A stretch of DNA of 43,750 bases from Verrucomicrobiota bacterium (GTDB taxonomy: Bacteria > Verrucomicrobiota > Verrucomicrobiia > Limisphaerales > UBA1096). Under the pieces are notes generated by a model. The model did no database searches and was not told the origin of the DNA. It saw only the letters and a list, made by a program, of their open reading frames with translations. The position numbers were made by a program, and so were the translations under genes. Of this stretch, positions 1 through 43,750 are shown one piece after another; position 1 is the stretch's first letter; each line of letters opens with the position of its first letter. The stretch is from contig JACNJE010000098.1 in the NCBI GenBank assembly GCA_014382705.1, positions 1-43,750 of the forward strand, written 5' to 3'.

Positions 1-1
1 A

Positions 2-295
2 GGCGATCCGGAACCGGATGGGGTGGTGTTGTGGACGCGGTTGGCGCCGCAACCCCCCCTTCCACCGAAATGCGCGGTCTACAAGTTGGCGCGTGAAATT
101 GCCGGCGGCCGGAACCAAACTGTTGGGATAGCAAAGCGGATTCGTCAGCCCCTTTGGCGAGCCGAACAACGAATTGCTTCCGGTGGTTAAGGAAGCCAAT
201 CTGAACGCCACGAAATGGCATGGCGGCGAATTGTCAAACGGGCTAAGAGTGCAAAGCACGCCACGTAACAAGCCCTCCGACGTGCCGAAGTAACC
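2..295 (+). pseudogene. Possible decayed or truncated remnant of a PhoD-like alkaline phosphatase
   Basis: Frame from nt 2 reads GDPEPDGVVLWTRLAP, resembling the PhoD N-terminal motif. It soon loses similarity and stops near nt 189. A second frame (from about nt 141) reads FVSPFGEPNNELLPVVKEANLNATKWHGGELSNGLRVQSTPRNKPSDVPK*. The left edge is cut by the window. Confidence 0.35.
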
Positions 296-389
296 CGACC
301 GCCGGAGACACCGGCCACCGTTGTCCTGCCCGGAGACAAGGATTTGGCCATGTTCGTCACCTTCCCTTGCCGTGCAGTACAGGACGTTT

Positions 390-431
390 TTAAAAAAACG
401 CCGTTTGGCCTTGAGAAAGGGCGGTGTTTTT
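390..431 (-). terminator. Possible intrinsic terminator downstream of gltA
   Basis: On the minus strand AAAACACCGCC...GGCGTTTTTTT forms an imperfect stem followed by a T-run at the 3' end of gltA. Confidence 0.35.
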
Positions 432-1686
432 AGCGTTCGCTGATGGGCTGGTACTTGAGGTCGTCCTGGCCGTCGTAAACGCCGCTCGGGCGGATGAGGC
501 GGTTGTCGGCCAGTTGCTCGAGCACGTGGGCGGTCCAGCCGGACGTGCGGGCGATCGCGAAGAGCGGGGTGAACAAATCGATCGGGATGCCGAGCGAGTA
601 GTAGACCGTGGCGGAGTAGAAATCGACGTTCGGGTAGAGGTTTTTTTCGCGGATCATAATCTCGGCGATGCGCTCGCTCATGTCGAGCCACTTGGTTTCG
701 CCGAGCTTGGTGCCGAGTTGCTGGGCCATGCGCTGCAGGTGTGGCGCGCGCGGGTCGAGCACCTTGTAGACGCGGTGGCCGATGCCCATGATTTTCTTTT
801 TGTTCTTCAGGCAGTCGGCGACATAGCCGTCCACCTTGTCCACACTCCCAATTTCCTGAAGCATTCGGATAACTCCCTCGTTGGCACCGCCGTGCAGCGG
901 CCCCTTGAGGGTGCCGATGGCGGAGGTGATGGCGGAGTACATCCCGCTTAGGGTGGCGATGGTCACGCGGGCTGAAAAAGTCGACGCGTTCATGCCGTGA
1001 TCGGCATGCAGGATGTAGCACATGTCGATGGTCTTATCCTTTTCCTCGATCGGTTTTTCGCCGTCGATGAGGTAGAGGAAGTTGGCCGCCTCGCCGAGGG
1101 TGGGATCGGATTCTGGCAGCGGTTTGCCCTGCCGCGCCAAATGGAAGTAGGCGGTAATCACCGGCACCTGCGCGATGAGCTTAATGGCGCGCTTGGCCTG
1201 CTCCTCCAGCGAATCTTGCCCTTCGGGCGGTTCGTAGCAGGCGAGGGCGGAAACCACGGTGCGGATGGCCCGCATCGGCGAGGCTTCCTTGGGTAGATTT
1301 TTGATCAGATCCACCACGCCACCGGGCAACTCGCGGGCACCGGCCAGCTCCGACTTGAGCGCGTCCAACTCGGTTTGGCTCGGCAACTTGCCGCGATGCA
1401 ACAGATGCACGACTTCCTCATAGGTCGCGTTGCCGGCCAATTCGTTGATATTGTATCCGCGGTAGATCAACTCCCCGTCGAGTCCACGCACGCTGCTGAG
1501 TTTCGTGGTGGCGGCGACGACGCCTTCCAGGCCCTTGGCGGGCGCAGTTTTTTCTGTGTCACTCATTTCAAATTCTTTCAGGCGGTCACGCGCTGACGGT
1601 GTGAGGATCGCATCGGCAGGAATGCCGTTCAGCCCGCCCTTGCGTTGCAGCTCGTTGATATCCTTCAAGCTGTAGACTTTTTTCAT
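430..1686 (-). CDS. gltA: Citrate synthase with an N-terminal extension of about 40 aa
   Basis: Translation contains GLEGVVAATTKLSSVRGLDGELIYRGYNINELA, GPLHGGANEGV and GIGHRVYKVLDPRAPHL, typical of citrate synthase. Confidence 0.95.
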   Translation of the reverse strand: MKKVYSLKDINELQRKGGLNGIPADAILTPSARDRLKEFEMSDTEKTAPAKGLEGVVAATTKLSSVRGLDGELIYRGYNINELAGNATYEEVVHLLHRGKLPSQTELDALKSELAGARELPGGVVDLIKNLPKEASPMRAIRTVVSALACYEPPEGQDSLEEQAKRAIKLIAQVPVITAYFHLARQGKPLPESDPTLGEAANFLYLIDGEKPIEEKDKTIDMCYILHADHGMNASTFSARVTIATLSGMYSAITSAIGTLKGPLHGGANEGVIRMLQEIGSVDKVDGYVADCLKNKKKIMGIGHRVYKVLDPRAPHLQRMAQQLGTKLGETKWLDMSERIAEIMIREKNLYPNVDFYSATVYYSLGIPIDLFTPLFAIARTSGWTAHVLEQLADNRLIRPSGVYDGQDDLKYQPISER

Positions 1687-1789
1687 CCGTCACCATCCAA
1701 TGTGAATCCCCTTGGGCGGGTCGGAAACTTTAGGGAAAACCGGTTTTCGGCGCAACGGTTTTTTCGGAACCCGTCGCTTGGCCAAGCGG

Positions 1790-2146
1790 TTACTGTCCCC
1801 GGTAAACGCAGCGGGCCGTGCAGGTCTCGGCCACTTCCACGGCGGTTAACAGGGGCAGACTTGGCTTCAGCCGCTCCCAGATCCAGACCGCAATTTTCTC
1901 GCTTGTCGGGTTCTCGAGGCCTTCGATTTCGTTGAGATAACGATGGTCGAGCTGCTCCCAGAGCGGCTTGAACGCCGCCGTGATGTCGGCGTAATCGAGC
2001 ACCCAGCCCAGCTTGGGATCGCAGTCGCCCTCGACGACGATCTCCGCCCGGAAGCTGTGGCCGTGCAGCCGACGGCATTTGTGCTCCGACGGCAGGTGCG
2101 GCAGCAGGTGGGCGGCTTCAAATTGAAATGTTTTCCTGAGTTCCAT
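1790..2146 (-). CDS. queD: 6-carboxytetrahydropterin synthase (QueD family)
   Basis: [40 protein letters not shown] and LDHRYLNEI motifs. Confidence 0.93.
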
Positions 2147-2153
2147 GGTTCGG

Positions 2154-3509
2154 TCACGCGGTTTCGAGGTCGCTCCAGCGGATCAGTTCGCCCAGCGGCG
2201 GTCGGCCGTCATGTCGCCAGGCAAGTGGCGGACGCTGCATTTGGCCCAGTTGGCAGATCCGCGGCACGCCCCATCTGGCCAGTGGCACCGCCAATTCCCG
2301 CATCCGGGCCTCACTGGCGGCAATGCCGACGGTGGACACAGACTCGCGGATCGGCTCCAGCACGTGCAGCGCCTCCTCGATCTGCTCAATCGGCTTGACG
2401 TAAATGAAGCGGTTGAGCGGCGAGCTTTGGAACTGTTTTTCATCCTCGTACACCACGGTCCAGTCGGTTGACTCGTCGCTCTCCCAAAGCAGCGCGCCGA
2501 CATTGTTGGCCGAGCGGATCTTGTAAAAGCGCCGGGCCGTCGTGATCGCCGCCGCTTCCTCCGTCGAGATCGGCCCGCGCGGCATCGTTTCGTTTCGCGC
2601 CTCGAGTTCCTCCGCGAGCATCTCGGCGAACCGCTCCGGCTTGAGGCTGCCGAATTGCTCGACGTAAATCACGTGCGGCGACAGGCAGCCGTGCTGGTTC
2701 CACGCGATGACATCGTCGGCGGCGTGCGTGAGGATCGCCTGCGTGCCCATCACCTCGCAGGCCAGTTTTTCCACGTAGCCAAAACTGACGCGATGCCCGT
2801 AGCCGACCAGCCGCTTGGCCAAGGGCAGTCGTTGGCGGGTGGCGTGGATCGTCTCGTCGCTTCCGCTGGCCACCACGCAGTCGGCCTCCGCGAATAACGC
2901 CGACTCGAGCGACTCGTTGCCGCCCCTCCACTCGGCGATCTCGAGCGATGCCGCCAGGCCCGGCTCGACGGTGTGCAGCGAATGCCCGAACAACCGCGGC
3001 AGCAGCGATTTGCCGGAGGCGCACTTGACGAACTGCGCCGAGCGCAGCAACAGCCCGAACGCGATTGACTGGAACACCGGCACCGGCAAGTTGCCCGGCG
3101 CGATGTGCACGATCAGTTGCGGGCCGTGAACCATCGAGTGCGTCCGGTTCGGCTGACTGGCGAACGACTGCAGCCGGGTCGCGTCGCCGAATTCCTGCGC
3201 CAGCAGCATGAAGAATTTCTCCTGCGTCCAATCATCGAAACAGGCGTCCAGCCCGGCGGCGAGCACTTCGGGCGGAAAGCCGGTCTCCTCCGGGTCGGCG
3301 GCGAGGGCAATTTTTCGCAGCTCGTACCCGGGCGAACGCCACAGGCCGGCAACCTCGGTGAGCTTGGCGATGATCGGCTCGTTGCCGACCTGGGCGAGAT
3401 AGTCGTCGCGGTTGTGGCGCAGTGTCTGGCACGCCTCCGCGAGCAGCGATCCGGATAGTTCCGCGCCCGGCTTGTCGGCCAAAAAATAGTCCAGTGAGGT
3501 TTCAGGCAT
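2154..3509 (-). CDS. LuxC-like acyl-CoA reductase
   Basis: ORF of 451 aa with [41 protein letters not shown] and [13 protein letters not shown], a LuxC/aldehyde dehydrogenase-type fold. Overlaps the LuxE-like ORF by 8 nt. Confidence 0.8.
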
Positions 3510-4596
3510 GGTTCAAATTCATTAGCGAGCAGCCACGGGGCTCAGCCGGTTCGGCCCGGCCCAGCAGTTCGAAACCGTCGTCGCGGCGCTTGGCCAAGTC
3601 CCCGGTCAGGAGGCTCAGCACCGAGCCGGCGTTGGCCAGGTCGGTGACCTGCAGCAGTCCCGCCTGGCCAAGCGCAACCTCCTGCATCGTTTCCGGGGAG
3701 AGGACACGGGCGCGTGCCCACGGCGGGAACCGAAACGTGCGGGGGGCGGCGTTCGCCTGGCCCAGTGTGCCGTCATACGCCTGCGAACTCAATTCGCACA
3801 TACCGTATTCGGAGAGGATGCGCCGTGCCGGGATGCCGAGTCTGTCGGTGATGGCTCGTTGCAGATCGACTCTGGACACCTTGCGCGAGCGGCCCTTGTA
3901 GCCGCCAGTCTCCATCGCCGCCGAGCCGCTCGGCAGTTGGAACTCCAGCGCGGCGGCGTCCAAATGGTCCAGCAGGTGCACGAACGAAAACGCGGTGCCG
4001 AGAATCGTAACCGGTTCGTTTTGCGTGGCGCAGTCGTGCAGGAAATTGACCGCCGCTTGGCCGTCGATCCGCCAATCGCCGTCGGCGGCGAAACATTGTT
4101 CGCGCTTGGCCAAGCGCTTGGTCACGACGTCCATCATGTGCGCCAGCGACGACTCCAGCGCTTGGCCAAGCCGGGGAACCAGCAGGAGAAGCCGGTTCGG
4201 CGAGTCGTCAATCAACTGCTCGGCAAACCAAGGCCACAGCGAGGCGTGATACAGGGCCACGGTTTCGTCGTTGTGAAAATGTCGGCTGCGGTCGGCTTGG
4301 GTCGTGCCGCTCGAGCGGAAAACCGTTTCGCGTTCAGCCTCCGGCAGCACGGTCAAGTCGAGTGACTTGAAGGCGCGCGTTGGCACGGCCGGGATGTCGC
4401 GCCAATTGGTGACGGTTTCCGGTGTGCGGTTTTCCACCCTGCACAAGTTGGCATACGGGGTGTTGTGCGCGAATTGAAACGCGAACAGGCCAAGCGCGAG
4501 TTCGTCGAACCGGTCCGTGCGCGGTTCGTCGGCGCTACGCCGGATGAACGCGCGGACGGCGTCGCAGGCTGCGGCCAGTGATGAGAAGGGTGTCAT
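3502..4596 (-). CDS. LuxE-like acyl-protein synthetase / acyl transferase
   Basis: FRSSGTTQADRSRHFHNDETVALYHASLWPWF and SEYGMCELSSQAYDG motifs of the LuxE/adenylate-forming family. Start chosen at internal Met MTPFSSLAAAC. Confidence 0.8.
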   Translation of the reverse strand: MTPFSSLAAACDAVRAFIRRSADEPRTDRFDELALGLFAFQFAHNTPYANLCRVENRTPETVTNWRDIPAVPTRAFKSLDLTVLPEAERETVFRSSGTTQADRSRHFHNDETVALYHASLWPWFAEQLIDDSPNRLLLLVPRLGQALESSLAHMMDVVTKRLAKREQCFAADGDWRIDGQAAVNFLHDCATQNEPVTILGTAFSFVHLLDHLDAAALEFQLPSGSAAMETGGYKGRSRKVSRVDLQRAITDRLGIPARRILSEYGMCELSSQAYDGTLGQANAAPRTFRFPPWARARVLSPETMQEVALGQAGLLQVTDLANAGSVLSLLTGDLAKRRDDGFELLGRAEPAEPRGCSLMNLNHA

Positions 4597-4727
4597 GCGG
4601 TTTTGGGGGCGCGGTCGCGCCGGGCTGGTTTTCCGCCACAGCCAAGGACGGGGAAAGTACGATCCAGCCGGCGGCTTGGCAACAAATGGTTTTGTCACCG
4701 GGCGAGGGGTGTGGTTTGCTTTGGCGC

Positions 4728-5432
4728 ATGAAGGGTAGCCTGTTTTTGTTGTCGCTGGCGACGGTGCTGGCGGGGTGCGGCGGTGGCGACACGCCACAGG
4801 ACGAATCGGCTGCAGCGGATGCGCCCAAGCCGGCGCAGGCGGCCAACGTCACGGTCACGCCGGTCGCGAACGTTGACCCCGCCGGTCAGAAGGTTCAACA
4901 GCCGGGGAAACTGACGCTTGGCCAGAAGCCGAAGGAGCGCCAGCCCGAGGCCACGCCGGCTCCCGATCCAACGCCGGCAGCCAAGCCGATCACAACCGGA
5001 ACCGTTGCCCCGAAAGAGTCGGCGACGCCGGCCAAGGTGGAGGGCGAGGGCAGCTTGACGAGGGAGAATGGCCAATACCTCGCCGGGGGCACGCCGTTTG
5101 GCGGGCAGTTTGTCGATCATCACGACAACGGCAACAAGTCGGTCGAGGGGGAATTCGTCAACGGCAAACAGCAGGGTGCCTGGACCTTTTACCACGAGAA
5201 CGGGCAGCGTTTCCGCACCGGCAATTACGTCGATGGCCGGGCCGATGGGCAATGGATCATCTGGCGCGAGGACGGCAGCAAATGGTCGGAGCAAACCTAC
5301 GTCAACGGCCAATTGAACGGCGTCGAGACGCGCTGGCATCCCAACGGCCAGAAGCAGTCCGAGGCCACTTGGCAGGGTGGCAAAACGATCTCCAAGCAGG
5401 AATGGGACGAGCAGGGTGTGCCCAGACAATAG
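4728..5432 (+). CDS. Secreted lipoprotein with MORN/YwqK-like repeats
   Basis: Lipobox MKGSLFLLSLATVLAGCGG. C-terminal repeats GAWTFYHENGQRFRTGNYVDGRADGQWIIWREDGSKWSEQTYVNGQLNGVETRWHPNGQKQSEA. Confidence 0.8.
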   Translation: MKGSLFLLSLATVLAGCGGGDTPQDESAAADAPKPAQAANVTVTPVANVDPAGQKVQQPGKLTLGQKPKERQPEATPAPDPTPAAKPITTGTVAPKESATPAKVEGEGSLTRENGQYLAGGTPFGGQFVDHHDNGNKSVEGEFVNGKQQGAWTFYHENGQRFRTGNYVDGRADGQWIIWREDGSKWSEQTYVNGQLNGVETRWHPNGQKQSEATWQGGKTISKQEWDEQGVPRQ

Positions 5433-5461
5433 CCGCGCTGTTCCCCGTTTTGTCGGGGCGC

Positions 5462-6181
5462 ATGGGAGGGGCAAAGCCGGTGGTGGAGCAAACTCGCCGC
5501 GGCGCGCGGCTTGTGCAGAACGGCTCGGTGCTCAGTGAGGTGCTCGCGGCGCCGGGCGCGACTGACAGTGTGTTCGACGTCTTGGCGGCTGCCGTCCACC
5601 AATTTTCACCTGCCGATCGAGTGGGGCTTCTGGGCTTTGCCGGGGGAGGGATGATCGCTCCGCTTCGCGCGATGGGTGGCGGACACTCCATCAGCGGCGT
5701 GGATCTCGACCGAGCCGGTTACGACCTTTTTTGCGGCCTCAGCTCGGGATGGAAAGGGGAGGTGCGGTTTGCGCAGGCGGACGCCATTGAGTGGCTGCGC
5801 TCGGCCCGCGGCGGATTTGACCTGTTAGTGGAGGATCTTTCCGTTGGCCGGGATGGCGACGTGTTCAAGCCGGATGTTTCCATCGACACGCTGCCGGCGT
5901 TGATTCAAGCCAAGCTCAACCCGGGTGGCGTCGCTGTGTTCAATCTGCTGCCGCCGGACAGCCGGACTTGGGCAGAGATGACGACCAAGGTCTGCGCGCC
6001 GTTCCGGTTCGGGGTGCAGGTTTTGTTCGAGAGCTTTTACAACCGGGTGGTGGTGCTGGGCGATGAGGCGCTGCCCCCGGCGCGCGCGGTGTCGCGGATG
6101 CTGCGCGGCGCGTTGGGCAGGATCGGATCGGAGATGGAGACGGACATCAGCGTGCGCTCGTTGCGCTTGGCCAAGCGATGA
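5462..6181 (+). CDS. Spermidine synthase-like / SAM-dependent methyltransferase-fold protein
   Basis: VGLLGFAGGGMIAPLRAMGGGHSISGVDLDRAGYDL, ADAIEWLRSARGGFDLLVEDLS. C-terminus LRLAKR is encoded by the iterated palindrome. Confidence 0.65.
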   Translation: MGGAKPVVEQTRRGARLVQNGSVLSEVLAAPGATDSVFDVLAAAVHQFSPADRVGLLGFAGGGMIAPLRAMGGGHSISGVDLDRAGYDLFCGLSSGWKGEVRFAQADAIEWLRSARGGFDLLVEDLSVGRDGDVFKPDVSIDTLPALIQAKLNPGGVAVFNLLPPDSRTWAEMTTKVCAPFRFGVQVLFESFYNRVVVLGDEALPPARAVSRMLRGALGRIGSEMETDISVRSLRLAKR

Positions 6182-6948
6182 AGCGGTGCGGCAACAGGGC
6201 GTTCACGCTGATTGAGTTGCTGGTGGTGATCGTCATTATCGCGCTGCTCGCGGGAATGCTGCTGCCGGCCTTGGCCAAGGCCAAGGCGAAGTCGAAATCG
6301 ATCAAGTGCGCTTCCAACATGCGGCAGATCAGCTTGGGCGTCATGATGCATGCCGATGAACTCGACGGCGCGCTCCCAATCGCCACGAACTTCGCCGAGC
6401 CGGAGTTTTCGCCGCAACGAATCTGGGTGACGGCACTGGAGCGGTTCCTCGGCAGCCGTGAGGTGTTTCTCTGCCCGTCCGCGCCCAACGCCCGGTTCGG
6501 CGGGGACTGGGCGAACCGCAGTTGGCACCCGATCGGGTACAACGGGGCGACGACGTACGATCCGCGAGGGGTGGAGGGCGCGACGACCAAGCCGAAGCTA
6601 GTGTCCGTGCCGGAGCCGAGCCTGGCCGTGTTGTTTGCCGACACGCCAAGCGGGCCGATCGAGAAAAAGTACCGGGGCTATGTTTTCAGCCCGAGGAACG
6701 GGAAACGAAACCGGTTCGATTCCCGGCGCTCCACGCCACTGGTCTCCGATCGCGACCTCGTCGCGGAGATGATCGGCAAACAGCCCAGCCAACTCAAGCC
6801 GGTGCTGGCACGGCACGGGGCCAACGGCGACGACACGGGTCGGAGCAACCTCATGATGGCCGATGGCCGTGTGGACACGCTGACGGCCGCGTCCATCCTG
6901 CGGCAGGATGCGGGCGCAAACCTAGTGTGGAATTTCAACGGGGAGTGA
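6178..6948 (+). CDS. Type II secretion-type pseudopilin (prepilin N-terminal cleavage/methylation domain)
   Basis: MKRCGNRAFTLIELLVVIVIIALLAGMLLPALAKAKAKSKSIKCASNMRQI, plus a late MMADGRVDTL motif. Confidence 0.92.
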   Translation: MKRCGNRAFTLIELLVVIVIIALLAGMLLPALAKAKAKSKSIKCASNMRQISLGVMMHADELDGALPIATNFAEPEFSPQRIWVTALERFLGSREVFLCPSAPNARFGGDWANRSWHPIGYNGATTYDPRGVEGATTKPKLVSVPEPSLAVLFADTPSGPIEKKYRGYVFSPRNGKRNRFDSRRSTPLVSDRDLVAEMIGKQPSQLKPVLARHGANGDDTGRSNLMMADGRVDTLTAASILRQDAGANLVWNFNGE

Positions 6949-6958
6949 GCGCCCGGGG

Positions 6959-7066
6959 TCAGTGGCTCCGGACGTGGCCGTATTTGCCGTTGCGGCGGGT
7001 GCGCGTCTCTTGAAACCGGGGCGTGTAGATCGTCTTGCTGTTAGCCTGGCTCAGGTACATGCTCAT
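6959..7066 (-). CDS. Candidate small basic ORF (35 aa), uncharacterised
   Basis: MSMYLSQANSKTIYTPRFQETRTRRNGKYGHVRSH*. Strong G/C preference at third codon positions in an otherwise empty gap. The supplied ORF extends to 7150. Confidence 0.35.
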   Translation of the reverse strand: MSMYLSQANSKTIYTPRFQETRTRRNGKYGHVRSH

Positions 7067-7230
7067 CAGGCGGGAAGAGGACAGCGGCGGGCGCCGGGTG
7101 GAAAACAAGCGGCTGCAGGCGGAAACAAAAGTGTAAACGATTCTCCTCACGGTTCCAGTACGCCAACCCGGCGAACGTAGTCCATGCCCGGTGCTTTTCC
7201 AAATGAAATGTATTCACAACGCCCTTTTTT

Positions 7231-7258
7231 TATTCACAACGCCCGGTGGCTGTGAATA
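7231..7258. repeat. Hairpin TATTCACA-(12 nt)-TGTGAATA, with a direct repeat of TATTCACAACGCCC at 7211 and 7231
   Basis: Perfect 8-bp inverted repeat and a 14-bp direct repeat with 20-bp period, read directly. Confidence 0.7.
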
Positions 7259-7312
7259 CCCGGTGAATGGCCGGGGAGTTTCCGGGGTGAATCGCGTGGA
7301 TAACCGGGGCAT

Positions 7313-7972
7313 TCAGCCCCCGGCAATGGTCACGCCGGAGGAAGTCCCAATGCGCGTGGCACCGGCCTCGATCATTGCGAGCGCGCTTTCCCGGTCGCGG
7401 ATGCCGCCGGACGCCTTCACGCCGGCACGTTGCTCCACGGTCTCGCGCATGAGCCGGACATGGTCGACTGTCGCGCCGCCGGGGCCGAAGCCGGTGCTGG
7501 TCTTGACAAAATGCGCCTCGGCCTCGACTGCCAGTGTGCAGGCCGTGGCGATCTGTTCGTCGCTGAAATAGCCAGTCTCTAGGATGACCTTCACCCGCCG
7601 ATCGTCCGCCGCCTCAACGACATCCCGGATTTCGCGGACGATGTAACGGTGAGCACCGTCGATGAACCGCCCGAGGTTCATCACCATGTCGATCTCATGG
7701 GCGCCGTTGTCGACCGCGACCTCGGTTTCGTAACGCTTTGAGTCCGAGTCACTTGCGCCAAGTGGAAATCCGACCACGGTGGCAATGGACACATCCGTGT
7801 CTGCCAGATAATTCCAGGCGTGCTGTACCCAGCAGCCGTTCACACACACCGCAAACAACTGATGCTCAATCGCCTCGGTGCATAGTTTCTCGATGTCCCG
7901 AGCCGTGGTGTCGGGGCGCAAAAGGGTATGGTCGATGTATCCGTTGAGCCGGGATTCCGGTTGATCGGCCAT
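7313..7972 (-). CDS. deoC: Deoxyribose-phosphate aldolase
   Basis: YIDHTLLRPDTTARDIEKLC, VVGFPLGASDSDSKRYETEVAVDNGAHEIDMVMNLG, KVILETGYFSDEQI, FVKTSTGFGPGGATVDHVRLM, KASGGIRD. Confidence 0.95.
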   Translation of the reverse strand: MADQPESRLNGYIDHTLLRPDTTARDIEKLCTEAIEHQLFAVCVNGCWVQHAWNYLADTDVSIATVVGFPLGASDSDSKRYETEVAVDNGAHEIDMVMNLGRFIDGAHRYIVREIRDVVEAADDRRVKVILETGYFSDEQIATACTLAVEAEAHFVKTSTGFGPGGATVDHVRLMRETVEQRAGVKASGGIRDRESALAMIEAGATRIGTSSGVTIAGG

Positions 7973-7975
7973 GGA

Positions 7976-8965
<990 letters not shown>

Positions 8966-9123
8966 AAAAAAGCGCCGGACAGCCTACGCCACGCCGCCCG
9001 CCTCGACAAGTTTTTCCGCTTGGCCAAGCGCTTGGCCGGCGGCGTGTTCACCGAGGCAGCCGACTGGAACAACCGGATTTCAGGTTGCACGTTTCTGGTG
9101 GACGGATAGGTTTTCCGCAGCCG

Positions 9124-9630
9124 ATGATGAAAAAAACATTCACCTTGTTTGCTGCGATTCTTGCGGTCGGGTGCAGCCGCGAAACAGCGATCCAGCCGCC
9201 GGCTGCCGAGGCGCCGGCCGCCGAGCCGGTGGGGGTCAAGCCGGTGGGGGTCAAGCCGGTGGCCGAGGTCATCCCGCCGGAGCCGCCCCCTCCGTCACCA
9301 GCGGTTTCGATTTGGGACGCCGCCCGCGACGGCGACATTGAGGCGGTGCGCGGGCAGATCGAAGCCGGAGCGAACCTGGACGAGGCGGATGCGGGTGATC
9401 CGCTCAAGCCGACCCCGCTGCATTGCGCCGTTGCGTCCGGTCACAAGGCGGTCGCCGAGCTGCTTGTGGCTGAAGGCGTGGCCATCAACGCCAAGCGCGC
9501 CGACGGCTTGACCTCGCTGGACATCGTGCTGAAAGCCGACCCAGAAGCCAGCGACGAAATGCTTTCAGCCCGGAAGGCGATCGCCGGCGTGCTGGTTCGC
9601 AACGGAGCCACGGCGGCCAAGCACAAGTAA
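9124..9630 (+). CDS. Ankyrin-repeat lipoprotein
   Basis: [20 protein letters not shown] lipobox. [59 protein letters not shown] repeats. Confidence 0.8.
9226..9262 (+). repeat. 15-bp tandem repeat CCGGTGGGGGTCAAG x2 plus a partial copy
   Basis: Identical units at 9226-9240 and 9241-9255, encoding [12 protein letters not shown]. Confidence 0.9.
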
Positions 9631-9643
9631 CGCATCGACAGCC

Positions 9644-11020
9644 ATGAACATTCCCAATGCCGTGCAGTTTGCGATGGCGATTTTGTTTTCGGGCTCGCTC
9701 GGGGTGTCCGGAGCGGCGAATCAACCGTTGCGCGTGGCCACGTTCGACATCAACGCCACGCCGCCGCTTGGCAACATGATGGCCTACGACCCCGTGGTGC
9801 GGCTGGACGCGATGACGCTGCGTTGCCGGGGCGTGGTGCTGCTTGGCCAAGCGGAACCCATCGTGCTATGCGCGGTGGACTGGCTTGGCATTGCCAACGA
9901 GGCGCACGACGAGTTTCGCGCGCGCTTGGCCAAGGCCGCCGGCACGACACCCGGACGCGTGGCCGTGCACACCCTGCACCAGCACGATGCGCCGACCTGC
10001 GATTTCTCTGCGGAACGCCTGCTGAAGGAGGCCAAGGCCAAGCACCTAGGCCGGCTCGACGGCGATTTTTGCCGTGCGACCTTGGCCAAGGCCGCTGCCG
10101 CGGTGAAGGCTTCGCTGCCGTTGGCCAAGCCGGTGACCCATTGCGGCTGGGGTGTGGCGGAGGTGAAACGGGTTGCGTCCAACCGCCGCATCTTCGGGCC
10201 GGACGGCAAGGTGCGCGCGGTTCGATACACCACCTGTGCGGATCCGAAACTCCGCGCCGAGCCGGAGGGAGTGATTGATCCCGAACTGTCGATGCTCACT
10301 TTCTGGAACGGCGACACGCCGCTGGCCGTGCTGAGCTACTACGCCTGTCATCCGCAAAGCTACTACCGCGTGGGCATCCCGAGCCCCGACTTTCCCGGCA
10401 TTGCGCGATTCATGCGCCAACAAACCGTGCCGACGGCGCTGCACGTTCATTTCAACGGCGCGGGCGGCAACATCGGCGCCGGCAAATACAACGACGGCTC
10501 GCGAAAAAACCGGATGGAATTGGCGTTGCGCCTGAGGGATGGCATGAAGCGGGCGTTTGACAGCACGAAAAAATTCGCCGTGCAACCGGGTGACCTGCGC
10601 TGGAGCGTCATCCCGGTGGCGTTGCCGTTGGCCAAGCACCTGGACGAGGCCAAGTTGGTGGCCGACGTGGCCAAGGGCTCGGTGCCGCCAGTTGCCGTGC
10701 CGGCGGCGGAGCGGCTGGCCTACTTGCGGCGGACCAACGCGGGACACAAGATCGAGTTGGCGCAACTGGCGATCGGCGACGTGCGGGTGCTGCACATGCC
10801 GGGTGAGTTGTTCGTCGAATACCAGTTGGCCGCCAAGCAGATGCGCCCGAGGCTCAACGTGGCGATGGCGGCGTACGGCGATTACGGGACGTTTTACATT
10901 GGAACCGAGCGAGCCTACTCGGAGGGTGGCTACGAGACCGAGCCGCGCTCCTCCAATGTCGCCCCCGTGGTGGAGTCCGTGCTGATGCACGGCATCCGCA
11001 AACTGCTTTCGGGAGAGTAA
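9644..11020 (+). CDS. Neutral/alkaline ceramidase-like secreted protein
   Basis: [99 protein letters not shown]. Confidence 0.7.
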
Positions 11021-11042
11021 ACGCAGGGAATCGTTTGGAGTT

Positions 11043-11094
11043 GATCCGCAGATGACGCAGATTTTCGCAGATTCGAGAAAAACAAGCTGCGGAT
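11043..11094. repeat. Dispersed CGCAGAT repeat, copy 1
   Basis: GATCCGCAGATGACGCAGATTTTCGCAGATTC is shared exactly with 24063-24094. A short right arm CTGCGGAT pairs with ATCCGCAG. Confidence 0.85.
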
Positions 11095-11102
11095 AAAAAA
11101 AC

Positions 11103-13055
11103 TTACTCGATTCGGCCGGCGACGAGGGAGTCGACCACGGCGGGGTCGGCGAGGGTGCTGGTGTCGCCCAGGTTTTCGGTGTCGCCCTCGGCGATTTTGC
11201 GGAGGATGCGGCGCATGATTTTTCCGCTGCGCGTCTTGGGCAGGCCGGGGGTGAATTGGATTTTCTCCGGCGAGGCGTGCGGCCCGATGTCGGCGCGCAC
11301 CTGCTTCACGATCTCCGCGGTCATCGTCTCGGTGACTTCCTCGCCGGTCTTGAGTGTGACGTAGGCGTAGATGGCGTTGCCTTTGATGTCGTGTTCGTAG
11401 CCGACGACGGCGGCCTCGGCCACGGCTGGGTGGCCGCCGATGGCGCCCTCGATCTCGGCGGTGCCAAGGTTGTGCCCGCTGACGATGATAACGTCATCCA
11501 CGCGGCCGGTGATCCAGTAGTAGCCATCCTCATCGCGGCGGCATCCGTCGCCACTGAAGTACTTGCCTGGGAAGCGCGCGAAGTAGGTATCGAAAAATCG
11601 CTGATGATCGCCGTAGACGCCGCGCATTTGGCCGGGCCAAGTCTCGAGCATGCAAAGGTTTCCGGAGACGCCGTTGCCTTCAATGATGTTGCCTTCGTCA
11701 TCGACGAGCGCCGGTTTGACTCCAAAAAAGGGCAGGGTGGCGGAGCCGGGCTTGGTCGGTGTGGCCCCGGGCAGCGGCGAGATCAAAATGCCGCCGGTTT
11801 CGGTCTGCCACCATGTGTCGACGATCGGGCATTGCCCGTTGCCGACGACCTCGTGGTACCAAGTCCACTCGGGCGACTTGATCGGTTCACCGACGGTGCC
11901 AAGCAGGCGCAGGCTGGAGAGGTCGTGGGCGCTTGGCCAAGCGTCGCCTTCCTTCATCAAGGCGCGCAGGGCGGTGGGTGCGGTGTAAAAAATGTTCACC
12001 TTGTGCTTGGCCACGATCTCCCAAAACCGGCCAAAGTCCGGGTAGTTCGGCACGCCTTCGTACATCATCGTAATGGCGCGGTTGGCCATTGGCCCGTAGA
12101 CGATGTAAGTGTGCCCGGTGACCCAGCCGATGTCGGCCGTGCACCAGTAGACGTCGCCGGGGTGGTAGTCGAAAATGTAATGATGCGTCGTCGCCGCGTA
12201 GACAAGGTAACCGCCAGTGGTGTGCAGTACGCCCTTCGGCTTGCCGGTGCTGCCGGAGGTGTACAGGATGAAGAGCGGATCCTCGGCGTCCATCGGCTCG
12301 GCCGGGCATACGGGGTCGGCGGCCTTGAGGGCGTCGTGCCACCAGACGTCGCGGCCGTCGGCCATCGACACCGCGCTGCCGGTGCGTTTGACGACGAGAA
12401 TGTTCTCGATCGAGGGCGTGCTTTCGACGGCCTTGTCGGCGTTGGCCTTCATCGGGATGTCGAGCTTGGTGCCCCGCACGCCGGTGTCCTGTGTGATGAT
12501 GGCCTTGCACTCGGAGTCGTTGATGCGGGTGACGAGGCTGTCGGCACTGAACGCGCCGAACACGATCGAGTGCACCACGCCGATGCGCGCGCAGGCGAGC
12601 ATGGCGATGGTCAACTCGGGGATCATTTGCATGTAGATGCAAACGCGGTCGCCCTTGGCCAAGCCGAGATCTTTCAGCGCGTTGGCGGCCTTTTGCACTT
12701 CGGCCTGAAGTTGCGAGTAGGTGTAGGTGCGGCTTTCGTTCGGGTCGTTGCCTTCCCAAATGAGCGCGGTGTCGTCGCCGTGGCCGTCGTCCACGTGGCG
12801 GTCGACGCAGTTGTAGCAGGCGTTGAGTTTGCCGCCGATGAACCACTTGATTTCTGCCTTGGAATAATCCGACTCGCGCAGCGTGTGCCATTTTTCATCC
12901 CAACGAAGCCTCTGGGCGTGCTCGGTCCAAAAGCCGTCGGGATCGTTGATCGATCGGTCGTAGATTTCGTGATACTGCTCGAGGGAGGAGACGTGTGCGT
13001 TGGCCGAGGCAGAGGTGCTTGGCGGGAAGACGTTCGTTTTGGAGTCGTCGCTCAT
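11103..13055 (-). CDS. acsA: Acetyl-CoA synthetase
   Basis: ORF of 650 aa: [121 protein letters not shown]. Confidence 0.97.
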
Positions 13056-13098
13056 GGTTCAAATCGGGGCAGGGAGTTTATGAAAGCCAAGCGGCGGG

Positions 13099-14604
13099 TC
13101 AACGTCGGAGCTTGCGGTCGTAAAACTGTACGCCCTTGGGCGGGCGGATTGGCATGGTCAAGCCGCCCGCCTCGGCCAGTTCGCCAAACAGTTGGTTATT
13201 CATCTGCTTGGCCCGCTCGGCGAAGGCCGGGATCCGGATGAGATTGTGTCGCTCGTGCGGGTCGGACTCGAGGTCGTACAGCCCGTTTTTGTCCCAAATT
13301 CCGTGATAATAGACGTATTTGTACCGGTCGGTGCGAATGGCCAAGGTCGTGGGTGTGGCCGGGAAATTCCATTCCCAATGGTATTCGTAGAGGAAATGCC
13401 CACGCCAGCCGTCGGCCGCTTGGCCAAGCAGGAGGGGGAGCAGGGAGCGGCCGGACATTTCGGGCGTGTCGCTTGGCTGCGCGACGTCCATGCCGTGCAA
13501 AACCGTCTGCGCGACGTCGAGGTTGAGCGCCATCTGGCTGACCGTCGTGCCGGGCTGGATGCGGCCGGGCGCGTAGGCGAGCATCGGGATGCGGATCGAT
13601 TCCTCGAACGCGTCGCGCTTGTCGTAAAAGCCGTGTTCGCCCAGCGCGAAGCCGTTGTCGCCGAGGTACAGTACGAGCGTGTCCTTGGCCAAGCCGGACT
13701 CGTCGAGGTAATCCAGGATGAGGCCGACGTTCTCATCCAGCCCGTGCACCGTCTCGGCAAACCGACGGTACAGCCCGGGCAGCGACGGGACCGGGTCGTT
13801 GTCCAGCGGGCCGGTTTCCATGTGGTCGATGCCGTGGATGCCGTAGCGCCGTTCGCGCACCCAGTTCGGCTGCGTCTCGTAGTTGCGCTCGGTGAGCGAC
13901 ATCGTCTGCGGGCGCGGCACGTCGAATTTGTCGTAGCGTCCGTGATGCCGCTTGGCCGGCTGGAATGGGTAATGCACCGCCTTGAAGCCGACTTGCAGAA
14001 AGAACCGTTTTTCGCCGACGCTCTTCAGGTAATCTAGCGCGAGGTTGGCGGTGACGTCGGCGTTGTAGCCGTCGAATTTTTTACGCTTGCCGTTGATGTT
14101 GAACTCGGGATCGAAGTAGACGCCCTGTCCCTTGAAGCTGGCCCAATGGTCAAAGCCGTTGCGCGGCGAGTCGTCGTCGTGTCCCATGTGCCACTTGCCG
14201 ACGTAGGCGGTGCTGATGCCGGCGGCCTGCAGGTACTCCGGGAAAAACCGGGTGCCGTTGGGCACGGCGCGCTGGTTGTCGACGACCTTGTGCCGGTGCA
14301 TGTATTGGCCGGTGAGAATGGTGGCGCGGCTGGGCGAGCAGAGCGACGTAGTGACGAAGGCGTTCGCCAGGTGCGCCCCCTGGCGGGCCATGCGGTCGAG
14401 GTTTGGCGTCTCGAGAAAGTCGGGGCTGTCCGGGTGAAAGCCGAGAAAGTCATACCGGTGGTCGTCGCTTAATATGAGGACGACGTTTTTGAACGTGGGC
14501 TTGGCCAAGGCCGCTTGGCCAAGCGCGAGCAGGGCGAGTGCGAACAGGCCAAGCGCTTGGCCAAACCGAGGGGGTGTGTGGTATCGGGTTGCGCTGTCAC
14601 GCAT
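13099..14604 (-). CDS. Secreted sulfatase (arylsulfatase family)
   Basis: NVVLILSDDHRYDFLG, TSLCSPSRATILTGQYMHRH (CxPSR motif), VGKWHMGHDD. Signal peptide GLFALALLALGQAALAK. Confidence 0.92.
   Translation of the reverse strand: MRDSATRYHTPPRFGQALGLFALALLALGQAALAKPTFKNVVLILSDDHRYDFLGFHPDSPDFLETPNLDRMARQGAHLANAFVTTSLCSPSRATILTGQYMHRHKVVDNQRAVPNGTRFFPEYLQAAGISTAYVGKWHMGHDDDSPRNGFDHWASFKGQGVYFDPEFNINGKRKKFDGYNADVTANLALDYLKSVGEKRFFLQVGFKAVHYPFQPAKRHHGRYDKFDVPRPQTMSLTERNYETQPNWVRERRYGIHGIDHMETGPLDNDPVPSLPGLYRRFAETVHGLDENVGLILDYLDESGLAKDTLVLYLGDNGFALGEHGFYDKRDAFEESIRIPMLAYAPGRIQPGTTVSQMALNLDVAQTVLHGMDVAQPSDTPEMSGRSLLPLLLGQAADGWRGHFLYEYHWEWNFPATPTTLAIRTDRYKYVYYHGIWDKNGLYDLESDPHERHNLIRIPAFAERAKQMNNQLFGELAEAGGLTMPIRPPKGVQFYDRKLRR
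14512..14562. repeat. Cluster of iterated palindromes: CGCTTGGCCAAGCG at 14512-14525 and compound GGCCAAGCGCTTGGCC at 14547-14562
   Basis: Read directly. Encodes parts of the sulfatase signal peptide. Confidence 0.95.
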
Positions 14605-14654
14605 CCGGCGAGCATACCGGGACGGCAAGCAGGAGAAAACCCTGAAGGTTTGAG

Positions 14655-14993
14655 ATGTTGGATTGCTTGCCGGGCTTGGATTCCTTATTTTGCCGCCTTG
14701 TGCGTTCGGCATTGCGATTGGCTGCGTTGGGGATCGGTTGTACCGGTCTGGTTCTCTGGCTGGCTGGCGGGTTGCACATGGGTTGGTCGAAGTCTACCGG
14801 GACTCGAACCGAGATTGATGAAGTCACCGGTCTCGAGTATCCCGTGACGGAAAACAGATACGTGTTCGGGGTGGAATTGCTTGCTGTCACCATGGCGGTG
14901 AGCGGCGGATTGTTTGGCCTCTCTCTGGCCTTTCGCGTTCCGTCCCGTACAGGCGGACCGCCCGATGCCGGGACATCATCGAAATCATTATGA
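14655..14993 (+). CDS. Small membrane protein, hypothetical
   Basis: 112-aa ORF with two hydrophobic segments. Its TGA overlaps the ATG of the YceI ORF (ATGA). Confidence 0.55.
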   Translation: MLDCLPGLDSLFCRLVRSALRLAALGIGCTGLVLWLAGGLHMGWSKSTGTRTEIDEVTGLEYPVTENRYVFGVELLAVTMAVSGGLFGLSLAFRVPSRTGGPPDAGTSSKSL

Positions 14994-15610
14994 AACAAAG
15001 ATTGAAAATCAAGTTGGCGTGGGCATTGGCCTTGGGGGCTGCCCAAGGGGTTGCGAGTGCGGATCCGATCAAGTTCGATTTCAAGGATCCGAAGAAGGTG
15101 AACAACGTGGTGTTCCTGCTGGACGCCCCGCTGGAGTCGATCAACGGCACCGCCACCGGGGTCAGCGGCACGGTGTCGTTCGACCCGGCCAAGCCGGCGG
15201 CGACCACCGGCAAAATCGTCCTGGCGACCGGCTCGCTGCATGTGGACAACCCGCTGATGAAGGAGCATATGCTGGGGGCGAAGTGGATGGACACGGCCCA
15301 GTTCCCCACCATCGAGTTCGTCGCCGAAAAGTTGACCGGGGTCAAGACCAGCGGAACCACCACGACGGCGACCGTCGCGGGCAGACTGACCGTCAAGGGC
15401 GTCACCAAACAAGTGACCACCCCGATTCGATTGACCTACCTCAAGGGGTTGCTGGCCAAGCGAAACCGTGTGCCGGGGGATCTGCTCGTGTTGCGTGCCG
15501 ATTTCAAGATCAAGCGATCGGAGTACGGGATCAACGCCGGCAACAATGAGGAGAAGGTATCCGACGAGATCGAGTTAAAACTGCGCGTGGCCGGTGCCGC
15601 GCCGCATTAA
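14990..15610 (+). CDS. YceI-family periplasmic protein
   Basis: SINGTATGVSGTVSFDPAKPAATTGKIVLATGSLHVDNPLMKEHMLGAKWMDTAQFPTIEFVAEKL and the VAGRLTVKGVTKQVTTPI motif. Confidence 0.9.
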   Translation: MKQRLKIKLAWALALGAAQGVASADPIKFDFKDPKKVNNVVFLLDAPLESINGTATGVSGTVSFDPAKPAATTGKIVLATGSLHVDNPLMKEHMLGAKWMDTAQFPTIEFVAEKLTGVKTSGTTTTATVAGRLTVKGVTKQVTTPIRLTYLKGLLAKRNRVPGDLLVLRADFKIKRSEYGINAGNNEEKVSDEIELKLRVAGAAPH

Positions 15611-15626
15611 AGGCGGCATTGTTCCA

Positions 15627-16010
15627 ATGGATATGGTCGAACTGGACGGGTTGATCGTGGTCGTGGACCGGGTGTTGCACCAGCCGGACATGGCCACGCC
15701 GGAGGATCGGCCGCATTGCTTCGCCTACTTCATCACCATCCGCAACGACTCCGACAGCACCGTCACCATCAAGGGCCGCAAGTGGGTGGTCAACGAGGCG
15801 GACGGCAACAAGACGGTGGTCGAGGGCGACGGCGTCGTCGGGATGTTCCCCGAGTTGACCCCGGGCGAGTCGTTCGATTACCACAGCTTCCACCTGTTCG
15901 CCGGCGACTGGGCGGTGGCGACCGGCAGCTACATCGGCGTGGACGAGAACGGCCGCAGCGTGATCACACGCATCCCGGAGTTTCGCATGGACGTGCCGGC
16001 GCAGTCGTAG
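15627..16010 (+). CDS. ApaG-domain protein
   Basis: CFAYFITIRNDSDSTVTIKGRKWVVNEADGNKTVVEGDGVVGMFPELTPGESFDYHSFHLF. Confidence 0.85.
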   Translation: MDMVELDGLIVVVDRVLHQPDMATPEDRPHCFAYFITIRNDSDSTVTIKGRKWVVNEADGNKTVVEGDGVVGMFPELTPGESFDYHSFHLFAGDWAVATGSYIGVDENGRSVITRIPEFRMDVPAQS

Positions 16011-16019
16011 CGGCCCCGC

Positions 16020-17558
16020 TCAGGCCAGGCGCTTGGCCAAGTCCTGCTTCACCCGTTCGAGCGTCGCCGTCCAGCCCTCCTCACCGGCGCGTTGCCGATA
16101 CAGTGTAATGGAGGAATACCACGGGCTGTCGGCCCGGTTGAGCTGCCATCGCCAGTCGGGCACGGTTGAGACGAGCACCCACGCCGGCTTGCCCAGCGAG
16201 CCGGCCAGATGTGCCACGGCGGTATCGACCGTGATCACGAGGTCGAGCTGCCCAATAACATCGGCCGTCGCCGCGCAGTCGCTCAACGGGTCGCCAAGCG
16301 AGATGACGCCGGAGTCGCGGCAATCGTCCGCCCTTGGCCCGACTTGGAGGCAGAAGTAATCCATGCCGTCCAGCCCGGTGATCGTGGCAAACTGTTCCCA
16401 AGCGATGGAACGGGTGGCGTCTTTTGTGTGATGGGGGTTCCCGGCCCAAGCCAGCCCGACCCGGAGGCGTCCGGAGTCGGGCAGGGTGGCGCGGTCGGTG
16501 GCGACGAGGCAGGGCCGGTCGCCGAGCAGGCTGGACTCGTCCAGGCCAAGCCGTTCCCCAAGTGAGAGCAGCGGCAGGTGGAGATCGAAGTCGCCCGGAG
16601 CGTCGCCCTCGGCGACGATTTCGATTTGTGGGAAAGACCGGCGCATGAGAGTCAGCAGCGTCGGTTGGCATTCAAAAACAAGCTCACCGCAGAGCGACTG
16701 CACCTGCGGCAGGAACCGGCTGAACATGACCGTGTCGCCGAGGCCCTGCTCGAAGTGGATCAGCAATTTTTTGTCGCCAACCGGTTCGCCATTCCAGATC
16801 GTGTCAGCCGGGTAATGCTCGCGGGTGCCGGTTTGAAACCGGTAGCCAAAATCGATCCAGCCCTGCGGGAACTGCCCCTGCAACAGGAGCACCTGCGCGC
16901 GGTTGCGGCGGGGGGCGGCGTTGTCCGGGTGGCGCTCGATCACGCCGGAGAGACAGGCCTCGGCCCCGGCGAGGTCGAGCCCGTCAAGGCGGATGGTGCC
17001 CAGTTCGACCCCGGCGAGCGGGTGGCCCGGTTCGATGGCCAACGCCTTCTCGAACGCCTCGATGGCTTTGCCGGCTTGGCCAAGCTGCTGGTGGCATTGG
17101 CCAAGGTTGTGCCAGGTGCCAGCGTGGCCGGGGTTGAGCTGGGCGGCTTGTTGGAAGGCGTTCATCGCCTGGCCCGGTTCGTTTTTTCGATGCCACGACA
17201 GGCCAAGCTCGTGGTGCACGCCGTCGTTATTCGGCGCGGCGGCGGCGGCACTCACAAAACAGGCGTGCGCCCACTCGGGCTGATCCCGATCCAGCCAAGT
17301 GCGGCCAATCGAGACCCAGGCGAGCGCCGTGTCGTTGGGGTTGCTCGAGAGGGTCTCGGCGGTGCGGACGATGCTCGAGACGGCGTTGACGAGTTGCGGC
17401 GGCAGTCGGTGAAGCCACGCGGCCTTGGCTTCGGCATCGAGCAGCAACGCCCAGTGCAGCAGGCTTTTTTGCGCCCCCTCGGTCTCGTTCGCCTCGAGAT
17501 ATTCCGCCGCCTTTTCCCAAAGTTGGTCGGGGGTCGGGCTGGCGGCTTCGTCTGGCAT
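16020..17558 (-). CDS. TPR protein with C-terminal glycosyltransferase (GT9/SPINDLY-like) domain
   Basis: TPR units such as HHELGLSWHRKNEPGQAMNAFQQAAQLNPGHAGTWHNLGQCHQQLGQAGKAIEAFEKALAIEPGH. C-terminal LLIHFEQGLGDTVMFSRFLPQV and LVITVDTAVAHLAGSLGKPAWVLV. Confidence 0.85.
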   Translation of the reverse strand: MPDEAASPTPDQLWEKAAEYLEANETEGAQKSLLHWALLLDAEAKAAWLHRLPPQLVNAVSSIVRTAETLSSNPNDTALAWVSIGRTWLDRDQPEWAHACFVSAAAAAPNNDGVHHELGLSWHRKNEPGQAMNAFQQAAQLNPGHAGTWHNLGQCHQQLGQAGKAIEAFEKALAIEPGHPLAGVELGTIRLDGLDLAGAEACLSGVIERHPDNAAPRRNRAQVLLLQGQFPQGWIDFGYRFQTGTREHYPADTIWNGEPVGDKKLLIHFEQGLGDTVMFSRFLPQVQSLCGELVFECQPTLLTLMRRSFPQIEIVAEGDAPGDFDLHLPLLSLGERLGLDESSLLGDRPCLVATDRATLPDSGRLRVGLAWAGNPHHTKDATRSIAWEQFATITGLDGMDYFCLQVGPRADDCRDSGVISLGDPLSDCAATADVIGQLDLVITVDTAVAHLAGSLGKPAWVLVSTVPDWRWQLNRADSPWYSSITLYRQRAGEEGWTATLERVKQDLAKRLA

Positions 17559-17576
17559 GAGCCCGTGAACAAGGGG

Positions 17577-17594
17577 TGCGCTTGGCCAAGCGCA
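17577..17594. repeat. 18-bp perfect palindrome TGCGCTTGGCCAAGCGCA (extended iterated palindrome, intergenic)
   Basis: Read directly, in the 39-bp gap between two minus-strand genes. Confidence 0.97.
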
Positions 17595-17597
17595 GGG

Positions 17598-18749
17598 TTA
17601 TTGCGGCCACTGGCCCTCGACGATCGGCCGGGTGGCCAGCTTGGCCGGGTCGATGACGACGTGCTTGATGTTGGTTCGGTTGTGCGTGTAGGTCACGTGC
17701 ACGTTACCGTCGCTGGTCTGGATGACGGCCGGGTAGGAGAATTCGCCCGGCTGGTTCTCCAGCACGAGGGCGGCATCCCACGTCTTGCCGTCCCGCGAGA
17801 CGGAGACGTTGAGCGGCGAGCGGCCGCGCCGGGTGTGGTTATAGACGAGCAACGCACGGCCGTCGGCCAGCACCGTGCCGTCCGCCCCGGCGTTGGGGTT
17901 GGGCAGCTGGGTGCGCTTCATGCGGGTCCATTTCTGGCCGTTGTCGCTCGACCAGCAGTCGGTGAGCCGGCCGGACTTGGTGCGGCAAAGCGCCTGGATC
18001 GACCCGTCCGGATAGGCGAGCAGGGTGGGCTGGATGGCGGCGAAATCGAGCGGGGAGTTGAGCGGCTTGGTCTTGTTCCAGTACCGGTTCTGGACGTAGC
18101 GTTCCATATGCACGCGCCAGCCGGCGTCCTCGAGGCTCGAGCCGCATAGCAGGGTGCCGTTGGCGAGCTCGATCGGCTTGTTCTTCACCGGGCCGACATA
18201 GCCGTCCGGCAGGCGGATCGGCTTGCCCCAGGTCAACCCGTCGTCCGATGATTTTTTCATCATGCCCCACCATTGCCTCGGGTTGGGGCCGACCTTGTAG
18301 AAGAGCAGCAGCGTGCCGCTGGATTGCCGGAACAACACCGGGTTCCAGCACGGGTACTGAATGCGCTTGGCGGTGTCGACACCGTCTGCGACCGGCTTGG
18401 GGGCGGACCAGCCGCTGCCTTCGTTGCGCGACATCCAGATGACCACGTCGTACGCGCCTTCTTCCGCGCCGCCAAACCAGGCGGTCACGATGCCGCCCTC
18501 GATTTCCTCGATGGTCGAGGCATGCACGCCGGCGACCGGCATTTTCTCGGCGATCATCTCGCCGCCATACATTCCCGCCTGGTGCTCGAGGGAGTTGGCC
18601 ACATCGATCTCCACCGTCTTTGCCGACGGTTCCGCAGGGGCGGGCTGGGCCGGCTTCGTGTCGGTTTCCTGTGAAACCCCCGAGCCGGGCAGAACGAGAA
18701 ACACTGTCGCCAGAGTCAGCGCAGTCGCATATTTGAGATAGCGAATCAT
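17598..18749 (-). CDS. Secreted sialidase / BNR-repeat exo-alpha-sialidase family protein
   Basis: ASTIEEIEGGIVTAWFGGAEEGAYDVVIWMSRNEGSGWSAP, SDDGLTWGKPIRLPDG, SWSSDNGQKW-type Asp-box repeats. N-terminal signal peptide. Confidence 0.85.
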   Translation of the reverse strand: MIRYLKYATALTLATVFLVLPGSGVSQETDTKPAQPAPAEPSAKTVEIDVANSLEHQAGMYGGEMIAEKMPVAGVHASTIEEIEGGIVTAWFGGAEEGAYDVVIWMSRNEGSGWSAPKPVADGVDTAKRIQYPCWNPVLFRQSSGTLLLFYKVGPNPRQWWGMMKKSSDDGLTWGKPIRLPDGYVGPVKNKPIELANGTLLCGSSLEDAGWRVHMERYVQNRYWNKTKPLNSPLDFAAIQPTLLAYPDGSIQALCRTKSGRLTDCWSSDNGQKWTRMKRTQLPNPNAGADGTVLADGRALLVYNHTRRGRSPLNVSVSRDGKTWDAALVLENQPGEFSYPAVIQTSDGNVHVTYTHNRTNIKHVVIDPAKLATRPIVEGQWPQ

Positions 18750-18930
18750 AATCGATTTTGGAGTGCAGAAACCCCGTTATTGTTCAAACCAATCGCGCCT
18801 CCTTGCACGGCGGTCAATGCTGCCCAAGAAAGGGCCAGCGTCAATTCAGAAAAACCCCATTCCGCCCAAAAAAGCAAAAAAGTTGCCCAAACCCCCATTC
18901 TCAAGCAAGAATGCGCCGCTTTTTTGCCGG

Positions 18931-19224
18931 ATGAGCCACAAGAAAAACAACAGCGAAACGGGTAGCCGGGAGATGGTCGTGCAAAACCAGCTTGGCCTCC
19001 ACGCCCGCCCGGCGTCGATGTTTGTCAAGAGGGCGACCCGTTTCGAGAGCGAGATTCTCGTCGCAAAGGACGGGGAGGAGATCAACGGCAAAAGCATCAT
19101 GGGCCTGATGATGCTGGCCGCCGGCCCCGGTACGACGCTCACCGTCACGGCTAAGGGCAGCGACGCCACCGAGGCGCTCGACGAGCTGGAGGAACTCGTC
19201 AATCGTAACTTCGAGGAGGAATAA
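18931..19224 (+). CDS. HPr-family phosphocarrier protein
   Basis: NQLGLHARPASMFVKRATRFESEILVAKDGEEINGKSIMGLMMLAAGPGTTLTVTAKGSDATEALDELEELV, with the HPr active-site HARPA. Confidence 0.93.
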   Translation: MSHKKNNSETGSREMVVQNQLGLHARPASMFVKRATRFESEILVAKDGEEINGKSIMGLMMLAAGPGTTLTVTAKGSDATEALDELEELVNRNFEEE

Positions 19225-19238
19225 CCCCGACCCTGCCC

Positions 19239-19526
19239 ATGGCCAACAACGACTTTGACATCCGCTACGTCGCCAACCTGGCGCGGATTGCCCTGTCACC
19301 CGACGAGGAGGCGAAGCTTGGCGCTCAGCTTGGCGACATCCTCGGCTACGTGAAAAAACTGGAGGAACTCGACGTCGCCGGCGTGGAGCCGATGGCCCAC
19401 GCCGTGCCGTTGGCCAACGTCCTCCGCGCCGACGAGGTGCGCCCGTCGATCCCGCAGGAAGCCGCCTTGGCCAACGCGCCCAAGCAGGCCAACGGCCTGT
19501 TCATCGTGCCGAAGATCGTCGAGTGA
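19239..19526 (+). CDS. gatC: Asp-tRNA(Asn)/Glu-tRNA(Gln) amidotransferase subunit C
   Basis: [60 protein letters not shown]. Confidence 0.95.
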
Positions 19527-20989
19527 TGCTGCACGAACTCACCCTGTCCGCCCTCACGGCCAAGCTCGCGGCCGGGGAGGTTTCCGCCCGCGAGGCGATG
19601 CTGGCCTGCCTCGACCGCATCGACGCCGTCGACGGCCAAGTCAACGCCTTCATGAGCCTCGATCGCGACGACGCGCTTGGCCAAGCGGAGGCCGCCGACG
19701 CCGCCTTGGCCAACGGCAGCACCCACGCCGCCCAACCGCTGCTTGGCGTGCCGGTCTCGCTGAAGGATTTGTTTTGCGCCAAGGGCCAGCCGGCCAACTG
19801 CTCGTCAAAAATTCTCGGCGATTTCCGCTCGCCGTACGACGGCACGGTCGTGCGCAAACTGCGCGACGCCGGCGCGGTGTTGTTCGGCCGCGTGAACATG
19901 GACGAGTTCGCGATGGGCAGCTCGACGGAAAACTCGGCATTCGGGCGCAGCCACAACCCGTGGGATTTGGAGCGCGTGCCGGGCGGCTCGAGCGGCGGCT
20001 GCGCGGCGTCGGTCGCGGCGCAGGAATGCTTCGCCAGCATCGGCACCGACACCGGCGGCTCGATCCGCCAACCGGCGGCGTTGTGCGGCTGCGTCGGGCT
20101 CAAGCCGACTTACGGGCGCGTGTCGCGTTACGGCGTGGGGGCGGTCGCCTCGTCGCTTGACCAGGTCGGCCCCTTGGCCCGGGACGTGCGCGACTCGGCG
20201 ACGCTGCTCGGCGCGATGGCCGGCCACGACCCGCGCGATTCGACCAGCGTCCCGACGGAGGTGCCGGACTACGCGGCCGGGCTCGGCGGCGACTTGAAGG
20301 GAATCAAGCTTGGTTTGCCGAGGGAATATCTCATCGACGGGATCGACCCGGAAGTGCGCGCGGCGTTCGACGCGGCGGTGAAGCAGTGCGAGGCGCTCGG
20401 CGCGGAGATTCACGAGGTGAGCATGCCGCACACCGAGTACGGCGTCGCGACCTACTACATCGTGGCGACCGCCGAGGCCAGCGCGAACCTGGCGCGCTTC
20501 GACGGCATCCGCTACGGCGAGCGCGTCGACGGCGACGACCCGTTTTCACTATACTGCAACACGCGAGGCCGGGGCTTCGGCGAGGAGGTCAAGCGGCGGA
20601 TCATTCTCGGAACCTACGTGTTGAGCAGCGGCTATTATGACGCCTATTATCTGCGGGCGCAAAAAGTGCGGACGCTTATCAAGCGCGACTTTGAGCAGGC
20701 GTTCGAGACGGTCGACGCGCTGATCACGCCGACCGTGCCGGCGCCGGCGTTCAAGGCAGGCGAAAAAATGGACGACCCGTTGCAGATGTATTTGTCCGAT
20801 ATTTTCACGATCTCCTGCAACCTGGCCGGCACGTGCGGCATCAGTTTGCCGTGCGGGTTCACGAGCGATCCGAAGCTGCCGATCGGTCTGCAGCTGCTCG
20901 GCAAGCCGTTCGGCGAGAGCGAGTTGCTGCAGATCGCCCATGCCTACGAACAGGCCACGCCGTGGCACACGGAAAGGGCCGCGCTCTGA
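19526..20989 (+). CDS. gatA: Asp-tRNA(Asn)/Glu-tRNA(Gln) amidotransferase subunit A
   Basis: [82 protein letters not shown] overlap with gatC. Confidence 0.97.
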
Positions 20990-22413
20990 TGGAATACGAG
21001 GCCGTCATCGGGTTGGAAACCCATTGCCAACTCAAGACGAAGTCGAAAATGTTTTGCGGCTGCGCCAATGAGTTTGGCGCGGAGCCAAACACCAACGTCT
21101 GCCCGGTCTGCCTCGGCATGCCGGGCGTGTTGCCGGTACCCAACGAGCGTGCACTGCAGCTCACGGCGCTCACCGGCTATCTGCTGAACTGTGAGGTGCC
21201 AAGCTTCGCGAAGTTCGACCGCAAGAATTATTTTTACCCCGACGTCTGCAAGGATTACCAGATCACGCAGTACGACTTCCCGTCAACGACGACTGGCCAC
21301 GTGGACTTCGAGTTTGGCGATGGCCTCGAGCGGGTGCGCATCACACGCGCCCACCTCGAGGAGGATGTCGGCAAGAACAACCACTTCGAGCAGCACAGCG
21401 GCGTCGACTTCAACCGGGCCGGCGTGCCATTGCTCGAGATCGTCTCCGAGCCGGATCTGCGCAGCGCCGACATGGCGTACGACTACCTCAACGCGCTGAA
21501 GGACATCTTGATTTACGGCGGCATCAGCGACTGCGACATGGAGAAGGGCATGGTGCGATGTGACGTCAACATCAGCGTGCGCCCGAAGGGCACCGAGGAA
21601 CTCGGCGTGAAGGTGGAAATCAAGAACATGAACACCTTCAGCGGCGTGCGGCGCGCGATCAATTACGAGGTGCCGAGGCAGATCGAGACGCTCGAGAGCG
21701 GCGGCACGCTGGTGCAGGAAACGCGACGCTGGAACGATGTCGCCGGGATCACCGAGACCATGCGCACGAAGGAGCACGCGCACGATTACCGCTACTTCCC
21801 TGAGCCGGATTTAATGCCGCTCCGGCCGGACGAGGCTTGGCTGGCGGCGGTGCGCTCGCAGGTTGTCGAGCTGCCGCTCGTTCGCAAGCAGCGGTTCGTG
21901 ATCGACTACGGCATCCCGGCGCAGGACGCCGACGTGTTTGTCGGCAACGTTCCGCTGGGCGGCTTTTTCGAGCAGGCGGTCAAGGGGGCGGCCAACCCCA
22001 AGGCCATCGCCAACTGGGTGATCAATAACCTGCAGGCGCGCCTCACCGAGACCGGCAGCACGGTTGACGACCTGAAGTTCGAGCCGTCCGCCATTGTCGA
22101 GTTGGTCGCGATCATCGACGCCGGCACCATCAGCAGCACGGGCGGGCAGGAAGTGTTCGCGGAGTTGTTCGAGGATGGCGGCTCACCGGCGGCGATCGTC
22201 GAGGCCAAGGGCTTGGCCCAAGTCAGCGACAGCGGCGAATTGGAGCAGTGGTGCCGGGAGGCGATTGACGCCAACCCCGGCCCGGCGGACGACTTCCGCA
22301 ACGGCAAGGAGAACGCGATTAACTTTTTGAAAGGCCAAGTGATGAAAGCCAGCCGGGGCAAGGCCAACCCTCAGGTCGTTGGCGAAACCTTGGCCAAGCT
22401 GTTGAAAGGCTAA
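20989..22413 (+). CDS. gatB: Asp-tRNA(Asn)/Glu-tRNA(Gln) amidotransferase subunit B
   Basis: [99 protein letters not shown] overlap with gatA. Confidence 0.97.
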   Translation: MEYEAVIGLETHCQLKTKSKMFCGCANEFGAEPNTNVCPVCLGMPGVLPVPNERALQLTALTGYLLNCEVPSFAKFDRKNYFYPDVCKDYQITQYDFPSTTTGHVDFEFGDGLERVRITRAHLEEDVGKNNHFEQHSGVDFNRAGVPLLEIVSEPDLRSADMAYDYLNALKDILIYGGISDCDMEKGMVRCDVNISVRPKGTEELGVKVEIKNMNTFSGVRRAINYEVPRQIETLESGGTLVQETRRWNDVAGITETMRTKEHAHDYRYFPEPDLMPLRPDEAWLAAVRSQVVELPLVRKQRFVIDYGIPAQDADVFVGNVPLGGFFEQAVKGAANPKAIANWVINNLQARLTETGSTVDDLKFEPSAIVELVAIIDAGTISSTGGQEVFAELFEDGGSPAAIVEAKGLAQVSDSGELEQWCREAIDANPGPADDFRNGKENAINFLKGQVMKASRGKANPQVVGETLAKLLKG

Positions 22414-22493
22414 GCCATTTTGTGGGCCGCCGAACAAATGGGGAGCGCACCGGGAGTGACGAGTTCCACCTCGTCCAATGGTAACTTAGACAC

Positions 22494-22515
22494 GGGGCAA
22501 GGTGGAACTTGCCCC
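22494..22515. terminator. Stem-loop GGGGCAAG-GTGGAA-CTTGCCCC downstream of gatB
   Basis: Perfect 8-bp inverted repeat, 6-nt loop, no clear T-run. Function is uncertain. Confidence 0.5.
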
Positions 22516-22566
22516 TCCTGCGGCCAAGCGTAACCTTGCCGGACGAGCAGGTGTGCGGTAAGCCAG

Positions 22567-24045
22567 TTGAAAGTTTTTGACACAATGACACGGAGACAGA
22601 TGAACATGACATCTCGCGGCCTTGCTGCGGTGCTGGTGGCCGGGGCCGCTTGGCCAAGCGCAACGGCAAGAGAGACGGCGCTCGACCGCTACGTGGCCAA
22701 GCCGGACCCGGCATACGAGTACCGGTTGGTTTCGACCACCGAAGGGAAGGGCGTCACCACCCATGTCGTCGAGATGACCTCGCAGCAATTCCTGACCGAG
22801 GCGGACGTCGACCGGACGCTGTGGAAGCATTGGTTGACCATTGCCCGGCCGCACCGGCTGAAGCACGACACCAGCCTGATGTTGATCGGCGGCGGCCGGA
22901 ACGGCGGGGAGCCCCCGTCAAAGGCGGAGGACATCATGGCGCAAATCGCGGTCAAGACCGGCTCGGTGGTCACCGGGCTGGGCATGATCCCCAACCAGCC
23001 GCTCCGCTTCGCCGGCGACGACCGCGACCGAACCGAGGATGCGCTCATCGCCTACACGTGGGACAAGTATCTGCGCACCGGCGACGAGCGGTGGCCGGCC
23101 CGCCTGCCGATGACCAAGGCGGTCGTGCGTGCGATGGACACCGTGACCGACTTTTTGGCCAAGCCGGAGGGCGGCGAGGTGGTGGTGGACAAGTTCGTGG
23201 CCGCTGGCGGCTCGAAGCGCGGCTGGACGACCTGGAGCGTGGCGGCGGTGGACAAGCGCGTGGTGGCCATCGTGCCGATCGTCATCGACATGCTCAACGT
23301 TGTCCCGTCGTTCAAGCACCATTACCGCGCCTACGGGTTTTACGCCCCGGCGGTGGGTGACTACGTGGAGATGGGCATCATGGGTTGGCAGGACACGCCC
23401 GAGTACCGGCGACTGCTCGAGCTCATCGAGCCGTACGAATATCTCGAGCGCTACACGATGCCCAAGTACCTCATCAACGCCTGCGGAGACCAATTCTTCC
23501 TGCCGGACTCGTGGAAGTTTTACTACAAGAATCTGCTCGGCCAAAAGCACCTCCGCTACGTGCCGAACGCCGGCCATTCGCTCAACGGCTCGGATGCCGT
23601 CTACAGCCTGGCCGCCTATTACAACGCCATTCTGAACCAGACCAAGCTGCCGGAGTACGACTGGAACGTGCAGGAGGACGGCTCGATCAAGGTGACCACC
23701 AAGGTGCAACCGAAGGAGGTGCTGCTTTGGCAATGCACCAACACGGAGACACGCGACTTCCGCATCGAGACCACCGGCAAAACCTGGACAAACAGCAAGT
23801 TGCGCCCGGTGAGCCGCGGTGTTTACGTGGGACGCGTGCCCGAGCCGGAGAAGGGCTGGACGGCGTTCATGGTGGAGTTGACCTACGCCGAGCCGATCCG
23901 GCACAGCCGATCCACCCGGCGCGGCGGGCGGCTTGGCCAAGCGACCGGCCGCGTGGGCGCGCCGTTCAAGTTCACCACCGGCGTGAATGTGCTGCCGGAA
24001 ACGATGCCGTTTGAGTTCAAGCCGATGCCAATCCCCAAACGGTAG
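22567..24045 (+). CDS. PhoPQ-activated pathogenicity-related (PqaA) family secreted protein
   Basis: HVVEMTSQQFLTEADVDRTLWKHWLTIARP, MLIGGGRNGG, FVAAGGSKRGWTTWSVAAVDKRVVAIVPIVIDMLN, ACGDQFFLPDSWKFYY. Confidence 0.88.
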   Translation: MKVFDTMTRRQMNMTSRGLAAVLVAGAAWPSATARETALDRYVAKPDPAYEYRLVSTTEGKGVTTHVVEMTSQQFLTEADVDRTLWKHWLTIARPHRLKHDTSLMLIGGGRNGGEPPSKAEDIMAQIAVKTGSVVTGLGMIPNQPLRFAGDDRDRTEDALIAYTWDKYLRTGDERWPARLPMTKAVVRAMDTVTDFLAKPEGGEVVVDKFVAAGGSKRGWTTWSVAAVDKRVVAIVPIVIDMLNVVPSFKHHYRAYGFYAPAVGDYVEMGIMGWQDTPEYRRLLELIEPYEYLERYTMPKYLINACGDQFFLPDSWKFYYKNLLGQKHLRYVPNAGHSLNGSDAVYSLAAYYNAILNQTKLPEYDWNVQEDGSIKVTTKVQPKEVLLWQCTNTETRDFRIETTGKTWTNSKLRPVSRGVYVGRVPEPEKGWTAFMVELTYAEPIRHSRSTRRGGRLGQATGRVGAPFKFTTGVNVLPETMPFEFKPMPIPKR

Positions 24046-24062
24046 CGCTTGGCCAAGGGAGT

Positions 24063-24132
24063 GATCCGCAGATGACGCAGATTTTCGCAGATTCAAAAAT
24101 CGATCTGCGCACATCTGCGAAATCTGCGGATT
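24063..24132. repeat. Dispersed CGCAGAT repeat, copy 2, a full imperfect hairpin
   Basis: ATCCGCAGATGACGCAGATTTTCGCAGATT and its imperfect inverse GATCTGCGCACATCTGCGAAATCTGCGGATT. Confidence 0.88.
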
Positions 24133-24146
24133 GAAAAACTGAAAAC

Positions 24147-25262
24147 TCAGCCCTTCACGCGGACGAGCTTCATGATGCGCCCGTCCACGTTCCAGTCCTG
24201 CACGTACAGGTTGCCGTCGGCATCCCAGCCGGAGCCGTGCGTGCCGCTGAAGACACCTTCAATCCAGTCCGCCTGCTTGACGCCATAGTTGCGACCCTGC
24301 TTGGGATCCGGGTTGTGGCCAAGCACAGCCATGATGGTGTTGGTCTTGTCGAGGATCACGACGCGGCCGTGCAGGTCGGGAACCGAGACGTAGTCGCCTT
24401 GGACGGATACCGAGGTGGGCATGCCGAGGCCGCCGATGACTTCGTTGATGTATTCACCATCGAGGCTGTAGTGCAGCAGACGCCCCTTGGGCTGATGGTT
24501 GCGGTCGCAAATCAGCAGCCGGTTCGGCTCGTAGCGGGTGTCGAGCGTCATACCGTGCGCGGTGTTGAACTGGCGCGGGCCATTGCCCTTGGCCCCGAAG
24601 TGCTTCAGGTATTTGCCGGCCTTGTCGAAGGTGAAAATGATGTTGCTGGCGTAGCCGTCGGAGAGAAAGATGCGGCCGTCATTGGACACCGTGATGGCGG
24701 TTGGGCTAAACGGTTTCGCGGAAAGCCCGGACTCGGAAGGAAAGGGCAGCCGCAGCGCGACCTTGCCGTCGGCGGCGTTGAACTTGATGCCCTCCGCGTT
24801 TTTATTGCGTGCCCCGTACAGGTATTCCGTGCCGCCCTCGCTGCGAATCTCGATGTCGTGCAGGTTGGTGTACGGTTCGCCCAGGAAATCACGGGCCACC
24901 TTGCCGTCCGGCGAAAAGGCGATCACGCCCTTGTCGGCGCTGGTGTAGATCGTGCCGTCCTTGCCGATGATCACGCCGCCGTGCGTTGGGCCGATGGCGG
25001 ATTTGCCCTCCGCGGTGAGCCCCCAACCGGGGACGGTGTCAAAGGTCATCAGCCCGGTCCCCATCCGGACACCGGTGGGCGCATCCGGCTTGGCGTCGTG
25101 GTCATGGCCGTCGTGGTCATGGCCGTCGTGATCCCCTTCGGCGTGTTGATGTTCACCCTCGCCATGTCCGTGGTCAGTGTCGTGCGAATGTTGATTGGTG
25201 CATCCGGTTAAAAACAGGGTGGCAAAAAGAAAGGTAAAAAGTGAGGTAAAAAGAGTTTTCAT
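24147..25262 (-). CDS. NHL-type beta-propeller lipoprotein with His/Asp-rich N-terminus
   Basis: MKTLFTSLFTFLFATLFLTGCTNQHSHDTDHGHGEGEHQHAEGDHDGHDHDGHDHDAK. HGMTLDTRYEPNRLLICDRNHQPKGRLLHYSLDGEYI propeller repeats. Confidence 0.8.
   Translation of the reverse strand: MKTLFTSLFTFLFATLFLTGCTNQHSHDTDHGHGEGEHQHAEGDHDGHDHDGHDHDAKPDAPTGVRMGTGLMTFDTVPGWGLTAEGKSAIGPTHGGVIIGKDGTIYTSADKGVIAFSPDGKVARDFLGEPYTNLHDIEIRSEGGTEYLYGARNKNAEGIKFNAADGKVALRLPFPSESGLSAKPFSPTAITVSNDGRIFLSDGYASNIIFTFDKAGKYLKHFGAKGNGPRQFNTAHGMTLDTRYEPNRLLICDRNHQPKGRLLHYSLDGEYINEVIGGLGMPTSVSVQGDYVSVPDLHGRVVILDKTNTIMAVLGHNPDPKQGRNYGVKQADWIEGVFSGTHGSGWDADGNLYVQDWNVDGRIMKLVRVKG
25095..25134 (+). repeat. 15-bp tandem repeat GTCGTGGTCATGGCC encoding HDHDG units
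   Basis: Two identical units at 25095-25109 and 25110-25124 plus a partial third. Confidence 0.9.
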
Positions 25263-25321
25263 AGCGGCGCAACCCTTGCCGCGCGGGAGCTCCATGGCAA
25301 GCTGTTTAGGCGCACTGAATG

Positions 25322-25495
25322 TCATTTTTCCCGGGGCCATTTCCGGAAGGGAAGCGTGGGCGGCTGGTGGCTTTCCTCGCGGAATTTTTTCCACTTGGCA
25401 CGTTGATCCAGTTTTTCCTCCCAGGTGGCGCAACCCGGGGCGCTCATGACAACCCAAAAGAGGGTGAGCCGTTGCAACAGCCGTTTCGTTCTCAT
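25322..25495 (-). CDS. Candidate small lipoprotein (57 aa)
   Basis: MRTKRLLQRLTLFWVVMSAPGCATWEEKLDQRAKWKKFREESHQPPTLPFRKWPREK* with a lipobox-like SAPGC. Confidence 0.45.
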   Translation of the reverse strand: MRTKRLLQRLTLFWVVMSAPGCATWEEKLDQRAKWKKFREESHQPPTLPFRKWPREK

Positions 25496-25601
25496 CCCAA
25501 CATGGTGGCGTAGGCTTGTACGGGCTGCGACTAGAACTGCGCGGTCTGCAAGTCGTTTCAAGCGTTCCATGGGAGTCCGGCGAGTGACGGTTAGCCCGAC
25601 G

Positions 25602-26756
25602 TCAGTCCTGAAGGATCGTTCGCACACAGACCGGCTTGGAGAGCTGGATCTCGTTGCCGGTGAACTTGAGTTTGCCGGTGTCTTGGTTGATCCGGAACAC
25701 GGCGACGTTGTTCGACCGCTGGTTGGCCGCGAGCAGGTATTGGCCGGTGGGATCGATGCCAAAGTTGCGGGGGATTTCCCCCCGGGTCGCCTCGTGGCCA
25801 AGCGCGGTCAGCTTGCCGGTCTTTTGGTCGATCCGAAACATGGCGATGCTGTTGTGGCCGCGGTTGGAGCCGTACAGAAACTTGCCGCTTGGGTGGACGA
25901 GCAGTTCGGCGGTGCTGTTGCCCTCGACTGGGTGGGGCACGGTGGAGACGGTTTGGAGCGTCTGGAGCCGTCCGCGCTTGGCCCGGTAGCGGAAGGCGGT
26001 GACCGTCTGTTTCAGTTCGTTGATCACGTAGGCGAACTTGCCGCTTGGGTGAAAGCCGAAGTGGCGCGGGCCGGAGCCGGGCTCGAGCTTGGCTCCGCCA
26101 AACTTGGTCTCGGTGATGGCGCCGGTTTTTTCGTCGAAGCGGAACACCAGCACTTTGTCGATGCCGAGGTCGGGCGCGAAGGCGAACTGGTTGTTTGGGC
26201 CGACGTGAACCGCGTGGGCATGCGGCGCCTTTTGGCGCGGCGTGACGCTGGAGCCGGTGTGCTTGATCTGCGACACCACCGCACCGACGGAGCCGTCGTC
26301 TTTGACCGGCAACACCGAGGTGCTGCCGCCGCCGTAATGCGCGACGAGCACGAATTTGCCGGTGGCATCGACGGTGAGATGGCACGGGCCGGTGTCGCCG
26401 GACGGCTGCTGGTTGAGCCGGGTCAGCTTGCCGGCCTGAACGTCCAGCGCGAACGCCGTCACGCCGCCGCTGCGCTTGCCGTCGAACGTGCTGACCTCGT
26501 TAACGGTGTAGAGGTATCGGCCGCTTGGGTGGATCTTGAGGAACGACGGGTTTTTCAAGCCGTCCACGGCGCTGAGTTTCTTCAACGAGCCGTCGGCCAG
26601 GTCGAGTTGGAACAGGTGAACGCTCTCCTTGTCGGGGGTCGAGTAGCTGCCGAAACAGACCAGCGCCGTGGTTGGCGCGGCAGTCGCTTGGCCAAGCGCC
26701 ATGGCGAGCCCAAGCGCGGTGAGAAGGGTTGTCCGGAAAAGTGTGCGGAGTGTCAT
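25602..26756 (-). CDS. Secreted lactonase-family (6-phosphogluconolactonase-like) beta-propeller
   Basis: FLKIHPSGRYLYTVNEVSTFDGKRSGGVTAFALD, GPCHLTVDATGKFVLVAHYGGGSTSVLPV, GPRHFGFHPSGKFAYVINELKQTVTAF. Confidence 0.9.
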   Translation of the reverse strand: MTLRTLFRTTLLTALGLAMALGQATAAPTTALVCFGSYSTPDKESVHLFQLDLADGSLKKLSAVDGLKNPSFLKIHPSGRYLYTVNEVSTFDGKRSGGVTAFALDVQAGKLTRLNQQPSGDTGPCHLTVDATGKFVLVAHYGGGSTSVLPVKDDGSVGAVVSQIKHTGSSVTPRQKAPHAHAVHVGPNNQFAFAPDLGIDKVLVFRFDEKTGAITETKFGGAKLEPGSGPRHFGFHPSGKFAYVINELKQTVTAFRYRAKRGRLQTLQTVSTVPHPVEGNSTAELLVHPSGKFLYGSNRGHNSIAMFRIDQKTGKLTALGHEATRGEIPRNFGIDPTGQYLLAANQRSNNVAVFRINQDTGKLKFTGNEIQLSKPVCVRTILQD

Positions 26757-26841
26757 GCGCCCGATGAGACGGAAACCAGACGCCGTTGGCAAGCTGTTTT
26801 GCGTTTCATTGCCATGCCAGGGCTGCTACGAATGGCGAGAC

Positions 26842-27684
26842 GTGAAACTGATTTCGCGCATCATCCTCTATCCGCTATGCGTGTTCACAGCCGTTTGGTG
26901 TTGGAACGGTTTTCGCGACGCATATGAAACCATACAGGTTGACCGGTTCCGCGTGGATTTGGAGGATGAGCGGGAGGAAATGCCAGTCGGGGTCAATGGC
27001 GGCGAGACCGGCGGCTCAGACGAGGGATTCAATCTCGATGAGGTCAACCGCATGCTCTCCAACTCGACACCGGCCAAGGTCGAAGAAAAAAACCCCCAAA
27101 AGACCGGGCCACCGGTAGAAGAGGGAAAAACCAACCTGGTCGAAACCGCCGGGGGCACCAGTCCACCGGAGAAAAAAGGCGGGATGATGAACTATTTCAG
27201 CGGGATGCTGGTGGCGCTGATTGTGTTCGCGCTGCTGGTCGCGCGCGATGTCAGCACCTTCGCCGGCGAACGGGTCGGCGGGCATTACGTGACCAAGAGC
27301 GACAAGTCGCGAAAGGCCGACATGTACGAGGAGGCCGAATCGATCTGGGCGAACGGGGCTTATGTGGATGCGATCGATTCGTTCCGCGAGTACCTCAGGG
27401 TTTTTCCGGGTGAATACCATGTCCACAAGCGCATTGCTGAGATTTACGAGAAAGACCTGGCCAGCTTTCGCGCTGCAGCGATGGAGTACGAGGAAATGCT
27501 GGAATTGAACATCCCCCCGACCCGCTGGGGATGGATCGCCATCCATCTCTGCAATCTTTACTCGGGGAAACTGGACGAAACAGACCGGGCGCTCGCGCTG
27601 CTGCATCGCGTGGCGGATGAGTGCGGCGACACCCCCCCCGCAGCCAAGGCCCGCGAGCGCTTGGCCAAGATCGATACCCCCTAA
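26842..27684 (+). CDS. Membrane-anchored TPR protein
   Basis: Two hydrophobic segments (LYPLCVFTAVWCW; FSGMLVALIVFALLVA) followed by TPR-like AESIWANGAYVDAIDSFREYLRVFPGEYHVHKRIAEIYEKDL. GTG start inferred. Confidence 0.65.
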   Translation: MKLISRIILYPLCVFTAVWCWNGFRDAYETIQVDRFRVDLEDEREEMPVGVNGGETGGSDEGFNLDEVNRMLSNSTPAKVEEKNPQKTGPPVEEGKTNLVETAGGTSPPEKKGGMMNYFSGMLVALIVFALLVARDVSTFAGERVGGHYVTKSDKSRKADMYEEAESIWANGAYVDAIDSFREYLRVFPGEYHVHKRIAEIYEKDLASFRAAAMEYEEMLELNIPPTRWGWIAIHLCNLYSGKLDETDRALALLHRVADECGDTPPAAKARERLAKIDTP

Positions 27685-27702
27685 ACCGGCTTGGCCAACC
27701 GG

Positions 27703-28161
27703 CTACGGTGTGGCTGCCTCGTTCTCCTGCGGTTCCTTTGGCGGTTCCGGCGGGTGCAGTTCACCGCCCGGCTTGGCCCCGGCCGCGGTGAGCACCTTCC
27801 GGGCAGCCTCACCCCTCGGCATCCACGCGTAATCCAGCGGCGACTTGCCGTCGTCGTCCAGCGCGTTGACGTCGGCCTTCTGATTGAGCAGCCAAGCGAC
27901 CGTGTTGGTTTGGCCGCCCCAAGCCGCGTAATGCAGCGCGGTCTGGCCGTTTTCCGCATCGCGGTTTGTCACCGACTGACCTTGGCCAAGGTATTGCTGC
28001 AATGCCGCGAGGTCGCCGAGTTGCGCCGCGTGAAAAACATTGGTCGCCGCGACCGCCTCGACGGCGCTCGAGGCACCGTCCGTGGACGGCTTCCTGATCT
28101 CCCCGCCGCAGCCGGCCGCCAAGCCAAGCGCGACGAGAAGGAACGGGGAGGCGCGCCTCAT
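27703..28161 (-). CDS. Ankyrin-repeat lipoprotein
   Basis: MRRASPFLLVALGLAAGCGGE lipobox. VFHAAQLGDLAALQQYLGQG, TALHYAAWGGQTNTVAWLLNQKADVNALDDDGKSPLDYA. Confidence 0.82.
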   Translation of the reverse strand: MRRASPFLLVALGLAAGCGGEIRKPSTDGASSAVEAVAATNVFHAAQLGDLAALQQYLGQGQSVTNRDAENGQTALHYAAWGGQTNTVAWLLNQKADVNALDDDGKSPLDYAWMPRGEAARKVLTAAGAKPGGELHPPEPPKEPQENEAATP

Positions 28162-28673
28162 TCTTTCAGCGCCTCCTTGATCGCGTCATCCAGCCCGGCC
28201 ATCGGATGCCCGTGCCAGGCCACCTCGCCCTCCTTCACGACGAATGCATGGGGGATGCCGCCGATGTTGTATTTACCCTTGTATTCCTTGGCGACGCCCC
28301 CGTCGATGGCCACCGTGTACGCCATCTTGTCGCCCATTTTCTCGACGAACGGCTCGACGGTGGACAGTTTCTCGTTGCTGACCCCGATGATTTTCACACC
28401 GCGATCGGCGAATTGTTCCTGTAATTTCGTCAGATGCGGGATGCTGGTGCGGCACGGCGGGCACCACGTGGCCCAGAACTCCACGACATGCACGCCGCTG
28501 GAGAGGTCCACCGGGTCGCCTTTTACCCAGTGGGCCACGGCCATGGCCGACGCGGTTTCAGCCGAAGATTGAGGCTTGGCTGGTTCGGACTCATCCCCTG
28601 CGGAACAACCGGTCAAAAACACGGAAGCGGTGAACAGGGCTGATAATGTACAAAAAAACAGAATTGTTTTCAT
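28158..28673 (-). CDS. TlpA-like thioredoxin-family lipoprotein
   Basis: FFCTLSALFTASVFLTGCSAGDE lipobox. VVEFWATWCPPCRTSIPHLTKLQEQFADRGVKIIGVS with the WCPPC redox motif. Confidence 0.93.
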   Translation of the reverse strand: MKTILFFCTLSALFTASVFLTGCSAGDESEPAKPQSSAETASAMAVAHWVKGDPVDLSSGVHVVEFWATWCPPCRTSIPHLTKLQEQFADRGVKIIGVSNEKLSTVEPFVEKMGDKMAYTVAIDGGVAKEYKGKYNIGGIPHAFVVKEGEVAWHGHPMAGLDDAIKEALKE

Positions 28674-28762
28674 GCGGTCAATCTCTCCCAGCCGTCGTCC
28701 CTGCGCAAGTCTTTTTTGCAAAAAGTTTGTCATGCCGGGGCGGGTCGCCTAGCCTGCCGCGC

Positions 28763-29773
28763 ATGAAATCATGGCTGCTCGGCGCTGCATGCGCCGCATT
28801 GGTATTCATTTTGGGTTGCGGTACCGAGTCCGGCGACCCTTCCGGCAGTGGCTTGTCGATCGTGGTCATCCCCAAGGGCACGACGCATGAGTTCTGGAAA
28901 TCGATCCACGCCGGGGCTCGCAAGGCGGAGCAGGAACTCGTGGCCGCCGGCCAGCCGGTGAAGATCATCTGGAAAGGGCCGCTCAAGGAGGACGACCGCG
29001 ACGAGCAGATCAAGGTGGTCGAGAACTTCATCGCCCGCGGCGTGGACGGCATGGTGCTGGCGCCGCTCGACGACAAGGCGCTCATCCGCCCGGTCGAGAC
29101 TGCCGGCAACGCCGGCATCCCGGTGGTGATCATCGACTCCGGGTTGCAGACGGACAATTACGCCAGCTTCGTCGCGACCGACAACTATCTCGGCGGCCGG
29201 ATGGGCGGCGCGCACCTGGGCAAACTGCTCGGCGGCAACGGCAGCGTGTTGCTGCTGCGCTACGCCGTCGGCTCGGCCAGCACGACCAAGCGCGAGAATG
29301 GGTTCCTCGACGAGTTGAAGGAAAACTTCCCCGGGATCAAGGTGCTTTCGTCGGATCAGTACGCCGGGGCGACACGCGACCTGGCCTACACCGCCTCGCA
29401 AAACCTGCTGAGTCGTTACGGCAACGAGGTGAACGGGGTGTTTTGCCCCAACGAGTCGGTCAGCGTCTCGATGACCAAGGCGTTGCGCGACATCGGCAAG
29501 GCGGGGGGCAGGGTGAAAATCATCGGCTTCGACACCAGCGTGCAGTCGTTGCGCGACCTACAGTCCGGCGACGTGCAGGGGTTGGTCGTCCAAAACCCGG
29601 TCAAGATGGGCTACCTCGGCGTGATGACACTGGTCGATCACCTCGGCGGCAAGTCCGTGGCCAAGCGCATCGACACCGGCGTGGCGCTCGTCACCCGCGA
29701 CAATATGGCCCATCCGGACATGCAGGCGCTCCTCGACCCGCCCCTCGAGAAATACCTCGGCACCGGCAACTGA
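28763..29773 (+). CDS. Sugar ABC transporter substrate-binding lipoprotein (RbsB-like)
   Basis: LGCGTESGD lipobox. IVVIPKGTTHEFWKSIHAGARKAEQEL, GVDGMVLAPLDDKALIRPVETAGNAGIPVVIIDSG, GFDTSVQSLRDLQSGDVQGLVVQNPVKMGYLGV. Confidence 0.93.
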   Translation: MKSWLLGAACAALVFILGCGTESGDPSGSGLSIVVIPKGTTHEFWKSIHAGARKAEQELVAAGQPVKIIWKGPLKEDDRDEQIKVVENFIARGVDGMVLAPLDDKALIRPVETAGNAGIPVVIIDSGLQTDNYASFVATDNYLGGRMGGAHLGKLLGGNGSVLLLRYAVGSASTTKRENGFLDELKENFPGIKVLSSDQYAGATRDLAYTASQNLLSRYGNEVNGVFCPNESVSVSMTKALRDIGKAGGRVKIIGFDTSVQSLRDLQSGDVQGLVVQNPVKMGYLGVMTLVDHLGGKSVAKRIDTGVALVTRDNMAHPDMQALLDPPLEKYLGTGN

Positions 29774-29820
29774 CGACGTGACGTTCAACAGTGACGCTGG
29801 CAGAAACATATCGGGACGTT

Positions 29821-29932
29821 CACCCTCATCCGGCCTTCAGCCACCTTCTCCTAGGGGGAGAAGGAACCAACTCTGCCGCGCTTGGCCAAGCTCCCTCTCC
29901 CAGCGGGAGAGGGTTGGGGAGAGGGAGCGCGC
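29821..29932. repeat. Composite intergenic repeat, copy A
   Basis: CACCCTCATCCGGCCTTCAGCCACCTTCTC...GGGGGAGAAGG...GCGCTTGGCCAAG...CTCCCTCTCCCAGCGGGAGAGGG. Shares blocks with 31539-31783. Confidence 0.85.
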
Positions 29933-29983
29933 CACACTCCCAAGGCTGTGTCTCGTAAAACCGTTGTTGATCCCAGCGCGCCA

Positions 29984-31486
29984 ATGCCGCGACTGCACAT
30001 TGACCGGGTGGCCAAGCGCTTCGGGCCGACGGTGGCGCTCGATGGCGTGAGTCTCGAGGTTGCCGCCGGCGAGGTCCACGCGCTCATCGGCGAAAACGGC
30101 GCCGGCAAAAGCACGCTGATGAAGGTGCTCAGCGGCGCGCACCGGCCGGACGCCGGCAGCCTCACGCTCGACGGCCAGCCGTTCGAGCCAAGCGATCCGC
30201 TGCACGCCCGCAACTGCGGCGTTGCGATGATTTACCAGGAACTCACCCTCGCGCCCGATCTTTCCGTGGAGGAAAACATCCTGCTGGGCCGCGAGCCGGC
30301 GGCGCTTGGCTGGATCAAGCGCGGCGAGCGACGCCGCTTGGCCAAGCGGGCACTTGAGGAAATTGGCCAGCCGCAGATGCCGCTCGACGCCCCGGTTCGC
30401 TCACTCACGATCGCTCAGCAGCAGTTGGTCGAGATCGCCCGCGCCCTCGTCGGCGAACCGCGCGTGCTCATCATGGACGAACCAACCAGCAGCCTGACGC
30501 AGATCGATACCGAAAACCTGTTCGGCGTGATTGAGCGAATGAGCCGGCACGGTGTCAGCGTCATTTACATCAGCCATTTTTTGGAGGAATGCCAGCGCGT
30601 GGCCGGCCGCTACACGGTGCTGCGCGACGGCCAAAGCGTCGGCACTGGCGACATGGCTGAGGCGACTCTCGAGCAAATTATCCAGCTCATGGTCGGCCGC
30701 ACCGTCAATGAAATCTATCCGCGTACGAGCCGCACCGCCGGCGAGACGGTGCTGGAGTTGCGCGACGTCGCCGGCTTGGCCAAGCCGAGGTGTGTCGACC
30801 TGGCATTGCGCGCCGGCGAGATCGTCGGCCTGTTCGGCCTGGTCGGCGCGGGGCGGACGGAGACGCTGCGGGCGGTGTTCGGGCTGGATCGCTTGGCCAA
30901 CGGCAGGGTGAGCCTTTTCTCTCGGGAGGCTACCCGCTCGACCCCGGCCAAGCGCTTGGCCAACGGCGTCGGTTTGCTCAGCGAAAACCGAAAGGAAGAG
31001 GGGCTGCTGCTCAACCGCAGCGTTGCGGACAACCTGACGCTGACACGGCTCGATCCGGTGTCACGGCTGGGCCTCGTGAGTGACGCAGCGCAGTCTTCCG
31101 CTGCGGAAAAGTGGATGACCCGGCTCGACGTGAAGGCGTCGACCGCCGCGCAGCCGGTCGGCGAGTTGTCGGGCGGCAACCAGCAGAAAATCGCGCTGGG
31201 CCGATTGCTGCATCACGACGCGCGAATCCTGCTGCTCGATGAGCCGACGCGCGGCATCGACGTCGGCAGCAAGGCGCAGATTTACCGGCTGATGAACGAG
31301 TTGGCCGGGCAGGGCAAGGCGCTGCTTTTCGTCAGCTCGTACCTGCCGGAGTTGCTCGGCGTGTGCGACCGCATCGGCGTGATGTGCCGGGGCGAACTGT
31401 CGGAGGTGCGCCCGGTCACTGACTGGAGCGAACCGGAGATCATCCGCGCCGCCGTGGGCCAAGCGGAGACGGGGGAGGCGGCATGA
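29984..31486 (+). CDS. Sugar ABC transporter ATP-binding protein (duplicated ATPase domains, RbsA/XylG-like)
   Basis: ALIGENGAGKSTLMKVLSGAHRPDAGSLTLDG, LVEIARALVGEPRVLIMDEPTSSLT, second-half LSGGNQQKIALGRLLHHDARILLLDEPTRGIDVGSKAQIYRLM. Confidence 0.96.
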   Translation: MPRLHIDRVAKRFGPTVALDGVSLEVAAGEVHALIGENGAGKSTLMKVLSGAHRPDAGSLTLDGQPFEPSDPLHARNCGVAMIYQELTLAPDLSVEENILLGREPAALGWIKRGERRRLAKRALEEIGQPQMPLDAPVRSLTIAQQQLVEIARALVGEPRVLIMDEPTSSLTQIDTENLFGVIERMSRHGVSVIYISHFLEECQRVAGRYTVLRDGQSVGTGDMAEATLEQIIQLMVGRTVNEIYPRTSRTAGETVLELRDVAGLAKPRCVDLALRAGEIVGLFGLVGAGRTETLRAVFGLDRLANGRVSLFSREATRSTPAKRLANGVGLLSENRKEEGLLLNRSVADNLTLTRLDPVSRLGLVSDAAQSSAAEKWMTRLDVKASTAAQPVGELSGGNQQKIALGRLLHHDARILLLDEPTRGIDVGSKAQIYRLMNELAGQGKALLFVSSYLPELLGVCDRIGVMCRGELSEVRPVTDWSEPEIIRAAVGQAETGEAA

Positions 31487-31538
31487 ATTCGGCTATGAAT
31501 CTTTGCTCGAACTGCGGTCCAGAAAACGTCCGGCACAC

Positions 31539-31783
31539 CACCCTCATCCGGTCTTCGGCCACCTGCTTCCTGAGGGAGAAGGAATGGGGAGCGCACGCGC
31601 TTGGCCAAGAGGCTTGCGGGCGGCGCAGGAGCGTCTTGGAGTGCGCTGCTGTGCAGCGCTTTCTCGCATTCCGAAAAAGGATTACCCAACCCCAAAGCGG
31701 CGCACAGCGCCGCACTCCACGACGCTGGCGCGAATGCTGCCACTCCCTCTCCCAGCGGGAGAGGGGCGGGGAGAGGAGAGCGC
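31539..31783. repeat. Composite intergenic repeat, copy B, with a nested long inverted repeat
   Basis: Same boundary blocks as copy A. Interior imperfect inverted repeat GGAGTGCGCTGCTGTGCAGCGCTTT (31638-31662) / AAAGCGGCGCACAGCGCCGCACTCC (31694-31718). Confidence 0.85.
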
Positions 31784-31794
31784 AATGATATGTC

Positions 31795-32817
31795 ATGAGT
31801 CTCAGCACGCTATTTAATCGTCGGATGAACCGGCTCGGCAGCAGCGAATTTCTCAAGGCGATTAGGCCGTTCGTTGGGCTGTTTGTTGTGCTGTTGCTGT
31901 TCGCGATGGATGCCGAGTTGCGGTCGCTGTTTTTTAAGGGCAGCAACTTCAAGACGATTTTGACGCAGACGGTTATTGTGGCCATCGGTGCGATGGGGAT
32001 GACGCTGGTGATCGTGAGCGGCGGGATCGACCTGAGCGCGGGGTCGGTCGTTGCGTTGTGCAGCGTGGTGACGGCTCGGCTGATCGAGCAGGGCCACGGC
32101 TTTGCGGCGGTGCTTGCGTTGACGGTGCTTACCGGCGGGCTGGCCGGCTTGGCCAACGGCGGCATCATCACGGCGTTTCGGATGATGCCATTCATTGTCA
32201 CGCTGGGCATGATGGGCATCGCGCGCGGCGTTTCCAAGTGGCTCGCCAACAACCAAACCGTCAACCCGGAGCAACCGCTTGAGTCGGTCAATCGGTTGAT
32301 GGATAACAGCCAGTCGCCGCTCACGTTTTTACCGCTGCCGGACGGCGTGTGGCTGGCGCTTGGCCTCGCGGTGGTGATGGCTGTGGTGCTGCGCTCAACC
32401 GTGTTTGGCCGTTACGTGTTCGCCATCGGCTCGAACGAGGACTCTGCGCGGCTGTGCGGCATTCGCGTGAATGTCAACAAAGTGGTGATTTACGCCTTAG
32501 CCGGGGCATTTTTCGGCTTAGCCGGTGTGATGCAGTTTTCGCGGCTGACATTGGGCTCTCCCTCGGTGGCGGTTGGGCTGGAGTTGAAGATCATCGCCGC
32601 AGTGGTCATCGGCGGCGCGAGCTTGAGCGGCGGCGCTGGCAGCATTTCTGGCTCGCTGATCGGCGCGTTCATGATGGCCTGTCTCGAAAACGGTTCGGGC
32701 ATCAAGGCTTGGCCCAACTATATACAGGAAATCATCATCGGCGTCGTGATCATCCTCGCCGTCGCCATGGATAAGGTGGAGCCGATGCTGCAGCGATTAT
32801 TCCAGCGCACGAAGTAA
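31795..32817 (+). CDS. Sugar ABC transporter permease (RbsC-like)
   Basis: [112 protein letters not shown]. Confidence 0.95.
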
Positions 32818-32864
32818 CTGTTCGTTTTTTTGTGCCAAACGAGTGAAGTGACAACTCTTGAAAC

Positions 32865-32876
32865 TTGAAATTTCAA
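32865..32876. repeat. AT-rich palindrome TTGAAATTTCAA within an ACTTGAAA repeat block upstream of uvrA
   Basis: Perfect 12-bp palindrome inside CTTGAAACTTGAAATTTCAAACTTGAAACTTCC. Confidence 0.8.
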
Positions 32877-32934
32877 ACTTGAAACTTCCCGCGCTTGGCC
32901 AAGGGCGGGGGGCGGTTTACGATGCGCCCTTTCG

Positions 32935-35853
32935 GTGGCCAAGGGGTTTATAAAAATAGCCGGGGCAAGGGAGCATAATCTCAAGAACCTGACGCTTGAG
33001 ATTCCGCGTGACAAACTGGTGGTGATCACCGGGCCAAGCGGCTCTGGGAAATCGTCGCTGGCGTTCGACACGCTGTTCGCCGAGGGGCAGCGCAAATATG
33101 TCGAGACGCTCTCATCGTACGCGCGGCAGTTTCTCGACCAACTGCAGAAGCCGGACATCGACCACATCGAGGGACTCTCGCCGGCGATCGCCATCGAGCA
33201 GCGTTCCTCCGGTGGCAACCCACGTTCCACCATCGCCACCACGACCGAGATTTACGATTATCTGCGCCTGCTCTTTGCCAACGTTGGCCAAGCGCACTGC
33301 CCGGAGAGCGGCGAGCCGATCTCTCGCCTGAGCACGAGCGACATCATCGAGCAACTGCTCGCCCTGCCGGAGGAGACGCGTGTGATGCTGCTCGCGCCGG
33401 TGGTTGAGCAACAGAAGGGCGAGTTTCGCGACGTGCTGGAAAAACTGGCGCGCGAAGGCTTCGTCCGGGCGCGCATCGACGGCGAGCTGGCGGAGCTGGA
33501 GGCCAACTCCCGTTTCAAGCTCGATCCAAAAAAAGCGCACTCGATCGAGGTCGTGGTCGACCGGCTCGTCATCAGCGACAAGGCGCGCGGCCGCTTGGCC
33601 GACTCGGTCGAGACTTGCCTGAAGTGGGGCGAGGGCAAACTCATTGCGCTGCACCAGACGCCCGATCTCGACCGCTCGCAATGGCGCGAGAGCCGGCTGT
33701 CGAACCGGCTCACCAGCCCGGCCACCGGCAAGAGCTACGAGCCGATGACGCCGAGGCATTTTTCGTTCAACTCGCCGTACGGCGCCTGCCCGGCCTGCTC
33801 CGGGCTTGGCCAGCGGCCGGTGTTCGACGAGGGACTGATGGTCGGCGACCCGGAAAAGTCGCTCGAACAGGGCGTCATTCTGCCGTGGACGAAGGGCGGC
33901 GCGCGGATGGTCGCCCACTACAATGGGCTGCTGAAAAATCTGGCACGGCATTATGGCGCTGACTTGGCCAAGCCGTATCGCCGCTTGGCCAAGCGCTTCA
34001 AGGAGGTGCTGTTCCACGGCTCGGGCGACGAGGTGATCGAGTTTCAATTTACGCGCAGCGGCAAGCAAACGACAACGGCCAAGCCGTTCGACGGTATCCT
34101 GGCCAACCTCACCCGGCTGTACGACGAGACAAGCAGCGAGACGACGCGGCGGCGGCTCCGGGCGTTCATGAGCCCGCAGCGGTGCGAGACGTGCGGGGGC
34201 CAGCGGCTCCGCGAAGTGGTGCTGGCCGTGACGCTGCGCAGCGCGAACCAAGCCGGGGGCGAGCGGCGCTTCGGCGGCTTGTCGATCATGGACGTCTGCC
34301 AACTGTCGATCGACGAGGCGGTGCGTTTTTTTGGAGGGCTGGAACTGGACGAGCTGGGCACAAAAATCGCTGCCGACGTGGTGCGCGAGATCACTTCGCG
34401 GCTCGGTTTTTTGCGGGACGTCGGGCTGGGCTACCTGACACTCAACCGCACGAGCGGCACGCTCAGCGGCGGCGAGGCGCAGCGCATCCGCCTGGCCACG
34501 CAAATCGGCGCGGGGCTGGTGGGCGTGCTGTACATCCTCGACGAGCCGAGCATTGGCCTGCACGCGCGCGACAACGAGCAGTTGCTCGCCACACTCGAGG
34601 GCCTGCGCGACTTGGGCAACACGGTGCTGGTGGTCGAGCACGACGAGGAGACGATCCGCCGGGCCGATCATGTCATCGACATGGGGCCGGGCGCCGGCCT
34701 GCACGGCGGCGAGGTGGTGGCGGCTGGGCCGCTGGACCGGGTGCTTGCCCACAAGCAATCGCTGACGTCGAAATATCTGTGCGGCGACTACAAGATCGAA
34801 GTGCCGGCCCGGCGCGTCGGCCCGAATGTCGTTCGCGGTTTTCTCGAGGTCATCGGCGCGTCAGAGAATAATTTACGCGATGTCCATTTGAAAATCCCGC
34901 TGGGGACGTTCACCTGCGTGACCGGCGTCAGCGGCTCGGGCAAAAGCACGCTGATCGACGATGTGCTGCGGCGGGCGTTGTTCCGCAAGTTTTACAACTC
35001 GAAGGACAGGCCCGGCGCGTTCAAGGCGCTGCGCGGGGAGGAGGCGCTGGGCCGGGTGATTGTCGTCGACCAGTCGCCGATCGGCCGCACGCCGCGCAGC
35101 AACCCGGCGACGTACACCGGCATCTTCAACCAGATCCGCGACCTGTTCGCCGGATTGCCGGCGTCGAAGATTCGCGGCTACGGCGCGAGCCGGTTCAGCT
35201 TCAACGTCAAGGGGGGCCGGTGCGAGAAATGCCAGGGCGGCGGCGTGCTGAAGATCGAGATGAATTTCCTGCCGCCGGTGTACGTGGCGTGCGAGTCGTG
35301 CAGCGGCCGGCGTTACAACCGCGAAACACTCGAGATCCATTACAAGGGCCGCAACATCGCCGACGTGCTCGACATGACCGTCGACGAGGCGATGACGTTC
35401 TTTCGCGCGTTTCCCAAGATTTGCGACCCGTGCGCGACCCTCTCCGACGTGGGCCTCGGCTACCTCAAGCTGGGCCAGCAGGGCACGACGCTGAGCGGCG
35501 GCGAGGCCCAGCGCGTGAAGCTGGCCACCGAACTGACCAAGCAGTCGCGCGACCACGCGCTGTTCATCCTCGACGAGCCGACGACCGGGCTGCACTTCCA
35601 CGACGTCGCCCGGCTGCTCGACGTGCTGACCCGGCTGCGCGACGCGAACAACACGCTGGTGGTTATCGAGCACAACATGGACGTCATCAAGTCGGCCGAT
35701 TGGGTGATTGATTTGGGGCCGGAAGGGGGCGACCATGGCGGCCGGATCGTGGCGGAGGGACCGCCCGAGCGGATCGCCGCCGCGCCCGGCAGCCACACCG
35801 GCCGTTTTCTCGCCGGGGCGCTTGGCATGGATCATTTGATGAAGAAACCGTGA
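32935..35853 (+). CDS. uvrA: Excinuclease ABC subunit A
   Basis: [116 protein letters not shown] start. Confidence 0.98.
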
Positions 35854-38525
35854 GCCGAATGGCGCTGATAAAATGGAACTGGGTTTTTGCGCTGGCGCTG
35901 GCCGTGCCGGCGGCGCTTGGCCAAGCGGTCGATCCGAAGGACCAAGCCCGGGCCAAGCTGGCGTTCGACGTGGCCAAGCGATACTTCCGGGACGGCATGT
36001 TTGCCACGGCGGTCGGGCGACTGGACGCCTTTGGCAAGGCGCATCCCGGCTCGATGCATCTTGCCGAGGCGGTGCTGCTGGAGGGGCAGGCCCGGTTTCA
36101 GCTTGGCCAATTCGAGGCGGTGGCAACGGATCTGTCGGCTGGGCTGTCCGGGGCCGGGGCGTGGACGGATCGTTACCTGTTCTGGATCGGCGAGGCGCAG
36201 TTCGCGCTGGGCCGATTCGGGGAGGCGGCGGCCCGTTACGGCCAGTTGATCGAAAAACATCCGGGGTCGGAGCGGGCCTTGACGGCGGCGCTTGGCCAAG
36301 CGCAGTCACTCCACAAGCTGGGTAGTTTGAAGGCGTGCATCGCCGCGCTCGAGCCGGCGGACGGGCCGTTCCAGCGCGCGGCCAGCGCGCGGCCGGGCGA
36401 TCCGTTAATCGTCGACGGACGGCTGCTGCTGGCCAATGCCTACTTCGAGCTGGGCGAACTGGGGGCGGCACGGCTGCTCCTCGAGAATCTGCCCGGCACC
36501 GGCCTGTCGCCGGAGCGGTTCTGGCAGAAGCACCACATGCTGGCCTCGGTGTACCTTGGCGAAGCCACCCTGAACCGCGCGTTGAGCAGCGCGACCAACC
36601 TGGTGCAACTGGCCAAGGGCATCGCCAACCCGGTGTATGCTGCGAGGTCGGTCGATTTTCACGGCGACGTCCTGCGGCGCATGAGCCAGCCAGACGATGC
36701 CGTCGTCCTGTACGAGCGGAATCTAGCCACCAACGTCCCGCCCGACTGGCGCCGGTCGGCGCTGTTGAAAATTGTCGATCTTTACGTCGAGGAAAACCGG
36801 CTGACCAACGCGGTGCAGCGGTTGCAGCGCCTATTCATCCGTCACCCCGGCGATCCGGCGACCGGGCTGGCGCACCTCACGCTGGGCGAGCTGCGGCTGC
36901 GCCAGTTTTACGGGTTGCCGGACGCGAGCCGCCTCCAGTCCACCAACCTGCTCAGCGAGGCGCTGGGCCATTTTGACGTCATCCTGCAGGGCGGCACCGA
37001 GCCGGATCTGATGGGCAAATCGTGGCTCGGGCGCGGCTGGGCGCTTTGGGAATGGGGCCGCCTTTCCGGCAAGGGATTTCAGTTGAGCCTCGCGCAGCAG
37101 GCCTACTCGAACGCCGTCAACCGGCTGCCGCGGTCGCGGGAACAGGCGATCGCGCAGTTCAAGGTGGCCGACTGCCTGTTCCACCAGGCGGATCATGCCG
37201 AGGCGGCTACCAAGTATTGGGCGGCAATCGGCATCGCCACCAACACGGTCGGGTTCAATAACCAACTCGTGGACCAGGCGCTGTACCAGATCGTGCGCAG
37301 CGGTGTCGAGCAGCAGGACTTGCCCAGCGCCAGCCGGGCCGTGGGCCACCTCATCGACTGGTTCCCGGACAGATTTTACAGCGACCGCGCCCTGCTGATC
37401 TACGGGCAGGCACTCAACCGGGAGGGCAGGGCGTCCGAGTCGCGCACCGTGCTGGCCTCATTCGCCAAGATGTTCCCCAACTCCACCCTGTTGCCCGAGG
37501 CGCAATTGGCGGTCGCCCGGACGCACGTGATGGATGGCAGCTGGGTGTCGTCGATCCTCGAGTACGACCGCTGGGTGACCAACTATTCGGCGCACCCGGC
37601 GCTGCCGCAGGCGGAGTTCGACCGCGCCTGGCTGAACCACCAGGCTGGCAACCCGGCGCGCGCCTTCCAGCTGTTCACCAATTACGTGGTGCGTTTCCCG
37701 ACACACCCGCTCGCGCCGGTGGCGCAAAGATGGATCGCCGACCGCCAGTTTCAGTCCGGCAAATTCGCCGAGGCCGAGCACGGCTACCGCCGCCTGTTCG
37801 AGAACACCAACCTGCTGGCCAACGCCCGCGCCATGGAGTGGGAGGCGCGGCTCAGTGCCGGGCGCGCCGCCTTTTTTCGGCAGGAACACGCCGCCGCCGA
37901 GCGGCTATTGGCCTCGGTGGTCAATGCCACCAACGCGCCCGCCGCCGACCAGGCGCGTGCGGAGTTTTACCTGGGCGACGTGGCCGCCGACCAGACCGCA
38001 CGCACCCCCACCAACCTGCTCGACGCGCTGCCGCATTATCAGCGCGTAGCGAACGAGTTCACCGGCAGCCCGCTGCATTCCTTGGCATGGGGCCGCGTCG
38101 GCGATTGCCATCTGCAGTTGACCAACCTCGTCACGGCGGCCGAGGCGTACCGGGTCGTGGTTGGGCAGTTGGGCACCGACGTGGCCACACGCAGCCAGGC
38201 CGGCCTCGGGCTGGCACGCGTGCTTGATGAGCAGGCCAAGGCTGCCGCCGACACGGCGGAGCGCGATAAACTGCTGCAACAGTCCCTCGACCAATGCATG
38301 AACATTGTCTTTGGCGGCAACCTCCGCTCCGCCAGCGAGAAGATGGATCCGTTTTGGGTGAAGGAGGCCGGCCTGATGGCCGGGCGCTTGGCCAAGCGGC
38401 TCGGGCGCGCGGAGGAGGAACGCAACGTTTACTCGCGCCTGGCCAGCGAGCTGCCCGGCATGCCGCTTTGGAAGGCCAAGCTCGACGCCCTCGAGGCCAA
38501 GCCGGGTGCGCCCGAGAACCGGTGA
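35850..38525 (+). CDS. Large secreted TPR-repeat protein
   Basis: 891-aa ORF. Signal-like WVFALALAVPAALGQA and multiple TPR-like units (AKRYFRDGMFATAVGRLDAFGKAHPGS; AARYGQLIEKHPGSERALTAALGQAQSL). ATGA-type overlap with uvrA. Confidence 0.8.
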   Translation: MSRMALIKWNWVFALALAVPAALGQAVDPKDQARAKLAFDVAKRYFRDGMFATAVGRLDAFGKAHPGSMHLAEAVLLEGQARFQLGQFEAVATDLSAGLSGAGAWTDRYLFWIGEAQFALGRFGEAAARYGQLIEKHPGSERALTAALGQAQSLHKLGSLKACIAALEPADGPFQRAASARPGDPLIVDGRLLLANAYFELGELGAARLLLENLPGTGLSPERFWQKHHMLASVYLGEATLNRALSSATNLVQLAKGIANPVYAARSVDFHGDVLRRMSQPDDAVVLYERNLATNVPPDWRRSALLKIVDLYVEENRLTNAVQRLQRLFIRHPGDPATGLAHLTLGELRLRQFYGLPDASRLQSTNLLSEALGHFDVILQGGTEPDLMGKSWLGRGWALWEWGRLSGKGFQLSLAQQAYSNAVNRLPRSREQAIAQFKVADCLFHQADHAEAATKYWAAIGIATNTVGFNNQLVDQALYQIVRSGVEQQDLPSASRAVGHLIDWFPDRFYSDRALLIYGQALNREGRASESRTVLASFAKMFPNSTLLPEAQLAVARTHVMDGSWVSSILEYDRWVTNYSAHPALPQAEFDRAWLNHQAGNPARAFQLFTNYVVRFPTHPLAPVAQRWIADRQFQSGKFAEAEHGYRRLFENTNLLANARAMEWEARLSAGRAAFFRQEHAAAERLLASVVNATNAPAADQARAEFYLGDVAADQTARTPTNLLDALPHYQRVANEFTGSPLHSLAWGRVGDCHLQLTNLVTAAEAYRVVVGQLGTDVATRSQAGLGLARVLDEQAKAAADTAERDKLLQQSLDQCMNIVFGGNLRSASEKMDPFWVKEAGLMAGRLAKRLGRAEEERNVYSRLASELPGMPLWKAKLDALEAKPGAPENR

Positions 38526-39412
38526 TGCTGGGCCTGACCGACTTGGCGGCCATCGCCGCGGAACACGCCGCCGACCTTGAGGCCGAGGTACGCCCGTTCG
38601 ACATCGCCGGGCGGATCAACGTTCCCTCCGCCCAACCGGCGATCATGGGGGTGATCAACCTGTCGGCTGATTCGTGGTACCGCGAAAGCATCCGCACCAC
38701 CGTCGAGTCGGCCGTCGAGCGAGGCCTCGAGCTGCGCGAGCAGGGGGCCGACATCATCGACATCGGCGCGGAATCGACGCTTGGCCAAGCGCAGCGGGTC
38801 GCCGCCGCCGAGCAGCAGCAACAGCTCCTGCCGGTGGTCGAGCAACTCACCGCCGGGGGCGTCACTGTCTCCGCCGAGACGTACAACGCCGACGTGGCCA
38901 AGGCCTGTCTCGAGGCCGGGGCCAAGGTGCTGAACCTCACCGGCACCGCCGACAGCGAGGCCATTTATCGGCTCGCCGCCGAACACGATGCCGCGGTGAT
39001 CATCTGCTACGTCGCCGGAGACCATGTCCGCGACGTCGGTGACATCCCGCTCGACGACGATCCCATCCCGCGCATGGCCGACTACTTCGCGCGCGAGATC
39101 GAGACCGCTGCACGGTGCGGCTTGGCCAACGGCTTCGTCGATCCGGGGCTGGGCTTTTACTACCGCAACCTGCGGGACAGCTCGGTGCGGATACGCCACC
39201 AGATGAAAACCTTCCTGAACGCCTTCCGCCTTCGCACACTGGGCTGGCCGGTCTGCAACGCCCTGCCACACGCCGTCGAATGCTTTGGAGAGGAGGTGCG
39301 CTGCGCCGAGCCGTTTTTCTCCGTGCTCGCCGCGCTCGGCAAAACCGACCTGTTCCGCACACACGAGGTCCCCCGCATCCGCGCCGTGCTCCAGACGCTT
39401 GGCACTTACTGA
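38525..39412 (+). CDS. Dihydropteroate synthase-like protein (divergent)
   Basis: AIMGVINLSADSWYRESIRTTVESAVERGLELREQGADIIDIGAEST resembles the DHPS N-terminal signature. Later VNPG-like FVDPGLGF. Confidence 0.72.
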   Translation: MLGLTDLAAIAAEHAADLEAEVRPFDIAGRINVPSAQPAIMGVINLSADSWYRESIRTTVESAVERGLELREQGADIIDIGAESTLGQAQRVAAAEQQQQLLPVVEQLTAGGVTVSAETYNADVAKACLEAGAKVLNLTGTADSEAIYRLAAEHDAAVIICYVAGDHVRDVGDIPLDDDPIPRMADYFAREIETAARCGLANGFVDPGLGFYYRNLRDSSVRIRHQMKTFLNAFRLRTLGWPVCNALPHAVECFGEEVRCAEPFFSVLAALGKTDLFRTHEVPRIRAVLQTLGTY

Positions 39413-39462
39413 GCCGGGGGCAAGCGGCCAAAGCTCTAGAATCCCCACCCTGAAAATCATGT

Positions 39463-39523
39463 AAATCAGCGTTCATCTGCGTCTTTGATAGTCGTTCATT
39501 GGGACGCAGATGAACGCTGATTT
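39463..39523. repeat. Perfect 21-bp inverted repeat (hairpin), member or relative of the CGCAGAT repeat family
   Basis: AAATCAGCGTTCATCTGCGTC (39463-39483), 19-nt spacer, GACGCAGATGAACGCTGATTT (39503-39523). Confidence 0.95.
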
Positions 39524-39551
39524 TGCGGATTACAATGATCGCCATATTTTG

Positions 39552-40796
39552 TTATTTACCAAATAGTTTAGCGAGTCTTGTTCTCCAAGTTTGCAATATT
39601 GGCTTTGTTGAATTTTGTTTATCAAAAAAAGGAGGCTCAACGTTGATTGCGAATTTGTACTTACAAGTTGGGCATATGGCGGTCTGTTCATTGGATTTAT
39701 TCGACAGGCTGATTTCAGTCCCGTCTGCTGGGCATGTCACGACAGAGTATGCTTCTGCTGATGGAGGAGGGAAGCGGTCTTGGTTTTTTGATAAGCGGTG
39801 ACAAATGTATTTTGTATGCTGGATAAAGGCATTTGCCTCGTCACGAATGGGCTTTAATTCATTGGCCATCCGATTAATTTCTTGTTGTTTCTGCATGCTT
39901 TGTAAAAACCTCAATGCAGGATCAGGTACATTGTCTTCTGCAATAGCTACAGCTTTCTTCTGGAGCATATTCAAGCTCTCATGACTCGACTCTAAGAAAG
40001 AGTTGAGTGTCTTGAGAAATGCATGATGTGTATAGACCGCGTGTTTGTTAAGTTCTGCCAAGGTGAGTTGAATCCTTGAGTTGATGGTATAAAATTCTGA
40101 AACTGATTCGTGTATTGCCTCTTTACGGTGATGTCGTATGTCGTAGTGGTGTCCGTATCTAGCATCACAAGTCTGAATCGCTTTTTCTGCTTCTGCGTTT
40201 AGCCCTTGCAACGCATCCGATTCGGAAATATTTCGCATCCTACAAACGAGGCGATATACAAACGCAAATTGGTTTCGATTTAGATAGCCACATGCAGTTG
40301 TTTTCGTGATCGTGCGGGTTCCGTTATCAATTGGTTCATATCGAATATTTGTAGTCTTGCAACCGTTCAACATGAGCTTCCCTAGTCCGAGAAAAACGGT
40401 AGTGATGTCAGTAAGAATCTCGTTTTCCATATCTATGGGAAGTTTGATATGTTTTACTTGGAGCCATTTATGGCAAACCTCGTGACACACAACGGCGATA
40501 AGAGCATCGGAAGAATCCATAAAGTCTGGATCGATAGTGATGAATACATCCGTACCACCTGTGGAGAGATCAATTTGACCCCCAACTTTTTCTTTTTGCT
40601 TCGCAACGGAAACGATAAACGTAAAACCGTGTAATCCTATGAATTGGGCAATGTCTTTAGCTAGACTCTGTATGGACAAATGATTGTGAGTACGAGCAAT
40701 TAACGGAGGCATGACGCGGTAATTCACATTGGCACCAGTCCTTTGCTCTAGAAGTATTAGCTTCTCAACGAAGGCTTTAGCAAATTGGTCAGACAT
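39552..40796 (-). CDS. Putative HExxH metallopeptidase-like protein with C-terminal zinc ribbon, hypothetical
   Basis: AVVCHEVCHKWLQV (HExxH) followed by ENEILTDITT. C-terminal CPADGTEI...ICPTCKYKF. The gene is visibly AT-richer than its neighbours. Confidence 0.6.
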   Translation of the reverse strand: MSDQFAKAFVEKLILLEQRTGANVNYRVMPPLIARTHNHLSIQSLAKDIAQFIGLHGFTFIVSVAKQKEKVGGQIDLSTGGTDVFITIDPDFMDSSDALIAVVCHEVCHKWLQVKHIKLPIDMENEILTDITTVFLGLGKLMLNGCKTTNIRYEPIDNGTRTITKTTACGYLNRNQFAFVYRLVCRMRNISESDALQGLNAEAEKAIQTCDARYGHHYDIRHHRKEAIHESVSEFYTINSRIQLTLAELNKHAVYTHHAFLKTLNSFLESSHESLNMLQKKAVAIAEDNVPDPALRFLQSMQKQQEINRMANELKPIRDEANAFIQHTKYICHRLSKNQDRFPPPSAEAYSVVTCPADGTEISLSNKSNEQTAICPTCKYKFAINVEPPFFDKQNSTKPILQTWRTRLAKLFGK

Positions 40797-40935
40797 AAAA
40801 ACTAGGGGGCAAGATGTGTGTGCGAAGCCACTTTGCACGAGGTCTTAATCAAGAGCTAACATAAAGAAAGGGGCTGAAGTCGTAAGGGAGCTTAGTCCGA
40901 GCAATTCGCCCAATGTGATAGTTGGTTTACCACTA

Positions 40936-42051
40936 TTACGGCACGCCGGTGGGAAAGGTGTGGGTTAGCGGGGTGGCCAGCTTGACGCCGTGCGCATCCT
41001 GCAGCTCGAACGCCGCCTGTTTCACGGCGTTACGGGCGTTGATGATCTCGTGCTCGGCCGTGAGGTTGTACAGCAGGCGCCACGTCACGGCATGGTCGCC
41101 GTTCTCGATCAGCCGGGAGACGCCCTCCCGGTCGGGGTTGATGGCGGCGGTGAGTTTGCAGGCCGTCTTCCAGACGTCGAGCAGATACGCCTCCGCTGTG
41201 GCTGCGCCGGTGTCGTAACCGATGTTGAACTCGACAAAGTCGTAGATTCCCTTGCGGGAGTCGCTGGTGAGGATCTCGACCTGCCGGTTCAACAGCAGTG
41301 AGTTGGGGATGGTGATGTTGTGGTTGCGGATGAGATCGCGCAGCAGCGTCAGCGTGGTGCGGGTCTCGAGCACGATCGCGAGGATGTTTTCGTCCGGGAT
41401 GCGGATGACGTCTCCCCGCTCGACGTTGCCGTTGCTGATCACGATGATGCCGCTGATGAAATCCTTCAGCCAGTAGTCCTTCGTCGTGAAGACCAGCACG
41501 GCCAACGCCCCGAGAAAACTGGTTGTCTGCAGCCAGCTTTCGAGTCTCCAGATGTTCAGGAAGATCAGTCCCGAGACGATCCCGAGCACCAGCAGCGCGA
41601 TCAGTCTCAGGTTGTTCGACGTGTACGACTCGATGTAGATGGCCGTGCCCTCGACCTCCCGTTTGCGGCCGTATTTCTTGAGGATCAGTGAGTGGGTGAA
41701 TTGCCAGATGAGATACGTCAACAACACCAGCAGCCCGGTGTGGCTGATGTTGGAGCCGAGCTGGAACCGGAAGGCCACGGCCAGCAGGTAAGTCAGGAAA
41801 AGAATTGCGTTCAAAATCCTTAACAACCGGAGCTGGGACGGCGCCGCGCCGACGGTCTGCACGCTCAAGTGGCTGATGAGTTGTCTGCCAAAAAACAGGA
41901 TCAGCAGGTTGATGGTGAACGTGACGTAATGGATCGGCTCGAGTGTGGTGAAGTATCCCAGCAACCCCTCCAGCAGGGAGTCGGATTCTTTAATCGAATC
42001 GACGACGTTGCGAGCCGTGTTTGCGGAGGCAACAATGTTGGTTTCCTCCAT
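40936..42051 (-). CDS. MscS-family mechanosensitive ion channel
   Basis: Multiple TM segments, then LGALAVLVFTTKDYWLKDFISGIIVISNGNVERGDVIRIPDENILAIVLETRTTLTLLRDLIRNHNITIPNSLLLNRQVEI. Confidence 0.88.
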   Translation of the reverse strand: MEETNIVASANTARNVVDSIKESDSLLEGLLGYFTTLEPIHYVTFTINLLILFFGRQLISHLSVQTVGAAPSQLRLLRILNAILFLTYLLAVAFRFQLGSNISHTGLLVLLTYLIWQFTHSLILKKYGRKREVEGTAIYIESYTSNNLRLIALLVLGIVSGLIFLNIWRLESWLQTTSFLGALAVLVFTTKDYWLKDFISGIIVISNGNVERGDVIRIPDENILAIVLETRTTLTLLRDLIRNHNITIPNSLLLNRQVEILTSDSRKGIYDFVEFNIGYDTGAATAEAYLLDVWKTACKLTAAINPDREGVSRLIENGDHAVTWRLLYNLTAEHEIINARNAVKQAAFELQDAHGVKLATPLTHTFPTGVP

Positions 42052-42063
42052 GATCGGTAACGG

Positions 42064-43011
42064 TTACTTGGCGGGGAGCAGCCGGATGCGGCGCACGTCC
42101 ATGATGGCGCCGCCGGCTTTCCTGACCGGCTTGAGCCAGAAACGGTGCCCGCCCTTGGGCAAGCGGACGGTGCCGATTTTGCGGGGCACGAAATTCTGGA
42201 AATGACCGGTGTCCTTGACGGTGAACGGCAGTTGTTGTCCGGCCACCTCGGCCGAAACGGTGCTGCCGCCGTGCCCCGTGCCGCAGCCCTGGTGAACCTC
42301 CACATCGAACTGGCCGCCGCTCACCACGGTGAAGTCCCAGCAGACTTGATCCGTGACGTTCACCCAGTAGCCGACCGTGTTTTTATGCGGCTTGGTTTCG
42401 TACTGCAGCTTGGTGCCGTGGATCGTCGCGTCGCGCGCGTGCAGCAGCACCGAGCGATCCAGCGCCTGGCCAATCGGTTCCCCCTCCGGCGCGGGCCGCA
42501 GGATGAGCGCCCGCACCCCCGGTGCTTGGCCGCGAAACTTGAGGCCAAGCTTCTGCGTGCCGGGCTGCACAAAATACATCTTCCCCAGCGTGACATTGCG
42601 GAAGCGGTTGGCCGCGCCGGTGGCCTCGAGCCGGGTCGGGATCCGGTACGCGCTGATGTCCGGCACGGCGGTGCTTTCGCCCTTGGCCAAGCTGTAAACA
42701 AGTTCCACCCAATACTTGCCGGGGCGCGAGGCGTTGTACTCCCACGAGTGCGCTTGGCCAAGCGGATCGCCGGTGGGCTTCAGGAGGATGCGGCCGTCCG
42801 GCAGTTGCGGCGTGTCAGCAAACCGATCCATTCTCGTTTCGAGTTTTTCGTCGACGTGGGTTTTGAGGCCGGTGTCGGTGATGCTGAACTCGAGGTGCCG
42901 GAGCGTCCGTCCCTCCTCGACAAAGACGTTCGCAACCCGATCCAGCGAGTCGGCGGTTGCCAATGTCACGCCGAAGGAGAGCGAAACGAATATGGGGAAC
43001 AGTTGATTCAT
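42064..43011 (-). CDS. Secreted carbohydrate-binding-like hypothetical protein
   Basis: Signal peptide-like N-terminus. KYWVELVYSL and FDVEVHQGCGTGHGGSTVSAEVAGQQLPFTVKDTGHFQNFVPRKIGTVRLPKGGHRFWLKPVRKAGGAIMDVRRIRL. Confidence 0.6.
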   Translation of the reverse strand: MNQLFPIFVSLSFGVTLATADSLDRVANVFVEEGRTLRHLEFSITDTGLKTHVDEKLETRMDRFADTPQLPDGRILLKPTGDPLGQAHSWEYNASRPGKYWVELVYSLAKGESTAVPDISAYRIPTRLEATGAANRFRNVTLGKMYFVQPGTQKLGLKFRGQAPGVRALILRPAPEGEPIGQALDRSVLLHARDATIHGTKLQYETKPHKNTVGYWVNVTDQVCWDFTVVSGGQFDVEVHQGCGTGHGGSTVSAEVAGQQLPFTVKDTGHFQNFVPRKIGTVRLPKGGHRFWLKPVRKAGGAIMDVRRIRLLPAK

Positions 43012-43750
43012 TTGACTTGGGTGAGTATTGCCGGCTTCCGGAGCGGGCGCGGGCCGATCCAGCGGGTATTGTATTTATTGATCCAGCCGTCGTCGAGCTG
43101 GGGGCGGGGTTCGCGGCCGTAGCGTTGGGTGTCCATGCCGTGCCATGGCAGCGGCTCGACGGTCCAGCCTTGGGCGACGTGAAAATCGGCGTCCTTGTCC
43201 CAGCCGCTGGTGAACAGGAAAAAGTGTCGCGTGGTGTCGGGCGGTCGGCTTGGCAGTTTGGCCGCAGCGAAATCGAGCGTCAGCTCGTCGCCGGCGGCGA
43301 TCAGGGCAAGTTGGTTGTCCTTGGCGGCGACGAGTTCATCGACCGCGCCATAGCGGGTGACCCAGCCCGAGGGGGTGATGCGCCAGTCCGGCGTGTCGCT
43401 GGTTTGGGCGTGAATCGGGGTCAGCGGCAGATGGCTGGGCAACTCCTCTTTCGCGCCGTAGCCGTGCCAATGCAAATCGGTCGTGCTCGGGTGCATCTCG
43501 GCGATGGGTGGCAAATTCGTCTTTTCAAAAAGAGCGATGCGGTTCCAGTGAATCTCGAATGCCGTTGAGAGGCGAAGCCGCCTGGCACCGCTTGGCAATT
43601 TGCCGGCCAAGTCCACGACGATCGTCTTGGTTTTGCCGACCGGCGCGCCGACGGTCACGTCGATGTTTTGCCAACTGCCATCACTGAGTTGCGCCTCCTG
43701 GTACGGGAGGCGCCGACCTATTTTGGCGACTACCTGCGCTTCACGATCCC
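43008..43750 (-). CDS. Partial CDS, secreted enzyme-associated protein of unknown function (5' end outside window)
   Basis: The reading frame stays open to the window edge (...DREAQVVAKIGRRLPYQEAQLSDGSWQNIDVTVGAPVGKTKTIVVDLAGKLPSGARRLRLSTAFEIHWNRIALFEK). ATGA-type overlap with the next gene. Confidence 0.55.
   Translation of the reverse strand, partial: DREAQVVAKIGRRLPYQEAQLSDGSWQNIDVTVGAPVGKTKTIVVDLAGKLPSGARRLRLSTAFEIHWNRIALFEKTNLPPIAEMHPSTTDLHWHGYGAKEELPSHLPLTPIHAQTSDTPDWRITPSGWVTRYGAVDELVAAKDNQLALIAAGDELTLDFAAAKLPSRPPDTTRHFFLFTSGWDKDADFHVAQGWTVEPLPWHGMDTQRYGREPRPQLDDGWINKYNTRWIGPRPLRKPAILTQVK

Follow-up and report, generated by a model that had tools for sequence, protein, structure and literature searches.

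An AT-rich segment carrying a single HExxH metalloprotease gene between the DHPS-like and mscS genes of a Verrucomicrobiota bacterium, and GxxExxY genes bounded by matched inverted repeats in its order

An AT-rich segment between two convergent genes

The window analysed here is a 43.75-kb stretch of DNA, contig 169 of a 4.0-Mb metagenome-assembled genome (MAG) that is 90.7% complete and consists of 181 contigs. In this window, a DHPS-like gene and a convergent mscS-type channel gene are separated by a segment that contains a hairpin and only one substantial ORF, an intact minus-strand gene for an HExxH protein (Table 1).

Table 1. Features of the insertion locus and related GxxExxY loci
Feature	Position	Strand	Remarks
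Pterin-binding (DHPS-like) gene, left neighbour	38525..39412	+	PF00809, E 1.3e-30; 65-91% identity in congeners; frame and stop intact
Inserted segment, ~1.52 kb	39416..40939		Ends uncertain by about 7 bp each; aligned with the empty sites of five congeners; GC 42.7%
Perfect 21-bp inverted repeat, 19-nt loop	39463..39523		Two dispersed repeat ends back to back
HExxH metalloprotease gene	39552..40796	-	414 aa from the likely ATG; 428 aa from an upstream GTG at 40838
Upstream region of the HExxH gene and right end of the insert	40797..40939		No recognisable repeat end
mscS-type channel gene, right neighbour	40936..42051	-	PF00924, E 9e-7; 69-90% identity in congeners
GxxExxY (PF13366, PD-(D/E)XK) loci	L105-L133 (order-wide); L078-L094 (genus); G000:C60:25073-25592; G000:C24		

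The 1523 bp between the stop codons of the two convergent genes (39413-40935) had a GC content of 42.7%, whereas the other 1523-bp windows of the contig averaged 62.8%, with a minimum of 58.9%. The GC profile changed sharply, from ~65% to ~42% across 39.45-40.93 kb, and the composition edges fell at the gaps that separate the segment from its neighbours. Codon positions gave the same picture, with a GC3 of 0.40 in the HExxH gene and of 0.86 in both the TPR gene and mscS. The initial annotation had described a stretch encoding an HExxH protein as AT-richer than both flanks and had proposed sliding-window measurements of GC and codon usage; the coding assignment and the AT-richness were both borne out, and the measurements indicated a foreign composition. 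The start that it gave, 39540, did not hold, as the composition edge lies at ~39416-39422. Together with the alignment to the empty sites described below, the composition edges place the end of the insert at ~40932-40939.

The absence of an iterated palindrome, TTGGCCAA, had also been offered as a marker of foreign DNA. This word is truly iterated in the window, with 56 copies against 0.85 expected, and is comparable in kind to the HIP1 repeat of cyanobacteria. It is indeed missing from the insert, although the flanking copies reported at 38778 and 42751 are in fact those at 38781 and 42754, and nearer ones lie at 39122 and 42683. At the density of the window, however, a stretch of 1523 bp would lack the word with P = 0.14, so its absence is uninformative; moreover, 19% of such windows in the contig contain no copy, and a longest TTGGCCAA-free gap of this size has P = 0.42 under random placement. 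This argument for a foreign origin was therefore given no weight and was dropped.

Empty sites in the genus

The locus was compared among 21 genomes of the genus, comprising the source genome and 20 congeners. The mscS gene was detected in 19 of the 21 genomes (the source genome included), and in all 17 congeners with both neighbours assignable to a single contig, the DHPS-like gene and mscS were adjacent and convergent, with the site between them empty. The gap between the two genes measured 2-25 bp in 14 of these congeners and 68, 120, and 211 bp in the other three, showing that the insertion separates two convergent genes that almost abut in most relatives. In G018 and G012, the closest relatives as judged by mscS identity, the gap was 2 bp in the alignment used, and the mscS frame extends slightly into the end of the DHPS-like gene. 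In the source genome, the mscS stop codon lies at the insert junction, which shortens the C-terminus by a few codons relative to these two congeners. Since the DHPS-like gene retains its stop codon and mscS terminates at the junction, neither neighbour is interrupted by the insert, which is probably neutral for both.

The HExxH gene itself was found in none of the 20 congeners, and a second search with a family profile gave the same result. The empty sites at the joint between the DHPS-like gene and mscS imply that the insert entered there in one lineage. The overlap between the flanks at this joint was 3 bp (GGC) against G018 and a single C against G016, G008, and G007, and a target-site duplication is not claimed. 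At this locus, composition and an empty site constitute good evidence of acquisition; the absence of an iterated palindrome does not.

The HExxH metalloprotease

The encoded protein consists of a zincin domain with an HExxH...E..TD pattern, a predicted helical region, and a C-terminal zinc ribbon, which is of the Cys4 type. Nine residues were invariant in the 14 sequences aligned (H119, E120, H123, E140, T143, D144, G151, G184, and Y185), and the pattern likely fits a zincin in which a glutamate (E140) is the third ligand. The closest relative in the genome collection was a 423-amino-acid protein from a proteobacterial MAG, similar in length and in domain layout, zinc ribbon included, and with 29% identity over the full length. 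Remoter relatives, mostly of 257-300 amino acids and containing the zincin part only, were present in a small number of genomes from the phylum and the order, as well as on a single Bacteroidota plasmid. In a small protein tree, the protein grouped with the proteobacterial MAG protein (support 0.96), apart from six homologues of its own order.

Against the SprT-like profile (PF10263), the protein scored 20.3 bits, below the cut-off of 25.6, and was therefore not filed as a member; its other relatives likewise fell under the cut-off. It belongs to an uncurated family that is SprT-like only at the borderline. It shares with SprT/Spartan a similarly placed HExxH zinc motif and a zincin domain followed by a zinc-binding C-terminus, but it differs in that the third ligand is apparently the Glu of E..TD instead of His, and in a helical region of >100 residues between the two domains, predicted with low confidence. 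By analogy with the SprT/Spartan layout, the protein would most likely act as a cytosolic, substrate-tethered protease, a role assigned with low confidence, and its targets are possibly nucleic-acid-bound proteins. Profile searches of the PDB for a solved relative gave insignificant matches only, and a structure predicted from two sequences had a mean pLDDT of 44, too poor to be used. Matches to Cas3-HD in PADLOC and NCBIfam were weak and located in the helical region, and this identity was rejected.

A dispersed hairpin repeat

The hairpin has perfect 21-bp arms (39463-39483 and 39503-39523), and its fold was much more stable than those of shuffled sequences (z = -4.8). The perfect hairpin had been recognised in the initial annotation as the left boundary of the insert; the hairpin is as described, but it lies inside the insert and not at its edge. 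With up to two mismatches allowed, 12 of the 21 genomes compared contained the arm sequence, and the reversed control gave no match at all. Facing pairs, 59-145 bp apart, occurred at several loci. The hairpin is thus a dispersed repeat of the genus and does not mark a boundary peculiar to the insert. The single Rfam match, MIR4374, was far under the gathering score and driven by the hairpin. The hairpin may terminate transcription between the two convergent genes.

The arms also match the repeat ends that bound a GxxExxY gene, of the PD-(D/E)XK class, at C60 of the source genome; in particular, the right arm, GGGACGCAGATGAACGCTGATTTTGCGGATTA, is nearly equal to the left end of that element, GGGACGCAGATAAACGCTGATTTTCAGGATTA. 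The hairpin therefore looks like two ends of a dispersed repeat class, either brought in by the insert or added to it. Relative to the other pairs, the two ends in the window have an inside-out arrangement, and both are located on the same side of the metalloprotease gene.

Two further occurrences of such repeats were observed. At the end of contig C405 of G006 (L057, 1580-2064), an AT-rich (~38% GC), apparently coding stretch directly adjoins two paired ends of this repeat class. Another genome of the phylum, distantly related (G069:C67:87320-93470), contains several copies of the 19-bp repeat word in the same orientation, about 100-120 bp apart.

GxxExxY genes bounded by matched inverted repeats

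Across the order, 27 of 28 GxxExxY loci had matched inverted repeats (score >=30), compared with 1 of the 52 control positions taken from these loci. The repeats typically consist of three tandem units of 8-10 bp, and they differ from locus to locus but are matched between the two ends. Within the genus, inverted repeats surrounded the gene in all 11 AT-rich GxxExxY copies tested, L079 and L084 being only marginally above shuffled sequences, and none were found around four copies at one conserved genus locus. At C24 of the source genome, the repeat-gene unit lies within 581 bp, where G012 has 18 bp, which provides a clean empty site for one unit.

The site at C60 varied among congeners: a 145-bp relic remains in G012, a gene-less pair of 94 bp in G004 and G015, and a broken gene in G017. 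At one site (L063, L039, L042, L050, and L084), congeners differ in carrying the intact unit with its GxxExxY gene, a broken gene, a 145-bp relic, or 94-bp repeat pairs with no gene. This site is flanked by a purine nucleoside phosphorylase-like gene and a sugar isomerase/AP-endonuclease-like gene (named by eye). Read as a series, these sequence forms suggest an apparent decay into short hairpin elements.

The locus-specific, matched repeats around the GxxExxY genes suggest that these are mobile or homing-like units, a proposal that is testable. Such a unit resembles a minimal mobile or homing element whose mechanism is as yet undescribed; the searchable papers contained no description of these repeats or of GxxExxY mobility, which does not prove novelty. 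The larger value of the present analysis is this lead on GxxExxY genes, which are widespread, have no known function, and in this order are bounded by such repeats. The repeat-bounded unit deserves follow-up; the acquisition in the window is itself an ordinary gene acquisition.

Origin of the insert

As a whole, the locus is best explained, and with high probability, by the insertion in one species of a ~1.5-kb foreign segment with a single metalloprotease gene between the DHPS-like gene and mscS. The recent acquisition proposed in the initial annotation, for which a search for empty sites in related genomes had been suggested, is supported by the empty sites in the 17 congeners, by the absence of the gene from all 20, and by the separation of the protein from its own-order homologues in the tree. 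No high-identity donor was found, and "recent" therefore rests on the empty sites and the composition.

No recombinase, transposase, or other mobility gene was found in the insert, and no inverted repeat joined its two ends (score 14, shuffled mean 14). An insertion sequence or transposon was rejected on the basis of this lack of terminal repeats and the single substantial ORF. An integron cassette, which would carry an attC site 3' of its gene, was rejected because the perfect 21-bp palindrome of the hairpin does not show the RYYYAAC/GTTRRRY core pair (sequence read by eye). A phage, plasmid, or ICE island was likewise rejected, since the window contains no tRNA, no integrase was found, and the searches returned no phage or viral-contig relatives and one weak plasmid match only. 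In view of these negative results for a recombinase, a transposase, a tRNA, and a repeat linking the two ends, the route of entry is an inference: the incoming DNA would most likely have been joined by illegitimate recombination, the flanks overlapping by 0-3 bp, and the hairpin would have arrived with the insert or been added afterwards. The insert resembles species-specific genomic islets in its foreign composition, the empty site in relatives, the single cargo gene, and the intact neighbours, but differs from them in lacking a tRNA, an integrase, or a clear target duplication. It is a clear case in which one gene, for an uncharacterised zincin, was acquired without visible mobility machinery.

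The near-identity between the right arm and the C60 element, and the clean insertion of GxxExxY elements in the source genome, as at C24, would also fit a segment that is the cargo of a small repeat-bounded element of this type, the hairpin being its end beside the end of a neighbouring element and the right end having been lost. We consider this unlikely. The hairpin arms share ~9-bp end units with the GxxExxY (PF13366/TIGR04256) units of the genus and nearly equal one of those ends; however, the insert contains no GxxExxY gene, its repeats lie on one side only and do not bracket the cargo, no repeat occurs at the right end, the two insert ends share no inverted repeat, and the two repeat ends are inside-out relative to other pairs. 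A somewhat more doubtful proposal still is that the hairpin represents the ends of an undescribed minimal mobile element, in which one GxxExxY PD-(D/E)XK protein is enclosed by inverted repeats with about three units of 8-10 bp, and that such ends can also mobilise neighbouring orphan genes like the metalloprotease.

Acquisition of a foreign segment is favoured far more strongly over an ancestral gene lost in all other congeners. Distant homologues do occur in the same order, but they sit on another branch of the family; since the insert is also foreign in composition, and independent clean losses to near-overlapping genes would be needed in every other lineage, such a loss is very improbable. 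An assembly artefact or contamination is scarcely to be expected either: the genome is a metagenome assembly in 181 contigs and its composition shifts sharply at the insert, but one contig runs on both sides into a single conserved syntenic block, and the insert fits precisely into the gap between two genes and contains a repeat found in the genus.
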